From Roseiarcus fermentans (GTDB taxonomy: Bacteria > Pseudomonadota > Alphaproteobacteria > Rhizobiales > Beijerinckiaceae): a stretch of 64,000 bases of DNA. Both the position numbers and the translations under genes were made by a program. Below the pieces are notes generated by a model. It worked only from the letters and a program-made list of their open reading frames with translations. It made no database searches and was not told where the DNA came from. Location of the stretch: positions 131,458 through 195,457 of the forward strand of contig NZ_QNRK01000001.1 in assembly GCF_003315135.1 (NCBI RefSeq). Direction: 5' to 3'. Positions 1 to 64,000 of this stretch are shown here, one piece after another; the first letter of the stretch is position 1; every line of letters starts with the position of its first letter.

Positions 1-1154
1 ACAAGGTCCACGCCGCCGTCGGCGGCGTATTTTTCGCTTTCGGCCTCGGGGTCGGGCTGTGGAGCGGAGCGTCCGGCGCCATTTTGACCCGTGCCGGCGT
101 CGACTCGGCGTCGCTCGGGATCATTCTGACCGCCTATACCGGCGTCTATCTCGTCGCGATGACGGCCGGCGGAAGTCTCGCCCATCGGTTCGGAATCCGG
201 CCGACGCTCGTCGGCGCCGCCGTCCTGTTCGCCGCCGCGCTGTTGGGGCTGCTGAACGCGCAGAGCGTGGCGAGCGTCGCGTCGCTCCTCGTCGTGTCGG
301 GCTTCCTCGGCGGCCTCCTCGACGTGGCCATGAATTCGGAAGGCGCGCGCATCGAGCGCAGCCGGGGGAAGCCGATTCTGGCGCGCCTGCACGCGGCCGC
401 CTCGGCGGGGGTTGCGGCGGGGGCCATTCTCGGAAGCCTGATCGCGGCGAGCGCGGCCCCGGGGGCCGCCGGTTTCATCGCGGCGGGCGGACTGGCGGCG
501 GCCGCCGCCGTCTATGAGCGGACGGCTCGCAGCGAGGCCCCTCGAACTCCGCCGAGATCGCCGACCGCGCGCGGCCTCTCCTTCTCCCCTGCGCTGATCG
601 TGCTCGGCCTGGTCCTCGGGGCGTCGATCGCGGCGGAAACGGCGGCGCTGTTGTGGTCGGCGCTGCTGCTGCGCGCGGAAGCGCCCGGTTACGCCGCGTT
701 CGCCGGACTGGGCGCGGCCTTTTTCGCCCTCTGTCAGGCGACGTTGCGTTTCAACGCCGACGGCGTCCGGCTCATGACGAGCGACCGAAAAATCATCGTC
801 GCGTCGTTCGCAGTGACGGCGGCAGGGTTCGCGGTGACCGCCTTCGACGCCGGCTTCGCCGCGAGCGTCGCCGGTTTTGCCCTCATCGGCTTGGGCACCG
901 GCGCGATCGTGCCGTGCGGTTTCGCCCTCGCGGCCCGGCAGACGCCGGGACGCCCCGCCGTCGGCCTCTCCTCGGCTTCCCTGTTCAGCGCGCTGACCCG
1001 GCTGCCGGCGCCGCTGGCGACAGGAGCGATCGCCCAGGCATTCTCCCTTCCGATGGCGTTCGGCGCGATCGCGGCCGCCGCAGTGGCGGCGGGCGTCGGA
1101 ATGGCGCTGTTCGGGCCCGCCGGAGGGAACGACTCGATCGCCGGGAAGGACTAA
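1..1154 (+). CDS. MFS transporter, 5' end outside window
   Basis: The frame is open from the left edge (codons in register with base 3), so the start lies outside the window. The first start-like codon, a TTG at 84, is internal because the sequence before it already encodes a membrane helix (GVFFAFGLGVGLWSGA). About 383 residues are visible, with roughly eleven hydrophobic segments. The loop GGSLAHRFG after an early helix resembles major facilitator motif A. It is an inner-membrane secondary carrier. The substrate cannot be read from the sequence, and related short MFS proteins include sugar permease-like carriers. It ends 82 bp before manC on the same strand. Confidence 0.8.
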   Translation, partial: KVHAAVGGVFFAFGLGVGLWSGASGAILTRAGVDSASLGIILTAYTGVYLVAMTAGGSLAHRFGIRPTLVGAAVLFAAALLGLLNAQSVASVASLLVVSGFLGGLLDVAMNSEGARIERSRGKPILARLHAAASAGVAAGAILGSLIAASAAPGAAGFIAAGGLAAAAAVYERTARSEAPRTPPRSPTARGLSFSPALIVLGLVLGASIAAETAALLWSALLLRAEAPGYAAFAGLGAAFFALCQATLRFNADGVRLMTSDRKIIVASFAVTAAGFAVTAFDAGFAASVAGFALIGLGTGAIVPCGFALAARQTPGRPAVGLSSASLFSALTRLPAPLATGAIAQAFSLPMAFGAIAAAAVAAGVGMALFGPAGGNDSIAGKD

Positions 1155-1236
1155 GAAACAGATTGTCTTGCACGCGACCTTGTCGCAAGAACGCTCTCGG
1201 TCGGCGCTGCGGCGCACCATACGCGCAGAGGATGTG

Positions 1237-2652
1237 ATGGCCAAGATTCTGCCGGTGATCATGTGCGGCGGCTCGGGCACGCGGGTCTGGCCCGAATCCC
1301 GTGAGAGCCTGCCAAAGCAGTTCATTCCGCTGATCGGCGATCGGTCGACCTTCCAGTCGATCGTGGGCGTGGTGAGCGACGAGGCCGTGTTCGAGAGGCC
1401 GGTCGTCATCACCAACTTCGACTACCGGTTTCGGGTCGCCGAGCAGCTCGAGGACATTGGCGCGAAGGCGACCATTCTGCTCGAGCCCGAGCGGCGCGAC
1501 AGCGCGGCTGCGGTCGGCGCGGCGGCGGCCTGGGCGGCCGCTCGCGACCCGAAGACGATCGTCGCAATCCTCGCCGCCGACCACGTGTTCAAGAACGAGA
1601 AGGAGTTCGTTCGTCTGTGCGGCGAGGCGGCCGCGGCCGCGGAGGCGGGCGCAATCGTGACCTTCGGCGTGAAGCCGGACCATCCCGCGACCGGCTACGG
1701 GTATATTCATCCCGCCGAGGCGCTCTCCGTCGACCCGAAGGTCCGTCGCGTCGAACGCTTTGTCGAGAAGCCGAACGAGGATCTGGCAAAAACCTTTATC
1801 GAGAACGGTTATCTGTGGAATTCCGGGAACTTTATCTTCCGGGCCGACGTCATGATCGAGGAGCTCGCGCAGTTCGAGCCGAAGATCGCCTCCGCGGCCG
1901 CCGCCGCGGTCGCCCTCGCCAAGGAGGATCTCGGCTTCCTCGTCCTCGATCGCGACGCTTTCGTCCAGGCGCCGCGCATCTCGATCGACTATGCGGTGAT
2001 GGAGCGCACCCACCGGGCGGCGGTGCTGGAGGCGGACGTCGGCTGGTCGGACGTGGGACAATGGTCGACCGTCTGGCGGCTGAGCCCGAAGGACGCGGAC
2101 GGCAACAGCCTGCGCGGGCGCGCCGTGGCGATCGACTCGTCGAACGTGCTCGTCCGCTCGGACGAGCATCTGGCGGCGGTGATCGGCCTTGACAACGTGA
2201 TCGTGGTTGCGACCGGCGACGCCATCCTGGTCGCCGCCCAAGGGCACTCCGACAAGGTCAAGCAGCTGGTCGAGAAGCTCAAGGCGGACAAGCATCCCGA
2301 AGCGACCCAACATCGCCGCAACTATCGGCCGTGGGGCTACTATCAGAGCATCGATCACGGAGCGCGCTATCAGGTCAAGCGGATCGTCGTCAGGCCAGCC
2401 GGCCGGTTGTCGCTCCAGAAGCACTTCCATCGCGCCGAGCACTGGATCGTGGTGCGGGGGGCCGCCGAGGTGACGCTGAACGGCGCCGTGCATCTGGTGC
2501 ACGAAAACGAATCGATCTACCTGCCGATCGGCTCGGATCACCGCCTGTGCAATCCCGGCAAGATCGACCTCGAGCTGATCGAGGTGCAGACCGGAAGCTA
2601 TCTCGGCGAGGACGACATCGTCCGGATCGAGGACGTCTACAATCGCCGCTGA
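1237..2652 (+). CDS. manC: mannose-1-phosphate guanylyltransferase / mannose-6-phosphate isomerase
   Basis: This cytoplasmic enzyme makes GDP-mannose from mannose-1-phosphate and GTP, feeding exopolysaccharide or LPS sugars. The N-terminal nucleotidyltransferase domain carries the signature CGGSGTRVWPESR followed by PKQF, and FVEKPN lies near residue 175. The C-terminal 120 residues form a type II phosphomannose isomerase cupin (WGYY near the start, then QKHFHRAEHWIVV). The ATG at 1237 gives 471 residues, the normal size. An in-frame TTG at 1168 would add 23 residues unlike the family. No other polysaccharide genes are adjacent. Confidence 0.93.
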   Translation: MAKILPVIMCGGSGTRVWPESRESLPKQFIPLIGDRSTFQSIVGVVSDEAVFERPVVITNFDYRFRVAEQLEDIGAKATILLEPERRDSAAAVGAAAAWAAARDPKTIVAILAADHVFKNEKEFVRLCGEAAAAAEAGAIVTFGVKPDHPATGYGYIHPAEALSVDPKVRRVERFVEKPNEDLAKTFIENGYLWNSGNFIFRADVMIEELAQFEPKIASAAAAAVALAKEDLGFLVLDRDAFVQAPRISIDYAVMERTHRAAVLEADVGWSDVGQWSTVWRLSPKDADGNSLRGRAVAIDSSNVLVRSDEHLAAVIGLDNVIVVATGDAILVAAQGHSDKVKQLVEKLKADKHPEATQHRRNYRPWGYYQSIDHGARYQVKRIVVRPAGRLSLQKHFHRAEHWIVVRGAAEVTLNGAVHLVHENESIYLPIGSDHRLCNPGKIDLELIEVQTGSYLGEDDIVRIEDVYNRR

Positions 2653-2653
2653 G

Positions 2654-2688
2654 GTCTGGCGGCGCCCGCTCGGGCGCCGCCGCCAGAC
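2654..2688. terminator. hairpin between convergent manC and DUF1127 gene
   Basis: GTCTGGC at 2654-2660 pairs with GCCAGAC at 2682-2688 around an inner GGCGCCCG/CGGGCGCC stem, with a three-base bulge. There is no T-run, but its place just after the manC stop and before the end of the opposite gene suggests a shared terminator. Confidence 0.5.
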
Positions 2689-2712
2689 GGCATATCGCTT
2701 CCTGCTTCCCGA

Positions 2713-2883
2713 TCACGCCGGCGTCCGGTCTTCCCGGGCGGCGAGGCGCGCGATGTCGCGGATGTCGACGCGGTCGATGCCGATGTCGTGCAGCTCGCGG
2801 TCGGTATATTGGGACAGCTCCTGGACGACGTTCCAGTAGGTGCGGCGTTGGCGCAGGAAGCGCAAGAGATTGAAGGTCAACAT
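2713..2883 (-). CDS. DUF1127 (YjiS-like) small protein
   Basis: A 56-residue protein with the DUF1127 pattern: a basic N-terminus (LLRFLRQRRTYWNVV) and a C-terminal DRELHDIGIDRVDI. The start at 2883 was chosen because AAAGGAG lies seven bases upstream. A longer frame to 2949 has no such site. Members in alphaproteobacteria are often stress- or phosphate-responsive and some bind RNA, but the role here is unknown. A good promoter lies about 85 bp upstream. Confidence 0.8.
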   Translation of the reverse strand: MLTFNLLRFLRQRRTYWNVVQELSQYTDRELHDIGIDRVDIRDIARLAAREDRTPA

Positions 2884-2965
2884 GGCGGTCTCCTTTGGCT
2901 GACCGCCCTCCTGCCCAGCTTCGAACCCTCGAAGCCGTCGTCGCTTCATCCCTTAGACATGAACA

Positions 2966-2994
2966 TTTGTATTCAGCTCGGACGCAAATGTCAA
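2966..2994 (-). promoter_or_regulatory. sigma70-type promoter for the DUF1127 gene
   Basis: On the minus strand TTGACA (2994-2989) is followed after exactly 17 bases by TACAAA (2971-2966). The -35 is perfect and the -10 matches at four of six positions. It points at the DUF1127 start at 2883 and lies in an otherwise empty 494-bp gap before rpsD. Confidence 0.55.
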
Positions 2995-3189
2995 GATCGT
3001 AGACTCTGCGTGCATGCGAAATTTGCGCGACAAATTGTCCAACTGCAAAAGAACGACGCCTGAATCGGTCGTTAATGATACGGTAGGTATCAAATCCTAC
3101 GGAAGTGGCGACCGTAGACATGCGTTGAATGCATAGAAGGCCCTCGCGAACCGGGCGCGTCCCGGCTGACAGACCGCCGCCGAAGCGCG

Positions 3190-3218
3190 TTGACAGGATG
3201 CGCCCTTTCCCCTATGCG
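3190..3218 (+). promoter_or_regulatory. promoter of rpsD
   Basis: TTGACA at 3190-3195 and TATGCG at 3213-3218 are separated by 17 bases. This leaves a leader of about 150 nt before the rpsD start at 3378. Confidence 0.6.
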
Positions 3219-3228
3219 GACCGCGGCG

Positions 3229-3257
3229 AGCGCGCTCTCGGTCCGAGAGGGCGCGCT
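3229..3257 (+). promoter_or_regulatory. leader hairpin in the rpsD 5' UTR
   Basis: AGCGCGC then TCTCGG (3229-3241) pairs with CCGAGA and GCGCGCT (3243-3257) with a two-base GG bulge, followed by TTTCCGTTT. It starts within a few bases of the predicted transcription start. It could be an attenuator or a protein-binding leader, which is inference. Confidence 0.4.
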
Positions 3258-3377
3258 TTCCGTTTGACGCACCCATGGTCAAGGCCTCGCTCGGCCCGGA
3301 CCTGTCGGCGCCTCCGAGAGGCGCAGAGGAGGGCGCGTTCCTCACCTGAAACTGTCGGAACATAAAGAGGAACCGCG

Positions 3378-3995
3378 ATGACGAAGCGCGCAGAAGCGAA
3401 GTACAAGATCGATCGCCGCATGGGCGAGAACATCTGGGGCCGTCCCCGGAGCCCGTTCAACAAGCGCGAGTACGGTCCGGGCCAGCACGGCCAGCGCCGC
3501 AAGGGCAAGGCGACCGACTTCGGCACCCAGCTCAAGGCCAAGCAGAAGGTCAAGGGCTACTACGGCAACATTTCCGAGCGGCAGTTCCATAAATATTACG
3601 TCGAGGCGCTGCGGATGAAGGGCGACTCGAGCGCCAATCTGATCGGCCTCCTGGAGCGCCGGCTCGACGCGGTCATCTACCGCGCCAAGTTCGTGCCGAC
3701 CGTGTTCGCCGCCCGCCAGTTCATCAATCACGGGCACATCAAGGTCAACGGCCGCCGGGTCAACATCGCCTCCTACCAGGTCAAGGTCGGCGACCTGATC
3801 GAGGTCAAGGAGGCCTCCAAGCAACTCGCCCTGGTGCTGGAAGCCCAGGCCCTCGCCGAGCGCGACGTGCCCGATTACGTCGAGGTCGACCCGTCCAAGG
3901 CCACGGCCAAGCTCACCCGCATTCCGAACCTGACCGAGGTTCCCTACCCGACCCACATGGAGCCGAACCTCGTCATCGAGTTCTACTCGCGCTGA
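3378..3995 (+). CDS. rpsD: 30S ribosomal protein S4
   Basis: Primary 16S rRNA-binding protein that starts assembly of the 30S body. The 205 residues are the usual alphaproteobacterial length. The N-terminal part ([18 protein letters not shown], then [10 protein letters not shown]) and the S4 RNA-binding domain ([12 protein letters not shown], then [15 protein letters not shown]) are clear. AGAGGAACCGCG just before the ATG provides the ribosome binding site. It stands alone, not in the alpha operon, as is common in this class. Confidence 0.97.
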
Positions 3996-4019
3996 CATTC
4001 AAAGAACGTGTCTTCCTTC

Positions 4020-4043
4020 CGGCCGCATCGAAAGGTGCGGCCG
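4020..4043. terminator. hairpin between convergent rpsD and emrB-like gene
   Basis: CGGCCGCA (4020-4027) and TGCGGCCG (4036-4043) form a perfect 8-bp stem with an 8-base loop, 25 bp after the rpsD stop. There is only a short T stretch. It probably ends rpsD transcription. Confidence 0.5.
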
Positions 4044-4075
4044 TTGCGCGTCCAGCCCAGCCTCGAGTCGCGGTC

Positions 4076-5659
4076 TCAGTGCGCGGCCGGCGCTGCGCCG
4101 CCGAGCTTGACGTTGCGCAGGGTCAAGGCGAGCGGCACGGTCAGGAGCGCAAGGATCATAAGGACCCAGAAGACGTCCATGTAAGCCAGGAACGACGCCT
4201 GCAGCGCCACCTCCCGGCCGATCCAGGCGATGGCGCGTTGCTGCGCCTCGCTCGCTGGACCGCCCTGCGCCTGGAAAAACTTCGTCGCCTGTTGCAGCGC
4301 GTCCCGGTACTGCGCGCTCGCGGGGATCGCGTTCTCGGCCAGCCGGGCCTGATGAAATTGCTCACGATGCGCCACCACGTTCGAGGCGATCGAGACGCCG
4401 ATCGAACCCCCCGTGTTGCGCGCCGCATTGATCAGGGCTGACGCCATGTCGATCCGGTCGGGCGGGACGCCATCGTAGGACGCGGCGATGATGGGGATGA
4501 AGATCAGCGGCAATCCGATGCCGAGATAGATTCTCGAGCGAGCGAAGAACCAGAAGTTCAAGTCTCCGTATACGTCTGTCAACTCGTACATCGAGGCCGC
4601 GATGACGAGGGCGCCGATCATGATCAGGTACTTGGGCTGCACCTTGTTCGAGATGGAGCCGATCAAGAACATCATGAACATCGTGACGATCCCGCCGGGC
4701 GAGAGCGCGAGCCCGGCCCAGGTGGCCGTGTAGCCGTAGTCGGTCTGCAACAGCAGCGGCAGGAACTGGGTGGTCGCATAGAGGATCGCGCCGGTCGCGC
4801 CCATCACGAGGAACGCGGCGCCGAACTGACGCGAGGCCACCATGCGCACGTCGATCATGGGGTCTTTCCTGCGCGTCTCCCATGGGATCAAGAGCGCCAA
4901 AGCGGCCGCCGTGACCACTGTCATGGAACGGATGAAGGACGAGCCGAACCAGTCGTCCTCGAGGCCCCGGTCGAGCACGACCTCGAGCGCTCCGAGGAAC
5001 GTGGCGATCAGCAGGAAGCCGATGGCGTCGAAGCGAGCGGCCGACCGCGCTTCCGCGGCGTCCGCCGGCAAAACGGCGGCGATCGCCGCCATCGTGGCGA
5101 GGCCGACGGGAAAGTTGATCAGGAAGCACCAGCGCCACGAGACGTTGTCGGCCAGCCAACCGCCGAGCGTCGGCCCGACCACCGGCCCCACCACCACCGC
5201 AATTCCGAAGAGCGCGAACGCCTGGCCGCGCTTGGCGGGCGGGAAAGCGTCGGCGAGAATCGACTGCGAGACCGGCACCATGCCGCCTCCCGCCAGGCCC
5301 TGCATGATCCGGAACAGGAGCAGGGCGTCGAGATTCCAGGCTTGTGCGCAAAGCAGGGAACTCAGCGTGAACAGTCCGAGGCAGGCGATGAAGAAGGTCT
5401 TGCGCCCGAGCCGCCGGGCCAGGAACGGGCTCGCCGTCAGGCTCACGGCGTTGGCGACCAGATAGGTCGTCACGACCCAGGACGCCTCGTCCGTGCTGAC
5501 CCCCATGCCGCCGGCGATATAGGGCAGGACCACGTTGGCGACGGTGGTGTCGAGCACCTCCATGAAGGCGGCGAGCGCGACCAGGAAGGCGATCAACCAC
5601 GGGCTGGCCTGCGCAGGGTTCGCCGAGGCGGCCGGGCGGGTTTCCGCCGCCGCGCTCAC
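4076..5659 (-). CDS. DHA2-family MFS drug efflux permease (EmrB/QacA type)
   Basis: A 527-residue inner-membrane antiporter with about 14 hydrophobic segments. It has the first-helix pattern LAAFMEVLDTTVANVVLP, the loop LARRLGRKTFF and the motif-C region PTLGGWLADNVSWRWCF. It would pump toxic compounds with the adjacent membrane-fusion protein. The GTG at 5659 was chosen because it overlaps the stop of the upstream hlyD-type gene (GTGA) and begins just before the first helix. The frame stays open much further upstream, but only as an antisense-like shadow inside the neighbour. No outer-membrane TolC partner is in the window. Confidence 0.9.
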   Translation of the reverse strand: MSAAAETRPAASANPAQASPWLIAFLVALAAFMEVLDTTVANVVLPYIAGGMGVSTDEASWVVTTYLVANAVSLTASPFLARRLGRKTFFIACLGLFTLSSLLCAQAWNLDALLLFRIMQGLAGGGMVPVSQSILADAFPPAKRGQAFALFGIAVVVGPVVGPTLGGWLADNVSWRWCFLINFPVGLATMAAIAAVLPADAAEARSAARFDAIGFLLIATFLGALEVVLDRGLEDDWFGSSFIRSMTVVTAAALALLIPWETRRKDPMIDVRMVASRQFGAAFLVMGATGAILYATTQFLPLLLQTDYGYTATWAGLALSPGGIVTMFMMFLIGSISNKVQPKYLIMIGALVIAASMYELTDVYGDLNFWFFARSRIYLGIGLPLIFIPIIAASYDGVPPDRIDMASALINAARNTGGSIGVSIASNVVAHREQFHQARLAENAIPASAQYRDALQQATKFFQAQGGPASEAQQRAIAWIGREVALQASFLAYMDVFWVLMILALLTVPLALTLRNVKLGGAAPAAH

Positions 5660-6990
5660 CCCCCGCCTCCGATCCAGCCGGGAAGGCGGGCCCTGAGCTT
5701 TTCCCACAGGGACGGCGCGGCGTTGGTCCGCACGGTCGGCGTGACCGACATGCCGGGGCCGAGCGTCATGTCGGCTGGCGGATTGTCCATGACGATCTTG
5801 ACCGGCACGCGTTGGACGATCTTGACGTAATTGCCCGTCGCGTTCTCGGCGGGCAGCAGCGAGAACGCGACGCCCGACCCCGGCTGGACGCTCGCGACAT
5901 GGCCGCGGACAGTCCGCTCCGGATAGGCGTCGATGTGCATCGTGACGGGCTGCCCCGGCCGCATGGCGTCGAGCTGCGTCTCCTTGAAGTTCGCGGTGAC
6001 CCAGATGTCGTCGGGGACGAACATCGTGAGGGCCGTTCCGGTGGTCGCGTATTCGCCGACCGACGCGGAGAGGTTGGCGATCTTTCCCGCCTGGGCCGCC
6101 GTGACGATCGTGTAGGAGAGATTGAGCGCGGCCTGGTCTCGCTGGGCTTCCGCCTCCGAGAGGTTGGCCTCGGCGCTCTTGCGCTGCGCCCTGAGCGCGC
6201 CGACCTGCCGTTGGGCCGCGGCGAGCGACGCCTTGGCCGTCAAGACGGCAGCCTGCTGCTGGCGAAGCCCCGAGCTGTACTGCTGGGCGTTCTGCACCGT
6301 GCCCGAGCCGGTCCGAACCAGATCCTGGTAGCGGGCGGCCTGCTCCTGCGCGAACACCAGCGCCGCCTGGGCCGACTCGACCTGCGCATTGGCCTCGCCG
6401 ACCTGCGCCTCCTGCACCGCGATCTGCGCGTCGATATTGCTGATATTGTCGTTGGCCGCGGCGACCTGCGCGTCCGCCAGCTCCAGCGCGACCCGATAAT
6501 TGCGCTCGTCGATGCGCGCGATGACGCCGCCCCGGTCGACGTGCTGGTTGTCGGTTACCGCTACGGCCGTGACGTAGCCCGCGACTTGCGGCGCGACCGC
6601 GAACTGCCGCGCGGCGATGAAGGCGTCGTCGGTCGATTCGAAGTGGGACGTGTGGTCCCAATAGAGGTACCCGGCGGGCGCGCCGACGATCAGGACGAGC
6701 GCTCCCGCCGTCAGCATCAGGCGCCGGCGAGACCGAGGCTTGCCGGACGAGGCGTCCCCGTCTCCGTTCCGCTTCTCTCCCTCCCTCCGAGGGCGCTCGC
6801 CCTCGCCCGCCGGACGCGCTCCGTCCCGTCGCGGCGCATTCTCGGCGGGCCTCTCCGGGGGGACGGCCGTCCGCTCGCCGGCAGGCTGCGGTATCCGGGG
6901 CGGCGCGTCGGACGAACCGCCGCTCTGCCGCGCCCGGCCGGGCCCCTCCGTCACCGCCGAGTCCGAATCCGTTCGCCTGTCGTCCAGCAC
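5656..6990 (-). CDS. HlyD/EmrA-family membrane fusion protein
   Basis: A 444-residue periplasmic adaptor for the DHA2 permease that follows with a 4-bp overlap. The first 90 or so residues are a proline- and charge-rich cytoplasmic tail. One membrane helix follows (LMLTAGALVLIVGAPAGYLY), then the split biotinyl-lipoyl-like domain beginning FESTDDAFIAARQFAVAP and a long Ala/Gln-rich coiled coil. The start is a GTG at 6990 with a weak ribosome site. A ten-codon frame with a good site lies just upstream, which may matter for regulation. The tail is longer than in typical EmrA. Confidence 0.88.
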   Translation of the reverse strand: MLDDRRTDSDSAVTEGPGRARQSGGSSDAPPRIPQPAGERTAVPPERPAENAPRRDGARPAGEGERPRREGEKRNGDGDASSGKPRSRRRLMLTAGALVLIVGAPAGYLYWDHTSHFESTDDAFIAARQFAVAPQVAGYVTAVAVTDNQHVDRGGVIARIDERNYRVALELADAQVAAANDNISNIDAQIAVQEAQVGEANAQVESAQAALVFAQEQAARYQDLVRTGSGTVQNAQQYSSGLRQQQAAVLTAKASLAAAQRQVGALRAQRKSAEANLSEAEAQRDQAALNLSYTIVTAAQAGKIANLSASVGEYATTGTALTMFVPDDIWVTANFKETQLDAMRPGQPVTMHIDAYPERTVRGHVASVQPGSGVAFSLLPAENATGNYVKIVQRVPVKIVMDNPPADMTLGPGMSVTPTVRTNAAPSLWEKLRARLPGWIGGGG

Positions 6991-6994
6991 GCCG

Positions 6995-7027
6995 CTAGCC
7001 CCGATTTCCGCTCTTGAGCCTGATCAT
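6995..7027 (-). CDS. possible ten-codon leader peptide upstream of the efflux operon
   Basis: On the minus strand an ATG at 7027 follows GGAGGG by four bases and encodes MIRLKSGNRG before a TAG at 6995-6997. That stop is four bases before the GTG of the HlyD-type gene. The main gene's own ribosome site is weak, so translational coupling or attenuation through this leader is possible. The frame is very short and may be chance. Confidence 0.3.
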   Translation of the reverse strand: MIRLKSGNRG

Positions 7028-7289
7028 CCGACCCTCCGCGCGCCGACCCGCGGACGCACTCGAAAAAGGTTGTCGGCTGCGCGTTCCGGGGACTTCGCAG
7101 TGCAAGACGAAGAGCCGTTTGCCCGGCCAGCCTCCCGAGTCCCGAAATCGTCACGGCGAGTGAACTTGCCAACGGCGATCCGGTTCCAGCCCGACATTCC
7201 GATTTCGCGACCGAACGAAATTTTCGGGTCGGCATTTGTCTGTCCGCGTCGCATGATGCGCGCCGATTCGGGGTCGCAGCGGAGCCGCC

Positions 7290-7342
7290 TCACGCCTGCG
7301 AGCGGCGTGACGCACGCCGGAATCGACGCCGCTGGCGTTTTT
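7290..7342 (+). promoter_or_regulatory. two small hairpins in the gap before the DMT gene
   Basis: The 352-bp gap 7028-7379 has no gene. It holds TCACGCC/GGCGTGA (7290-7296 with 7304-7310) and a short ACGCC-GCT-GGCGT stem (7326-7338) that runs into five T residues, ending about 37 bases before the ATG at 7380. The second looks like a small attenuator or terminator. No convincing promoter boxes were seen. Confidence 0.3.
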
Positions 7343-7379
7343 CCTGGATTGTTTCCCCGCCGTGCCTGCCGAGACCTGC

Positions 7380-8258
7380 ATGTCCGCTTCCCGTCCCGCG
7401 AGCGCAGGCGTGGTCCTCTACCTGACCGGCGTGTTCCTGTTCGCGCTCAACGACGCGCTCGGCAAATGGCTGGTCACGGACTACGGCGTCGGGCAACTGA
7501 TGTTCGTCCGCTCGATCGGCGCGGCTTTCGTGCTCGCGCCGATGGCGTTGGCGCTGAAGCCCGCGCTCGTGGCCGTCGAAAACCCGACGCTGCAGAGCCT
7601 GCGCGTGCTGGCGATGGCCGCCGACACCTTCGCCTTCTACTGGGCGACGCGATCCATGCCGCTCGCCGACGTGATGACCTTCTACATGGCGGCGCCCCTG
7701 ATCATGACGGCGCTGTCGGCGCCGCTGCTCGGCGAGCGGGTCGAGCGGTTCCGCTGGATTGCGGTCATGATCGGTTTCGTCGGCGTCGTAATCGCGCTGA
7801 GGCCCACTGCGCAGCTGTTCTCGTGGGCGTCGCCGATCGCGCTCATGGGCGCGACCACCTACGCGCTCTGCCAGACCCTGACCCGAAAGCTGCGCCGCGC
7901 CCACTGGCTGCAGTTGACGATCTGGCAGTTCGCCGGCGGCGGCCTGATCGGGGCGGCGACGCTGCCCTTCGCCTGGACGACCCCGACGCCGTTCGACCTC
8001 GTCCTGATGGCGGCGGTCGGAATCGTGTCCATGCTGTGCTTCATCCTGATCGCCCGCGCGCTCGCCCTCACCCGCGCCGCGGCGCTCGCGCCGCTGCAAT
8101 ATTCCGCGATCCTGTGGGCGGCGCTGATGGGCTGGATCGTCTGGCGCGACGTCCCGACCTGGCCGATCGTCGTCGGCAACGCGGTCATCATCGCCGGCGG
8201 CCTCTATCTGGCGATCGCCGCGAACGGGGTGAACGCCCGGGCGGCGCCGCCGGACTGA
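7380..8258 (+). CDS. DMT-superfamily transporter (two EamA domains)
   Basis: A 292-residue protein with about ten membrane helices arranged as two EamA repeats. The first repeat contains FALNDALGKWLV and ends PLLGERV; the second begins near SPIALMGATTYAL. Such proteins export metabolites or take up small organic solutes, and the substrate is not evident. The ATG at 7380 was preferred over a GTG at 7362. It is not clearly in an operon with its neighbours. Confidence 0.85.
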   Translation: MSASRPASAGVVLYLTGVFLFALNDALGKWLVTDYGVGQLMFVRSIGAAFVLAPMALALKPALVAVENPTLQSLRVLAMAADTFAFYWATRSMPLADVMTFYMAAPLIMTALSAPLLGERVERFRWIAVMIGFVGVVIALRPTAQLFSWASPIALMGATTYALCQTLTRKLRRAHWLQLTIWQFAGGGLIGAATLPFAWTTPTPFDLVLMAAVGIVSMLCFILIARALALTRAAALAPLQYSAILWAALMGWIVWRDVPTWPIVVGNAVIIAGGLYLAIAANGVNARAAPPD

Positions 8259-8405
8259 CGGGGCGGCGACGGGAGTGGCGCAAGCCGCCGCGATCGCATG
8301 AGCAGGCGATCGAACAAGGGTTTCGCGGGCGCGGCGCCGACGGCGCTCCGGTGGAAATCGCGCCGCGTTCCGGTAAGGATGGCGCCGTCCTTCCGCGAGC
8401 GCATC

Positions 8406-10208
8406 ATGGCCGATCTCGAACCGATTCCCTATCCGGACGCAAAGCTCCGCTCGATCCTCGAGCGGGTGAAGACGATCGCCATGGTCGGCGCCTCGCCGAA
8501 CTGGAACCGGCCGAGCTACTTCGTGATGAAGTATCTCCAGGGCAAGGGTTATCGCGTCATCCCCGTCAATCCGGCGATCGCCGGCGAAAGGCTGCTCGGC
8601 GAGACCGTCTACCGGTCGCTACGCGACATCCCGGACGCAATCGACATGGTCGACATGTTCCGCGCCGCGCCGGAGGCGCCGGGCGTGGCCGCGGAGGCGA
8701 TCGCGATCGGCGCCAAGGTCCTCTGGATGCAGCTCGGCGTGCGCAACGACGAGGCGGCGACAGTCGCCGAGGCGGCGGGGATCGAGGTGATCATGAACCG
8801 CTGCCCGAAAATCGAGTTCGGGCGGCTCGGCGGCGAATTGTCGTGGAGCGGCGTCAACAGCGGCATCATCCGCAACCGCGCGCCCGCGCCGCCGCTGCCG
8901 CGGCGGATCAAGACCCGCGCCGCGCCGGCGGCCAACCTCGCCTACGGCTTCGAGACCCGCGCCATCCACGCCGGCGCCGCCCCGGACCCGACCACCGGGG
9001 CGCGGGCGACGCCGATCTACCAGACGACGGCCTATGTGTTCGACGACGTCGACCACGCCGCCTCGCTGTTCAACCTGCACGATTTCGGCTACATCTACGC
9101 GCGCCTGACCAACCCGACGGTGGCGGTGCTCGAGGAGCGGATCGCGAGCCTCGAGGGCGGGCGGGCGGCGGTCGCGGCCGCCTCCGGCCACGCGGCGCAG
9201 TTTTTGACCTTCTTTACCCTGATGGGGCCGGGCGACGAATTCCTGGCCTCGCGCGCCCTCTACGGCGGCTCGCTCACCCAGTTCGGCGTCTCGTTCGCGA
9301 AACTCGGCTGGACCTGCCATTTCGTCGACCCGGCCGACCCCGAGAATTTCGCCCGGGCGCTGACGCCCAAGTGCAAGGCGATCTTCATCGAGAGCCTCGC
9401 CAATCCGGGCGGCGTGGTGGTCGACATCGAACGGGTCGCGCGCATCGCGCATGCCGCCGGCCTGCCGCTGATCGTCGACAACACGCTCGCGACTCCGTAC
9501 CTCTGCCGGCCGATCGAGCACGGCGCCGACATCGTCGTGCATTCGACGACCAAGTTTCTCTCCGGCCACGGCAACGCGCTCGGCGGCGTGGTGGTCGAGT
9601 CCGGCAAATTCGACTGGGCGCAGGACGGCCGCTTCCCGTCGCTGACCGATCCGGAGCCCGCCTACCACGGCCTCAAGTTCTTCGAGAATTTCGGCGACTT
9701 CGCCTTCACCATGAAGGCGCGGGCGGTGGGCCTGCGCGACTTCGGCCCGGCGCTCGCGCCGATGAACGCCTTCCTGACCATCACCGGCGTCGAGACCCTG
9801 CACGTGCGGATGGAGCGGCACGTCGCCAACGCCCGAAGGGTCGCGGCGTTTCTCGCCGCGCATCCGAAGGTCGCCTGGGTCAGCTACGCCGGACTGCCGG
9901 CGAGCCCGTATTTCGAGCTGGCCCAGAAATACCTGCCCAAGGGAGCGGGCGCGGTGTTCACCTTCGGCGTCGAGGGCGGCTACGAAGCGGGAATCAAGGT
10001 GGTCGAGAGCGTCCGGCTGTTCTCGCACCTCGCCAACATCGGCGACACCCGCAGCTTGATCCTGCACCCGGCCTCGACCACCCACCGCCAGCTCACCGAG
10101 GCGCAACGCAAGGCCGCCGGCGCCGGCGACGACGTCATCCGCCTGTCGATCGGGCTGGAGACGGCCGACGATCTGATCCGCGACCTCGACCAGGCGCTCG
10201 GAACGTAG
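8406..10208 (+). CDS. CoA-binding domain fused to O-acetylhomoserine sulfhydrylase
   Basis: About 600 residues in two parts. Residues 1-140 are a YccU-like CoA-binding Rossmann domain (VKTIAMVGASPNWNRPSYFV, then GYRVIPVNP). Residues 170-600 are a complete Cys/Met-metabolism PLP enzyme: ETRAIHAG and TPIYQTTAYVF at its start, and the PLP lysine in STTKFLSGHGN. The second part should make homocysteine from O-acetylhomoserine and sulfide in the cytoplasm. The linker is rich in Pro and Arg. The ATG at 8406 is favoured because upstream codons do not resemble the family. The two functions are usually separate genes, so this is a true fusion unless a sequencing error removed a stop. Confidence 0.88.
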   Translation: MADLEPIPYPDAKLRSILERVKTIAMVGASPNWNRPSYFVMKYLQGKGYRVIPVNPAIAGERLLGETVYRSLRDIPDAIDMVDMFRAAPEAPGVAAEAIAIGAKVLWMQLGVRNDEAATVAEAAGIEVIMNRCPKIEFGRLGGELSWSGVNSGIIRNRAPAPPLPRRIKTRAAPAANLAYGFETRAIHAGAAPDPTTGARATPIYQTTAYVFDDVDHAASLFNLHDFGYIYARLTNPTVAVLEERIASLEGGRAAVAAASGHAAQFLTFFTLMGPGDEFLASRALYGGSLTQFGVSFAKLGWTCHFVDPADPENFARALTPKCKAIFIESLANPGGVVVDIERVARIAHAAGLPLIVDNTLATPYLCRPIEHGADIVVHSTTKFLSGHGNALGGVVVESGKFDWAQDGRFPSLTDPEPAYHGLKFFENFGDFAFTMKARAVGLRDFGPALAPMNAFLTITGVETLHVRMERHVANARRVAAFLAAHPKVAWVSYAGLPASPYFELAQKYLPKGAGAVFTFGVEGGYEAGIKVVESVRLFSHLANIGDTRSLILHPASTTHRQLTEAQRKAAGAGDDVIRLSIGLETADDLIRDLDQALGT

Positions 10209-10263
10209 GGTTCGCGCACGGCCCGCCATTCGCGCCCGGTTCCGAACGTCTCCAATTGCTTCC

Positions 10264-10283
10264 GGCGCCCTTTCGTCGGCGCC
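10264..10283. terminator. GGCGCC hairpin between convergent genes
   Basis: GGCGCC at 10264-10269 and 10278-10283 with an 8-base loop lies in the 108-bp gap between the ends of the sulfhydrylase fusion and the lipoprotein gene. There is no T-run. Confidence 0.35.
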
Positions 10284-10316
10284 GCCGTTGGCCGGCCCCG
10301 AAGGACATGGCGGCTC

Positions 10317-10577
10317 TCACCGGCTGTTGACGTCCACGCAGCCCCAGCGCGCGCAATCGTCCGGATTGCGGCTCAGCCCGTCGGTCTCGTGGATGTTGTA
10401 GGGGTAGGCCAGCCGGGGGTCGGGATCGCGGAACAAGATCGGCTTCTGGCCCGACGGCAGCGCCTCCCATTGCGTGACCGACATCACGGGCATGGATTTC
10501 TGTTCCGTCTGGCAGCCGGCGGCCGCGGCCGCCAGCCCGAACGCCAGCGCAAGGCGAATTCCGACGTCCCTGTTCAT
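10317..10577 (-). CDS. small predicted lipoprotein
   Basis: An 86-residue protein of unknown function. A signal peptide (MNRDVGIRLALAFGLAAAA) ends in a lipobox AAGC, so the mature protein should be lipid-anchored from Cys at about residue 22. The mature part contains two tryptophans and a WGC near the end (CARWGCVDV), with four Cys in total. The ATG at 10577 was chosen because it places the signal peptide at the N-terminus. A longer frame to 10628 would not. No family was recognised. Confidence 0.6.
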   Translation of the reverse strand: MNRDVGIRLALAFGLAAAAAGCQTEQKSMPVMSVTQWEALPSGQKPILFRDPDPRLAYPYNIHETDGLSRNPDDCARWGCVDVNSR

Positions 10578-10717
10578 CCCGCGCCTGTCCGAAAAGAGGT
10601 TCGAGACGTCCTTTACGCCGCACACCAATCGGCGTCCCGATTTCGCGGACTAAAATTTCCCTTATCCAGCGCGGAAGCCTTGGCCGGTCGCTGTCGCGGC
10701 GCCGCTGTCGCACACAG

Positions 10718-11131
10718 TCAGCCGAAGCGCGCCAGCGCCGTCCCGACCACGATCAGCACGATCGCGGCCACGGTCGGGACGACCGGCGTTTTGGCCTCGG
10801 GCCGGACGGACCGGAGTTTCAGCGACACGTACAGCGCCGGGCCGAGCCCGGCGGCGGCCGTCGTCAGGATCGCCCAGGGCGCCCAAGCCGCGCCCTGCGC
10901 CAGCGCGAGCGTCAGCCAGCCGATCGCGACGCCGAGGGCGAGAAAACCGCCGGCGACCACCCGCAGCATGCCCAGAACGATCGCCTGCATGAGCGGATCG
11001 ATCTCCGCCCACGTCTTGCCGACGACCGCAGCATGGTAGGGCATGAAGGCGGGGGTCGTCAGATACTTCATCCCCATCGCCACGCCGAGCAGCGCCGCCA
11101 CCGCCAGCGCCATCAAACCCATCGCAGCCAT
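10718..11131 (-). CDS. small membrane protein, unknown function
   Basis: A 137-residue protein with four predicted membrane helices (ALAVAALLGVAMGM, then VAGGFLALGVAIGWLTLAL, ILTTAAAGLGPALYVSL and VAAIVLIVVGTALA). No catalytic motif is visible. It lies between the lipoprotein and cyanase genes on the same strand but with gaps, so an operon is uncertain. Confidence 0.65.
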   Translation of the reverse strand: MAAMGLMALAVAALLGVAMGMKYLTTPAFMPYHAAVVGKTWAEIDPLMQAIVLGMLRVVAGGFLALGVAIGWLTLALAQGAAWAPWAILTTAAAGLGPALYVSLKLRSVRPEAKTPVVPTVAAIVLIVVGTALARFG

Positions 11132-11215
11132 GCGCCCCTCCGCCCCCGCCTGATCTTGCCGGCGCGCGGGCGCGAGCGCAAGGCGGCGCCCGCGCCGTCG
11201 CCGGTCGCTCGCCCG

Positions 11216-11698
11216 TCAATCCTCCTTGAGGCCGCCCTCCGGAACGCCCGGCTCGTTCCCGTAATATCTGTAGGGCAGAAACTTGCCGGAGAGCACGATC
11301 TTCACCCGGTCGCCCTTCGGGTGCGCCAGGCGGTCGAGCGTCATGTCGAAGTCGATCGCAGACATGATGCCGTCGCCGAACTCCTCCTCGATCAGCGCCT
11401 TCAGGGCTGGCCCGTTGATCATCACCATCTCGAAGAACCGGTAGAGCAGCGGGTCGGTCGGCGGCATCGCCGTTCCGCGCGTCGGGACCTCGCTCAGCAT
11501 CAGCGTTTCGACGTCCGAGAGGCCGAACAGCTCGCCCGCCTTCGCGGCGAGCGCCTTCGGCAGCCGCATCTGGCCGAGCAGCGCCCCGACGACCAGGATC
11601 GGCGACATGCCGCCGATCTGCTGCGCCACCTCCTTCCAGCTCCAGCGCCGATCGCGCTTGATGTCCAGGATTTTTTCGACGAGTTGCTCGCGCGTCAT
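11216..11698 (-). CDS. cynS: cyanate hydratase (cyanase)
   Basis: Converts cyanate and bicarbonate to ammonia and CO2. The 160 residues match family size (about 156). The N-terminal part is the helix-turn-helix-like oligomerisation domain (WSWKEVAQQIG). The C-terminal catalytic part keeps the active-site Arg and Glu in YRFFEMV and the Ser in DGIMSAIDF. No carbonic anhydrase (cynT), cyanate transporter or cynR regulator is beside it, so it seems to act alone. AGGA lies a few bases before the ATG. Confidence 0.92.
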   Translation of the reverse strand: MTREQLVEKILDIKRDRRWSWKEVAQQIGGMSPILVVGALLGQMRLPKALAAKAGELFGLSDVETLMLSEVPTRGTAMPPTDPLLYRFFEMVMINGPALKALIEEEFGDGIMSAIDFDMTLDRLAHPKGDRVKIVLSGKFLPYRYYGNEPGVPEGGLKED

Positions 11699-12165
11699 GG
11701 GCGGTCCTGTCCGAATGGGTCACGCGGCCGAACGTTCGCCGCGCCGCCATTGAAGGGCGCGGCTGTCGACAAGGCAATGCGTGGACCGAAAGCAACGGAC
11801 CATTCCCGCCGATTGAGGCGCGGCGCCGTCCCGGCGCGCGAAGCGGCCTCGTCGGCGAACACGACGTCGGTCCGGCGCTGCCGGCGATCGCCGCGAGACC
11901 ATGGGACGCGAGCGGGTTGGGCCGCCGCCGCGAGATGCGGCCCGCCAACCGCCGTCCTCGAATCCGCCAGCCCGGTGAAGGCGGTCGCGGAAAAAAGCCG
12001 ATGAAGACTTGATTCGGCAAGGGGCCGGTTCCGTGTCCGGCGGGCGCCGCCCCGCCTCCGCCGGGCGCCGCCATCGCCGTCGCAAGACGGGCGTCTTTCG
12101 ACGCGCTGCGGGATTGGGGCTCCGGCGCCGCAGAGGGGGAAGGGCCCGTCGTCCTCGGGAATCGT
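11699..12165. other. 467-bp gap between cynS and argE
   Basis: No supported gene, RNA or strong promoter. It contains a GC-rich imperfect direct repeat near 12031-12073 (two copies close to CGGCGGGCGCCGCC). Open frames crossing it are extensions of shadows of the neighbouring genes. Confidence 0.5.
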
Positions 12166-13329
12166 CTATCGCGACAGTTCGCCGGCAAGGGCGTCGAGAA
12201 AGTCGAGACAGGCCGCGAGTTGCGTCTCCTCGACATATTCGTCCGGCTTGTGCGCCTGATCGATCGAGCCCGGCCCGCACACCACCGTGGGGATGCCCGC
12301 GGCCTGAAAGTGGCCGGACTCGGTGGCGAAGGACACGGCGATCGTCCGGTTGGACCGGGTCAGCCTCAGCGCCATCGTTTCGGCGGGCGAACCGGGCCTC
12401 GCGGCGAGCGCCGGGGCGATCGCCTCGATCTCTGTCGCGATCGTCGGGCCGCTCACGAAGCGGGTGAGGCGCGGCAGGGCGACCGCATCGACGAAGGCCT
12501 GAACCTCGGCCACCGGCCGGTCGGGCGAAATCCCGGGCAGGCCGCGGAACTCCCAGTCGAAGGCGCATTCGCGCGCGAGAATGTTGCGCGCCGTCCCGCC
12601 GTGGATCATCCCGACGTGGAGCGTCGAATACGGAGGCGCGAAACGGCTGTCGAGCGGACCCTTCTCGTATTCGCGCGCGAGGCGCCCGATCTCGCTGACG
12701 ACGTCGGCGGCGGCGGCGACCGCGTTGGCGCCGAGCGCGGGCAGGGCGGAGTGCGCTTCGCAGCCTTTGACGACGGTTCGGATCGTCGCCACGCTCTTGT
12801 GGGCGTCGGCGACCTCCATCATGGTCGGCTCGCCCACCACGACCGCAGCGGGCTGCGGCTCGTCCCTGCCGAACCAGGCGATGACGTCGGTCGAGCCGAG
12901 GCAGGTCGTCTCCTCGTCGTAGCTCAGCACGATGTGGATCGGCCGCTTCAGCCCCGCCGCCTGGAAGGTCGGAACCATCGCCAGCACGCAGGCCGCGAAC
13001 CCCTTCATGTCGCAGGCGCCGCGGCCGTAGAGCCGGCCCTCGGCCTCCCGCATGACGAACGGCGGACTGGTCCACGCCTGCCCCTCGACCGGCACGACGT
13101 CGGTGTGGCCGCTGAGCGCGACCCCGCCGTCGACCCGCGGCCCGACGGTGGCGAGCAGCGCGCTCTTGTCTCCGAACCGGTTCGGCGCGTGGCGGGAGGC
13201 CACGCCGAGCGCCGCCAGATAGCTCTCGACGAAGGCGATCAGCGGCAGGTTCGACCGGTCGCTGACGCTCTCGAACGCGATCAGGCGCGCGAGCAGCGCC
13301 TTGGCCTCGGCGAGACGGTCTTCGCTCAT
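12166..13329 (-). CDS. argE: acetylornithine deacetylase
   Basis: An M20-family zinc peptidase that removes acetate from N-acetylornithine in arginine synthesis. The 387 residues match the ArgE length. Metal-site motifs are present: SGHTDVVP (His and Asp), YDEETTCLGS (the Glu pair) and a C-terminal histidine in GSIDQAHKPDEYV. The dimerisation domain sits between them. Related M20 enzymes such as succinyl-diaminopimelate desuccinylase are possible, but the CGPGSIDQAHKPDE ending favours ArgE. It stands alone. Confidence 0.88.
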   Translation of the reverse strand: MSEDRLAEAKALLARLIAFESVSDRSNLPLIAFVESYLAALGVASRHAPNRFGDKSALLATVGPRVDGGVALSGHTDVVPVEGQAWTSPPFVMREAEGRLYGRGACDMKGFAACVLAMVPTFQAAGLKRPIHIVLSYDEETTCLGSTDVIAWFGRDEPQPAAVVVGEPTMMEVADAHKSVATIRTVVKGCEAHSALPALGANAVAAAADVVSEIGRLAREYEKGPLDSRFAPPYSTLHVGMIHGGTARNILARECAFDWEFRGLPGISPDRPVAEVQAFVDAVALPRLTRFVSGPTIATEIEAIAPALAARPGSPAETMALRLTRSNRTIAVSFATESGHFQAAGIPTVVCGPGSIDQAHKPDEYVEETQLAACLDFLDALAGELSR

Positions 13330-13421
13330 GGTCTTCCCCGTCCGGTCGCAGTGAACACGCGTCGAGAAAAACCGCGCGCGCCAGTAGACGCGCCGGTTCG
13401 CGCCGCTAGAATAGCCTTCTC

Positions 13422-13814
13422 ATGTACATGTCGGTCACACATCAGGTCAAAGTCACCGTTGAGCCGACCTTCGAGCCGGATCGCTCCGATCCGGCCGAGG
13501 GCCGCTATTTCTGGCGCTACGACATCGAGATCGCCAACCTCGGCGACAGCCCTGTGACGATTCTCGAGCGGCATTGGCAGATCACCGACGGCGAGGGGCG
13601 CCAGCAGGAGGTTCGCGGTCCCGGCGTCGTCGGCGAGCAGCCCACGATCCAGCCCGGCGAATCGTTCCGCTACGCCTCGGGCTGCCCGCTGCCGACCTCG
13701 AGCGGCATGATGGTCGGGGAATACGGCATGCTCGGCGCGAACGGCGAGCGATTCCAGGTCGCCATTCCCGCCTTCTCGCTCGATTCGCCTCACGTCAGGC
13801 GGACGCTGAACTAG
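13422..13814 (+). CDS. apaG: ApaG domain protein
   Basis: A 130-residue protein with the complete ApaG beta-sandwich: YFWRYDIEIANLG, ILERHWQITDGEGR and the glycine-rich GEQPTIQPGESFRYASG near residue 80. ApaG is linked to cobalt/magnesium resistance in enterobacteria, and the molecular activity is not settled. An ATG two codons further in is an alternative start. It is divergent from argE. Confidence 0.92.
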   Translation: MYMSVTHQVKVTVEPTFEPDRSDPAEGRYFWRYDIEIANLGDSPVTILERHWQITDGEGRQQEVRGPGVVGEQPTIQPGESFRYASGCPLPTSSGMMVGEYGMLGANGERFQVAIPAFSLDSPHVRRTLN

Positions 13815-13816
13815 CG

Positions 13817-13842
13817 GCCCCGGCAGCTTCGTCGACCGGGGC
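13817..13842 (+). terminator. GC-rich hairpin just after apaG
   Basis: GCCCCGG (13817-13823) and CCGGGGC (13836-13842) with a 12-base loop begin three bases after the apaG stop. There is no T-run. The rest of the gap to 14058 shows only the ribosome site AAAGGAG of the next gene. Confidence 0.35.
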
Positions 13843-14058
13843 GAAAGTCCGGGCGTCGGCGGTCACGCTCGGCTCGAGCGGGGCCGCGCGGCGAGCGCGC
13901 CTGCGACGATGTCCAGCGATCCGCTCCGGCTCCTCCGGAGACTTCGCGCGCGGACAATCCCGGGTCGTCGCCGCGCATCGGGATCGGCGGCTCTTTACCC
14001 GCGCGGCGAGACGGTCTAGGCGGCGGGCGCCGGGCTCAGTCCGGCAAAGGAGCGCCGC

Positions 14059-15081
14059 ATGAACCAAGCCGTCTTTTTCCGGGGCGTCCGGGACGTCCGC
14101 GTCGGGCCGTACAATCTGCGCGAGGGCCGGCCGGGCGAGACCCTGATCGAGGTCGCGGCGGTCGGGATCTGCGGCAGCGACCTGCATTATTACAAGGACG
14201 GCGGCATCGGCGCCGCCCAGGTCGGCGACGCCTTCGTGCCCGGGCACGAATTCGGCGGCTATCTCGCCGAGGACGTCCCCGAGCGCGGCCTTCGCCGCGG
14301 CGCGCTGGTCGCCGTCGACCCCAACGGCTCCTGCGGAACGTGCGAATGGTGCCGCGAGGGCTTCGGCAATCTCTGCCCGACCGTCGAGTTCATCGGCGCG
14401 CCGCCGTTCGACGGCGCGATGGCGTCGAAGATCTGGGTTCCGGCGAAGCAGATCGTTCCCCTGCCGGAGACGTTCACGCCGCTCGACGCGGTCATGCTCG
14501 AGCCGCTGGGCGTCGCGATCCACGCCGTCGACCTCGCCCGGCCCCGTCTGCTCGAGCCGGTCGCCCTGCTCGGCGCCGGCCCGATCGGGCTCCTGATCCT
14601 GCAACTCCTGAAGGTCGCGGGCGCAGGCGCGGTCGACGTGGTCGAACCGCTCGCGCATCGGCGCGACGCCGCGCTGGCTTTGGGCGCGCGCGCCGCGTTC
14701 GCCTCCGTCGCCGACCTCGCCACGGGCGGGGGCGTCAACGGCCGGCCGCTCGTGGTCGAGGCCACCAACAGCCCGCACGGATTCCGCGACGCCGTGCTGG
14801 CGGCGAAGATCGGCGGCCGGGTCGTGCTGACTGGCATCCCGGACGGCGACTCCTACACGCTGCCGGCGGCCGACCCGCGCCGGCGCGGGCTCGGGATCAA
14901 GTTCGTCCGTCGCATGGGCGACGATTATCCGCGCGCGATCGAGCTCGTCGCCTCGGGGCGGGTCGACGTGCGCGCCGTGGTCACCCACCAGGCGCCGCTG
15001 GCCGCCGCCCCCGACCTGTTCGCGGCGCTGGCGGACAACCGTCCGGGCTATCTGAAGGCGCTGCTCCTGCCGAACGGGTAG
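14059..15081 (+). CDS. zinc-dependent medium-chain dehydrogenase (L-idonate 5-dehydrogenase-like)
   Basis: A 340-residue polyol dehydrogenase. Catalytic zinc motifs are GICGSDLHYY (Cys) and PGHEFGG (His-Glu). The structural zinc site is the four cysteines in SCGTCEWCREGFGNLC. The NAD(P) Rossmann motif is LLGAGPIGLL near residue 170. The HYYKDGG segment after the first Cys is typical of L-idonate 5-dehydrogenase and related sorbitol/threonine dehydrogenases, so the exact sugar alcohol is uncertain. AAAGGAG lies six bases before the ATG. It faces an SDR oxidoreductase gene; IdnD and IdnO are such a pair elsewhere, but these converge rather than form an operon. Confidence 0.8.
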   Translation: MNQAVFFRGVRDVRVGPYNLREGRPGETLIEVAAVGICGSDLHYYKDGGIGAAQVGDAFVPGHEFGGYLAEDVPERGLRRGALVAVDPNGSCGTCEWCREGFGNLCPTVEFIGAPPFDGAMASKIWVPAKQIVPLPETFTPLDAVMLEPLGVAIHAVDLARPRLLEPVALLGAGPIGLLILQLLKVAGAGAVDVVEPLAHRRDAALALGARAAFASVADLATGGGVNGRPLVVEATNSPHGFRDAVLAAKIGGRVVLTGIPDGDSYTLPAADPRRRGLGIKFVRRMGDDYPRAIELVASGRVDVRAVVTHQAPLAAAPDLFAALADNRPGYLKALLLPNG

Positions 15082-15113
15082 GCGAGGCGCCGACCCCTCT
15101 CGGATCCCCCCCG

Positions 15114-15905
<792 letters not shown>

Positions 15906-16001
15906 GACATGCCTTTCCCGTTGCGGGCGCCGCCGTTTTCGCGCCCCTCGACGACGCTTGAAGCGCCGTTGTCGGCCAAACTCAAGAGCGGCGCGGCCGG
16001 T

Positions 16002-16841
16002 TCAGCCGAGTTCGAACGTCGTGACGCCGAAGCAGCGGTCGAGCTTAATTGGCGGCGGTTCACCGGTGTACATGCGCGCGGTCTCGAACACGGGCGTCAT
16101 GCCGTGGCGTTTCGCCAGCGCCACGGCGTCCGGGTTGACTTCAGGCGTGTCGAGAAACAGCGGCGCGCCGGCGGCGCGCGCGGCGAGGCCGCGAAACAGG
16201 CGCTCGGCGACGTCCGGCCTGTCGGCGATGAGCGGGCCGATCTTGAAGCCGCGCCGGCAGGCGCGCAGGACGCCGTAGCCGCGCAAGGCGCCCGCCTCCA
16301 CTGCGGCGAGCGCCGCGCCCTGCGGCGGGCGGATCCAGCGCTCGAGGAAGCGCCGGCGCTCGGCCGGGAAGATCGTCCGGTCGCAGGCCTCGACGGCGTC
16401 GAACGGGACCGACGCGAGGTCGGCGAGCCCTTCCGGCGGCCGTCCCCCGCCGACGCCTTCATGACGGATGTTGCGCCAGGCGAGCCGGAAGCCGGACTCT
16501 ATGTAGTTGTCCTGCTGCGCCAGGACCCCGTCGAGACCGACGACGCGGCCGGCGAGACGATCCATCGCCGCGCGCCACAGCGCGAGGCCGTATCCCCGCC
16601 CGCGGAAGGGGGGCTTCACGATGTAGAAGCCGAGGAAGCCGAAATCGCCGTAGCGCACCGCGGAGACGCAGCCAACCGGCTCGCCGCCGATTTCGCCCAC
16701 GAGAAAGCCGCCCGGGTCGGCGGCGTAGAAGCTCGCGGCGTCGGCGAGGCCCGGATTCCACCCCTCCTCGGCCGCCCAGTCGAGGGCGAGGCCGAGCTCG
16801 TCCTGCGCCATGACGCGGATCGAGAGGTCGGATGCGGTCAT
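16002..16841 (-). CDS. GNAT N-acetyltransferase with C-terminal extra domain
   Basis: A 279-residue two-part protein. The N-terminal 140 residues form a GNAT fold with the acetyl-CoA loop FRGRGYGLALW after a central strand (GFLGFYIVKPP). The C-terminal half (from about VEACDRTIF to FGVTTFELG) is a second GNAT-like domain of the Acetyltransf_18/YitH type, ending DRCFGVTTFELG. The substrate is unknown. Confidence 0.82.
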   Translation of the reverse strand: MTASDLSIRVMAQDELGLALDWAAEEGWNPGLADAASFYAADPGGFLVGEIGGEPVGCVSAVRYGDFGFLGFYIVKPPFRGRGYGLALWRAAMDRLAGRVVGLDGVLAQQDNYIESGFRLAWRNIRHEGVGGGRPPEGLADLASVPFDAVEACDRTIFPAERRRFLERWIRPPQGAALAAVEAGALRGYGVLRACRRGFKIGPLIADRPDVAERLFRGLAARAAGAPLFLDTPEVNPDAVALAKRHGMTPVFETARMYTGEPPPIKLDRCFGVTTFELG

Positions 16842-16867
16842 TGTCGGATCTCTCCCGGGTTGCGCCG

Positions 16868-17680
16868 TCAGGCGAGCCGCGCGACCGCGATCTCGCCGTC
16901 GGCGACATAGTGGTTGACCTTGCCGAGCGCCAGTCTCTCGCCCTCGCGACGCCAGACCGGCTCGCCGATGACGTTGGCCGCCTTCAGGTCGGCAAGGAGG
17001 GTATCGCGCTCCGCGTTGGTGTCGTCGTCAGTGGCGTGGGTGAACTGGAAGGTGAATTTGGTGAACGACAGGCCGGTGTCGCGCGTGCCGGCGCCGACCC
17101 AGAGCGCCGGCTGATCGAGCGGCGGGCGGTCGGCGTTCATCCAGAATTGCGGCGTGTCCGCTTCCGACGCCCGGTCGAGGCTCAGCGCCCAGAAGCGGAC
17201 GTGATGGCGCTTGCGCGGGCTGCCGTCGATCGCCTTCTCGAAGCCGACGTCCTGCTTGCGGCCGAACAGATAGAGCGAGCTGAACGGCGCGGACGGATAG
17301 GGGCGATCGAAGACGAACGAGACGGCCATGCCCCAGGAACTCTTCAGGCTCAGCGGATCGGCCTCGACCCAGCCGGCGCGGGCGAAGGCCTGGCGAAGCT
17401 CGGCCAACGTGCCGATCAGCGCGAGATTGACCGGGTCGCCGGGGAAGCCGTCGCCGGTGAGGGTGAAGCTCGGCACGGCGCCGCGCTTCAGGAGCTTGAG
17501 GCTCATGAGCACGATCCAGGGCAGGATGAGGTAGGCGGCGACCGCCCAGGTCGCGGCGAGCGCCACGAGGGTCGGCAGCCGGTGGTCGGTCAGCCGGAAG
17601 ACATAGGCGATCAGCCAGACGGCGAGAACGCCGAGCAGCGCGACGGCGAGCCTGCGCAGCGCGAGAACGACCAGCCTCAA
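16868..17680 (-). CDS. LssY C-terminal-like membrane protein
   Basis: A 270-residue protein with two N-terminal membrane helices (ALRRLAVALLGVLAVWLIAY and VALAATWAVAAYLILPWIV). A soluble domain follows that resembles the LssY_C family (NLALIGTLAELRQAFARAGW, later FWMNADRPP). A TTG at 17680 was chosen because it follows AAGGGGCAGGGA and starts just before the first helix. The frame stays open to 17872, but the extra part is Arg-rich and antisense to the divergent gene. Function is unknown; the family is often found with phosphatase-type membrane proteins. Confidence 0.65.
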   Translation of the reverse strand: MRLVVLALRRLAVALLGVLAVWLIAYVFRLTDHRLPTLVALAATWAVAAYLILPWIVLMSLKLLKRGAVPSFTLTGDGFPGDPVNLALIGTLAELRQAFARAGWVEADPLSLKSSWGMAVSFVFDRPYPSAPFSSLYLFGRKQDVGFEKAIDGSPRKRHHVRFWALSLDRASEADTPQFWMNADRPPLDQPALWVGAGTRDTGLSFTKFTFQFTHATDDDTNAERDTLLADLKAANVIGEPVWRREGERLALGKVNHYVADGEIAVARLA

Positions 17681-17773
17681 ATCCCTGCCCCTTTCCCTTG
17701 GCCAACCCCTCGCCGACCGGCGTCGGGGCGCCGGCCCTTGACGACGGCGCCAGTATGGGGTGAACGATCTTCG

Positions 17774-18301
17774 ATGTCTCCCTGGCTGCACATTCGACCC
17801 GCGACGGTCGCCGACCGCCCGAACCTTCGGCGCGCCGTCGTCGAACTCCAGGACCATGAGAGCCGCCTGCATGATTCGCGCCTACCCGGGGAGCAGGTCG
17901 CCGACGCCTATCTCGCCCGGATCGAGACCCGGGCGGCGCGCGACGGGGTCATGCTGGTGGCCGAATCGGCGGGGGCGTTCGTCGGCTTCGTCGCCGGCTG
18001 GATCGAGCAGTCGGATGCGATCATCGAGACGCCGGACTCGGACCGCTTCGCCTTCGTCTCCGACATTTTCGTCGCGCCGGCGTTTCGCGGCCGTCGGGTC
18101 GCCGCCGAGCTCCTCGCCGCCATCGAGCGCCGGTTGGCGCGACCCGGGATTACACGCCTGCGGCTTTGCGCGCTCGCCGCCAACGACGCCGCCACGCGCG
18201 CCTATCTGGGCGACGGCTTTTCGCCCTACGAAGTCGTCTACGAGCGGCCCGTCGCGCGCCGGACGGAAACCTCCGACGACCGCCCCGAGCCGGCGCCATA
18301 A
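17774..18301 (+). CDS. GNAT-family N-acetyltransferase
   Basis: A 175-residue single-domain GNAT protein starting MSPWLHIRPAT. The acetyl-CoA-binding loop is FRGRRVAAELLAAIE after the strand VSDIFVAPA, and the C-terminal ALAANDAATRAYLGDGF is typical. The substrate is unknown. The ATG at 17774 is the first codon that fits the family; the frame is open far upstream only as a shadow of the opposite gene. Confidence 0.85.
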   Translation: MSPWLHIRPATVADRPNLRRAVVELQDHESRLHDSRLPGEQVADAYLARIETRAARDGVMLVAESAGAFVGFVAGWIEQSDAIIETPDSDRFAFVSDIFVAPAFRGRRVAAELLAAIERRLARPGITRLRLCALAANDAATRAYLGDGFSPYEVVYERPVARRTETSDDRPEPAP

Positions 18302-18341
18302 GGCGCCATGATCGGCGGGCGCGCGCCCGCATGCCGGAGGG

Positions 18342-20675
18342 ATGCCGATCGTGAGCGTGCGCCGTCTGATTCTCGCGCTCGCGGCCCTCGCGGCGCTGTT
18401 CGCGCCGGCCCCGGGCGCAGCGGTCCGCGCCGCCGACGCCGCTCCGCCGCCCGACGCCGTCGGCAGCGCGACCTGCGCCTCCTGTCATCCCGACCAGGCG
18501 AAGCTGTGGGCCGGTTCGCATCACAAGGCGGCGATGGACCACGCGACCGAGGCGTCCGTCCTCGGGGATTTTTCCAATGCGACCTTCGAACAATTCGGCG
18601 TGACCTCGCGCTTCTTCCGGCGCGACGGCAAGTTCATGGTCGAGACCGACGGGCCGGACGGCAAACTGGCCGAATTCGAGATCGCCTACACTTTCGGCGT
18701 CTATCCGCTGCAGCAATATCTGATCGCGTTCCCCGACGGGCGGTTGCAGGCGCTCGGGATCGCCTGGGACAGCCGGCCGAAGGACAAGGGCGGGCAGCGC
18801 TGGTTCAGCCTCTATCCGCACGAGCCGATCCCGCACGACGACCCGCTGCACTGGACGAAGCTCAACCAGAACTGGAACTTCATGTGCGCCGAGTGCCATT
18901 CGACCGGCGTGCGCAAGAATTACGACGCCCGGGCCGACAGGTTCGCCACCACCTGGGCCGAGATCAGCGTCGGCTGCGAGAGCTGCCACGGCAAGGGTTC
19001 GGCTCACGTCGCGTGGGCGAAGACGCACGCAGGCTCGAGCGCCCCAGCCGGCGACGACGACTCGAAGGGGCTCGTGGTGCGCTTCGACGAGCGGGCGAAC
19101 AGGCCGTGGGCGATCGATCCCGCGTCCGGCAACGCGCGCCCGGGCGCCGACCCGGCCCCCTTGCGCAAGGAAGTCGAGACCTGCGGCCTGTGCCATGCCC
19201 GCCGCGGGCAGATCAACGAGGACTGGGTTCCCGGCCGCTGGCTCAGCGACACCCACGTCGTCCCGCCGCTCTCCCGCGGTCTTTATTTCGCCGACGGGCA
19301 GATGGAGGACGAAGTCTACAATTACGGCGCGTTCAAACAGAGCAAGATGTTTTCCAGGGGCGTCACCTGCAGCGACTGCCACGACCCGCACAGCGCCGGG
19401 CTGAGGCTTCCCGGCGACGGCGTGTGCCTGCAATGCCATGCGCCGACCACCTATGCAGCGGCGGCGCACGGGCGCCACGAGGGGGTCGATCCCCCGGTCG
19501 GCTGCGTCCAGTGTCACATGCCGACGCGCACCTACATGGTCGTCCACACGCGCCATGATCACAGCTTCCGCATTCCCCGACCGGACCTGTCGGCGCAGAC
19601 AGGCGCGCCGAACGCCTGTAACGCCTGCCACGCCGACAAATCCCCGCAATGGGCGGCGGACGCCGTTCGAGACTGGCATGGGCCGGACCGGAACGGTTTT
19701 CAGCATTATGCGCCGGCCTTCCACGCCGCCTGGTCCGGTTCGGCCGACGCGGAGGCGCTGCTCGCGCACGTCGCCGCCGACCGCCAGACGCCCGGATTCG
19801 CCCGCGCCGGCGCGCTCGCCGAGCTTCAGCCGTTCCTCTCGGGCAAGACCGTCGACATCGCGAAGGCGGGCCTGACCGACCCCGATCCGATGGTGCGGAT
19901 CGGCGCGCTCGACATGCTCGCCGCCGCGCCGGCCGAGGCGCTCTGGCCGATCGTCGCGCCGTTGCTCGCCGACCCGGTGCGCGGCGTGCACATCCGCGCC
20001 GTCGATCTCCTCGCCGCCATGCCGGCGGCCGCCCGGCCGGAAGCCGATCGCGCCGCGTTCGATCGCGCCGCCGCCGAGTTCGTCGCGGCGCAAAGGCTCA
20101 ACGCCGACCGTCCCGAAGCGCGGCTGACGCTCGGCGGCTTTTACGCCCGCGAAGGGCTACTCGCGGACGCGGAGGCGGAATACCGGGCGGCGCTGAAGCT
20201 GTCGCCGCTTTTCGCCCCCGCGGCGGTCAACCTCGCCGACCTCTATCGGGAAACCGGCCGCGATGCGGAGGGCGAGGCGGTTCTGCGCGCGGCTATCGCC
20301 TTCACGCCGGGGGACGCCGGTCTGCACCACGCGCTGGGGCTGGCGCTGGTCCGGATGAGGCGCAACGCCGACGCCCTCGTCGAGTTCCAGCAGGCGACGG
20401 CGTTGGCGCCGGACGACCCGCACAACGCCTATGTCTACGCGGTCGCGCTGAACTCGGCCGGCCGCGCGGGCGACGCCCTGAAGACGCTGGCCGCGGCGCT
20501 CAGCCGCCGCCCGGACGACAGCGGCCTCCTGACCCTCATGGTCGAGATCGAGCAGCAGGAGGGCGACCTCGCCGGCGCGCTTCGTGACGCCGAGCGGCTG
20601 CTGGCGCTCCAGCCGGACGATCCGGACCTGAAGCTTTATGTCGAGGCGCTGCGGGGGCGGACGAAGGCGAGGTGA
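18342..20675 (+). CDS. exported octahaem c-type cytochrome with TPR domain
   Basis: A signal peptide (LILALAALAALFAPAPG) is followed by eight CxxCH haem sites between about residues 45 and 430: CASCH, CAECH, CESCH, CGLCH, CSDCH, CLQCH, CVQCH and CNACH. After a HEAT-like stretch (KAGLTDPDPMVRIGALDML), roughly residues 590-770 form tetratricopeptide repeats. It should be a periplasmic electron carrier or reductase subunit with a protein-interaction tail. The first haem region resembles cytochrome c554-like proteins. GGAGGG directly abuts the ATG at 18342 and sits nine bases before a GTG at 18351, so the GTG may be the real start. No cytochrome maturation or partner quinol gene is nearby. Confidence 0.85.
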   Translation: MPIVSVRRLILALAALAALFAPAPGAAVRAADAAPPPDAVGSATCASCHPDQAKLWAGSHHKAAMDHATEASVLGDFSNATFEQFGVTSRFFRRDGKFMVETDGPDGKLAEFEIAYTFGVYPLQQYLIAFPDGRLQALGIAWDSRPKDKGGQRWFSLYPHEPIPHDDPLHWTKLNQNWNFMCAECHSTGVRKNYDARADRFATTWAEISVGCESCHGKGSAHVAWAKTHAGSSAPAGDDDSKGLVVRFDERANRPWAIDPASGNARPGADPAPLRKEVETCGLCHARRGQINEDWVPGRWLSDTHVVPPLSRGLYFADGQMEDEVYNYGAFKQSKMFSRGVTCSDCHDPHSAGLRLPGDGVCLQCHAPTTYAAAAHGRHEGVDPPVGCVQCHMPTRTYMVVHTRHDHSFRIPRPDLSAQTGAPNACNACHADKSPQWAADAVRDWHGPDRNGFQHYAPAFHAAWSGSADAEALLAHVAADRQTPGFARAGALAELQPFLSGKTVDIAKAGLTDPDPMVRIGALDMLAAAPAEALWPIVAPLLADPVRGVHIRAVDLLAAMPAAARPEADRAAFDRAAAEFVAAQRLNADRPEARLTLGGFYAREGLLADAEAEYRAALKLSPLFAPAAVNLADLYRETGRDAEGEAVLRAAIAFTPGDAGLHHALGLALVRMRRNADALVEFQQATALAPDDPHNAYVYAVALNSAGRAGDALKTLAAALSRRPDDSGLLTLMVEIEQQEGDLAGALRDAERLLALQPDDPDLKLYVEALRGRTKAR

Positions 20676-20677
20676 TT

Positions 20678-20730
20678 TTCACCACCAAGGACACGAAGTC
20701 TTTGTGCGCCTTCGTGTCCTTGGCGGTGAA
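20678..20730. repeat. 21-bp palindromic repeat (REP-like) after the cytochrome gene
   Basis: The arm TTCACCACCAAGGACACGAAG at 20678-20698 (written with one base over 20, so read as TTCACCACCAAGGACACGAA plus G) pairs with 20710-20730 with one mismatch and an 11-base loop. It fills the gap between the convergent cytochrome and CLC genes and could end transcription from both. Similar CACCAAGGACACGAAG palindromes are scattered in many genomes. Confidence 0.7.
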
Positions 20731-20745
20731 TTTCGAGGCCCTGCC

Positions 20746-22512
20746 TCACCCGCCCCCGAGCACGCCCTTCATCGCGCCGTCGGTCTCCTGCGCGTAGCGG
20801 CGCGCCGCGAAGGCCTCGCCGAGGGTTCCCAGAACATGGTCCGTGTCGCGCTCGGTGACGGCGAGGGTGTCGGCATGGACGGCGCCGAACAGGTCGAGCG
20901 CCATCCGGATGTCGTCGTCGGGATGCAGCGTCGTCGCCGGAAGATGGACGAGAAGGCCCACGGCTCCGCCGTCGTCGTCGTCCGCCAGCGTCGCGGCGTG
21001 CGCTTCGGCGACATGGACGAGGCCGCAGTAGCGACCATCCTCGTCGACCGCCACCACGACGTTGGCGCTGCCGAGCGGATAGGCCTCGCGGAAGGCGCGC
21101 ACGCTCCCGGCGGCGAGGAAGATCGCCGGCGACGGGATCATCATCTTGGCCACGGTCAGGTCGCGCAGCCACCCCACGTCCTGCCCGCCGCGGATCGTCT
21201 CGCCGCGCAGGTGCAGGCGCCAGGTGGTGAACGAATAGCCGAACGTCGTGCGGACCGCGAGCGAGGCGGCGATCGAGGCGGCGAGCACGCCGCCGGCGAT
21301 GCCGAGATTGCCGGTGCTCTCGAGCACGAGGAAGGTCATGGTCAGCGGGCCGCCGACGATCGCGGTGCTGAGCGCGCCCATGCCGACGAGCACGCAGGCG
21401 ACCATGTCCAGCCCGAGGCCGGGAAAGGCGAAAGCGATCGCGATCGCATAGAGCTTGCCGAGCAGCGAGCCGACGAACAGCGAGGCGAAGAACAGGCCGC
21501 CGCGAAAGCCGGAGGCGAGCGAGGCCATGCTGGCGAAAAGCTTCAGCGCGATGAGAATGACGAGTTCGCGCACGCCGAGCGGCCAGTAGAAGTCGAGCCC
21601 GAGCGCGCCGTGGCCGGCGCCCAGCACCTGCGGCGTGTAGAGCGCCATGCAGCCGAGGAGAAATCCGCCCGCGACCGGACGCAGGAGCCGCGAGGGAACG
21701 AAGAAGCGGAACGCCCGCTCGATCCAGGCGGCCGCCTGCATCGCCCCGACGCCGAGCGCGGCCGCCACCAGCCCGAGCCCGATCAGAGCAACGTAATGCT
21801 CGATTGCCAGCGTGGGCGCGTCCGGGACCGAGATCACGTAGGGCGCGCCGACGATCGCCTTGGTGGTCAGCGTGGCGGTGAGCGTGGCGGCGAACACCGG
21901 ACCGGCGATGGCGAGCGAATAGACGCCGATGATCAGCTCGAAGGCGTAGAAGGCGCCCGTGATCGGCGCGCCGAAGGCCGCCGCGATGGCGCCGCCGGCG
22001 CCGCAGCCGACCAGCATGCGCAGATCCTGCCGGCGAAGGCGGCCGTTCAGCCCGATGCGCGAGGCGAGCCCGCCGCCGATCTGGGCGTATCCGGCCTCGA
22101 GGCCGACCGACGCCCCGCAGCCGTTCGACATCACCGTCTGCGCCGCCACCAGCAGGCTGTCGCTGAGCGACATGCGCCCGCCCCTGAGCGCGTTGGCCTC
22201 GACCGGATCGACCCCCGGCGACAGTTTTCGACGCGCCCGGAAAACGTCGATCGCGCCGAGGGCGAGGCCGGCGAGCATGGGCGCGGCGAAAGCGGCCACC
22301 AACGGAACGCGCTCGGCGGCGCTGAGGCGGACGTCGAAGGGAATGCCGTAGATCACGACATGGGCGAAATCGACGATCAGGGTCATGGCGCTGACCGCGA
22401 CCCCCGAGAGCGCGCCGACAGCGATCGCCAGCACGACCAGCCCGAACTCGCCGCCGCGCAGCGACCCGCGTAGCCGCGCCAGGAGGAGGAGCGCCGGGCG
22501 CGCTATTCTCAT
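20746..22512 (-). CDS. CLC-family chloride channel/antiporter with CBS-type tail
   Basis: A 588-residue membrane protein with about ten helices and a C-terminal cytoplasmic CBS region (LTVAKMMIPSPAIF, later VVVAVDEDGRYCGLVH). The segment GASVGLEAGYAQIGGG aligns with the CLC GREGPxxQIG motif, keeping the gating glutamate but with GLEAG in place of GREGP. GGLFFASLFVGSLLG matches the later GxFxP region in altered form. This belongs to a divergent bacterial branch, so ion selectivity is uncertain. It lies downstream of the HMG-CoA lyase gene, 93 bp away, and may be co-transcribed. Confidence 0.85.
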   Translation of the reverse strand: MRIARPALLLLARLRGSLRGGEFGLVVLAIAVGALSGVAVSAMTLIVDFAHVVIYGIPFDVRLSAAERVPLVAAFAAPMLAGLALGAIDVFRARRKLSPGVDPVEANALRGGRMSLSDSLLVAAQTVMSNGCGASVGLEAGYAQIGGGLASRIGLNGRLRRQDLRMLVGCGAGGAIAAAFGAPITGAFYAFELIIGVYSLAIAGPVFAATLTATLTTKAIVGAPYVISVPDAPTLAIEHYVALIGLGLVAAALGVGAMQAAAWIERAFRFFVPSRLLRPVAGGFLLGCMALYTPQVLGAGHGALGLDFYWPLGVRELVILIALKLFASMASLASGFRGGLFFASLFVGSLLGKLYAIAIAFAFPGLGLDMVACVLVGMGALSTAIVGGPLTMTFLVLESTGNLGIAGGVLAASIAASLAVRTTFGYSFTTWRLHLRGETIRGGQDVGWLRDLTVAKMMIPSPAIFLAAGSVRAFREAYPLGSANVVVAVDEDGRYCGLVHVAEAHAATLADDDDGGAVGLLVHLPATTLHPDDDIRMALDLFGAVHADTLAVTERDTDHVLGTLGEAFAARRYAQETDGAMKGVLGGG

Positions 22513-22605
22513 CCGCGAGGCCCGTCCGGTCGATCGAGGTTCATCGGCATGGGCGGATTTATGCGTGGCGCGACGCGCGAAGCCAAGGCCGCGTCGTGCG
22601 CGAAT

Positions 22606-23505
22606 TCAGCCGGCTGTGCGGGCCATCGCGAGATGCGAACGCGGAGCGCGGCCGAGGGCGCGCGCGATGAACAGGGAGGTCTCGATCAGCCTGTCCAGTG
22701 AGACGCCGGTTTCGACGCCCATCCCCTGCAGCATGTAGACGACGTCTTCGGTCGCAACATTGCCGGTGGCGCCCTTGGCGTAGGGGCAACCCCCGAGGCC
22801 GCCGATCGAGGAATCGACGACGGATACGCCCCGCTCGAGGCAGGCGAAGATGTTGGCGAGCGCCTGTCCATAGGTGTCGTGGAAATGAACCGCGACGTGC
22901 TGGAGCGGGATGCTGGCGGACACCGCATCGACCAAGCGGCGCGCGGCGAGCGGCGTGCCGACGCCGATGGTGTCGCCCAGCGAGATCTCGTAGCATCCCA
23001 TTGCGGTCAGTTCGCCGGCGACGCGCACGACGTCCGCCACGGCGACGTCCCCCTGATAAGGGCAGCCGAGCACGCAGGAGACGTAGCCGCGCACGCGGAT
23101 CCCGTTCGCCAGCGCCCGTTCCAGGACGGGCGCGAAACGGGCGAGGCTTTCCTCGACGCTGCAATTGATGTTCTTGCGCGAGAAGGCCTGCGAGGCCGCC
23201 GCGAACACGGCGATCTCGTCCGCGCCGGCGGCGAGCGCCGCGTCGAGGCCCTTCTCATTGGGCACGAGCACCGGATAGGCGACGCCCGGACGCCGCTTCA
23301 GCCGTCGGACGAGGTCGGCCGTGTCGGTCATCTGGGGAACCCATCGGGGCGACACGAAGCTGCCCGCCTCGATCGTCCGCAGGCCCGCCTCGCCGAGCCG
23401 GTCGATCAGCTCGAGCCGGATCCCGGTCGGGACCTGAGCCGCCTCGTTCTGCAGGCCGTCGCGCGGACCGACCTCGACGATCCGGACTCGGGATGGAAAC
23501 GCCAT
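22606..23505 (-). CDS. mvaB: hydroxymethylglutaryl-CoA lyase
   Basis: A 299-residue enzyme cleaving HMG-CoA to acetyl-CoA and acetoacetate. The start VEVGPRDGLQNEA and the metal site HFHDTYGQALAN are clear. The catalytic-Cys loop GGLGGCPYAKGATGNVATED is complete. It serves leucine breakdown in many bacteria. Here it is the last catabolic gene of the leftward operon that begins with class II HMG-CoA reductase, as in the Pseudomonas mevalonii mvaAB system, so mevalonate breakdown is the better reading. The gap to the upstream ABC ATPase gene is 56 bp. Confidence 0.92.
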   Translation of the reverse strand: MAFPSRVRIVEVGPRDGLQNEAAQVPTGIRLELIDRLGEAGLRTIEAGSFVSPRWVPQMTDTADLVRRLKRRPGVAYPVLVPNEKGLDAALAAGADEIAVFAAASQAFSRKNINCSVEESLARFAPVLERALANGIRVRGYVSCVLGCPYQGDVAVADVVRVAGELTAMGCYEISLGDTIGVGTPLAARRLVDAVSASIPLQHVAVHFHDTYGQALANIFACLERGVSVVDSSIGGLGGCPYAKGATGNVATEDVVYMLQGMGVETGVSLDRLIETSLFIARALGRAPRSHLAMARTAG

Positions 23506-23561
23506 GGCTCGGCTCTCGGGATGGTCGGGGAGACGACAACGCGGGGTCGGCGACCTCCGAA

Positions 23562-25061
23562 TCAGTGCACCGCCGCGTACATGATCTTTTCCTCGGTCGC
23601 TTCGTCGACCGTCATTTCCTCGACGATGCGCCCTTGCCGCGCCACCAGAATGCGATCCGAGAGGCTGAGGATCTCCGGCAGGTACGAGGAGATCACCACC
23701 ACCGCCGCCCCCGCGTCGGCGAGGCTCTGAATCATGTGATGGATCTCGGCGATCGCGCCGACGTCGACCCCGCGCGTCGGCTCGTCGAAAATGATCAGCG
23801 AGGGGTTCTGAATAAGCGACTTGGCGACGACGATCTTCTGCTGGTTGCCGCCCGACAGCTCGATCACCTTGGCGTTCTTGTCGATCGCGCGGACATTCAA
23901 CGCGTCCAGCCAGCGCTCCGACTGCCGTCGCGCCTCGGCCATGGTGACGTAAGCCACCGGATTGGCCCCCATCGCCAGCCTGCCGAGGAAGACGTTCTGA
24001 GCCATTCGCATGCTTTCGAAGAGACCGTCGAGTTTGCGGTCCTCGGTCACGTAGGCCACGCCGCGCTCGACCGCCTGGCGCGGAACCCGAAATCGAACCG
24101 GCTCGCCGCGCAGCTTGATCCGGCCGCCATGCCAGAAGTCCCGTTTCAGCACTCCGGCGGCGATCTTCATCATTTCGGTGCGTCCGGCCCCGACGAGGCC
24201 GAACATCCCGGTGATCTGGCCGGCGTAGACCGACAGGGTCGCGCCCCGCACCGCCTTCCCCATCGTGACGTTTTCGAGCGCGAGCACCTTTTCGCCGCGC
24301 TTGCGCACCCGTCTGCGCGCGGTCTCCCCGCCGTACAGCTGGGCGGTGAGCTGTCGTCCGACCATCGCCTGAACGATCCGTTCGCGGGTGAAGTTTTTGG
24401 CGTCGTCGGCCACGATCAGCTGCCCGTCGCGCAGCACGGCGATGCGGTCGGCGATCGTGAGCGCCTCTTCGAGCGCGTGGGAGATGAAGATGATCGAGGC
24501 GTCCTGCTTCTTCAGGGTCCCGATGAGCGCGAAGAAATGCTGCTTCTCTTCCGGCGTCAGCGTGGCGGTCGGCTCGTCGAAGATGAAGATCCGCGCCTTG
24601 TGGTGCACGGCGCGGGCGATCTCGACCATCTGCTTTTTCGCGGCGCCGAGGCTCGACACCAGCGCGGTCGGTTCGACGGGAAAGTTCAAGCTCTGCAGGT
24701 GCTGCTGAGCCGCGATGTTGACGCCGCGTAGCCGGTTGAAGAAATTCTCGGCGCCGAGGAAGATGTTCTGCGCCACCGTCATCGACGGAATGAGGTTCGT
24801 CTCCTGAAACACCATCGCGACGCCGCAGCGCAGCGCCTCGGCGGGCGAAGCGAACTGGACCGGCGCGCCTTCGAGCCGGAGTTCGCCCGAGGTCAACCGA
24901 TAGAGTCCGGCGAGGACCTTGGTCAGCGTCGACTTGCCGGCGCCGTTCTCGCCGACCAGCGCGAGCACCTCGCCCTTTCGCAACGTGAGATTGACGTTCC
25001 GGAACGCCGGATTGCCGCGGAACGCCTTGGTCGCATCCCTGAATTCGACGACGTCAGTCAT
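23562..25061 (-). CDS. ribose-type ABC importer ATPase (two nucleotide-binding domains)
   Basis: A 499-residue RbsA/MglA-like ATPase. The first domain has Walker A VGENGAGKST and Walker B IFIFDEPTATLT with a degenerate signature (SSLGAAKKQMVE). The second lacks a normal Walker A (FGLVGAGRTEM) but has LSGGNQQK and LIIFDEPTRGVD. That asymmetry is normal for CUT2 importers. It powers uptake through the two permeases encoded upstream. The ATG at 25061 overlaps the end of the lactonase gene by 8 bp. The longer frame to 25115 is Arg-rich and not family-like. Confidence 0.92.
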   Translation of the reverse strand: MTDVVEFRDATKAFRGNPAFRNVNLTLRKGEVLALVGENGAGKSTLTKVLAGLYRLTSGELRLEGAPVQFASPAEALRCGVAMVFQETNLIPSMTVAQNIFLGAENFFNRLRGVNIAAQQHLQSLNFPVEPTALVSSLGAAKKQMVEIARAVHHKARIFIFDEPTATLTPEEKQHFFALIGTLKKQDASIIFISHALEEALTIADRIAVLRDGQLIVADDAKNFTRERIVQAMVGRQLTAQLYGGETARRRVRKRGEKVLALENVTMGKAVRGATLSVYAGQITGMFGLVGAGRTEMMKIAAGVLKRDFWHGGRIKLRGEPVRFRVPRQAVERGVAYVTEDRKLDGLFESMRMAQNVFLGRLAMGANPVAYVTMAEARRQSERWLDALNVRAIDKNAKVIELSGGNQQKIVVAKSLIQNPSLIIFDEPTRGVDVGAIAEIHHMIQSLADAGAAVVVISSYLPEILSLSDRILVARQGRIVEEMTVDEATEEKIMYAAVH

Positions 25062-26157
25062 GGGCGGCCTCGAACGAAGCGACGCGCGCGACGACGCCCG
25101 CGCCGCGCGACGCAATCAGAAGGTCCTGGTTCCATTCGGCGATCGAGGCGACGCCGTGCAGCGAGCCGTCGGCCCGGCTGTGCAGGCTGCCGATCGGCGC
25201 GCCGTCCGCGTCGCACCGCGCCACGAGCCCGTAGGATCGCGACGGCGCCCAGGGCTTGACGATCCCCATCTGACGAACGGACCCCTGCTGCAAGGGTTGG
25301 TCGGGCGCATCGGAGGAGCGATAATCGGGACCGATCCAGTCGTCCTCGTCGATCGTGGCGATCATGTCGCGACGAAAATCGTGCTCGACGAGCAGGAATT
25401 CGAACAATTGCCGGCGGGGCGCGAACAGGGCCAGCCAGAATCCGCCGTCCGACGCCGCCGCCATGCGCGCCGGGTAGGCCGGCAGGTCGTCGAGGAGCGT
25501 CTCAGGCGCGCGGTCCGTCGAGATTCGCAAGCGAAGGATCCGGTGGCGCCAGCTCTCCGAGACGAGGACCGTCCCGTTCCGCTGGACGAGCGCGCCGTAG
25601 GGAAACGCCAGATCCGCGGCGATCGTCCTGACGGCGCCTTTGCCGAGCTCGACGACGACGACGGCTCCGGAGGCGCCGTTCTCCATGAGATCGCGCTTCC
25701 AGTCGACGGCTCGATTGCGGGTGGACCCGACGCAGACGAGCACGCGCTCGTCATCGAGCGCCGCGCCCGCGGTCATGCAGGACGACAAGGGGGTCGGAAC
25801 CGGAACGAAGCTCCAGGCGCTGTCCGCCGTCCGCACATGCAGCCCTTCGGACTCGACCCCGACGATCAGGCGGCCGTTCGGGGCGCCCGCGAGAAAGGCG
25901 ACCCGCGATCCGAACCGGCGCGCCTCGACGGCGACGAAGGCGCCGCCCCGGTGTTCGATGCGATGGAGGCAGCGACCGGCGGAGCAATAGGCTGCCCCGC
26001 CGGCCGTCACGACGGAGTCGACATCCGGGAGGATGAACAGTCGCTCCGCCTGTTCGAGAAGGGCGTTCGGCTTGAATGGGCCGTCCATCGGCGGAACCGA
26101 GACGAATGTGTCGCGGCCGATCAGGGCGCGTCCGGCGGCTCTGAGCATGGCGAACAT
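25054..26157 (-). CDS. SMP-30/strictosidine synthase-like beta-propeller (putative lactonase)
   Basis: A 367-residue cytoplasmic protein without signal peptide, made of repeated propeller blades (AFPYGALVQRNGTVLVSESW, then ARMAAASDGGFWLAL). The spacing of these motifs matches the six-bladed strictosidine-synthase/APMAP-type lactonase group. It is a divergent paralogue of the propeller fused to the permease just upstream: the ESWRHRILRL stretch parallels AETWACRINRY there. The start overlaps the fusion stop (TGATG). In this operon a role opening a lactone such as mevalonolactone is inferred from context only. Confidence 0.75.
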   Translation of the reverse strand: MFAMLRAAGRALIGRDTFVSVPPMDGPFKPNALLEQAERLFILPDVDSVVTAGGAAYCSAGRCLHRIEHRGGAFVAVEARRFGSRVAFLAGAPNGRLIVGVESEGLHVRTADSAWSFVPVPTPLSSCMTAGAALDDERVLVCVGSTRNRAVDWKRDLMENGASGAVVVVELGKGAVRTIAADLAFPYGALVQRNGTVLVSESWRHRILRLRISTDRAPETLLDDLPAYPARMAAASDGGFWLALFAPRRQLFEFLLVEHDFRRDMIATIDEDDWIGPDYRSSDAPDQPLQQGSVRQMGIVKPWAPSRSYGLVARCDADGAPIGSLHSRADGSLHGVASIAEWNQDLLIASRGAGVVARVASFEAAHD

Positions 26158-28262
26158 CAGCGTCGCCCCCCGTCGTCATGGGCCGTGGTCCAGGTCGGAT
26201 CGGCGCCGTCGATCCTCACCCGCCCGACCCGGTTGTTGGAGACCCCGCCGAGGTAGAGCCAGCCCTTGTGCTCGCAGGTCGAGGTGATCGAGGCGTGTTT
26301 CTCGCCGCGCCGATCCCACAGCACGTCCAGGATCTCGCCCTGTTCGGAGACGCGGACGACGCAGCCGCGGTTGATGTTGGGAAACAGCCACTCGTCCGGC
26401 GCCAGCCGCTTGGCGACCCGCCTGCGGAAGCCGGGCTTGCGCATCGCCAGATCGAAGGTCTTGGTGCGCATGCCGAGCAGCGCGATCCAGAAGGTCCCGT
26501 CCGAGCCGCGGTTGAGGTTGTCGGGATAGCCCGGCAGGCCGTCGATGAAGACCTCGCGGACGCCCGCCTTCGGCCCGTCGAACCAGTAGCGGTTGATGCG
26601 GCAGGCCCAGGTCTCCGCGAACAGGAGCGACTGCCCGTCGCGACACATCGCGATCCCGTTGGGAAACTTGAGGCCGCGCAACACCGTTCGCGTCCGCCCG
26701 GTCTTCGGATCGTGACAGATCAGGCGTCCGTTCCCGCGCCCCTCGAGCCCGTCCACCGCCCATTCCGACATTTCGTAGCGGATGGTCGCCTCGCTGAAGA
26801 AAATGCGGCCATCGGGCGCAATATCGAGGTCGTCGGGAAGACGGAGGCGCGAGTCGTCGATGATCGAGAACCAGCTCCGGTTGGTCTCGTCGGTGACCCT
26901 GGCGACCTCGCCGTTCGGGCTGACCTTGTAGACGCCCATGCCGCCGACGCAGGTGTAGAGATCGCCGTCGGGCGCGAACACGAGCCCGAGCGGATGGCCG
27001 CCGATCCGGGCGAACACTTCGCTGCGGCGATAGTCCGGCGCGAAGAACTTGACGATCGTACCGTGCCGTGTCCCGGTGTAGAGATTGTCCTGCCCGTCGA
27101 GGACGACGTCTTCCGGTCCCTCGACTTCGCCCAGGCCGATCGGCTCGGCCGCGCCGAGGCGGTCGTTCATCGCGAAACGCTCGGGCGCCGCCGTGCGCTC
27201 GGGCAAGCCGAGGTAGGTCGGCGACACGTAGACCTTCGCCAGCACCTTGCCGCGGTTCTTGATCCATTTCGCATTGAAGAGCGTGGCCGCGACCAGGATC
27301 ACGCCGAGAATGAGCTGGTTCAGCGAGCCGGGCAGCCCGAGCCGGATCAGCCCGCTGGTCAGGATCAGCACGAACAGCGAACCGATGATCGCGTTTCCGA
27401 CCGAGCCGCGCCCGCCGCCCAAGGTCACGCCGCCGAGCAGAACGGCGGTCAGAATGGCGATCTCGAGTCCGATTCCGGTGTCGGCGCCGGTGCTCCCGAG
27501 GCGCGCCGAAAACAGGAAGGCCGCCGTCGCGACCAGAAGGCCGGACGCGACATAGGCGAAGAAGACGGTCAGCTTGACGTTGATGCCGGCGTTGTAGGCC
27601 GACCGACGCGCGCCTCCGACCGCCCTGAGCCGCCAGCCCGGCTTCAGCCGCGACAGGCCGATGTGGATGACGATGGCGAGCACGGCGAAAATGACGAAGG
27701 AAACCGGAACGCCGACGACATCGCCGAATCCGATCGTGTCCCAGAGCGGCGACTGAGGCGAACTTCCCACGATCCCGCTCGCGAGCCGCGGAAACACGAT
27801 GTCGTAGAGGGCGCGAAAGATCACCAGCGTAACGAGCGTCGTGATGAACGCGCGCAGGCGCAAATAGCCGACCAGCGCGCCGTTGAGGGCGCCGCACGCC
27901 AGGCCCGTCGCCGCGGTCGCTGCGGCCGCGACGCCGATCGGCAGTCCGAGGACGTTCATCGACGTCAGCGCCGCGAGCACGCACAGCGCAAACATCGAAC
28001 CGACCGAAAGGTCGATGCCGCCGGACAGCATCACGATCGTCATTGCGATCGCGACGAGACCGAACTCCGCGACCTGCCGCGACAGGTCCGAGAGACTCCC
28101 GGCGGAGAAATAGCCGGGAATCGCGATTTGCATGGAGACGACGACCAGGACGAGCGCCAGCGCCGGGATGGCGCTGTCGATCCAGCTCTTGGACAGGATC
28201 TCGCCGACGATGCGATCCGGAACCAGCCGGTATCGCAGACGTATGAACGCGTCGGAGGTCAT
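26157..28262 (-). CDS. ABC importer permease fused to beta-propeller lactonase domain
   Basis: A 701-residue two-domain protein. Residues 20-330 are a complete RbsC-type permease with the CUT2 signature LSGGIDLSVGSM and the late helix GGVTLGGGRGSVGNA. After a linker, residues 375-690 form a six-bladed SMP-30/strictosidine synthase-like propeller with metal-ligand motifs GPEDVVLDG, PDDLDIAPDG, FPNGIAMCRDG and GYPDNLNRGSDG. The permease C-terminus is expected in the cytoplasm, so the enzyme would sit at the inner mouth of the channel. The reading frame is continuous with no frameshift. The hydrolase may act on the solute as it enters. Confidence 0.88.
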   Translation of the reverse strand: MTSDAFIRLRYRLVPDRIVGEILSKSWIDSAIPALALVLVVVSMQIAIPGYFSAGSLSDLSRQVAEFGLVAIAMTIVMLSGGIDLSVGSMFALCVLAALTSMNVLGLPIGVAAAATAATGLACGALNGALVGYLRLRAFITTLVTLVIFRALYDIVFPRLASGIVGSSPQSPLWDTIGFGDVVGVPVSFVIFAVLAIVIHIGLSRLKPGWRLRAVGGARRSAYNAGINVKLTVFFAYVASGLLVATAAFLFSARLGSTGADTGIGLEIAILTAVLLGGVTLGGGRGSVGNAIIGSLFVLILTSGLIRLGLPGSLNQLILGVILVAATLFNAKWIKNRGKVLAKVYVSPTYLGLPERTAAPERFAMNDRLGAAEPIGLGEVEGPEDVVLDGQDNLYTGTRHGTIVKFFAPDYRRSEVFARIGGHPLGLVFAPDGDLYTCVGGMGVYKVSPNGEVARVTDETNRSWFSIIDDSRLRLPDDLDIAPDGRIFFSEATIRYEMSEWAVDGLEGRGNGRLICHDPKTGRTRTVLRGLKFPNGIAMCRDGQSLLFAETWACRINRYWFDGPKAGVREVFIDGLPGYPDNLNRGSDGTFWIALLGMRTKTFDLAMRKPGFRRRVAKRLAPDEWLFPNINRGCVVRVSEQGEILDVLWDRRGEKHASITSTCEHKGWLYLGGVSNNRVGRVRIDGADPTWTTAHDDGGRR

Positions 28263-28274
28263 CGTCTCACGCCG

Positions 28275-29291
28275 TCACTTGATGTCGTCGAGGGTCCAGC
28301 AATTGCGCTGGTTCACGTTGTCTTTGGTAATCAGCGTCAGCGGGTTGAAGTACATGGTCTTCGTTTCGCCGGCTTTCGACTTCGACAGGAGCAGGCGCGC
28401 GATCTCCTGATTGAGGAGGTCGCCCTGCAGAGGGACGTTGTAGCTGATGTAGAGGCTGAAGTTGCCGTTGGTGACGTTCTCGCAGCCGACGCGGTTGCCG
28501 CCGCCGCTGGTGACGAGGAAGACCTGGTCGCTCTTGCCCGCCGCCTTGATCGCGGAGGCGGTGCCGGTGTCCTGGTTGTCCCAGATGCCGATGCCGGCGC
28601 ACAGATCGGGGTGCTGCTGAAGCACCGTCTCCATGATCGAGCGCGCCTTTTCGGCGTTGTACTCGGTGGCCTGCTGCGACACGACCTGAATCTCCGGATG
28701 CTTCTTCAGAACCCGGTAGATTCCGTCGAGCTGGAAGACGTCCGAGGCCGCCGTCGGGACGCCGGTGTCGATGGCGACCTTGGTCGACTTGCCCTTGCCC
28801 GCGCCGCACTTGTCGACGACGGCGAGGGCGGCCTGTTCGCCGATCTCGGTCCAGTCGGCGCCGACGTAGGAATCGGTCTGGGTGTTGGATTCGAGATTGA
28901 TCTGCACCACCTTGATGCCGGCCGCCTGGGCCTGCGCGAGCAGACGCGCATAGGACTGGATGTCCGGGTTGTGCGCCACGATCAGGTCCGGCTTCTCGGA
29001 GATGAGCGACTGCAGCGCGCGCGTTCCGGCGTCGGTGCTCCAGGCCGGGTCGCGGATCTGGAAATCGTAGTTCAGGCGCTTGGCCTGATTGCGCATGCGG
29101 GCCGCCCAGCCTTCCGTCAGGTCGAAGCCCATCGACAGGGGCAGGAAGACGACCTTCTTGCCTTCGAGACCGGAATGGAACGCCGCGCTGCGCGGGTTCT
29201 CCAGGCCCTTGTCCTGAGCCGACGCGCCGGTCAGCCCGACCGCCATCGCCAGGGCGGTCGCCGCCGCGAGCGCCAATTGACCGAGTTTCAT
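28275..29291 (-). CDS. periplasmic sugar-type substrate-binding protein (RbsB-like)
   Basis: A 338-residue type I binding protein with a signal peptide (LALAAATALAMAVGLTGASA). The mature region has the two-lobe pattern: KKVVFLPLSMGFDLTEGW in the first strand/helix, KPDLIVAHNPD, and VKVVQINLESN at the hinge. It is more divergent than true ribose binders (DIWDNQDTGTASA-type loop near residue 240), so the ligand is probably not ribose. It delivers substrate to the two permeases encoded on either side. Confidence 0.88.
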   Translation of the reverse strand: MKLGQLALAAATALAMAVGLTGASAQDKGLENPRSAAFHSGLEGKKVVFLPLSMGFDLTEGWAARMRNQAKRLNYDFQIRDPAWSTDAGTRALQSLISEKPDLIVAHNPDIQSYARLLAQAQAAGIKVVQINLESNTQTDSYVGADWTEIGEQAALAVVDKCGAGKGKSTKVAIDTGVPTAASDVFQLDGIYRVLKKHPEIQVVSQQATEYNAEKARSIMETVLQQHPDLCAGIGIWDNQDTGTASAIKAAGKSDQVFLVTSGGGNRVGCENVTNGNFSLYISYNVPLQGDLLNQEIARLLLSKSKAGETKTMYFNPLTLITKDNVNQRNCWTLDDIK

Positions 29292-29328
29292 GACTATCCT
29301 CCCTTGTGTGGATTCCTGGTCCGCGCGC

Positions 29329-30330
29329 CTAAAGGTCGCCTTGCTGCGACGTTTGCTCGTCGCGCGGATTGACGAGCGAATCGAAAACGATGGCGAGAAG
29401 CAGAACCACGCCCTTGACCAGGTTCTGAATGGTGAAGGGCACGTCGAGAATCGTCATGCCGTTGAGGAGAATGCCGACGAAGATCGTGCCGAGGACGACG
29501 TTGCGGATGCGCCCGGCGCCGCCGTTGAGCCCGATTCCGCCGAGCACGATCACGAGCAGGATGTCGTAGATCATGGTCGAATTGTAGAGCCGGGCGTTGA
29601 TGGCCGAGGCGGAGGAAGCGAGGATCAGACCGGCGACGTAGGCGACGAGGGCGCTCAGCGCGTAGTGCGCGATGACCATCGCGCGCATCGGTACGCCGGT
29701 GGTGCGCGCCGTGTTCGGGTTGCTGCCCATGGCGTAGGTCTGCCAGCCGAAGCGCGTCGAGGTGAGCGCGAAATGCGCCAGGGCGCACAGGACTGCGAAG
29801 GCGATCACGGTGACGGGAACGCCGAGGACGCGCGACTTTCCGATGAAATCGAACCAGTCGTTTCCCGGCGGAACGTTCTGCATCTCGAGGGTGAAGAAGA
29901 ACGTGCGGCCGAGCCCGTAGATGATCGACCCCGCCGCCAGCGTGGCGAAGATCGGCGGAACGTCGCCATAGGCGATCAGGGCGCCGATCAGAATGCCGGC
30001 GACGAGGGCGAACGCGCCGCCGATGACCAGCGCTTCCGCCAGCGGATAGCCGGTCCGCGCGATCACGAAGGCCCAGGAGACCGACACCACCATGGTGGCG
30101 ATCATGGCGACGTCGATGCCGCGTCCGATGACCACGATGGCCATGCCGAGCGCCAGGATGCCGAGGACCGAGACGCTTCGAACCAGCGAAACCAGATTGC
30201 CGGGCGTGGCGAACCCGGGCAGCGCCAGCGCGAAAACGACGAAGGCCGTCGCCGCGAGGACGAAGACGATCCCCTCCTGGCTGCCGAGCAGGCGGCTGGC
30301 GAGACGGCGCGATCGCGGCGTGTTCGTCAT
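29329..30330 (-). CDS. second ABC importer permease (RbsC-like)
   Basis: A 333-residue, roughly ten-helix CUT2 permease. The signature GRGIDVAMIATM replaces the usual GGIDLSVG, and GGIGLNGGAGRIRNVVLG matches the GGxxxxGGxG late motif. With the propeller-fused permease it should form a heterodimeric channel. It follows mvaA by 12 bp, so the two are tightly linked. Confidence 0.9.
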   Translation of the reverse strand: MTNTPRSRRLASRLLGSQEGIVFVLAATAFVVFALALPGFATPGNLVSLVRSVSVLGILALGMAIVVIGRGIDVAMIATMVVSVSWAFVIARTGYPLAEALVIGGAFALVAGILIGALIAYGDVPPIFATLAAGSIIYGLGRTFFFTLEMQNVPPGNDWFDFIGKSRVLGVPVTVIAFAVLCALAHFALTSTRFGWQTYAMGSNPNTARTTGVPMRAMVIAHYALSALVAYVAGLILASSASAINARLYNSTMIYDILLVIVLGGIGLNGGAGRIRNVVLGTIFVGILLNGMTILDVPFTIQNLVKGVVLLLAIVFDSLVNPRDEQTSQQGDL

Positions 30331-30342
30331 GACGGAGCCTCG

Positions 30343-31659
30343 TCAGTTCACGAGTTGCGCCAGAACGGCTTTCGCGCGGTCGACGCTCACGTCGCGCGCG
30401 TCGGCCATTTCCCTGGCGACGACCTCGATCTGATCGCCGACGGCGCCGGCCACAATGGCGATGTTGCGCGCGTGCAGCGCCATATGGCCACGCTGAATGC
30501 CTTCGGTCGCGAGCGCTCTCAGCGCCGCCATGTTCTGGGCGAGACCGACGGCGACGGCGATCTCGGCGAGCTCGCTGGCGCTGCGAACGCCGAGCAGCGC
30601 GAGCGCGGCGCGCGCCGCCGGATGCGTCTTGGTCGCGCCGCCGACGAGACCGAGCGGCATCGGCATTTCCAGGGTGCCGACGAGACGGCCCTCGCCATCG
30701 AGCTCCCAGCGCGACAGCGACGAATAGCGGCCCGAACGGCAGGCCCAGGCATGGGCGCCGGCCTCGACGGCCCGCCAGTCGTTGCCGGTCGCAACCACCA
30801 GAGGGTCGACGCCGTTCATGATCCCCTTGTTGTGGGTCGCGGCCCGATACGGATCCACGAGCGCCAGCGCGCACGCTTCGACGATACCCGACGCCATGCG
30901 CTCTCCGGAGAATTCGCTGGTCTTGAGCGAGTCGGGCGTGAGCCTGACGGTCGCGCGCGCCAGGCGAAGGTCGGCCAGATTGGAGAGGATGCGCAATCGC
31001 ACCGTCCCGCCGGTAATGGCCTCGATCGTCGGCGCGATCGTCTCCGCCATCGTGTTGACCGTATTGGCCCCCATCGCGTCGCGGACGTCGACGAGCAGGT
31101 GCAGCACCACCATCGGACCGACGGCGGTGTCTTCGAAGACGTGGACCTCGATGTCCTTGCAGCCGCCGCCGAGGCCGATCAGCACCTTGTCCTTCGCGTT
31201 CGCCTCCTCCAGGATCTGCGCCTTGTGGGCGAGCAGCCTGGCGCGCGCGCCGAACGGGTCGCGGGTCGACAGGACCTGCACCTGCGCGCGCATGATCGGC
31301 GCGCTGCTCGACGTCTCGAAGCCTCCGCAGGTCCGCGCGATCCGCGCCATGTAGGAGGCGCCGGCGACGATCGACGGCTCTTCGACGGCCATCGGAATCA
31401 GATAGTCGCGGCCGTTGACGGTGAAGTTCGTGGCGACGCCGAGCGGCAGGTCGAACCGTCCGATGACGTTCTCGATCATGCCGTTGGCGAGGCGCAGCGG
31501 AAGCGAGCCGGCCCCTCTGAGCGCTGCGCGCGCCGCCTGGTCGAGCCCGGCGGCGGCGGCGACCTGTTCGAGCCGCGCCTCCGGTTCGAGATCGCGGAAT
31601 CCCTCCAGTCGCGACGAATAGGGTTGACCGGGCGCTGGGCGCTTGGTGTCGGGCGACAG
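30343..31659 (-). CDS. mvaA: class II (degradative) HMG-CoA reductase, apparent CTG start
   Basis: Catabolic direction: mevalonate + CoA + 2 NAD+ to HMG-CoA + 2 NADH. Class II residues are present: Glu in VEEPS (about 94), Lys in HNKGIMNG (about 278), Asp in TGNDWR (about 294) and His in GHMALHARN. The first ATG is at 31479 inside the conserved [11 protein letters not shown]. Upstream the frame still encodes family sequence ([19 protein letters not shown]) for about 60 codons with no ATG, GTG or TTG before the stop. A CTG at 31659, five bases after AAGGGAGG, gives 438 residues; the P. mevalonii enzyme has 428. It heads the leftward operon. Confidence 0.93.
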
Positions 31660-31727
31660 GGCGACCTCCCTTGGGCTTTGGAATGGCTTGTGAGCGATTC
31701 AATCCTATGACAGTGTCCCTTCATCAA

Positions 31728-31778
31728 GGTACGGATCAAGGAAACAGTTATATATCGTACCCTGGTTTTCCTGGGTAC
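31728..31778. promoter_or_regulatory. GGTAC-type repeats between mvaA and the MocR gene
   Basis: GGTACG (31728-31733), CGTACC (31756-31761) and GGGTAC (31773-31778) lie in the divergent gap. The last two form an imperfect 22-bp palindrome GTACCC-N10-GGGTAC. An AT-rich TATATA (31749-31754) between them could be a -10 element for either direction. This arrangement suits binding by the adjacent MocR-type regulator, which is inference. Confidence 0.5.
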
Positions 31779-31797
31779 AGATGGCGGGAGATGTCGG

Positions 31798-33168
31798 TTG
31801 GGGACCCGGACGGATGCGGTGGTCGACGGTCTGCGGAAACGGATCGAGGCCGGCGCGATCAAGGTCGGCGCCAAGGCGCCGTCGATACGCCAGGCGGCGG
31901 CGGACTTCGGCGTCTCGAAAAACACCGTCATCGAAGCCTACGACCGACTGGTCGCCGCCGGCCTCCTGAGCGCGCGTCAGGGCTCGGGCTTCGTCGTCAC
32001 CGAGCCGCCGAGCGACGTGCAGTCGGCGCGGCCGAGCCACGTTGCGGAAGCGGTCGACATCGCGACGCTGCTGCGCGCCCAGCTCGAAGAGAGTTTCTCG
32101 GTCCGTGTCGGCGACGGCCGGCCGCCGCCGTCGTGGACGGAAGAACCCGAAGTGCGCAGGCGGCTGGGCGTCTACAGTTCGAGCCGCTCCGCCAGCGAAG
32201 ACGGCTATGGCTCGGCGATGGGACTCCCCGAGCTGCGCGACAAGATCGCCCGCTCGTTCCTGGCGCGCGAGGTTCGCAGCGGCCCGCAGAACGTGCTGCT
32301 GACGTTCGGCGGCAATCATGCGCTCGACCTGATCATCCGCCACTTCCTGTCGCCGGGCGACACGGCGTTCGTCGACGACCCGGGCTATTACCCGCTGTTC
32401 GCCAAGCTCACGCTGGCGCAGGCGCGCATCGTCGGCGTTCCGCGCCGGGAGTACGGCCCCGACCTCGAGGTTCTGGCGCGCAAGCTCGACGAGGAGCGCC
32501 CCAAGATCTTCTTCACCCAGTCGATCTCGCAAAATCCGACCGCGAGCTCCACGTCGCTCGCCACCGCCCACGCCCTCCTGAACGTCGTTTCGAGACGGCA
32601 GATCCTGCTGGTTCAGGACGAGCCCTTCATCGACCTGCCGAACTGCAAGGGGGTCGATCTCGCGACGCTCGACCAGCTTCAGAACGTCGTCACCGTCGGC
32701 ACCTTCGCCAAGACGCTGTCGGCGAACCTGCGCTGCGGCTACGTCCTTGGGCGGGCCGACCTCATCGCCTCCCTGGCGGAGCTGAAGATGCTCACCACCG
32801 TCAACAGTTCCGGCCACATCGAGCGGATGGTGCACGGCCTGCTGGACGACGGGCGCTATCGCAAGCACCTGAACCGCCTGGCGCAGCGCATCGAACGGGC
32901 GACGGACAACGTCATGCAGAACTTCAGCCGGCGCAGGCTCGAGGTGTTCGCCCAGCCGACCGGCGGCTACTATCTGTTCCTCAAGTTTCCCAGCGGCGTC
33001 GACGACATCGCATACGCGCGAACGGCCGCGCGCGACGGCCTGTTCATCGCGCCGGGCAGCGTGTTCAGCGTCGACAGAGCCAGCACCGCGGCGGGCATGC
33101 GGGTGAACGTCGCGCGCGCCGACGATCCGCGCTTCTACGACTATCTCAGCCGCACCCTCCGGGCGTGA
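31798..33168 (+). CDS. MocR-type transcription regulator (GntR domain + aminotransferase fold)
   Basis: A 456-residue regulator. Residues 1-70 are a GntR winged helix (AKAPSIRQAAADFGVSKNTV, then LSARQGSGFVV). The rest is a class I aminotransferase-like domain that keeps the PLP lysine (VGTFAKTLSANLRCGY) and the Asp of VQDEPFIDL. It starts at a TTG (31798) seven bases after GGGAG. It is divergent from mvaA, so it probably controls the mevalonate operon and may sense an aldehyde, amine or PLP adduct. An effector cannot be read from the sequence. Confidence 0.88.
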   Translation: MGTRTDAVVDGLRKRIEAGAIKVGAKAPSIRQAAADFGVSKNTVIEAYDRLVAAGLLSARQGSGFVVTEPPSDVQSARPSHVAEAVDIATLLRAQLEESFSVRVGDGRPPPSWTEEPEVRRRLGVYSSSRSASEDGYGSAMGLPELRDKIARSFLAREVRSGPQNVLLTFGGNHALDLIIRHFLSPGDTAFVDDPGYYPLFAKLTLAQARIVGVPRREYGPDLEVLARKLDEERPKIFFTQSISQNPTASSTSLATAHALLNVVSRRQILLVQDEPFIDLPNCKGVDLATLDQLQNVVTVGTFAKTLSANLRCGYVLGRADLIASLAELKMLTTVNSSGHIERMVHGLLDDGRYRKHLNRLAQRIERATDNVMQNFSRRRLEVFAQPTGGYYLFLKFPSGVDDIAYARTAARDGLFIAPGSVFSVDRASTAAGMRVNVARADDPRFYDYLSRTLRA

Positions 33169-33298
33169 CCGCCCACTGCCGGTGACCCTACGCCGATCGC
33201 GTGGCGATCGTGGAGGGAGGGTCCGCGAAAGCCATCAGGCCTCGCCACTTGCGCGATCGGCGCCCGTGTCGCAACGTGGAACGAAACGGGAGAGGCTC

Positions 33299-33559
33299 AT
33301 GCGCGAGATGAGCGTTCGAGAGGTCGACCAGAATCTGTCACAGACCATCGCCGCCGCCGAGCAGGGCGAGACGATCGTCGTGACCAGGGACGGCAGACCC
33401 GTGGCCAGGATCACGCCGCAGCCCCGGGACCGCGCCGACGATCCCGAGTGGCGGACGAATTTCGCGGCGCTGACGGAAAGCCTGCGAGCCAAGCGCGGAT
33501 CGGGCCGTCGTGTCGGGACGATCCGCGAGGACGACCTGTATGGCGACGACCGGCGGTGA
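33299..33559 (+). CDS. Phd/YefM-type antitoxin
   Basis: An 86-residue antitoxin. The N-terminal DNA-binding part has the standard start MSVREVDQNLSQTIAAAEQG followed by ETIVVTRDGRPVARI. The C-terminal 40 residues are charged and should wrap the toxin. GGGAGAGG precedes the ATG. The stop overlaps the toxin start (GTGA), as in classical toxin-antitoxin operons. Confidence 0.88.
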   Translation: MREMSVREVDQNLSQTIAAAEQGETIVVTRDGRPVARITPQPRDRADDPEWRTNFAALTESLRAKRGSGRRVGTIREDDLYGDDRR

Positions 33560-34002
33560 CCCGCGTCCCGCTCGACAGCAACATCCTGATCTACGCGGAG
33601 ATCGAGCCCGACTCGGAAAAGGGGATTCGGTCCGCCGATCTGATCCTGCGGGTCGCCCGGGACGGCGTCCTGCCGGTTCAAGTCCTCGGAGAGTTTCTTC
33701 GTTTCGTCCAGCGGCGCTTCCCAAACGCCCTCGACGAAGCGATCCGGCAGGCGCGACTCTACCAGTCCGTGTTCATCACGCCACCGACGACCGAAGCCAT
33801 CATCAACAGGGCGTCCGGGCTGGCCCGCGCGCATCATCTGCAATTCTGGGATTGCGTCGTCTGCGCGTCGTCCGCCGGGGCTGGCGCGACGGCGCTGCTG
33901 ACCGAAGACATGCAGGACGGCCGAACCCTCGACGGGTTGCGCTTGATCAATCCTTTCGATGCGGCGAACACGAAGTCGATCGACGATTTGCTGGTCGGTT
34001 GA
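33556..34002 (+). CDS. PIN-domain toxin (VapC-like)
   Basis: A 148-residue PIN-domain ribonuclease. Acidic metal residues are seen in VPLDSNILIYAE, the Glu of VLGEFLRF, FWDCVVCAS and LLTEDMQDG. The GTG at 33556 overlaps the antitoxin stop by 4 bp. Frames extending upstream (to 33448) are shadows of the antitoxin. It likely cleaves RNA when the antitoxin is lost. The pair Phd + PIN is a common hybrid of type II modules. Confidence 0.88.
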   Translation: MTRVPLDSNILIYAEIEPDSEKGIRSADLILRVARDGVLPVQVLGEFLRFVQRRFPNALDEAIRQARLYQSVFITPPTTEAIINRASGLARAHHLQFWDCVVCASSAGAGATALLTEDMQDGRTLDGLRLINPFDAANTKSIDDLLVG

Positions 34003-34123
34003 AGGGACTGTTCGGGTAAGGTCTTCTGCGGCGGCGCCGTCGTTCTCCACGGGAGGCAGGTACGACCGAGTTGCGCGCGTTTGCGATCGGGCTCTGTGGT
34101 GCGGTCTCGACACCCCCGCCCCC

Positions 34124-35272
34124 TTACCGCCCGGCGAGCGTCATGTCGTCGCGATGGATCATCTCGGCCCGCCCCGTCGCGCCGAGGAGGGTCGCGATGT
34201 CGCGGGAATTGCGGCCGCGGATCTTTTCGGCGTGCAGCGCGTCGAAGGCGATCAGCCCGCGGCCGATCTCCGCCCCGCGCTCGTCGACGATGGCCACGCA
34301 ATCGCCGCGCGAAAAGGCGCCCTCGACCCGGACGACGCCGGCCGGCAGCAGGCTTTTTCCGCGCTGAAGCGCTGCGGCGGCGCCCGCATCCACAGTGACC
34401 GCCCCTTTCAGTTCCAGCGACCCGCCGATCCAGATCTTTCGCGCCGCGACGGGATTGGACGGGGTGAGGAACCAGGTGCAGCGGCCGCCCCCGGCCACGC
34501 GCTGGATCGGGTGGGCGACGCGGCCGTCGGCGATGATCATGTGTGTGCCCGCCGACGTCGCGATGCGCGCCGCCTCGATCTTGGTGCGCATGCCGCCACG
34601 TGACAATTCCGAGGCCGCGCCGCCCGCCATCGCCTCGATCTCCGCCGTCACCTTCTCGACCACCGGCAAAAACTTCGCCTGGGCGTTGTCGCCCGGCGGG
34701 GAATCGTAGAGGCCGGCGACGTCGGACAGCAGAACCAGCAGATCGGCGCTCGCCATGGTGGCGACGCGGGCGGCGAGCCGGTCGTTGTCGCCGTAGCGGA
34801 TCTCGCTGGTGGCGACGGTGTCGTTCTCGTTGATGATCGGCACCGCCCGCATCGCCATCAGCCGCGCCAGCGTCTCGCGCGCGTTGAGGTAGCGGCGCCG
34901 CTCCTCGGTGTCCTGGAGCGTCACCAGCACCTGTCCGGCGACGATCCCATGGCGGTGCAGCGCCTGCGACCAGGCGCTCGCGAGCGCGATCTGGCCGATG
35001 GCGGCGGAGGCCTGGCTGTCCTCGAGCTTGAGCCTGCCCTTCGGCAGGCGGGCGACGGTGCGCCCGAGCGCGATCGCCCCCGACGAGACGACCGTCACGT
35101 TGGCGCCGCGCGCATGGAGCGCTGCGATGTCCTCGACCAGCGCGTCGAGCCAGGTCTGCCGGATCGCCCCGCGCGCCGAGTCGACCAGCAGGGACGAGCC
35201 GACCTTGACGACGACGTGCTGGAATTGGTCGAGAGAGGGAACCTGAGCCACAGCGGAAGGCTTGCGAGACAA
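34124..35272 (-). CDS. proB: glutamate 5-kinase with PUA domain
   Basis: First enzyme of proline synthesis: ATP-dependent phosphorylation of glutamate. The kinase domain has [11 protein letters not shown] at residue 20, [10 protein letters not shown] and [21 protein letters not shown]. The C-terminal 90 residues form the PUA domain. The 382 residues are normal. Usual neighbours obg and proA are absent, so it seems to stand alone here. Confidence 0.95.
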
Positions 35273-35574
35273 AGCGCCCGAATGCGCGGGAAAATCCGGG
35301 CGAGCGCCGGGGTCGGCCCCCCTCTAGCGCCGGCCGGCCGGGATGGCAAGGCGCGGATCGGATCGCCGTCGCGAGGCGGGCCGGCCGGGCGCGAGCATGA
35401 TCCGAACCGCTGCGACGGCCGTTTTCTCTCGGCGTTGACCGCGATGAGGCCTCCGATTACGCTTCGCCGACACGCTCCGGTTCCTGCCGATCGCGGCGCG
35501 CCGCCCGCGGGCCCGACGCAAATATCCACAAACATTTCGCGCGGGACGAGCGCAACAAGCCGAAGGACGCGACG
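35273..35574. other. 302-bp gap between proB and mbfA (divergent)
   Basis: No gene or RNA was recognised. It holds GAAGGA seven bases before the mbfA ATG and no clear Irr/ICE-type box (no TTTAGAA-like palindrome). GGCCGGCC repeats make it GC-rich. Confidence 0.5.
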
Positions 35575-36531
35575 ATGCGGAATTTCGACGACTTGAGCGA
35601 ACGCGAGATGCTGGCGCTGGCGATCGCCAACGAGGAGGAGGACAGCCGCATCTACGCCGACTTCGCCGACGGCCTCGTCGCCGACTATCCGGCGAGCGCC
35701 CAGGTCTTTACCGAAATGGCCGCCGAGGAGAACGGCCACCGGCGCCAGCTGATCGACCTGTTCGTGAAAAAATTCGGCGAGCACATTCCGCTGATCCGCC
35801 GCCAGGACATCCGCGGCTACATCCCGCAGACCCCGGTGTGGCAGGTCCGCCCGCTCAACCTCGAGGCGGTGCGCGCTCACGCCAGCAAGATGGAGAAGGG
35901 CGCGGCGCGCTTCTACCGCGAGGCGATCGGCCGCACCAGCGACGCCGCGATCCGAAAGCTGCTCGGCGATCTCGCCGCGGTCGAGGACCAGCACGACAAC
36001 CGCGTCTCGGTGCTGGAACGGGAGCTCCTGACCGACAGCGCCCGCGACACCGAGGCGGAGCACGAGCGGCGCCGGTTCATTCTGCAGATCATCCAGCCGG
36101 GCCTCGTCGGCCTGATGGACGGGTCGGTGTCGACGCTCGCGCCGGTGTTCGCGGCCGCCTTCGCCACCCGCGATCCCTGGAACGCCTTCCTCGTCGGCCT
36201 CGCCGCTTCCGTCGGCGCCGGCATCTCGATGGGTTTCGCCGAAGCGCTGGCGGACGATGGAAAACTGTCGGGACGCGGCGCGCCGCTGCTGCGCGGCCTC
36301 GTCTGCGGCCTGATGACCACGGCGGGCGGCATCGGCCACACGCTGCCCTTCCTCCTTCCCGATTTCTATTGGGCGACCCTGATCGCCATCTGCGTCGTGG
36401 TGATCGAACTGATCGCCATCTCCTTCATCCAGTGGCGCTACATGCAGACGCCGCCGCTGGCGGCGGCGGCCAAGGTGATGATCGGCGGCGCGCTGGTGTT
36501 CGCCGCCGGCGTGCTGATCGGGGTGAGCTGA
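35575..36531 (+). CDS. mbfA: membrane-bound ferritin-like iron exporter (MbfA: rubrerythrin + VIT1 domains)
   Basis: A 318-residue protein. Residues 1-150 are a ferritin-like domain with Glu/His di-iron motifs (NEEEDSRIYADFAD, AAEENGHRRQLIDLF, AVEDQHDNRV). Residues 165-318 are a five-helix VIT1/CCC1-type domain (GLVGLMDGSVSTLAPVFAAA, then MGFAEAL). In related bacteria MbfA exports iron and protects against peroxide, and is controlled by Irr. No Irr box was found here. The ATG follows GAAGGA. Confidence 0.9.
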   Translation: MRNFDDLSEREMLALAIANEEEDSRIYADFADGLVADYPASAQVFTEMAAEENGHRRQLIDLFVKKFGEHIPLIRRQDIRGYIPQTPVWQVRPLNLEAVRAHASKMEKGAARFYREAIGRTSDAAIRKLLGDLAAVEDQHDNRVSVLERELLTDSARDTEAEHERRRFILQIIQPGLVGLMDGSVSTLAPVFAAAFATRDPWNAFLVGLAASVGAGISMGFAEALADDGKLSGRGAPLLRGLVCGLMTTAGGIGHTLPFLLPDFYWATLIAICVVVIELIAISFIQWRYMQTPPLAAAAKVMIGGALVFAAGVLIGVS

Positions 36532-36628
36532 AGGCGCCGAGTGGGCTCCCGAATCGAGGCTTTTCAGCGTCTTGCGGCGGATTCGCCGGCCCGGGGCGAC
36601 TCCCAAGGCGGGGGCTCGCTTCAAAGCC

Positions 36629-36771
36629 GTCATCGCGAGGAGCGAAGCGACGCGGCGATCCAGGAGTCCGGGACGCCGATGCCTGCCGCCAGTGGAGTCC
36701 AGCGCTTCGGCAGCCGGCAGCGCAGACGGCTCCTGGATCGCCGCGTCGCCCTTCGGGCTCCTCGCGATGAC
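36629..36771. repeat. long inverted repeat, family copy 1
   Basis: The left arm 36629-36665 begins GTCATCGCGAGGAGCGAAGC. The right arm 36731-36771 is its imperfect complement ending GCTCCTCGCGATGAC. About 65 bp separate them. A diverged second copy lies at 62673-62857. These arms resemble a palindromic element widespread in alphaproteobacteria. Confidence 0.75.
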
Positions 36772-36850
36772 GAAGTGTAACGACCCCACCTTGGGAGTTA
36801 CGACCGGGGCGCCGCTCGAGCGGCCGCGCTCTCCCTCGTGGAGAGGGATT

Positions 36851-36979
36851 GCCGGGCGAAGCCCGGCAGCCCCGGACTCGTATGGGACTCGTATGGGGGG
36901 AGGGCCCGGAACGCCGACGGTCGGCGTGGCGGGCCCTCACCTGGCCGCTTCGCGGCCTGTCCTCTCCCGGAGGGAGAGG
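36851..36979. repeat. cluster of four hairpins and a tandem 11-bp repeat
   Basis: In order: GCCGGGC-gaa-GCCCGGC (36851-36867); ACTCGTATGGG twice in tandem (36876-36897); a composite hairpin from GAGGGCCC to GGGCCCTC with an inner ACGCCGA/TCGGCGT stem (36900-36938); GGCCGC/GCGGCC (36943-36957); and CCTCTCCC-gga-GGGAGAGG (36961-36979). It overlaps the 3' end of the HTH gene, suggesting the element supplied that gene's stop. Confidence 0.6.
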
Positions 36980-37473
36980 GATCGCCTCCTGACTCGCGGC
37001 GGCTCGGGCGTTGCGGCCCGCGCGCCGGCGCTCTCGTAGCCGCGCTCGGCGAGCGCGCCCACAGCGACGCTCCGCTCTCCGTCCCCGCCGCCGCGCCTGC
37101 GGCCAGGGGCGGCGAAGCCGTGATGAAGGTCGAGTTCGCGAACGATCGCCACCACCCGGTCGACCGCCGCGAGATCGCCGCCCGACATCGCGTCGAACGA
37201 TTGCCGCAGCGCCTCGTGCAGGCGGTTCGCCTGCACGGCGGCGTACCGGGCCGGCGCCTGCGGTTCGCGACGGGCGATGAGCCCGCGCAGGGATTTGCGA
37301 AAACCGCGCTCGGTCACCCCCTCCCGCCGCGCGATCTCGGCCACTGACAGGCCGGCGGCGAGCAGACCGACCACCCGCGCCTCCCGCTCTGCCTTCTTCC
37401 GCCGCGCCGCCTCGCGCGCGGCGGGCGACCGGTCGCGGCGGGCGTCGGCGGAGGGGCTTTTGGGGGCGGACAC
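36937..37473 (-). CDS. HTH-type protein, unknown role
   Basis: A 178-residue protein with a lysine/arginine-rich N-terminus and a helix-turn-helix-like stretch (LLAAGLSVAEIARREGVTER) near residue 45. After about residue 125 it becomes Gly/Arg-rich and the tail runs through a hairpin array, so the C-terminus may be an accident. The GTG at 37473 follows GGAGA. Similar short HTH proteins occur near mobile elements. Function is unknown. Confidence 0.5.
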   Translation of the reverse strand: MSAPKSPSADARRDRSPAAREAARRKKAEREARVVGLLAAGLSVAEIARREGVTERGFRKSLRGLIARREPQAPARYAAVQANRLHEALRQSFDAMSGGDLAAVDRVVAIVRELDLHHGFAAPGRRRGGGDGERSVAVGALAERGYESAGARAATPEPPRVRRRSLSLRERTGREAAR

Positions 37474-37712
37474 GAGGCGGTCTCCGTTGCGACTGGGAAC
37501 AAAGATAGAACGGTTTTGCGCGCTCGCCAAGGATTTGTAGGGTCCGTCCGCGCGATGGCCTCGTTCACTCCGCGGGCGGCTCGGGCCGACGGCGGGCGGG
37601 GTTGCGTCGTGAAACCGATGGCGGGCCTCGCGCCGGCTTGCCGTTCGGACTTGCGATCTGCGACGTCCCCTCACGTCGTCTCCGGCGTTCGCAACGCGGC
37701 CAGCGCTCGCCC

Positions 37713-37905
37713 TCACGCCAGCCAGTTCTCCACGGCAAGGCCCTCGACGCGGCGAAATTCCGCCGCGTTGGCGGTGACGACGATGGCCCGGAGGCTCGGG
37801 CGTGGGCGGCGATCAGCAGATTGTTGAGGCCGGTCGGCGTGCCGGCCGCCTCCAGTTTGACGCGGATGTGCGGACGTCGAAGGGCAGGACCGCCAGCGTT
37901 TCCAA
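37713..37905 (-). pseudogene. vapC remnant A (frameshifted)
   Basis: The minus-strand sequence encodes pieces of a PIN toxin C-terminus (ETLAVLPFD, LLIAAHAR) in different frames. Compared with remnant B it lacks one base near 37795 and differs at several sites. The stop at 37713-37715 is the normal vapC end. The N-terminal half is missing and the sequence is joined to a methyltransferase remnant. Confidence 0.7.
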
Positions 37906-38053
37906 GACGCAACGTGCCGGCGAGGCCGCCCCAGCGGTAGGCGCTGGGCAGGGCGCGGTCCACATCGCCATGTAGCTCGCGCAGGTGGCGTATCGGTTCA
38001 CCGCGTTCGTCGACGTCGTGAAAGCGGTTGTAGGTCTTGGTCGTGCCGCGACC
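37906..38053 (-). pseudogene. C-terminal remnant of a DNA methyltransferase/restriction enzyme
   Basis: The minus strand reads TTKTYNRFHDVDERGEPIR followed by HLRELHGDVDRALPSAYRW. The TKxYNxFHD...LRELHxxxDRAxxxAYxW pattern is the C-terminal signature of large Eco57I/MmeI-like or PglX-type methyltransferases. Upstream codons are no longer family-like and the rest of the gene is absent. This recognition is from memory of the motif and needs a search. Confidence 0.6.
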
Positions 38054-38166
38054 TGCGGCGCTGCGCGGCGGTCGTGATATGTCTGGCCCGCCGTATGCGC
38101 CCGGCGTCGGATTCAGAGCGGGGCGGGAAGCGGAAGATCTCGAAGCTTTGGAGCAGAAGTATTTCG

Positions 38167-39345
38167 ATGTGGGCTTATATTGACGAAAGCGGTAATACGG
38201 GAAACCGCATTTTTGACGAAAACCAGCCGGTGTTCATGGCCGCTGCCATGGCTACGAAAGCGAATTTTGATTTGGTGTATGGCCATGATGTCACAAGAGT
38301 CGCCAAAATGGCCGGAGTGGCCGCTTTGCACGCCAACGAACTCGGTGTCGGTCGGGTTGAGCCGATCGCGCGCGATCTTCGTAGGATTCTTCGAGCCGCG
38401 GGCGCAAAGTTCGCCTTTTCGAGAATAGAAAAGAAGTACTTGGCGGCCACCAAAGTCTTTGACACGTATTTTGATCAAGGAGAAAATCTGGCGGTTCCTT
38501 GGAACGTATACTGGCTCAAGCCAATGAAGCTCGTGATGACGTTTAAACTCGCTTCGTTCGTCATCACCGAGGAAATTGCGAAGACAGTCTGGGAATGCTT
38601 AACAGCAAAGAGTGAATTTACGTCCAAGAAGAAATTTGTTGAAGCGGCCTCAGCAATGTTAGAGAGGGTTCACTTACTTCCTGACGCAAGGTCAAGAGTA
38701 ATAGTTTCGGGGGCGTTGCAGTGGGCCATTGAGAACCCAGAGAACTTCACAACGCATATGAAGGGTAAGACACACCGTCAAGGTCATTCACCTAATTTCG
38801 TTGCGTTCAATCACATCATGGACGGCTTGGAGCGTTTCTCCAAATCATGGAATCGACCGATCCGAGAGATTATTCATGATGAACAGGAGGAATTTCAGCG
38901 GACATTACAGGAATGGCACGCTATATGGTCGAAGCCGGAGCTAAAGGGTGTTCAACCGATCATCTATCCGGGCGATGAACCATTCTCTGTGAGCCGAGGA
39001 CCAGGCAGTGTTTTCCGGATGTCCACCGAGAATGGGAGCGCTGGCCTGCAAGTGATCGACGTGGTCCTTTGGCTCTTCCGGCGCGCGCTGGACGGTAAGG
39101 AAATAGGGTCTGATTGTGCAGCGCTCTTGCAGTTCGCTTTCAAGAGAGGTCTTCAGAACGATTTCTCGTTTGAGGGGGTCGGCGCCTTCATGGATGAAAA
39201 GTTTGGGCCGGTTTTTTCGACGCCCCTCACAGCCGAGCAACAGGCCAAAGCCGAGGAGAAGACTGCGGAGTTCGAGACCCACAGGCAAAAGCAGATGCAA
39301 GAATATGCAGAACGGAAGACGGCTTCCCTCGCTTCTAAGAAATGA
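38167..39345 (+). CDS. DUF3800 protein on low-GC insert
   Basis: A 392-residue protein opening MWAYIDESGNTGNRIFDE, the DESG motif of DUF3800, with later acidic motifs (HANELGVG, IIHDEQEEFQ, LQVIDVVLWLF) that could form a nuclease-like metal site in an RNase H-like fold. Its GC content and codon use are clearly below the neighbours, so it was acquired by transfer. The ATG at 38167 fits the motif; upstream codons are not family-like. DUF3800 genes are often found in mobile or defence regions. It sits between broken restriction, toxin and transposase genes. Confidence 0.82.
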   Translation: MWAYIDESGNTGNRIFDENQPVFMAAAMATKANFDLVYGHDVTRVAKMAGVAALHANELGVGRVEPIARDLRRILRAAGAKFAFSRIEKKYLAATKVFDTYFDQGENLAVPWNVYWLKPMKLVMTFKLASFVITEEIAKTVWECLTAKSEFTSKKKFVEAASAMLERVHLLPDARSRVIVSGALQWAIENPENFTTHMKGKTHRQGHSPNFVAFNHIMDGLERFSKSWNRPIREIIHDEQEEFQRTLQEWHAIWSKPELKGVQPIIYPGDEPFSVSRGPGSVFRMSTENGSAGLQVIDVVLWLFRRALDGKEIGSDCAALLQFAFKRGLQNDFSFEGVGAFMDEKFGPVFSTPLTAEQQAKAEEKTAEFETHRQKQMQEYAERKTASLASKK

Positions 39346-39351
39346 CAATTC

Positions 39352-39511
39352 CCTTAATCGCAAGGCGCGCCTGGAAACCGCGCCGGGGCATGGGCTTGAC
39401 GCCCTTGGCCTCGGCGAACCAGGCGATGACGCCGGCGTGGATGCGGTCAGTCTTCTCAAGCCAGCTCATGGCCTGGGCGAAGTTCCGAACTGCACACGGC
39501 TCGACCGCGCT
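39352..39511 (-). pseudogene. IS110-type transposase fragment
   Basis: The minus strand encodes AVRNFAQAMSWLEKTDRIHA then GVIAWFAEAKGVKP, matching the KTDRxDAxVIAxFA region of IS110-family DEDD transposases (with His in place of Asp in TDRIHA). Only about 50 codons remain and neither terminus is present. Confidence 0.7.
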
Positions 39512-39551
39512 ACACCGTCTCCGACCCGCGCACCCCGCCCGCCGCTCGCCC

Positions 39552-39800
39552 TCACGCCAGCCAATTCTCCACGGCGAGCCCCTCGACGCGGCGAAATTCG
39601 GCCGCGTTGGCGGTGACGAGGAGGGTCCCGAGGCTGCGGGCGTGGGCGGCGATCAGGAGATCGTTGGGGCCGATCGGCGTCCCGGCCGCCTCCAGTTCGA
39701 CGCGGATGCGCGCACAGTCAGTGTCGGCGGGGCGTCGAAGGGCAGGACCGCCAGCGTTTCCGGAACGGCGTCGAACCGGAACAAGAGGCGGGCCGAGGCT
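39552..39800 (-). pseudogene. vapC remnant B (N-terminus missing, one frameshift)
   Basis: The minus strand reads RFDAVPETLAVLPFDA, then after a one-base deletion near 39727 RIRVELEAAGTPIGPNDLL, and ends EFRRVEGLAVENWLA at the stop 39552-39554. It is a PIN-domain toxin lacking its N-terminal third. It is about 85-90% identical by eye to remnant A on the other side of the DUF3800 gene. Confidence 0.78.
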
Positions 39801-39813
39801 CTTCCCCCGCCCC

Positions 39814-39836
39814 GAGTCCCGCTTTCGGACAGATTC
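39814..39836. promoter_or_regulatory. two GANTC (CcrM methylation) sites upstream of ddl
   Basis: GAGTC at 39814-39818 and GATTC at 39832-39836. GANTC is methylated by CcrM in alphaproteobacteria and can tune cell-cycle promoters. Their position just before the CtrA boxes is suggestive. Confidence 0.5.
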
Positions 39837-39855
39837 TCGCGCCGGTGGGCCCCGG

Positions 39856-39895
39856 TTAACGCGCCGTTAAGTCCCCCGCCTTAAGCCTGCCTTAA
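39856..39895 (+). promoter_or_regulatory. tandem CtrA binding boxes upstream of ddl-ftsQAZ
   Basis: TTAA (39856-39859) and TTAA (39867-39870) are separated by exactly seven bases. TTAA (39881-39884) and TTAAC (39892-39896) are again separated by seven. Both match the CtrA consensus TTAA-N7-TTAA(C). The second ends 38 bases before the ddl ATG. CtrA controls fts genes in Caulobacter, so this is a likely cell-cycle promoter for the division cluster. Confidence 0.75.
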
Positions 39896-39933
39896 CTGTG
39901 CCGTTTGGCGAAGCGTTAGGGAATTGTCGCGTC

Positions 39934-40854
39934 ATGAAACACGTCGCGGTCCTGATGGGCGGCTGGTCGGCCGAGCGCCCGGTGTCGCTGAACTCCGGGC
40001 GGCAATGCGCCGACGCGCTCGAAGGGCTCGGCTACCGCGTCACCCGCGTCGACGTCGACCGCGCCATCGCCGACACGCTCGCCCGGCTGAAACCCGACGC
40101 CGCCTTCAACGCCTTGCACGGGGTCGGCGGTGAGGACGGCACGATCCAGGGCCTGCTCGAGATCCTGCGCATCCCCTACACCCATTCCGGCGTGCTGTCG
40201 TCGGCGCTCGCGATGCAGAAGGACCTCGCCAAGACGGTGCTGGCCGCAGCCGGCGTGCCGGTCGCGCACGGGCTGGTCATCGACCGCCACGAGGCCGCCC
40301 GCCGCCATGCGCTCGAGCCGCCCTACGTGCTCAAGCCCGTCGCCGAGGGATCGTCGTTCGGCGTCGTCATCGTCAAGGCGGATCGCGCCGACCCGCCGCA
40401 GGAGGTGGGGCGCGAGGACTGGCCCTACGGCGACGCGCTGCTGGCGGAGACATTCGTCGCCGGCCAGGAGCTGACCTGCGCGGTGATGGGCGAGCGGGTG
40501 TTCGACATCATCGAGATCGAGTCGATTTCGGAAAGTTTCTACGGCTACGACGCAAAGTACGCCAAGGGCGGATCGCGGCACATCCTTCCGGCGCGCCTTA
40601 AACCGAATATTTACCATAAGGTCCAACAGTTGACGCTCACAGCGCATCGGGCGCTGGGGTGCCGGGGCGTGAGTCGCGCCGATTTCCGGTTCGACGAAAC
40701 GAAAGGCGAAGAGGGCGAACTCGTGTGTCTCGAGGTCAACACGCAGCCGGGAATGACGGAGACCTCGCTGGTGCCGGATATGGCGGCCTACGCGGGCCTG
40801 TCGTTCGCCGAGCTCGTCGCCTGGATGGTGGAGGACGCCTCGTGCGATCGCTGA
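39934..40854 (+). CDS. ddl: D-alanine--D-alanine ligase
   Basis: A 306-residue ATP-grasp enzyme joining two D-Ala for peptidoglycan. N-terminal MKHVAVLMGGWSAERPVSL, the ATP-binding YVLKPVAEGSSFGV and the C-terminal CLEVNTQPGMTETSLVPDMA are typical. The ATG at 39934 gives the usual length; a GTG at 39898 would overlap the regulatory boxes. It overlaps ftsQ by 13 bp. In relatives murB normally precedes it, but here decayed accessory DNA does. Confidence 0.95.
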   Translation: MKHVAVLMGGWSAERPVSLNSGRQCADALEGLGYRVTRVDVDRAIADTLARLKPDAAFNALHGVGGEDGTIQGLLEILRIPYTHSGVLSSALAMQKDLAKTVLAAAGVPVAHGLVIDRHEAARRHALEPPYVLKPVAEGSSFGVVIVKADRADPPQEVGREDWPYGDALLAETFVAGQELTCAVMGERVFDIIEIESISESFYGYDAKYAKGGSRHILPARLKPNIYHKVQQLTLTAHRALGCRGVSRADFRFDETKGEEGELVCLEVNTQPGMTETSLVPDMAAYAGLSFAELVAWMVEDASCDR

Positions 40855-41759
40855 GCCTCGCGACCCACCCCCAGGCCTCCGCGGCCGACGGGCCGCCCAA
40901 GGTGCTGCTGCGCGGCGAGCGGGCGGCGCGCGGATCGTTCCGCCTGCGCCTGCCGCTCGACCGTCCGCCCCCGTTCGGCCTCGAGATCGCGCTGACGCTC
41001 GCCGTCCTCTTCGGCGCCGCCGGATACGGATCGATTCGCGGCGGGCAGTTCCAGGATTTCGTCGCCCGTCACGGCAGCGTCGGCGACGTGGCCGCGCGCG
41101 CCCTCGGCTTCGGGGTCGACATGGTCACCGTGTCCGGCGCGGCGCACATGAGCGAAGCCCGCCTCCTGACCATCGCCGGCGTCACCGCGACCGACTCGCT
41201 TCCCTTCTTCGACGTCGCCGCCGCCAAGGCCCGGCTCGAGGCGGACCCGCTCGTCAAGCAGGCGAGCGTGCGCAAGCTCTACCCCGACCAGCTCGTCATC
41301 GACATCGTCGAGCGCACGCCCTACGCGCTGTGGCAGAAGGACGGTCAGGTGAAGGCGATCGGCGCCGACGGCGGCGCGATCGACGACGTCAGCGACGGCC
41401 GCTACGCCGGGCTGCCGTTCGTCGTCGGCGAGGGCGCGAACCTGCGCGCCCGGGAATTCACCGCGCTTCTCGACGCGATGGAGGAACTGCGGACCCGGGT
41501 CGAGGCCGGCATTCTCATCGATCAGCGCCGCTGGAACCTCCGGCTCAAGTCCGGACTCGACATCAAGCTGCCGGAGGACGACCCGCAGGCGGCGATCGCC
41601 ACGCTCGTGAAGCTCGAGCGCGAGCAGCGGATTCTCGACAAGGACGTGCTGGCGCTCGATTTCCGCGCGCCCGACCGGGTGTTCGTGCGCCTGACGCGGG
41701 AATCGGCCGAAGCCTGGGCGGAAGCGCACGCGCCCAAGAAAAAAGACGCGCAGCCATGA
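40842..41759 (+). CDS. ftsQ: cell division protein FtsQ
   Basis: A 305-residue divisome protein. One membrane helix lies near residue 45 (ALTLAVLFGAAGYGSI). The periplasmic POTRA domain follows (FDVAAAKARLEADPLVKQAS, then YPDQLVIDIVERTPYALWQ) and the FtsQ beta domain. The GTG at 40842 was chosen because GGAGG lies seven bases upstream and upstream residues are a shadow of ddl. The C-terminus is Lys-rich. The stop overlaps ftsA (ATGA). Confidence 0.93.
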   Translation: MRSLSLATHPQASAADGPPKVLLRGERAARGSFRLRLPLDRPPPFGLEIALTLAVLFGAAGYGSIRGGQFQDFVARHGSVGDVAARALGFGVDMVTVSGAAHMSEARLLTIAGVTATDSLPFFDVAAAKARLEADPLVKQASVRKLYPDQLVIDIVERTPYALWQKDGQVKAIGADGGAIDDVSDGRYAGLPFVVGEGANLRAREFTALLDAMEELRTRVEAGILIDQRRWNLRLKSGLDIKLPEDDPQAAIATLVKLEREQRILDKDVLALDFRAPDRVFVRLTRESAEAWAEAHAPKKKDAQP

Positions 41760-43072
41760 CGTTCCGGCCGCTCCCCCCGCGCATGCGCCAGATTCCGGCG
41801 CGCAAGCAGGCGATCCTGTCGATCCTCGACGTCGGCGCCTCGAAGATCGTCTGCCTGGTCGCGCGGCTGACGCCGATGGAGGCGTCGACGTCGCTGCGCG
41901 GGCGAACCCATCGCTGCAAGATCCTCGGCATCGGACATCAGCGCTCGAACGGGGTGAAGGGCGGCGCGATCGTCGATCTGCTGTCGGCCGAGCACGCCGC
42001 GCGCCTCGCCATCGACGCGGCCGAGCGGATGGCCGGCGTCGAGGTCGGCGGGGTCATCGTCAACATGTCCGGCGGACTGCTGGCTTCGCAGCGCTTCAAC
42101 GCCAAGGTCGCGCTGCGCGGCAAGACGGTGTCGGAAAACGACGTCCACCGGGTGCTCGAGGCCGCGTCCGCGGCGAGCGCGCAGCCCGGCCGCACGGTCC
42201 TGCACGGACTGCCGACCGCCTTCTCGCTCGACGCCACCCGCGACGTCCACGACCCCAACGGCATGATCGGCGAGGACCTGGGCGTCGACCTGCACGTCGC
42301 CTCGTGCGAGCTGGCGGCCGCGCGCAATCTGATGCTGGTGGTCGAACGCTGCCACCTGCGAGTCGAGGCGATGGTCGCCACCCCCTACGCCGCCGGCCTC
42401 TCGACCCTGGTCGACGACGAGGCCGACCTCGGCGCGGCGGTCATCGACTTCGGCGGCGGCACGACGACGGTCGGGGTGTTCTCCGGCGGGCGGCTGATCC
42501 ATGTCGACGCGGTCGCGGTCGGCGGCATTCACGTCACCCGCGACATCGCCCGCGGCCTGAACGTGTCGATGACCGACGCCGAGCGGCTGAAGACGCTCTA
42601 CGGCGCCTGCATCGCCTCGCCGTCCGACGACCGCGAATCGATCGCGGTGCATCGGCTCGGCGACGACATGGATCATCCGACCCACCTGCCGAAATCCGAG
42701 CTGATCCGGATCATCCGCCCGCGGGTCGAGGAAATCCTCGAGCTCGTGCGCGATCGCCTGACCGCTTCCGGCCACGCAGCCCATGTCGGCCGCCGGCTGG
42801 TGATGACCGGGGGGGCCTGTCAGCTGACGGGACTGCCGGAACTCGTGCGCTCGGTCATCTCGAGCCAGGCCCGCATCGGGCGGCCGCTCGGAATCGAGGG
42901 TCTGCCGGAATCGGGCAAGAGCCCGTCGTTCGCGGCGGCGGTCGGCCTGATGATTTATCCGCAGATGGCAGGCCTCGAATATTTCGAACCTTCTCGCCAC
43001 GCCTCGCGGCAGGCCTACGAGGGGGAGGGCTACGCGTCCCGCGTCGGACGCTGGCTCAAGGAGAGTTTCTAA
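41756..43072 (+). CDS. ftsA: cell division protein FtsA
   Basis: A 438-residue actin-like ATPase that anchors the Z ring. The phosphate-1 motif LDVGASKIVCLVARL and the phosphate-2 region VIDFGGGTTTVGVF are present, with the adenosine motif MTGGACQLTG near residue 350. The C-terminal helix RVGRWLKESF is the membrane-targeting element. It starts with a 4-bp overlap with ftsQ. Confidence 0.96.
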   Translation: MTFRPLPPRMRQIPARKQAILSILDVGASKIVCLVARLTPMEASTSLRGRTHRCKILGIGHQRSNGVKGGAIVDLLSAEHAARLAIDAAERMAGVEVGGVIVNMSGGLLASQRFNAKVALRGKTVSENDVHRVLEAASAASAQPGRTVLHGLPTAFSLDATRDVHDPNGMIGEDLGVDLHVASCELAAARNLMLVVERCHLRVEAMVATPYAAGLSTLVDDEADLGAAVIDFGGGTTTVGVFSGGRLIHVDAVAVGGIHVTRDIARGLNVSMTDAERLKTLYGACIASPSDDRESIAVHRLGDDMDHPTHLPKSELIRIIRPRVEEILELVRDRLTASGHAAHVGRRLVMTGGACQLTGLPELVRSVISSQARIGRPLGIEGLPESGKSPSFAAAVGLMIYPQMAGLEYFEPSRHASRQAYEGEGYASRVGRWLKESF

Positions 43073-43164
43073 CCAGTTTCGGGTCCCGCCGCCGGGGGCC
43101 CGGAAGCGCGCAAAACGTCAGATACACCGGCGTCTGCGGGCGCCCAACGGGATGAGGTGGTGTC

Positions 43165-44793
43165 ATGTCTATCAACTTGAAGGCGCCCGAACTGCGGGAA
43201 TTGAAGCCCCGCATCATGGTCTGCGGCGTGGGCGGCGCGGGCGGCAACGCGGTCAACAACATGATCGTGTCGGGCCTCTCGGGCGTCGATTTCGTCGTCG
43301 CCAACACCGACGCGCAGGCCCTCACCTCATCGCGCGCCGAACGCATCATCCAGATGGGTCTTCAGGTCACGGAAGGGCTCGGCGCCGGCTCGAAGCCCGA
43401 GGTCGGCAAGGCCGCGGCCGAGGAGGCGCTCGAGGAGATCCGCGATCACCTCGCCGGCGCCCACATGGTGTTCGTCACCGCCGGCATGGGCGGCGGCACC
43501 GGCACGGGCGCCGCCCCGGTGATCGCCCGCGCGGCGCGCGAGATGGGCATCCTCACCGTTGGCGTCGTCACCAAGCCTTTCCACTTCGAGGGCGGCCGGC
43601 GAATGAAGGTCGCCGAGCAGGGCATCACCGACCTGCAGAAGGCGGTCGACACGCTGATCATCATCCCGAATCAGAACCTGTTCCGCGTCGCCAACGAGAA
43701 GACGACCTTCGCCGACGCCTTCTCGATGGCCGACCAGGTGCTCTACTCCGGCGTCGCCTGCATCACCGACCTGATGGTCAAGGAAGGCCTGATCAACCTC
43801 GACTTCGCCGACGTCCGCTCGATCATGAGCGAGATGGGCAAGGCGATGATGGGCACGGGCGAGGCGACCGGCGAGCGCCGGGCCGTGCTCGCCGCCGAGG
43901 CCGCGATCGCCAACCCGCTGCTCGACGAGACCTCGATGAAGGGCGCCCGCGGGCTGCTCATCTCGATCACCGGCGGCAACGACCTCACGCTCTACGAGGT
44001 CGACGAAGCGGCGAGCCGCATTCGCCAGGAGGTCGACGAGGAGGCCAACATCATCCTCGGCGCGACGTTCGACTCCGCGCTCGACGGGGTGGTGCGCGTG
44101 TCCGTGGTCGCCACCGGCATCGACCAGGTCGCGATCTCGCAGATCGAGCCGGTCCAGCTCCGGGCGGAGCCGATGTCGCGGCCGCGCTCGGCGGCTCCGT
44201 CGCACGCGCCGGCCCGCACGGCGCCCGCCCCGGTCGAGGCCTATCCGGCCGCCGCGATGGTCAACGACGTCGAGATCCAGGCGGTGGCTCCGGTCGCGGT
44301 CGCGTTCCCCGACCCGATCGAAGGCCGGCGCGAGGCGCAGGAGGAGGAAACCCTGCCCTTCATCCCGCCCGCGCCCGAGCAGCCGATGGTGCGCGCGCCG
44401 CGCATGCCCCAGATCGAGGACCTGCCGCAGCACACGCAGAATCAGCTGCGGGCCATGCGCGACGCCCAGGGCGCGACGGCCGCGACGCCCGAGACCCGCC
44501 GCAAGTCGCTGCTGGAGAAGCTGGCCGCCTTCGGCATCACCCGGCACGACGACGAGCCCGCCCCGAGACCGGCGGCGCCCGTTCCGGCCGCGCCGCCGGT
44601 CGCTCAGCCGCGGGCCTACACCACGCCGGTCGCGCCGGACTACCCCCGCGCCCAGCCGCGTCCGCTGCCGGCGCGCGCCCCCGCCGCGCCTGCGGGCGGG
44701 CTCGACCCGCACGGCCGGCCGACCCACAGGCCGCCCGTCACCGAGGACGACCACCTGGACATCCCGGCGTTTCTGCGGCGGCAGCAGCACTGA
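43165..44793 (+). CDS. ftsZ: cell division protein FtsZ
   Basis: A 542-residue tubulin-like GTPase that forms the division ring. The G-box [14 protein letters not shown], the NTDAQAL and [10 protein letters not shown] segments and the synergy-loop region DFADVRSIM are normal. A long Pro/Ala-rich linker (about residues 330-525) leads to the C-terminal peptide [10 protein letters not shown] that binds FtsA. The linker is of the long alphaproteobacterial kind. GAGGTG lies six bases before the ATG. Confidence 0.97.
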
Positions 44794-44830
44794 CGCAGCA
44801 GCGCTGATTCTGTCCGATCCTGCCCAGCGG

Positions 44831-44855
44831 CGGCCGCGACGTTTGGTCGCGGCCG
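44831..44855 (+). terminator. strong hairpin after ftsZ
   Basis: CGGCCGCGAC (44831-44840) and GTCGCGGCCG (44846-44855) form a perfect 10-bp stem with a five-base loop, 38 bases after the ftsZ stop. There is no T-run. It may separate lpxC from the fts transcript. Confidence 0.55.
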
Positions 44856-44941
44856 GTCGCGTTCGCGCCGGCCGAATCGGCGATGATCGCGTCCAAACTT
44901 TTGAAAAGAAACAATGAATGGAATGTTTCCGATTTGTAACT

Positions 44942-44990
44942 TTTGGTCACCAAAGGTGATTTGTCTCGGTCCGGCGCGGCCCGGTATCTC
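44942..44990 (+). promoter_or_regulatory. operator-like palindrome and promoter upstream of lpxC
   Basis: TTTGGT-C-ACCAAA (44942-44954) is a perfect 13-bp palindrome. It lies just before TTGTCT (44961-44966), which is followed after 18 bases by TATCTC (44985-44990). This suits a promoter for lpxC with a regulator site at its upstream edge. The 334-bp gap has lower GC in this part and no gene. Confidence 0.5.
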
Positions 44991-45127
44991 TGGTCCGGAC
45001 AAACCGGGTCCGGCTCGCTGCGGCGGGCGGTTGCGACCGCGTAAGGTTTCTCGCCTCTGGCCAATCCGGCCGGCGCGCGCAGAAAGCCTCAAATCGGGAC
45101 CGGGCGAACGCCCGGAGGCAATCGACG

Positions 45128-46069
45128 ATGAAGGCTGCTTACCAGACGACCCTGCGCCGCCGCGTATCGATCGGCGGAGTCGGCGTGCACTCCGCAGCGC
45201 CCGCGCAGCTGGTTCTGCATCCGGCGGAGCCCGATTCGGGCGTCGCCTTCCTGCGCACCGGCCTGGCCGGCGGCAGCGAGCGCCATCTGAAGGCGCGCCG
45301 CGCCAACGTCACCCACACGGCCTTGTGCACCATCCTCGGCGACGCGTCGGGAGCGAGCGTCAGCACGGTCGAGCATCTGCTGGCGGCCCTCTCCGGGCTG
45401 CAGATCGACAACGTCCTGATCGAGATCGACGGACCCGAAACACCGATCATGGACGGTTCGGCGGCCGATTTTGTGGCCGCGATCGATCAGGTCGGCTGCA
45501 TTCAGCAGAGCCGGCCGCGCCGCTACCTGAAGATCGTCAAGCCGGTGCGGGTCGAGCGCGACGGCGGCTGGGCCGAGTTCCTTCCCGCCGAGCGCGGCTT
45601 CCGGCTCGACGTCGAGATCGACTTCGCCTCGCCCGCCATCGGTCGCCAGAGCCTCGCCCTCGCCCTCGATCCCGGCGCGTTCCGGCGCGAGATCGCCCGC
45701 GCCCGCACCTTCGGCTTCGTCAGCGACGTCAAGAAACTATGGCAGGCCGGCTACGCCCTCGGCTCGTCGCTGGAAAATTCCGTCGCCATCGACAACGACG
45801 AGATCCTCAATCCGGAAGGCCTGCGCTACGCCGACGAGTTCGTGCGCCACAAGGCGCTGGACGCCGTCGGCGACCTCTCTCTGGCCGGCGCGCCGATCGT
45901 CGGCGCGTACCGGACCTATCGGCCCGGCCACAAGCTGAACGCTCTGGCGCTCGAGGCGTTGTTCGCCGATCGCTCCGCCTACCTCTACGTCGAGGCGGCG
46001 CCGGCGAGGCCCTCCGTCAGGGGCGTCGGGGCGCATGTCCCCGCCGCGGCCTTCGCCGCGGCCGAGTAA
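45128..46069 (+). CDS. lpxC: UDP-3-O-acyl-N-acetylglucosamine deacetylase
   Basis: Zinc enzyme for the committed step of lipid A synthesis. 313 residues. The first zinc histidine is in VSTVEHLLAALSGL, the substrate motif is PIMDGSAADFV, and HKALDAVGDLSLAG carries the second zinc His/Asp. The start MKAAYQTTLRRRVSIGGVGVH is typical. It lies after ftsZ as in other members of the order. Confidence 0.96.
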   Translation: MKAAYQTTLRRRVSIGGVGVHSAAPAQLVLHPAEPDSGVAFLRTGLAGGSERHLKARRANVTHTALCTILGDASGASVSTVEHLLAALSGLQIDNVLIEIDGPETPIMDGSAADFVAAIDQVGCIQQSRPRRYLKIVKPVRVERDGGWAEFLPAERGFRLDVEIDFASPAIGRQSLALALDPGAFRREIARARTFGFVSDVKKLWQAGYALGSSLENSVAIDNDEILNPEGLRYADEFVRHKALDAVGDLSLAGAPIVGAYRTYRPGHKLNALALEALFADRSAYLYVEAAPARPSVRGVGAHVPAAAFAAAE

Positions 46070-46304
46070 TCCCCCGCCCGCTGATCGTCGCCGCGGTGCT
46101 GGATTTCGCCGCCGCGCATCGTTTGGCCCCATCGCCTGCGTCGAGGGCGCCTCGTCGCCACATTTTGCCGCCATTGGTCGAATCGCGTATCGGCCGCGGA
46201 AAGTGGCGCGCGCGCTGGGACTGGGGTAAACAGCCGTCGCCGGGAGGCGACGGCGGGACGGCGGTCGTCGCCGATCCATCATTGCCACGATCGAGTTCAA
46301 GAGC

Positions 46305-47204
46305 ATGGTCAAAGTCGAACTGGGCGCTGCTTCCTTGATCGCCGGCGGACGCCGGGCGCGCCGCCTTGCGGCGTGCGGAGCCTTGATCGCGGTCGCGTTG
46401 AGCGCCTCCGGCTGCTCGATGTTCGATCAGTTCAATCCGTTCGGGGCGGAAAAATACAAGATGGAGGTCAAGCCCGACGTCCCGGCGAGCAAGACCTACG
46501 ATCAGGGGCTCGAAAAGCTGGCGAACGGCGCGCCGAAGGAGGCCGCCAAGAAGTTCACCGACCTCGGCAAGCAGTATCCGGAGTCGGACTGGGCCCGCAA
46601 GGGTCTGTTGATGACGGTGTACGCCAGCTATGAGGCCGGCGAATTCACCGACGCCGAGACCTCGGCCGAGAAGTACCTGAAGGACTACCCCAATTCGCCG
46701 GACGCGGCTTACATCGCCTACCTCCAGGCGAACGCCTATTATGGGCAAATTCCCGATATCTCGCGCGACCAGGACGCGGCGAACAAGGCGCTCGCCGCCT
46801 TCCAGGACATTCTCAAGAAGTATCCCAAGTCCGAGTACGTCGAGGACGCGAAGTTCAAGATCACGGTGTGCGAAGACCAGCTCGCGGGCAAGGAGATGTC
46901 GATCGGGCGGTTCTACCTCGCCCGTCACAACTACACCGCGGCGATCAACCGCTTCCGTAACGTCCTGCAATTTTATCAGACCACGCGGCACGCTCCCGAG
47001 GCGCTGTACCGGCTGGTCGAGGCCTATATGGGCCTCGGGATCACCGAGGAGGCGCAGACGGCGGCCGCGGTTCTCGGCCACAACTTCCCCGACAGCCAGT
47101 GGTACAAGGACGCGTATTCGGTGCTGCAGAGCCACGGCCTGTCGCCGCACGAAGACACGGGATCCTGGATGGCCAAGATCTACCACGTGGTCGTTCCGTC
47201 CTGA
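46305..47204 (+). CDS. bamD: outer-membrane assembly lipoprotein BamD
   Basis: A 299-residue lipoprotein of the BAM complex. The signal peptide ends at the lipobox ALSASGC. The mature part has five TPR-like units (TYDQGLEKLANGAPKEAAKK, then YLKDYPNSPDAAYIAYLQAN and RHNYTAAINRFRNVLQFY). It sits between lpxC and recN, 16 bp before recN, and its start is preceded by a 235-bp gap. Confidence 0.95.
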   Translation: MVKVELGAASLIAGGRRARRLAACGALIAVALSASGCSMFDQFNPFGAEKYKMEVKPDVPASKTYDQGLEKLANGAPKEAAKKFTDLGKQYPESDWARKGLLMTVYASYEAGEFTDAETSAEKYLKDYPNSPDAAYIAYLQANAYYGQIPDISRDQDAANKALAAFQDILKKYPKSEYVEDAKFKITVCEDQLAGKEMSIGRFYLARHNYTAAINRFRNVLQFYQTTRHAPEALYRLVEAYMGLGITEEAQTAAAVLGHNFPDSQWYKDAYSVLQSHGLSPHEDTGSWMAKIYHVVVPS

Positions 47205-47220
47205 CAGGAGCCCCGAGCCC

Positions 47221-48891
47221 ATGCTCGCGCGCCTCTCCATCCGCGACGTGGTCCTGATCGATCAGCTGGATCTCGAATTTTCGAGCGGCTTGACGATTCT
47301 CACCGGAGAGACGGGCGCGGGAAAGTCGATCCTGCTCGACGCGCTGTCGCTGGCGCTGGGCGCGCGCGGCGACGGCGGCCTCGTCCGCCATGGCCAGACG
47401 CAGGGCCAGGTCGTCGCGGTGTTCGAGCTTCCGGCCGGACACGCGGCCCATGCGCTGCTCGAGGGACAGGACATCGAGATCGGCGACCAGCTGATCCTGC
47501 GCCGGGTTCAACTCGCCGACGGGCGCACCCGCGCCTATGTCAACGACCAGAGCGTGAGCGTTCAGGCGCTGCGCTCGCTCGCGTCGTCGCTGGTGGAGAT
47601 CCACGGCCAGCACGACGAGCGCGCGCTCACCGACCCCGCGACCCATCGGGCGCTGGTGGATTCCTACGGCCGGCTCGAGCCGCAGGCGAGGGCGACGCAA
47701 GAGGCGCACGCCGCCATGCGCGCGGTCGAGAGCGCGCTCGACGCCGAGCGCAGGCGGGTGGCCGCGGCCGAAGCCGAGGCCGACTTCGCGCGTCACGCGC
47801 ACGACGAACTGGTCAAGCTCGCGGTCCGCCCCGGCGAGGAGGAGGAGCTCTCCGTCCGCCGCCAGGCGATGATGCAGGGCGAGAAGGTGGCGGCCGACAT
47901 TCGCGAGGCGCGCGACCATCTGACCGGCGACGCGGCGATCCTGCCGATGCTGGTCAGCGTCTCCCGCCGGCTGCAGCGCCGCATGTCGCAGGCGCCCGGC
48001 CTGATCGAGCCGAGCGTCAAGGCGCTCGACGAGGCGCTCGAGGCGCTCGAGGGGGCGGCGCGCGCCGTCGAGGACGCCCTGGAAGCGTCCGCCTTCGATC
48101 CGCACGAGCTCGAGCGTTGCGAGGAGCGTCTGTTCGCCCTGCGCGCGATGAGCCGGAAGCACGGGCGCCCGATCGACGGCCTGCCGGCGCTGGCGCAGAA
48201 ATACGCGGACGATCTGGCCGCGCTCGACGCCGGTCGCGACGAGGTCGCGCGCCTCGAAAGCGAGGCCGCCCTCGTCCGGGAGCGCTATCACGCCGCCGCC
48301 CGCGCGCTCAGCGCCGCGCGGCGGCAGAGCGCCCGCGAGCTCGAGACGGCGGTGACGGCGGAGCTGCCGCCGCTGAAGCTCGAGCGCGCCGAGTTCCGGG
48401 TGGAGGTGACGGCCGACGAGGCGCTCGCCTCGCCCACCGGCTACGACCGGGCCGAGTTTCTCGTCCGCACCAATCCCGGCGCCCGGCCGGGACCGATGAT
48501 GAAGGTCGCCTCCGGCGGCGAGCTGTCGCGCTTCCTTCTGGCGATCAAGGTGTGCCTCGCCGAGCGGGGCACCGCCCCGACCCTCGTGTTCGACGAGATC
48601 GACGCCGGCGTCGGCGGCGCGGTCGCGGACGCGATGGGCCAGCGGCTCGCGCGCCTCGCCGCGCGGGCGCAGGTGCTGGCGGTGACGCATGCGCCCCAGG
48701 TCGCCGCCCGCGCGAGGCGGCATTTGAAGATCGTCAAGAGCGACGTCGGCGCGGGAGAGCGCGTCGTCACCAGCGTGTCCGCGCTCGAGGCGGCGGAACG
48801 GCGCGAGGAGATCGCGCGCATGCTGGCGGGCGCGCAAATCACCCGCGAGGCGCGCGCCGCCGCCGCCAGTCTGATCGAAAAGGCCGGATGA
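47221..48891 (+). CDS. recN: DNA repair protein RecN
   Basis: A 556-residue SMC-like ATPase acting in double-strand break repair. Walker A GETGAGKSILLDALSLALG is at residue 30. A central coiled coil is Ala/Glu/Arg-rich. The C-terminal half has the signature ASGGELSRFLLAIK and Walker B LVFDEIDAGVGG. The ATG at 47221 begins MLARLSIRDVVLID as in the family; codons further upstream are a shadow of bamD. Confidence 0.95.
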   Translation: MLARLSIRDVVLIDQLDLEFSSGLTILTGETGAGKSILLDALSLALGARGDGGLVRHGQTQGQVVAVFELPAGHAAHALLEGQDIEIGDQLILRRVQLADGRTRAYVNDQSVSVQALRSLASSLVEIHGQHDERALTDPATHRALVDSYGRLEPQARATQEAHAAMRAVESALDAERRRVAAAEAEADFARHAHDELVKLAVRPGEEEELSVRRQAMMQGEKVAADIREARDHLTGDAAILPMLVSVSRRLQRRMSQAPGLIEPSVKALDEALEALEGAARAVEDALEASAFDPHELERCEERLFALRAMSRKHGRPIDGLPALAQKYADDLAALDAGRDEVARLESEAALVRERYHAAARALSAARRQSARELETAVTAELPPLKLERAEFRVEVTADEALASPTGYDRAEFLVRTNPGARPGPMMKVASGGELSRFLLAIKVCLAERGTAPTLVFDEIDAGVGGAVADAMGQRLARLAARAQVLAVTHAPQVAARARRHLKIVKSDVGAGERVVTSVSALEAAERREEIARMLAGAQITREARAAAASLIEKAG

Positions 48892-49004
48892 GCGCTGAAA
48901 GTCCAGTCCCTTATTTCCAATCGGGCTTGCCCAGCCGGCCGCCTTGGCCCTATCAAGCCGTCGACCGAAGCGGCATTCGGTCCGGCGAATATGTGAGGAC
49001 GCAC

Positions 49005-49190
49005 ATGGGCCCGGATGAGGCCGGGAACGCGAACCGGGATCGGCGGCGGGCGCGCCTCGCCTCGTCGCTGCGCGAGAACCTGAAGCGGCGCAAGGCCCAG
49101 CAGCGGTCGCGCGCCGGCGACGCGGCGCCGGCGCCGGCGCCGGACGCGCTCGCCTCCGGGTCGCCGCCGGCGGACGAAGAGCGTCGCTGA
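49005..49190 (+). CDS. small conserved basic protein between recN and murA
   Basis: A 61-residue protein with the core [20 protein letters not shown] followed by a Pro/Ala tail. Short proteins with a [11 protein letters not shown] core occur before murA in related genomes, but no function is known. GAGG lies seven bases before the ATG at 49005. It starts 113 bp after recN and ends 37 bp before murA. Confidence 0.65.
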
Positions 49191-49227
49191 ACATTCCTCG
49201 AAGAGTATTGGGCCGGAAGGACTGGGC

Positions 49228-50517
49228 ATGGATCGGATTCAAATTCGCGGCGGGGCGCAGCTGAACGGCGTGATTCCGATTTCGGGGGCCAAGAACGCCG
49301 CCCTGCCGCTGATGATCGCCTCGCTGCTCACCGACCAGACGCTGACGCTGGAAAACCTGCCGCGGCTCGCCGACGTCAACCAGCTCGCGCGCATCCTCGG
49401 CAATCACGGCGTCGACTACTCGATCGACGGCAAGCGCGCCCGGGAGGAGGCCGCGACCGGCCAGACCGCGCATCTGCGCGCGCGCACGATCGTCGACACC
49501 ACCGCGCCTTACGAGCTGGTGTCGCGGATGCGGGCGAGCTTCTGGGTGATCGCGCCGCTGCTGGCGCGGGTGGGCGAGGCGCGGGTGTCGCTGCCGGGGG
49601 GTTGCGCGATCGGCACGCGGCCGGTCGACCTTCTGCTGATGGCGCTCGAGAAACTCGGCGCGACGATCGAGATCGACGCCGGCTACGCCGTCGCCAGGGC
49701 GCCCAAGGGGCTGATCGGCGGGGAGATCGACTTTCCCAAGGTGACGGTCGGCGGCACGCATATCGCGTTGATGGCGGCGTCGCTGGCCCATGGCGCGACC
49801 CGCATCGTCAACGCTGCGCGCGAGCCGGAGGTGGTCGACGTCGCCGACTGTCTCAACAAGATGGGCGCGCGCATCCGCGGCGCGGGAACCCCGATCATCG
49901 AGGTCGTCGGCGTGCCCCGCCTCAACGGCGCCAACCACCGCGTTCTGCCCGACCGGATCGAGGCCGGCACTTACGCGACCGCCGTCGCCATGACCGGCGG
50001 CGACGTCCTCTTGGAGGGCGTCGGCGAGGACCTGCTGGAGACCGCCTTCGACACGCTCGAGCAGGCCGGCGCGACGGTGACGAGCGACAACCGCGGCGTG
50101 CGCGTCCGGCGCAACGGCGCCGGCATTCAGGCCGTCGACGTCGAGACCGCGCCCTTCCCCGGCTTCCCGACCGACCTTCAGGCGCAGTTCATGGCGCTGA
50201 TGACCCGCGCCCGGGGAACGTCGCGCATCACCGAGACGATCTTCGAAAACCGCTTCATGCACGTGCAGGAGCTCGCCCGGCTCGGCGCGCGCATCCGCCT
50301 CGACGGCGAGACCGCGATCGTCGAGGGCGTCGACCGACTGCGCGGCGCCCAGGTGATGGCGACCGATCTGCGCGCCTCGGTGTCGCTGGTGATCGCGGGC
50401 CTCGCCGCCGAAGGCGAAACCACGGTCAATCGCGTCTATCACCTCGATCGCGGCTTCGAGCGGCTGGAGGAGAAGCTCAGCGCGTGCGGCGCGGACATCA
50501 GCCGGATCGTGGGCTGA
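49228..50517 (+). CDS. murA: UDP-N-acetylglucosamine 1-carboxyvinyltransferase
   Basis: First committed step of peptidoglycan synthesis, transferring enolpyruvate. 429 residues. The N-terminal [16 protein letters not shown] is typical. The active-site Cys is present in [14 protein letters not shown], so the enzyme should be fosfomycin-sensitive in principle. The C-terminal [17 protein letters not shown] is complete. The next gene follows by 4 bp. Confidence 0.97.
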
Positions 50518-50521
50518 GCCG

Positions 50522-50977
50522 ATGACGACGGGCGACGATCGGCTGAAGCTCATCGCGCTGGACCGGGAGGGTCTCGACGTCATCTCGGCGCACGCGCAGA
50601 ATACCTGCGTCAAGCGCGCCGACATGGTGTGGCTGCCGAGGCAGCGTCGTTTCCTCGTCGCCGGCATGCGCTACGACTGGGTGCGGGCGAAGACCGGCCC
50701 GGCCGAGCGGGTGTCCAGCGTGCTGCGCTTCGATCGGGTGCTCAAGGCCTCTCAGCTCGGGCTCAGGGACGCGGGCGGGGAGGCGACGCTGAATCTGCTG
50801 GCGGTCACGTTCCAGAAGACCGATCCTCCCGCGGGCATGATCGTGCTGGCCTTCGCCGACGGCGCGCTGGTCCGCCTCGACGTCGAGTGCGTCGAGGCGG
50901 AGCTGCGCGACATGGAGCTCCGCGCTCCCGCGGAAAGCTGCGACGGGCACGCGCTGTCGGACCCCTCGGCAGTCTGA
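50522..50977 (+). CDS. DUF2948 family protein
   Basis: A 151-residue protein of the alphaproteobacterial DUF2948 family (DRLKLIALDREGLDVISAHA at the start, RRFLVAGMRYDWVRA, then LRFDRVLKASQLGL). It lies between murA and hisD, the usual place in this class. Function is unknown. It begins four bases after murA, so it is probably translated from the same transcript. Confidence 0.9.
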   Translation: MTTGDDRLKLIALDREGLDVISAHAQNTCVKRADMVWLPRQRRFLVAGMRYDWVRAKTGPAERVSSVLRFDRVLKASQLGLRDAGGEATLNLLAVTFQKTDPPAGMIVLAFADGALVRLDVECVEAELRDMELRAPAESCDGHALSDPSAV

Positions 50978-51001
50978 CGGGAAACGGGGCGGAGAGGATC
51001 G

Positions 51002-52306
51002 ATGGCTGTTGAACTCGACATGCGGTCGCCGGACTTCGAGGCGCGCTTCGTCGCGCTGCTCGGCGCCAAGCGCGAGGCCGCGGCCGACGTCGACGCCGTC
51101 GTCGCCGAGATCATCGCCGACGTGCGCGCGCGCGGCGACGCGGCGCTCGCCGAGCATTCGCTGCGGCTCGACCGGGTCGACATCGTGGCGATGGGCGTCG
51201 CCATCGGCGCCGCCGAAATCGACGCGGCGGTCGCGGCCTGCGACGCCGAGGCGCTCGCCGCGCTCGAACTCGCCCACGCCCGGGTGACCGCCTTCCACGA
51301 GCGTCAGAAGCCGGCCGACTTGCGCTTCACCGACGCGCTCGGGGTCGAGCTCGGCTGGCGCTGGCGGCCGATCGAGGCGGTCGGGCTCTATGTTCCGGGC
51401 GGGGCCGCGAGCTATCCGTCCTCCGTGGTGATGAACGCCGTTCCAGCCAAGGTCGCGGGCTGCAAGCGCCTGGCGATGGTGGTGCCGACGCCGGAGGGCC
51501 GGATCAATCCGCTGGTGCTGGCGGCGGCGCGGATCGCCGGCGTCGACGAAATCTACCGCGTCGGCGGCGCCCAGGCGGTGGCGGCGCTGGCCTACGGCAC
51601 GCAAACCATCCGCCCTGTGGCCAAGATCGTCGGTCCGGGCAACGCCTGGGTCGCGGCGGCCAAGCGGCGGGTGTTCGGCGCCGTCGGCATCGACATGATC
51701 GCGGGACCGTCCGAGGTCGTCGTTCTGGCCGACGCGACCGCCGATCCGCGCTTCGTGGCGGCCGACCTGCTGGCGCAGGCCGAGCACGACGCGGCGGCGC
51801 AGTCCATTCTGATCACCGACGACCCCGCGCTCGCGCGCGCCGCGGCGGCCGAGGTCGAGCGCCAGCTCGCCGATCTGCCGCGGCGAGACATCGCCGGCGC
51901 GAGCTGGCGCGACAATGGCGCGATCATCCTCGCGCCCTCGCTCGAGGCCGCGCTGCCGCTGGTCGAGCGCCTCGCGCCCGAACATCTCGAGATCATCGCC
52001 CGCGATCCCGAAGCGCTCGCCGAAAGCATCGTCAACGTCGGGGCGATCTTCCTCGGGCCCTACACGCCGGAGGCGATCGGCGACTATGTCGGCGGCTCCA
52101 ATCACGTGCTGCCGACGGCGCGTTCGGCCCGGTTCTCGTCCGGGCTCGGGGTGCTCGACTTCATGAAGCGCACCTCCCTGCTCAAGTGCGACGCGCGGTC
52201 GCTGGCCGCGCTCGGCCCCGCCGCCGTGACTCTCGGTCGGGCGGAAGCGCTCGACGCCCACGCCCGATCGGTGTCGATCCGGCTCGCTGCGGAGGCCGGC
52301 CGATGA
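51002..52306 (+). CDS. hisD: histidinol dehydrogenase
   Basis: Last enzyme of histidine synthesis; oxidises histidinol to histidine with two NAD+. 434 residues. The VPGGAASYPSSVVMNAVPAK stretch, GPGNAWVAAAKRRVFG, and the zinc/catalytic region EHDAAAQSILIT and LAPEHLEII are present. It overlaps the UPF0262 gene by 4 bp. Confidence 0.97.
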   Translation: MAVELDMRSPDFEARFVALLGAKREAAADVDAVVAEIIADVRARGDAALAEHSLRLDRVDIVAMGVAIGAAEIDAAVAACDAEALAALELAHARVTAFHERQKPADLRFTDALGVELGWRWRPIEAVGLYVPGGAASYPSSVVMNAVPAKVAGCKRLAMVVPTPEGRINPLVLAAARIAGVDEIYRVGGAQAVAALAYGTQTIRPVAKIVGPGNAWVAAAKRRVFGAVGIDMIAGPSEVVVLADATADPRFVAADLLAQAEHDAAAQSILITDDPALARAAAAEVERQLADLPRRDIAGASWRDNGAIILAPSLEAALPLVERLAPEHLEIIARDPEALAESIVNVGAIFLGPYTPEAIGDYVGGSNHVLPTARSARFSSGLGVLDFMKRTSLLKCDARSLAALGPAAVTLGRAEALDAHARSVSIRLAAEAGR

Positions 52307-52791
52307 ACGCGCGCGACGACGACCGGCGCGACCGGCTGAGCGACGTCTTTCTCGACGAGGACACCATCCCGCGCGGGGCGATCGAGGCCGATCACGAGCG
52401 CGCGGTCGCCATCTTCGATCTCGTCGAGGAGAACACGTTCGCCATTCCCGGCCGCGACGACGGCCCCTACACCATGACGATCTCGCAGGAGGAATCGAAG
52501 TTCACCTTCGACATCCGCACCTCCGACGGCGAGCAGGCGCTGTCGATCGTGGTGTCGATGACGCCGTTCCGATCGCTGCTCAAGGATTATTTCCTGATCT
52601 GCGAGACCTATTATTCGGCGATCCGCACGGCGAGCCCGCGCCAGATCGAGGCGATCGACCGCGAACGCACCAAGCTGCACAACGAAGGCGCCGAACTGAT
52701 CGGGCATCGGCTGTCCGAAAGGGTGACGATCGACCAGAACACCTCGCGCCGGCTGTTCACGCTCATCTCCACGCTGCGCTGGAAGATATGA
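52303..52791 (+). CDS. UPF0262 family protein
   Basis: A 162-residue protein of a family seen downstream of hisD in alphaproteobacteria. Conserved stretches are RGAIEADHERAVAIFDLVEE, FTFDIRTSDGEQALSIVVS and MTPFRSLLKDYFLICETYYS. The molecular role is not known. It begins with an ATGA overlap with hisD and ends with another overlap with the next gene. Confidence 0.92.
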   Translation: MNARDDDRRDRLSDVFLDEDTIPRGAIEADHERAVAIFDLVEENTFAIPGRDDGPYTMTISQEESKFTFDIRTSDGEQALSIVVSMTPFRSLLKDYFLICETYYSAIRTASPRQIEAIDRERTKLHNEGAELIGHRLSERVTIDQNTSRRLFTLISTLRWKI

Positions 52792-53441
52792 TCGCGACGC
52801 CGGCCGCCCGGCGCGCGTTCGTGGCGGCCAACACGAGGCTGCTCGTCCCGCCGCTGGTCCCCGAATTGCGGCTCGGCCTCGCCGATGAAGCGCTGCCGAT
52901 CTGGAAGCGGACCGAGGAGGAGATCGGCGAACTGGGCCTGCCGCCGCCGTTCTGGGCCTTCGCCTGGGCGGGCGGGCAGGCGCTGGCCCGCTACGTCCTC
53001 GACAATCCGGACCTCGTTCGCGCCAGGCGGGTTCTCGACTTCGCCTCCGGCTCGGGCCTCGTCGCGATCGCCGCGGCGCTGGCGGGCGCGGCGGAGGTCG
53101 AGGCCTCCGACATCGACGCCTTCGCGGTCGCCGCGATCGAGATCAACGCCGCCATCAACCGGGTCGCCGTCACGCCCCGCCACGAGGACCTGATCGGCGC
53201 CGACGAGGACTGGAGCGTCGTGCTGGCGGGGGACGTCAGTTACGAGAAGGATATGGCGGAGGCCGCGACCGACTGGCTCATGGGCCTCGCGCGGCGCGGC
53301 GCGACGGTTCTCGTCGGCGACCCGCGCCGCACCTATCTGGCGCTCGACCGGCTCGAGAGCGTCGCCGAGTACGGCGTGCCGGTGACGCGCGACCTCGAGG
53401 ATTCCGAGATCAAGCGCACGGGCGTGTTCCGGTTCCGCTGA
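52788..53441 (+). CDS. SAM-dependent methyltransferase (ETF-beta lysine methyltransferase-like)
   Basis: A 217-residue seven-strand methyltransferase. Motif I is VLDFASGSGLVAIAAAL and VEASDIDAFA lies on the next strand. PPPFWAFAWAGGQALARYVL and the GDVSYEK post-motif match the bacterial homologues of ETFBKMT, which methylate the electron-transfer flavoprotein beta subunit. The L11 methyltransferase family is the main alternative. It overlaps UPF0262 by 4 bp. The low-molecular-weight phosphatase usually found here is absent. Confidence 0.8.
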   Translation: MIATPAARRAFVAANTRLLVPPLVPELRLGLADEALPIWKRTEEEIGELGLPPPFWAFAWAGGQALARYVLDNPDLVRARRVLDFASGSGLVAIAAALAGAAEVEASDIDAFAVAAIEINAAINRVAVTPRHEDLIGADEDWSVVLAGDVSYEKDMAEAATDWLMGLARRGATVLVGDPRRTYLALDRLESVAEYGVPVTRDLEDSEIKRTGVFRFR

Positions 53442-53728
53442 GTCCCGTGAAGGGGGTCGGCGAGCGCTCCGCCGGTTGCGGGCGCGGATTCCAGGATTTC
53501 AACGCGTTGCGACGGAATTTTCAGGCGATCGCCGCCCCCGCGGCCGTCCGTACGTGGGCGAGGCGCGAGAAGGGGAAAGGGGGGCGTACGGGGCGCAATA
53601 TTGGTTTCCCTTCGCAATTGTATTCCGATTAAGAGAAGTTACCTCGCGGTCGAATCTTTGAGTGCATCCCGTCCTGTAGCCTTCGGAAGAACAGTTCCGT
53701 TCAAAATGCAAGATACAAACCGTGGGTT

Positions 53729-54289
53729 TCACCAGGAATTTTCATCTAACAGGCCGCGCCAAACAGCATGAGTAAAATTAATGCAGTCTACAACATCATA
53801 ATCTTGGTTCTCAGTTTCAACAATTAGCCAATTTTCCGTTACAATATCATCAGATTGGTTGAATTGTCCTTCATTGAATCCCTGAGAATCAAACTGAGCA
53901 GTGTTTAGCAATACGGGCGTTTCAATCAATCTTATGTCTTGTGCTCCCTGCAATATTCTTGGCTTCCGATTGAGCACCATATGCTTCGATGCGTTGGCTA
54001 TATCTCTGACAACGTCAAAACGTTTGTCAATTTTTGCCAACTCGGACTGGAGATCGCCATCGTTGCTAAATTTTGGCTTAGGCGAGCCTGCATTTGACCA
54101 ATGTTGATTATAGTGCGTGGCTGCGACCCAGTTTCTGAGGCTCCAGATCGAAACGCATGCGTGGTACGCAAGTCGAAGATCAGTCTGCGCGGCCAGAAGC
54201 ACTGACACGTCGACGTCAACGATATAATCGAAGAATTGCTTTGGGGTCTCGATCTTCCGGATTCTGTTTTGGCTCACTTTGGCTTCCAC
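53729..54289 (-). CDS. unknown protein on second low-GC insert
   Basis: A 186-residue protein with AT-rich codons unlike the rest of the window, so probably transferred. No family was recognised. It is mostly helical in look (FFDYIVDVDVSVLLAAQTDL, then VVRDIANASKHMVL) with a C-terminal beta-rich part. The KHMV and nearby RD suggest a HEPN-like or sensor helix bundle, but that is speculation. The GTG start at 54289 overlaps the end of a decayed Sel1 gene. The 287 bp before it (53442-53728) show nothing clear. Confidence 0.55.
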   Translation of the reverse strand: MEAKVSQNRIRKIETPKQFFDYIVDVDVSVLLAAQTDLRLAYHACVSIWSLRNWVAATHYNQHWSNAGSPKPKFSNDGDLQSELAKIDKRFDVVRDIANASKHMVLNRKPRILQGAQDIRLIETPVLLNTAQFDSQGFNEGQFNQSDDIVTENWLIVETENQDYDVVDCINFTHAVWRGLLDENSW

Positions 54290-54590
54290 TCGCTTGCCCT
54301 CCGCTGTGCCTCGCCGATTTGATTGACATCATCCCGGTCGCCACCGCGTCGCGGTCTTTGGTCACCCTTTCCCGAGCAACCATGGCATCTCCTGCGTGCG
54401 ACGCTGCCAAGCTCAACCACGTGAGAGCCTGCACGTAGTTGGCACGCGACGACCGTCCTCGTATATCAGTCCGAGGTCAATCTGCGCAAAGGCATAGCCC
54501 TCGTCCGCGGCCTTGCGATGCTAAGCGAGGGCCTCGGCACAGTCTTTCGGCACCCCACTGCCAGTCTCGTGCCTCAAGCCACGGCGTCAC
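54274..54590 (-). pseudogene. decayed Sel1-repeat (TPR-like) gene
   Basis: The minus strand contains Sel1 repeat pieces in more than one frame: HRKAADEGYAFAQIDLGLIY, then YVQALTWLSLAASHAGDAMV, and the family ending QIGEAQRRASEWKPK before the stop at 54274-54276. A TAG interrupts the first repeat (EALA-stop-HRK). Frameshifts lie near 54437 and 54310. The N-terminus is missing. Confidence 0.7.
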
Positions 54591-54694
54591 ATTCCTCTGC
54601 TAACTGACGTAAATGCTGCAACGCCGCCGATCGAGCGCCCTTCTTGACCGTGACGGGTTCCTCCGCGAGAGAGAGGGAAATCCGCGAGGCTCCC

Positions 54695-55669
54695 GTGGCG
54701 CTCCTTTTCGACCTGCTCGTCATCCTGTTCGCGCTCGCCGGCCTCGCCGCGATCGGTCTCGCCGCGCTGCTGGCTGCTCCGCTCAAGGTCCCGCCGCCGC
54801 TCGGTTCCGTTCTCGACGGGGCGTTGCAGATCGACCCCGAGGGGCTGCCGGAGCTCGACCGCTTTCAGGCGCGCGACGGCACCTGGCTCGCCTACCGGCG
54901 CTATCCGGCCCCGCACGGCGCGGGAAACCGGATCGCCCTGCTCGCCCACGGTTCCGCCGGCGCCTCGGCCCAGATGAACGCGATCGCGCGTGGGCTCTGC
55001 AACGCCGGGATCGGCGCGGTCGCCGTCGACTTCCGCGGCCACGGCGCCTCGGGGACGCGGGGCGACGCGGCTTACGCCGGCCAGCACGACGACGATTTCG
55101 CCGACCTGATCGCCGAGTTGCGCGCGCGTGATCCCGAAGCCGAGCTGGCGTTCGTCGGCCATTCCTCTGGCGGCGGCTACGGGCTCAGGGTCGCGGCCGG
55201 GCCGCTCGGCGCCGCCTTCGAGCGGTTCGTCCTGCTCGCGCCCTATCTCGGCCATCGCGCCCCGACGGTCCGGATTACCGACGCGGCGAAGGGCTGGGCG
55301 TCGGCGAACGTGCCGCGCATCATCGCCATCCTCGCCCTGGCGCGGCTCGGAATCGACTGGCCGCAGGCGCTGCCCGTGCTCGCCTTCGCCACCGGACCGA
55401 ACTCGAAAAAGTTCGTCACCGATCAATACACCTTCCGCCTGATGGCGAGCTACGCCGCGCCGGACGACTGGAAGGCGGCGTTCGGGAAGGCGCGGGCGCC
55501 GATCGAGGTGATCTCCGGCGCCGACGACGAACTGATGGATTCGGCGGCCTTCGCGCGCGTCCTGTCGCCGCTCGGCGTCCGGGTGACGCTGATTCCGGGC
55601 GTCGACCACATGGGCCTGTGCTGGCGGCAGGAGGCGATCAAGGCGATCGTCGCCGCGCTGAACGCCTGA
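54695..55669 (+). CDS. alpha/beta hydrolase, membrane-anchored
   Basis: A 324-residue protein. One N-terminal helix (LLVILFALAGLAAIGLAALL) precedes a serine hydrolase domain. The nucleophile elbow is FVGHSSGGGYGL, with LLAHGSAGASAQM as the oxyanion region, the acid in SGADDELMD and the His in PGVDHMGLCW. It is a lipase/esterase-like enzyme of unknown substrate. The GTG at 54695 was preferred: GAGG lies six bases upstream and the longer TTG start at 54644 has no such site. Confidence 0.8.
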   Translation: MALLFDLLVILFALAGLAAIGLAALLAAPLKVPPPLGSVLDGALQIDPEGLPELDRFQARDGTWLAYRRYPAPHGAGNRIALLAHGSAGASAQMNAIARGLCNAGIGAVAVDFRGHGASGTRGDAAYAGQHDDDFADLIAELRARDPEAELAFVGHSSGGGYGLRVAAGPLGAAFERFVLLAPYLGHRAPTVRITDAAKGWASANVPRIIAILALARLGIDWPQALPVLAFATGPNSKKFVTDQYTFRLMASYAAPDDWKAAFGKARAPIEVISGADDELMDSAAFARVLSPLGVRVTLIPGVDHMGLCWRQEAIKAIVAALNA

Positions 55670-55673
55670 GCGG

Positions 55674-56291
55674 ATGCCGAGACTCATCGCCGCCGCGCGC
55701 TGGGCGCTCGCCGAATTCGGGCCGCTGATCGTGTTCTGGGCGCTCGCGCCGACGCTCGGCGTCAAGCCCGCGATCGTCGGCTCCCTCGTCTTCATCCTCG
55801 CCGACGCGGCCTGGCGAAGGCTGACGGGCAAGCCGTTCACCCGGCTCTATCTGTTGGTCAGCGCGCTGACCCTCGTCTTCGGCGGGATCGACCTCGTCTC
55901 GACCTCGCCGTTCATGCTGAAATACGAGGCGGCGGTCACCAATGTCGCGGTCGGCCTCGCCTTCGTCGTCGGCGCGCTGGGCGAGAGGCCGATCATCCAG
56001 GAGGCCGCCGAGGCGCGCGGCGAAAGCGTGCCGGCGACGCGGGAAACGCGCGCCTTCTTCCGCCTCTTCACCCTGGTCTGGGCCGGCTATTTCATCGTCA
56101 AGGCGGCGTTCTACGTCTGGGCCGCCTGGACCTTGCCGATGCTCGAGGCGATGGCCGTGCGCTCGCTGGTCGGCTCGGTCAGCCTCGGCATGATGATCCT
56201 GATCAGCGCGACCCAGGGGCGGCGGCTGTTTTTCCTGTGCCGCCGCCTGGGGCTCCTGCCGAAACCGGAGGCGGCCCCGGCGGGCGATTGA
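55674..56291 (+). CDS. IspZ/YciB-like inner-membrane protein
   Basis: A 205-residue protein with about five helices (GPLIVFWALAPTLGVKPAIV, then ADAAWRRLTGKPFTRLY) resembling intracellular septation protein A (YciB). In enterobacteria that protein affects cell-envelope synthesis. It begins four bases after the hydrolase stop, so they form an operon. The family assignment is moderate. Confidence 0.65.
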   Translation: MPRLIAAARWALAEFGPLIVFWALAPTLGVKPAIVGSLVFILADAAWRRLTGKPFTRLYLLVSALTLVFGGIDLVSTSPFMLKYEAAVTNVAVGLAFVVGALGERPIIQEAAEARGESVPATRETRAFFRLFTLVWAGYFIVKAAFYVWAAWTLPMLEAMAVRSLVGSVSLGMMILISATQGRRLFFLCRRLGLLPKPEAAPAGD

Positions 56292-56323
56292 CCGGGACGG
56301 CCCTCGCGGCGACAAAGGGAACC

Positions 56324-56707
56324 ATGATCCGAGGCGTCTTTCTCCTGCTGTTCTTTCAGCTCGCCGGCGAGATTCTGGCGCGCGGCCTGAGCCTTCCCGC
56401 TCCCGGTCCCGTCGTCGGCCTCGGCCTGCTGGTGGCGGCGATGGCGGGCTGGCGCGCCTTTCGCCCGTTCGACGACGAAGAGCTGGCGTCGAGCGAACTC
56501 GGCCGGGCGGCGGCCGGAATGCTCGCCAACCTGTCGCTGCTGTTCGTCCCCGCCGGCGTCGGCGTCGTCCAGTATCTCGGCCTTCTTCGGGCCGAGGGCG
56601 TGGCGCTGGCGGCGGCGCTGATCGTCTCGACCTTCGTCACCCTGATCGCGACGGTCGGCGCGTTCCTGGCTGTCAAGCGGCTGATCGGGCTCAGGAGGGA
56701 GGTATGA
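56324..56707 (+). CDS. CidA/LrgA-family holin-like protein
   Basis: A 127-residue protein with four membrane helices and the family opening FFQLAGEILARGLSLPAPGP. It forms a pair with the following LrgB-type protein, with a 4-bp ATGA overlap. In Gram-positive bacteria the pair controls murein hydrolase activity and exports pyruvate; its role in alphaproteobacteria is less clear. The ATG at 56324 was chosen over further-upstream codons that overlap the previous gene. Confidence 0.85.
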   Translation: MIRGVFLLLFFQLAGEILARGLSLPAPGPVVGLGLLVAAMAGWRAFRPFDDEELASSELGRAAAGMLANLSLLFVPAGVGVVQYLGLLRAEGVALAAALIVSTFVTLIATVGAFLAVKRLIGLRREV

Positions 56708-57420
56708 TCCCGTTCCGCCTCTGGGTCTATCTTCAGACGACGCCGCTGTTCTGGCTCACGGCGACGCTCGCGGCCTATATCGTCGCCGACCGGATCGCCG
56801 CGGCGGCCGGCCGCCACCCGGTCGTCAATCCCGTCGCCATCGCCATCGCGCTCGTCGGCGCGCTCTTGATGCTCACCGGGACCGACTACCAGACCTACTT
56901 CAACGGCGCGCAATTCGTCCATTTCCTGCTCGGGCCGGCGACGGTGGCGCTGGCTGTGCCGCTCTATCGCAATCTCGAGCTGGTCAGTCGCAATCTCCTG
57001 CCGATGGCGGCGGCGCTCGCGGTCGGCGCGGTGACGGCGATCGTTTCGGCGCTCGTCGTCGCGCGCGCGCTCGGCGCGCCGCGCGCGGTGCTGGTGTCGC
57101 TGGCGCCGAAGTCGGTGACGGCCGGGGTGGCGATGGCGGTGTCGGAAACGCTCGGCGGCGCGCCGCCGCTGACCGCGGTGCTGGTGATCGCCACTGGCAT
57201 TCTCGGCGCGATCATGGTCACGCCGCTGATGAACGCCCTGAAGATCCGCGACTACGCCGCCCGCGGCTTCGCCGTCGGCCTCGCCTCGCACGGCATCGGC
57301 ACCGCGCGCGCCTTCGCCGTCGATCCGGTCGCCGGCGTCTTCGCCGGCATCGCCATGGGATTGAACGCGGTCGTCACGCCGGCGCTCATTCCCGTTCTGC
57401 TGCCGTGGCTCGCCGGATAA
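56704..57420 (+). CDS. CidB/LrgB-family protein
   Basis: A 238-residue inner-membrane protein with six or more helices. The conserved LSLAPKSVTAGVAMAVSE-like stretch (written here ...SLAPKSVTAGVAMAVSETLG) and the C-terminal GLASHGIGTARAFAVDPVAG are typical of LrgB. It starts with an overlap with the CidA-type gene and is followed by a strong hairpin. Confidence 0.9.
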   Translation: MIPFRLWVYLQTTPLFWLTATLAAYIVADRIAAAAGRHPVVNPVAIAIALVGALLMLTGTDYQTYFNGAQFVHFLLGPATVALAVPLYRNLELVSRNLLPMAAALAVGAVTAIVSALVVARALGAPRAVLVSLAPKSVTAGVAMAVSETLGGAPPLTAVLVIATGILGAIMVTPLMNALKIRDYAARGFAVGLASHGIGTARAFAVDPVAGVFAGIAMGLNAVVTPALIPVLLPWLAG

Positions 57421-57424
57421 AAAA

Positions 57425-57444
57425 GGGGCGGCCGAAGCCGCCCC
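57425..57444 (-). terminator. rho-independent terminator for the cyclase gene
   Basis: GGGGCGGC (57425-57432) and GCCGCCCC (57437-57444) form an 8-bp stem with a CGAA loop. On the minus strand the stem is followed by at least six T residues, so it should end transcription of the adenylate cyclase gene. It can also slow the plus-strand lrgB transcript. Confidence 0.8.
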
Positions 57445-57573
57445 ACCGTGGGAGAATCGAGAAACCCGTGGTTTGGCCAGCATAGGCCGGAACGCCGCGC
57501 GCGGCTGTCACAGTTCGGCAACAGTCGCGATCGAAGATACGTCGCGGAACCGTCATAATCGCGCCCGACGCGC

Positions 57574-59346
57574 CTATCCCTCCGGCACGCCCGCCTTGCG
57601 CATGCCCTCGATCACCCGCTCGCGCTGGGCGAGGAACACCGGATTGTCGCTCTCGGCCGCGGCCCGGTAGCCGGCGAGCGTGAACCCGGGCGCGATCGCG
57701 AGCCCCGCCTCGACCTCGCTTTCGGCCTCGCTCTGCCTGCCGAGCAGCCCGAGCGCGGCGGCGTTGTGGAAATGGTTGAGCGGGAAGTTGCGGCTGGCGT
57801 CGATCGACTGGCGGAACAGTTCCGCCGCCTCCGCGTCCGCGCCGAGGAACAGCTTGCCGAGCCCGGCGATGTACTTCCACAGGAACGCGACCCCGTCGGT
57901 CGGCGAGATCCGGAACGCCTCGGCGACGTGCGCTTCGGTCTCCTCGGCGCGGCCCTGCATGATCCTGGCGAGGCCCATCCAGGCGTGCGCGACGCCGATG
58001 TTGCGGTTCAGCGACATCGCGCGTTCGAGTTCGCCGACGCCGCGCGAGGCGCGATTGGTCAGGATCTGCACGTAGCCGAGCCAGAGGTGGGCCCAATGGC
58101 TGCGCGGGTCGATCGCGAGCGCGTTGAGCAGTTCGCTCTCCGCCGCCTTGAGGCGCTCGGCGCGCTCCTCCTGCCGGTAGAGGGCCATGATGACGTCGGC
58201 GCGCGCCGCCCCGACGATCGCGTCGACCTGGGCCGGATTGAGCTTCAGCGCCTCCTGGAAGAGCTCCTTCGCCCGCAGGATGTTCTCGATCCGGCCCTTG
58301 TTGAAGGCGGCGACCCCGCGGAAATAATAGTCGATCGCGTCGGGATTGGGCTCGAGCTCGGCGCGGCGGGCCTCCGCCGCGATCAACTCCGCGCGCAACT
58401 GGTTGGCGAGCCGCGAGACGATCTCGTCCTGCATGTCGAACGAGTCGGCCACCGGCTTGTCGAACCGGTCGGCCCAGATGTGGTTGCCGGTGGCCGCGTC
58501 GATCAACTGGGTGTTGATCCGCATCCGTCCCGCGCCGCGCTGGATGCTGCCCTCGAGGATGTAGCGGACGTTGAGCTCGCGCCCGACCTGCTTGGCGTCG
58601 ACCGGCTTGCCCTTGTAGGTGAAGGCCGTGTTGCGGGCGACGACCACGGTGTTCGAGAGCCGCGAGAGGTCGGTCGTCAGGCTCTCGGTGACGCCGTCCA
58701 CGAACGCCTCGTGCTCCTCGCCGCCGCCCAGGCTCGCCAGCGGCAGCACGACCAGCGAGCAGCGCTCCGGCCCGGATCGCTGGGGCGGCGATTCGAGCGG
58801 GGCCGGGCGCGCCTCCGCCGGGACGCCGACCTGCAGCGAATAGACGCGCAGCGGCTCGGCGATGTTCTTGAGCGCCTTCATGCCGAGATCGCTGACCGCG
58901 AACTCGATCCGCCCCCGCACCTGCCGGTAGGCGTCCTCCGAGAGGGCGATCGCTCCGGGCGTGGCGATGCCTTCGAGCCGCGCCGCGATGTTTACGCCGT
59001 CTCCCATGAGGTCTCCGTCCGCTTCCTCGACGACGTCGCCGAGGTGGATGCCGATTCGGAAGCGGATCTGGCGGTCGGCGGGCACGCCCGCATTGCGCTC
59101 GATCAGCCCGTTCTGCATCTCGATCCCGCAGCGTACGGCGTCGACCACGCTGCGAAACTCCACCAGCACGCCGTCGCCGGTGCGCTTGACGACGCGGCCG
59201 TTGTGCACGGAAATGCTCGGGTCGATCAGATCGCTGCGCAACGCCCGCAGGCGCGCCAGAACGCGATCCTCGTCCGCCCCGGCGAGGCGCGAATAGCCGA
59301 CGATGTCGGCGACCAGTATGGCCGCGAGCTTGCGCGTGACAATCAT
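57574..59346 (-). CDS. class III adenylate/guanylate cyclase with TPR domain
   Basis: A 590-residue multi-domain protein. Residues 1-180 are a class III cyclase: the metal aspartates are in LVADIVGYSRL and KRTGDGVLVEF, and GIHLGDVV lies between. A FlgO-like middle region (LVVLPLASLGG, later YILEGSIQRG) precedes TPRs from about residue 340. No membrane helix is seen, so it is cytoplasmic. Similar cyclase-TPR proteins are abundant in Hyphomicrobiales; the signal is unknown. Confidence 0.88.
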   Translation of the reverse strand: MIVTRKLAAILVADIVGYSRLAGADEDRVLARLRALRSDLIDPSISVHNGRVVKRTGDGVLVEFRSVVDAVRCGIEMQNGLIERNAGVPADRQIRFRIGIHLGDVVEEADGDLMGDGVNIAARLEGIATPGAIALSEDAYRQVRGRIEFAVSDLGMKALKNIAEPLRVYSLQVGVPAEARPAPLESPPQRSGPERCSLVVLPLASLGGGEEHEAFVDGVTESLTTDLSRLSNTVVVARNTAFTYKGKPVDAKQVGRELNVRYILEGSIQRGAGRMRINTQLIDAATGNHIWADRFDKPVADSFDMQDEIVSRLANQLRAELIAAEARRAELEPNPDAIDYYFRGVAAFNKGRIENILRAKELFQEALKLNPAQVDAIVGAARADVIMALYRQEERAERLKAAESELLNALAIDPRSHWAHLWLGYVQILTNRASRGVGELERAMSLNRNIGVAHAWMGLARIMQGRAEETEAHVAEAFRISPTDGVAFLWKYIAGLGKLFLGADAEAAELFRQSIDASRNFPLNHFHNAAALGLLGRQSEAESEVEAGLAIAPGFTLAGYRAAAESDNPVFLAQRERVIEGMRKAGVPEG

Positions 59347-59514
59347 GGGCCGGCTCCGACTTGGCTCCGATTATATAGGGGCGCAAGGCGGACAATCCAG
59401 AACCAACGGCCGTCAAACGCCGACGGCCCGGCTTCCGTGGCCCGAGCGCGCGCCTCGCGTCCGCCTGTCGTCAAGCCGGATGGTCGGCTCTCGCCGGGCG
59501 CGCCGCGCGGGGCG

Positions 59515-59790
59515 TCATTGCCGATACTGCTGGATGCGCGTCGTGCGCAAGCCCGGAAGGCCGTGCTGGTCGATCGAGACCTGCCAGCTCAGGAACTCGT
59601 CGACGGTCAGCGTGTAGCGGGCGCAGGCTTCCTCCAGCGACAGAAGCCCGCCCCGGACCGCGGCCACGACCTCGGCCTTGCGGCGAATGACCCAGCGGCG
59701 GGTTTCGGGCGACGGCAGGTCGGCGACGGTCAGGGGGCTTCCGTCCGGACCGATGACGTATTTCACTCTCGGCCGCATGGCATCGCTCAT
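59515..59790 (-). CDS. sciP: SciP, CtrA inhibitory protein (DUF1153)
   Basis: A 91-residue helix-turn-helix protein. VKYVIGPDGSPLTVADLP followed by RWVIRRKAEVVAAVRGGLLS and LEEACARYTLTVDEFLSWQ matches SciP, which binds CtrA or its promoters in Caulobacter and blocks transcription of G1-late genes. The ATG at 59790 was chosen; a GTG at 59811 is possible. A GANTC site (59817-59821) lies just upstream. Confidence 0.92.
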   Translation of the reverse strand: MSDAMRPRVKYVIGPDGSPLTVADLPSPETRRWVIRRKAEVVAAVRGGLLSLEEACARYTLTVDEFLSWQVSIDQHGLPGLRTTRIQQYRQ

Positions 59791-60007
59791 GGAACGCTCA
59801 CTCGTACGCACTCAACGAGTCGAACCTAGCTGCGGCGCTTTAAATTCCGATAAACGTCAAGGGTCGGAAACGGCGCGCCGGTGTGTCAAAACGCGAGGCC
59901 GCCTCGAAACTGGCGGCGGCCGGCGTTTTCGGCTATGACCTTGGTTTCGCGGGCCGGAAGGCCCATATGGCGCCTGCGAACACCTGTTTCGCCGGGAAGA
60001 GGTCGGA

Positions 60008-61162
60008 ATGCTCGCGACAAGCCTCGCGCACGCCTCGCGCGGCGCGGTAAACAGCCTCGGAGTCGACAAGGCGCCCGCCGACACCCGCGTGGTGGTGGCG
60101 ATGTCGGGCGGCGTCGATTCGTCCGTCGTCGCGGCTTTGCTCGCCGACGAGGGCTACGACGTCGTCGGCGTGACGATGCAACTCTACGACCACGGCGCGG
60201 CCGCCCACCGCAAGGGCGCCTGCTGCGCCGGCCAGGACATTCACGACGCGCGCGACGTCGCCGCCCGGATCGGGATTCCCCACTACGTGCTCGATTACGA
60301 AGCGCGCTTCCGCCAGAAGGTGATCGAGCCGTTCGCGCGCGCCTACGTGTCGGGCGAAACGCCGATCCCCTGCGTCGCCTGCAACCAGCACATGAAGTTC
60401 GCCGACCTGTTCGGGGCGGCGCGCGATCTCGGCGCGGACCTGCTGGCGACCGGGCATTACGTCGTCACGCGCGACGACGGGCGCGGCGGGCAGGCGCTCT
60501 ATCGCGCCGCCGACGCCGAGCGCGACCAGAGCTATTTCCTGTTCGCCACCACCCGCGAGCAGCTCGCGCGCCTGCGTTTCCCGCTCGGGGCGATGCCGAA
60601 GGCGGAGGTTCGCGACCTCGCCCGCCGCTTCGGCCTGATCAACGCCGAGAAGCCGGACAGCCAGGACATCTGCTTCGTGCCGGCCGGCCACTACAGCGAC
60701 ATGATCGAGCGGCTGATGCCCGGAGCGGCCACGCCCGGCGACATCGTCGACGCCGGCGGCCGCGTGCTCGGCCGCCACGCCGGCATCGTCCACTACACCA
60801 TCGGCCAGCGGCGCGGGCTCGGCGTCGCCTCGACCCAGCCCCTGTACGTCGTGGCGCTCGACGCCGAGCGCCGGCGGGTGGTGGTCGGGCCGCGGTCGGC
60901 GCTCGCCCGGACGCGGCTGAAACTCCGCTCCGTCAACTGGCTCGGCGACGGCCGGCTCGGCGATCTGCCGCCCGACGGCCTCGTGATCGCGGCGCGGGTC
61001 CGTTCGACCCGACCGCCGGCGCTGGCGGCGCTCACGCCCGAGGGCGAGGTCGAGTTCCTCGAGCCGGAGACCGGCGTCTCGCCGGGGCAGGCCTGCGTGT
61101 TCTACGAGTCGCTCGACCCGCACGCGCGGGTGTTGGGCGGCGGCTTCATCGCCGCCTCCTGA
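60008..61162 (+). CDS. mnmA: tRNA-specific 2-thiouridylase
   Basis: Adds sulfur to U34 of Lys, Glu and Gln tRNAs. 384 residues. The PP-loop [16 protein letters not shown], the catalytic Cys in [19 protein letters not shown] and the second Cys region are intact. The ATG at 60008 gives an N-terminus typical of the class. It is divergent from sciP. Confidence 0.95.
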
Positions 61163-61178
61163 AGTCCGGGATCATCCG

Positions 61179-61385
61179 ATGGCCGCCTTCGACGAGGAAT
61201 CCGTATTCGGCGCGAAGCCGAGGCCGACGCCCGCGCACGAGATCGGGCAGAGCCTCGACGCCCTGTCGGAAGCCGAACTCGCCGAGCGGATCGCGCTGCT
61301 CGGGGCCGAGATCGCCCGCCTCGAGCGGGCGATCGAAAGCCGCCGGGCGACGCGCGCCGCCGCGGACGCGGCGTTCAAGATCTGA
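61179..61385 (+). CDS. DUF1192 family small protein
   Basis: A 68-residue protein matching the alphaproteobacterial DUF1192 family (LDALSEAELAERIALLGAEI near the centre). It follows mnmA by 16 bp. The core is a short coiled coil. Function is unknown. Confidence 0.88.
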   Translation: MAAFDEESVFGAKPRPTPAHEIGQSLDALSEAELAERIALLGAEIARLERAIESRRATRAAADAAFKI

Positions 61386-61550
61386 ACGGCGTCCCGTTTT
61401 CGCACTCCCCGTCCGGTCCGTTTTGCGACAGCGTCTGCGAACGCCGCTTCGCCGCGGCCGCCGCGCGGCGCCGCCCGTCGCGCGCCGGGTAAACGCGGCC
61501 CGTCCCGGCCTTTCCGGGGGTTTTCGACCTTCTCTGCATACCGCCGAGGC

Positions 61551-61581
61551 GCGCGTTAACCTTACGCCCGGGTTAATGCGC
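61551..61581. promoter_or_regulatory. TTAA-containing inverted repeat upstream of rcdA
   Basis: GCGCGTTAAC (61551-61560) and GTTAATGCGC (61572-61581) are complementary with one mismatch. The two TTAA are 13 bases apart, not the 7 of a CtrA box. It lies in the 292-bp gap before rcdA that has no gene. A regulator site is possible. Confidence 0.4.
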
Positions 61582-61677
61582 GCCCGCCTCGTCGAGGCCC
61601 TATACTTGCCTCGACGCCTCCCGGATGCGGGGGGCCCGGCCGGGAGCCTCTTCCGCGAGGTCAGGGAGTGTTGGCGG

Positions 61678-62223
61678 ATGAATCGTCAGACCGACGGCTG
61701 GAAGCGCCCTTTCGCAGCGGTCGCGCCTCAGCAGGCCGTTCCCTTCATTCACCGCCTCACCGCCTCGCCCGCCTTCGCCGACCTGTTCAGCCAGGGCATG
61801 GCGCTGGTGGAGGAGGCGGCGGCCTATCTCGACGGTCCGGGGCGGGTGGAGGCGCGGGCCCTGTCGCGGATGGCCGGTCTCGCCTATGCGACCGAGAGCA
61901 TGCGGCTGACGACCCGGCTGATGCAGGTCGCCTCGTGGCTGCTGCTCCAGCGCGCGGTCAACGAGGGCGAACTGACCGCGCGACAGGCGTTGAGCGACCG
62001 ACACCGGGTGCGGCTCGCCCGTCAGGACCTCGCCTGCGCGCCGGAGCTGTTCGACGAGCTGCCGCCGACGTTGCGGGCGCTGAGCCGCCGCTCGCTGCGC
62101 ATCCAGGAGCGGGTGATCCACCTCGATCGCGGTCTCCTCGCCGCCCGGGCGCCCGAGGCTTTCTCGCAGGCGAGCGCGGTCGCGGCGCAGGTCGCGCGGC
62201 TGCGGGCGGCGTTCTCGGGCTGA
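61678..62223 (+). CDS. rcdA: regulator of CtrA degradation RcdA (DUF1465)
   Basis: A 181-residue helical protein. LTASPAFADLFSQGMALVEE, YATESMRLTTRLMQVASWLL and DELPPTLRALSRRSLRIQER are typical of DUF1465, the RcdA family. In Caulobacter RcdA acts as an adaptor for ClpXP degradation of CtrA. The ATG at 61678 gives the usual length; upstream codons are not family-like. AGGGAG lies nine bases upstream. Confidence 0.88.
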   Translation: MNRQTDGWKRPFAAVAPQQAVPFIHRLTASPAFADLFSQGMALVEEAAAYLDGPGRVEARALSRMAGLAYATESMRLTTRLMQVASWLLLQRAVNEGELTARQALSDRHRVRLARQDLACAPELFDELPPTLRALSRRSLRIQERVIHLDRGLLAARAPEAFSQASAVAAQVARLRAAFSG

Positions 62224-62382
62224 GGGCGCGGCCGGGGCGGGCGCCTGAATGCAATGCCCCAGGCGGGCGGGATACGGCCAAAGGCCGGGCGGCGGGACAA
62301 AAGCCGTCGCTGACCTACGGCGGCGCTTTCCGCTGAGACCGCCGTCCTGTACATTCCTGGTCGATCGCCCGGAACAGCAGCG

Positions 62383-62619
62383 ATGACCAACACGCGCGTC
62401 TTCAAGAACGGAAATTCGCAGGCTGTGCGCATCCCGGCGGAACTGGCTTACGAGCGCAGCGATATCGACGTCGAGATCGAACGCGTCGGCGACGAGCTCC
62501 GCATTCGGCCCGCGAGCCGCTCGCTCGCAGGGGTGCTCGCCAAGTTCGCGCGTTTCTCCCCCGATTTCATGGCCGACGGACGCGGCGAGCATGATCAGGC
62601 CGAGCGCGACCGCCTGTGA
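62383..62619 (+). CDS. VapB-type antitoxin (AbrB fold), orphan
   Basis: A 78-residue protein: TRVFKNGNSQAVRIPAELAY is the swapped-hairpin DNA-binding domain. A short toxin-binding tail follows. No vapC follows; a repeat element and the convergent MarR gene come next. The normal VapC partner has been lost or lies elsewhere. Confidence 0.82.
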   Translation: MTNTRVFKNGNSQAVRIPAELAYERSDIDVEIERVGDELRIRPASRSLAGVLAKFARFSPDFMADGRGEHDQAERDRL

Positions 62620-62672
62620 CCGCGCGCTCCGCGCCCCGTAACGGCCGAGGTGGGGCGAAAGCCCTTTCCGTC

Positions 62673-62857
62673 GTCATCGCGAGGAGCTGAAGGCGACGCG
62701 GCGATCCGGGGGCCACGGTGAGGAGAGGCGCCGCCCGGACTTTGGCGGACAGCGCGCGCCGGTCTCGCGGAGCGCCGTCCCCGCGCGCCAAGGTTGAGCA
62801 ATCCACCAACCCGCGATCCGGCGGCGGCATGGATGGCTTCGCTGCGCTCGCCATGAC
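62673..62857. repeat. long inverted repeat, family copy 2
   Basis: The left arm GTCATCGCGAGGAGCTGAAG (from 62673) and the right arm (62831-62857, ending GCGCTCGCCATGAC) resemble the arms at 36629-36771. The copy is more diverged and its centre is longer. It fills most of the 297-bp gap after vapB. Confidence 0.65.
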
Positions 62858-62916
62858 GGTCGTGAACTCCCGGCCATCGTGACGGCCGTGCGCTTTCCGT
62901 CGAGGGGATCGTGCGC

Positions 62917-63363
62917 TCACCCTTCCGCGCCGGCAATTCGGTCGAGATTGGCGATCACCCGCGACAGCAGGGCGACGAACCGAGCGGCTTCCTCGTCGGA
63001 AAAACCGCTCAGCGCCTCGCGGTTGCCTTCCATCAGCGCTTCGCAGGCGTCCGGAATGCGCGTCGTCGCGACGCTCGTCAGCGCAATCCGGCTGCTGCGC
63101 CCGTCCGAGGGGTCGGGCGTGCGCCGGATCAACCCGTCCCGCTCCATGCGCGCCAGCATCTGCGCCATGGAAGGCTGCTCGATTCTGGCGAAGCGGGCGA
63201 GCTCGCGCTGCGTCTGCGCCCGGCCGTCCTGCAGCGCGACCAGCACCGGCAGGCAGCCCACGCCGAACCCCAGCGGCTTGAGGCGCGCCTCGCTCAGGCG
63301 GGCGAACCCGCGCGCCGCGAGGCTGATCAGGTGTCCCGGCGTGGACAGCACTTCGAAATTCAT
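62917..63363 (-). CDS. MarR-family transcription regulator
   Basis: A 148-residue winged-helix regulator. The DNA-binding part reads TQRELARFARIEQPSMAQML then RTPDPSDGRSSRIALT, the usual wing. It probably represses itself and the divergent NTF2-like gene through two palindromes in the shared gap. The ligand is unknown. Confidence 0.9.
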   Translation of the reverse strand: MNFEVLSTPGHLISLAARGFARLSEARLKPLGFGVGCLPVLVALQDGRAQTQRELARFARIEQPSMAQMLARMERDGLIRRTPDPSDGRSSRIALTSVATTRIPDACEALMEGNREALSGFSDEEAARFVALLSRVIANLDRIAGAEG

Positions 63364-63380
63364 GGCGACCGGCCTCTTGC

Positions 63381-63412
63381 ATAGGAGCCTATTGTTTTAT
63401 ATAGGCGCCTAT
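63381..63412. promoter_or_regulatory. twin MarR operator palindromes
   Basis: ATAGGAGCCTAT (63381-63392, one central mismatch) and ATAGGCGCCTAT (63401-63412, perfect) are exactly 20 bp apart centre to centre, two helical turns. The arm TAGG...CCTA is common for MarR proteins. They lie between the MarR start and the NTF2-like gene. Confidence 0.75.
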
Positions 63413-63523
63413 GTATAACGTCGGGCCGCCGCGCGCAACCCGCTCACCCCGCCGTGGCGCCTTCGCGGCGCAGGGCCGAGCGGACGCGGGGCGGCGTCCC
63501 GAACCAAGAGAAGGACCGGATCG

Positions 63524-63901
63524 ATGGAGAACACCGACGCGATCGTGCGCCGCCTGTACGAGGGCTTCAACCGACGCGACATTCCGGCCGTTCTGACGCT
63601 CCTCACCGACAATGTCGCGTGGGCGAACGGCATGGACGGCGGGCATGTGCACGGACACGACGGCGTCCGGGCCTACTGGACGAAGCAATGGGCGGCGATC
63701 GCGCCGCGGGTCGACCCGATCCGCGTCTCCCGGCGCGACGACGGGGCGACGGTGGCGGAGGTCCACCAGGTCGTCCGGGACCTCGCGGGAAAGGTGTTGC
63801 TCGACGAGGCGGTCCGGCATGTCTTCCACTTCGAGGGGGACCGCGTCAGCCGGTTCGACATCGAGAACGCCGGCGGGCTCGCGGGAATCGCGCACGCGTG
63901 A
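63524..63901 (+). CDS. NTF2-like (SnoaL-type) protein
   Basis: A 125-residue single-domain protein: VRRLYEGFNRRDIPAVLTLL, then VAWANGMDGGHVHGHDGVRA and a C-terminal HVFHFEGDRVSRFDIEN. Such proteins act as isomerases, hydrolases or binding proteins for small organic molecules. It is divergent from the MarR gene and likely its target. The substrate is unknown. Confidence 0.85.
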   Translation: MENTDAIVRRLYEGFNRRDIPAVLTLLTDNVAWANGMDGGHVHGHDGVRAYWTKQWAAIAPRVDPIRVSRRDDGATVAEVHQVVRDLAGKVLLDEAVRHVFHFEGDRVSRFDIENAGGLAGIAHA

Positions 63902-64000
63902 GGAGCGCGCGGGAAAGGTCGGCCAGCGCGGGCGCAAAGCTCCGCTCCGCGCAGCCGGCCGACAGGCCCGCGGCGGGGCCGGGCTTGCCTCGACCGGGAT

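Follow-up and report, generated by a model that had tools for sequence, protein, structure and literature searches.

A candidate operon for the uptake and catabolism of mevalonate or mevalonolactone, with a permease-propeller fusion, in Roseiarcus fermentans

The window analyzed here, a 64-kb stretch of the Roseiarcus fermentans genome, contains at positions 22606–33168 a leftward gene run and a divergent regulatory gene. The run, all on the minus strand, begins with mvaA, encoding a class II (degradative) HMG-CoA reductase (30343–31659), and continues with genes for an RbsC-type permease containing BPD_transp_2 (29329–30330), an RbsB-type periplasmic binding protein of the Peripla_BP_4 family (28275–29291), a second permease fused to a strictosidine-synthase-like, lactonase-type propeller (26157–28262), a second propeller (25054–26157), an RbsA-type double ATPase with two ABC_tran stretches (23562–25061), and the HMG-CoA lyase MvaB (22606–23505). 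On the plus strand lies the gene for a MocR-type regulator (31798–33168), for which a domain search returned a GntR domain and an aminotransferase domain. From mvaA to mvaB, successive genes are separated by 12, 37, 12, −1, −8, and 56 bp, the last distance being that between the ATPase gene and mvaB, and a ClC channel gene follows 93 bp beyond mvaB. All of the genes named in the first-pass annotation, including the divergent regulator, were found, and the tight spacing reported there (12 bp, overlaps of 1 and 8 bp, 56 bp) agrees with the recomputed gaps. Its family assignments also stand, although its first propeller is not a separate gene, being fused to the second permease, and MvaA probably begins at a CTG codon. 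Other genera show the arrangement again, which places it beyond chance. Scanning revealed no sigma-70-type promoter, terminator-like sites occurred at chance level (5 vs. 5.5 expected), and the 64-kb window contains no tRNA gene.

In Pseudomonas mevalonii, mevalonate is degraded by means of mvaAB, an operon that pairs a degradative MvaA of class II with MvaB. The 378-residue ATG form of the window's MvaA passes the NCBIfam model TIGR00532, HMG-CoA reductase, degradative (390 bits, cut-off 260). The conserved N-terminus is missing from this ORF, which starts at 31479; the frame is open up to a CTG at 31659, which is preceded by AAGGGAGG, and the relatives in loci L034 and L163 have a TTG start behind a similar ribosome-binding site. 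Translation is thus probably initiated at the CTG, yielding a protein of 438 residues that matches the solved enzyme 1qax, the P. mevalonii reductase, with 621 bits. MvaB passes the HMG-CoA lyase model NF004283 (449 bits, cut-off 246) and matches the solved lyases 2cw6 and 2ftp with 381 and 380 bits, respectively. Elsewhere in the genome there is a different, second HMG-CoA reductase. No mevalonate kinase was detected over the cut-off in this genome, which encodes two GHMP-family proteins, one of them, on C30, being a weak 46-bit match to the kinase (cut-off 163).

All four transport proteins belong to the families that make up CUT2 ABC importers, i.e., an RbsA-type double ATPase, RbsC-type permeases, and an RbsB-type binding protein. 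The best NCBIfam matches of the ATPase are sugar importers, none of them over its own cut-off among the 25 matches listed; its gene has an in-frame TTG at 25115 besides the ATG start. The N-terminus of the binding protein resembles a signal peptide by eye, and four cysteines are invariant in 26 aligned relatives. In an alignment made by eye with 2ioy, the ribose contacts, including the two arginines that pin ribose, are replaced, and no substitute residues for holding a carboxylate were seen.

The 701-residue fusion protein carries BPD_transp_2 at residues 58–326, followed by SSL_N, Str_synth, and SGL. TGW6 (8kg3) is the nearest solved relative of its propeller by sequence, and the predicted model (pLDDT 80.5) has as its nearest folds TGW6, strictosidine synthase, the RPA3624 lactonase, and Drp35. 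With the positions of the tunnel metal ligands (Glu, Asn/Asp, Asn, Asp) taken from SMP-30 and PON1, the metal site includes E384, D478, N535, D581, and N582, each present in 26 of 26 aligned sequences, and D477, present in 25 of 26. The metal-site residues are invariant across unrelated gene contexts. At the N535 and D581 places strictosidine synthases have Gly, whereas TGW6 has Asn and Asp. By profile, the fused propeller matches Drp35 with only 22.4 bits, and it does not qualify as a Drp35 ortholog.

The second propeller, which has no Pfam or NCBIfam match at E 0.001, is predicted to adopt a propeller fold of the strictosidine-synthase/Drp35/paraoxonase type (pLDDT 88.3). A count at the places of two metal ligands, matched by motif, found the N535 equivalent to be Asn in 3 of 28 proteins and the D581 equivalent to be Asp in none of the 28. 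Judged from these residues, the second propeller is probably non-catalytic; the idea of two active lactonases was therefore rejected, and the earlier proposal that the propellers open the lactone can apply to one of them at most. Though degenerate, the second propeller is kept in nearly all cassettes seen, while L162 has neither propeller.

The five transport genes form a conserved cassette, found in many Alphaproteobacteria and also on one plasmid each of Paraburkholderia and Pantoea, that mostly stands beside catabolic genes other than mvaA. Since other pathways are served by cassettes of the wider family, the cassette by itself is no proof of mevalonate as the substrate. MvaA is encoded at 15 of the 62 cassette loci taken from genome contigs, all of them close relatives of the window's locus (binding protein 79–88% identical). 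Among the remaining 47 is L223, which is closely related and whose contig spans 3 kb; leaving it aside, 46 of the 62 loci show no MvaA, 7 of them on contigs that break off within or near the cassette (L204, L209, L211, L213, L220, L227, L233). Linkage to mvaA was followed on a tree built quickly from 84 of the fusion proteins; it has long branches, and on it 16 of 16 rows of the window clade (SH-aLRT 100) are mvaA-linked. This linkage spans at least seven families and two gene orders, and none of 500 label shuffles needed as few changes of the mvaA label. Counted by locus, 18 of 19 members of the clade have mvaA, the nineteenth lying on a contig of insufficient length to tell. MvaB was not seen within the examined stretch of L181, L182, and L163. 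In cassette relatives further away, whose binding proteins reach about 62% identity at most, mvaA is missing; L035 is the single exception seen. Homologous operons without mvaA and mvaB, which the first-pass annotation had held to speak against its proposal, thus exist as far as mvaA is concerned among the distant relatives, whereas in the close clade mvaA is present at every locus with a contig long enough to reveal it. The tree suggests that the link between mvaA and the cassette originated twice, L035 being the second case; two origins are not claimed, because the one-clade alternative was not rejected (p-AU 0.161).

Among 297 genomes of the order, 32 were found to contain mvaA, and the transporter genes at these loci differ: TRAP DctPQM in 16, a Peripla_BP_6 relative in 8, the present cassette in 4, TctA in 1, a protein that we read as TctC-like in 1, and none of the queries in 2. 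A recurring MocR-MvaA core is combined in relatives with TRAP, tripartite-tricarboxylate, or this ABC cassette. The one DctP tested from an mvaA locus is closest to 2zzv, kin of the lactate-binding TTHA0766. A Drp35-like gene (293 bits) follows the TRAP genes at two mvaA loci, and such a gene was present in 2 of the 30 genomes searched out of these 32, both of one genus; the R. fermentans genome yielded no match to it at 1e-30. The DctP of the mevalonate loci likewise had no counterpart in this genome at 1e-10, and this result, together with the lack of a mevalonate kinase over the cut-off, fits catabolism. A MocR relative is encoded at 24 of the 32 loci, the window included. An operator-like inverted repeat occurs in 26 of 26 intergenic stretches scanned (15 cassette-type, 11 others). 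The copy found by a repeat scan between mocR and mvaA (31660–31797) is degenerate, with a score of 13/18 that 7 of 200 letter shuffles reached; its core, GGTAC-N24-GTACC, has a single occurrence in the 64 kb.

The results computed here, which cover the genes present, the conservation of their linkage, the operator-like repeat shared among relatives, the folds predicted, and the metal-site residues, make it quite likely that the operon serves the catabolism of imported mevalonate or mevalonolactone. The uptake and degradation proposed in the first-pass annotation are well supported by comparative genomics, namely by the clade linkage, the exchange of transporters, and the absences from the genome itself. 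That the substrate enters as mevalonolactone and has its ring opened has about an even chance. Being an uncharged six-membered ring that bears a hydroxyl, mevalonolactone is sugar-like. In the proposed pathway, the RbsB-type protein would bind mevalonolactone or mevalonate, which would be imported through the two permeases at the expense of the RbsA-type ATPase. The propeller on permease 2 should face the cytoplasm and may open the lactone, which would therefore be trapped inside as mevalonate. MvaA would then oxidize mevalonate to HMG-CoA, and MvaB would cleave HMG-CoA, giving acetyl-CoA and acetoacetate. The second propeller may act as a non-catalytic partner, and MocR may control a divergent promoter from which the run would be co-transcribed.

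One alternative, which appears unlikely, is that free mevalonate is what the importer takes up, with the fused propeller serving at the cytoplasmic face of the permease as a gate or sensor and not as an enzyme for this substrate. Consistent with this, no propeller lactonase was seen at most of the TRAP loci that have this core. When the fused propeller served as tblastn query, 2 of 31 loci (L041 and L047) gave a match lying outside the cassette, and the Drp35-like protein as query added a weak third in L058 (24%). The retention of the degenerate second propeller points the same way. However, a pure sensor would not need the invariant metal-site residues of the fused propeller, and the binding protein, as aligned by eye, has lost the two ribose-pinning arginines with no apparent carboxylate-holding replacement. 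Uptake of free mevalonate overlaps the preferred reading, the likelihood of which was stated for mevalonate or its lactone. It is less probable still that an ester or other mevalonate conjugate is imported and that the propeller frees mevalonate from it, as might be suggested by the kinship with TGW6, which hydrolyzes a sugar ester. Against this, an unsystematic look noticed no additional conjugate-processing gene common to the clade, and a direct precedent for the lactone exists in the propeller lactonase Drp35 of Staphylococcus aureus, which is reported to hydrolyze mevalonolactone at 478 µmol/min/mg and other lactones at least 100-fold more slowly (PMC6052127). Import of an unrelated sugar or lactone, with mvaA as a chance neighbor, could draw on the many cassette loci without MvaA, but it is very improbable and was rejected on the linkage within the window clade. 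Many bacterial HMG-CoA reductases are biosynthetic, but a role of this MvaA in supplying isoprenoid synthesis is scarcely credible and was rejected, since it passes the degradative model, is partnered with a lyase, and belongs to a genome with a different second reductase and no mevalonate kinase over the cut-off.

If the operon does act on imported mevalonate or mevalonolactone, it would name an importer for mevalonate in mevalonate-eating bacteria, none having been found described in the open-access literature searched, and it would show a single catabolic core combined interchangeably with transporters of unrelated types. The first-pass annotation knew of no sugar-type ABC importer with lactonases in a mevalonate pathway, and none was found in the open-access literature searched. 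Searches of that literature likewise found no ABC permease combined with SMP-30, strictosidine synthase, or gluconolactonase, and no mevalonate-binding TRAP transporter, the listed matches to TRAP and mevalonate being irrelevant by title. An importer of this type seems to be new for mevalonate degradation, while the pathway itself is known. The cassette points to an ABC permease carrying its own hydrolase-like domain, with mevalonate or its lactone as a first candidate substrate for probing the family as a whole. As a tentative generalization, the cassette may stand for a whole family of ABC importers that bring their own hydrolase: a catalytic lactonase-type propeller, fused to one permease at its inner face and accompanied by a dead partner propeller, would draw in neutral lactones by ring opening on arrival; the window would contain the mevalonolactone member, and others might handle further lactones or esters.

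Like mvaAB of P. mevalonii, the locus joins a degradative MvaA of class II to MvaB within one gene run, but here the two genes are separated by the five genes of the ABC cassette with its propellers, and a mocR gene is divergent. With the TRAP-type mvaA loci (16 of 32) it shares the MocR-MvaA(-MvaB) core, present in most of them, and the inverted repeat, present in all seven scanned; those loci use DctPQM instead, and 2 of the 16 carry the Drp35-like gene. The transport proteins belong to the same four families as those of the CUT2 sugar importers RbsABC, YtfQRT, and AraFGH, which differ from the present system in that here a permease-propeller fusion and a second propeller are present, the ribose contacts, as judged in the by-eye alignment, are lost, and no sugar equivalog is over its cut-off among the NCBIfam matches listed. 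As in S. aureus Drp35 (PMC6052127), a lactonase-type propeller is tied to mevalonate metabolism, although the fused propeller resembles strictosidine synthase, is only a remote relative of Drp35, and is attached to a permease. Its best match in both sequence and fold is to strictosidine synthase-like proteins such as TGW6, from which it differs in being bacterial and joined to an ABC permease.

The mevalonate genes of the window lie in a leftward set on the minus strand, with every gene claimed by the first-pass annotation located: mvaA (30343-31659), for the degradative HMG-CoA reductase MvaA; RbsC-type permease 1 (29329-30330); an RbsB-type binding protein (28275-29291); a permease 2-propeller fusion of 701 aa (26157-28262); a second propeller (25054-26157); an RbsA-type ATPase (23562-25061); and mvaB (22606-23505), for HMG-CoA lyase, with a MocR gene divergent (31798-33168). 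The two permeases and two propellers are present as claimed, except that the first propeller is fused to permease 2 rather than being a separate gene. Spacing from mvaA through mvaB is 12, 37, 12, -1, -8, and 56 bp, and a ClC gene follows 93 bp past mvaB. The putative substrate of the operon is quite probably mevalonate or its lactone; that the fused propeller, a predicted lactonase type, would open the ring is an evenly balanced proposition. No description of such a mevalonate importer system was found in the open-access papers searched.

In Pseudomonas mevalonii, mevalonate is converted to HMG-CoA, which yields acetyl-CoA and acetoacetate. MvaA of the window scored as a degradative HMG-CoA reductase and MvaB as an HMG-CoA lyase, each passing its family model. 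Their genome also encodes a further HMG-CoA reductase, unlike MvaA in type, on another contig (L001, G000 C4:147874-148980) and two GHMP-family proteins. The degradative MvaA and MvaB, together with the lack of any mevalonate kinase above the curated cut-off in this genome, fit catabolism. MvaA appears to begin at CTG 31659, with a strong ribosome-binding site before it: this codon is flanked upstream by AAGGGAGG, no ATG, GTG, or TTG would yield the conserved N-terminus, and relatives L034 and L163 have TTG with a similar ribosome-binding site at the mvaA start. A gene caller restricted to ATG, GTG, and TTG loses 60 residues of MvaA.

Conservation of mvaA beside RbsABC-type and propeller genes, the check proposed earlier, was borne out among the window's close relatives and was mostly not seen in the wider family. 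Genome contigs scanned with a close-clade profile gave 62 loci, 15 of which carry MvaA (L173-L184, L225, L226, and L234), from Mesorhizobium, Mangrovicella, Martelella, Shinella, Flavimaribacter, Methylocapsa, and Pacificispira and from Dongia, Tepidamorphus, Rhizobiaceae, and alphaproteobacterial MAGs. A further close relative, L223 (binding protein 87%), is on a 3-kb contig, and the link was not seen in the remaining 46, although 7 of these are on contigs cut in or near the cassette, so that neighbors are partly hidden. With the window, L034, and L163 included, MvaA is present at 18 of 19 clade loci, the contig of the 19th (L223) being too short to show it; in this count L123, which by its length and match positions looks to be the contig of L175, was entered once, and L163 and L182 are near-copies. 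MvaB was unseen in L163, L181, and L182. The arrangement of L183 and L184 differs (cassette, then MocR, MvaA, and MvaB), which argues for selection on the linkage rather than inertia. A quick tree built from 84 fused proteins gives the window clade an SH-aLRT of 100, with mvaA linkage in 16 of 16 rows, and none of 500 label shuffles needed equally few changes. A cassette outside the clade (L035) likewise lies behind mvaA; the tree favors two origins of the link, a single origin not being rejected (p-AU 0.161). In Methylocapsa sp. S129, a gene between mvaA and the ABC cassette (L225 5348-6658) encodes what we read as a branched-chain-type binding protein.

Cassettes of nearly all relatives run permease 1, binding protein, fusion, propeller 2, ATPase, the exceptions being L162, without propellers, and L141, with an additional internal reading frame. 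Family neighbors include short-chain dehydrogenases, aldehyde dehydrogenases, AMP-ligases, acyl-CoA dehydrogenases, and MmgE/PrpD proteins, among others. Of the 297 genomes from the order, 41 have the fusion protein (E <= 1e-40; some partial matches counted), as do 11 of the 398 from across the phylum (E <= 1e-100) and 16 plasmid records; the cassette on the Shinella HZN7 plasmid is preceded by mocR-mvaA, and one Paraburkholderia and one Pantoea plasmid also carry the fusion. Three more permease-propeller cassettes, distant from mvaA, are found in the window's own genome on contigs C3, C26, and C8 (L141, L160, L161). Second, differing copies of the cassette shortly behind the first in L176 (15707 onward), L177 (15959 onward), and L188 (17290 onward) look as if they arose by tandem expansion.

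MvaA itself matched in 32 of the 297 genomes of the order (E <= 1e-60), its loci comprising 30 fetched stretches, the window, and relative genome G224 through its cassette contig. Importers were assigned from tblastn matches lying no more than 7.5 kb from mvaA, some stretches stopping at contig ends: TRAP DctPQM at 16 loci, a Peripla_BP_6 protein relative at eight, the ABC-propeller cassette at four (window, L034, L035, L123), and TctA at one. The importer component of L054 reads to us as a TctC-like binding protein, and none of the queried transporter proteins was found within that distance in L040 and L061. A MocR relative is present at 24 of the 32. MvaA lies near a family III CoA-transferase and enoyl-CoA hydratase in L033, L035, and L050-L053, possibly another route sharing mevalonate or HMG-CoA. 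Across the phylum, MvaA was found in 15 of 398 genomes (E <= 1e-100). Nine of these were new to the survey, with TctA in six, a Peripla_BP_6 relative in one, just a weak DctM match (33%) adjoining CoA-transferase and MvaB in another, and none in the last; the cassette was not seen in any of the nine loci. A TRAP-locus DctP query gave no match at 1e-10 in the window's genome and at best 31% in the other three cassette genomes, versus 70-100% in four genomes with that TRAP locus, its own among them.

The mocR-mvaA gap was scanned in 26 selected relatives (15 cassette-type and 11 with other transporters, some near-copies). All contain GGTACAGTT-N16/17-AACTGTACC, agreeing at 14 or more of 18 positions with a consensus derived from those same sequences; among 200 letter shuffles per gap, this score was attained by none in 20 relatives and by one or two in six. 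The window copy is degenerate (13/18, attained by 7 of 200 shuffles), and its GGTAC-N24-GTACC core, defined after viewing the relatives, occurs once in 64 kb. Since the repeat is common to both kinds of gap, cassette and TRAP loci probably respond to one regulator and signal.

By fold, the AlphaFold models of the fusion (pLDDT 80.5, pTM 0.58) and second propeller (pLDDT 88.3, pTM 0.87) each match strictosidine synthases, TGW6, Drp35, and paraoxonase, the fusion additionally matching R. palustris lactonase RPA3624. Residues E384, D478, N535, D581, and N582 of the fused propeller, which by motif matching we take to be the metal-ligand places of SMP-30 and PON1, are invariant in 26 of 26 aligned sequences. 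In alignments, the N535 and D581 places are Gly in strictosidine synthases and retain Asn and Asp in TGW6; in the second propeller, for which only these two ligand places were counted, Asn occurs in 3 of 28 and Asp in 0 of 28. Membrane helices of the permease model are even in number (our count), and the propeller is preceded by a linker rich in Lys and Arg, which suggests that the propeller is cytoplasmic. In the binding protein, an alignment read by eye shows the ribose contacts of RbsB-type proteins to be lost, both Arg included; such a loss fits a neutral ligand other than ribose. Cys 162, 231, 270, and 331, invariant in 26 family members, suggest two disulfides.

Mevalonolactone is hydrolyzed by Drp35, a propeller lactonase of Staphylococcus aureus, at 478 umol/min/mg, with activity on the other lactones tested at least 100-fold lower and with its gene adjoining mevalonate genes in some staphylococci (PMC6052127). 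A Drp35-like gene lies directly behind the TRAP genes of the mocR-mvaA locus in L041 (13792-14820; 293 bits) and L047 (5123-6151), both of the same genus. Among 30 of the 32 mvaA genomes searched, only these two matched at 1e-30; L058 gave a weak match (24%). The start of this protein resembles a signal peptide, making it a candidate periplasmic mevalonolactonase. A parallel is thereby suggested, in which these TRAP loci would pair an outside lactonase with an acid importer, whereas the window would pair a lactone importer with an inside lactonase.
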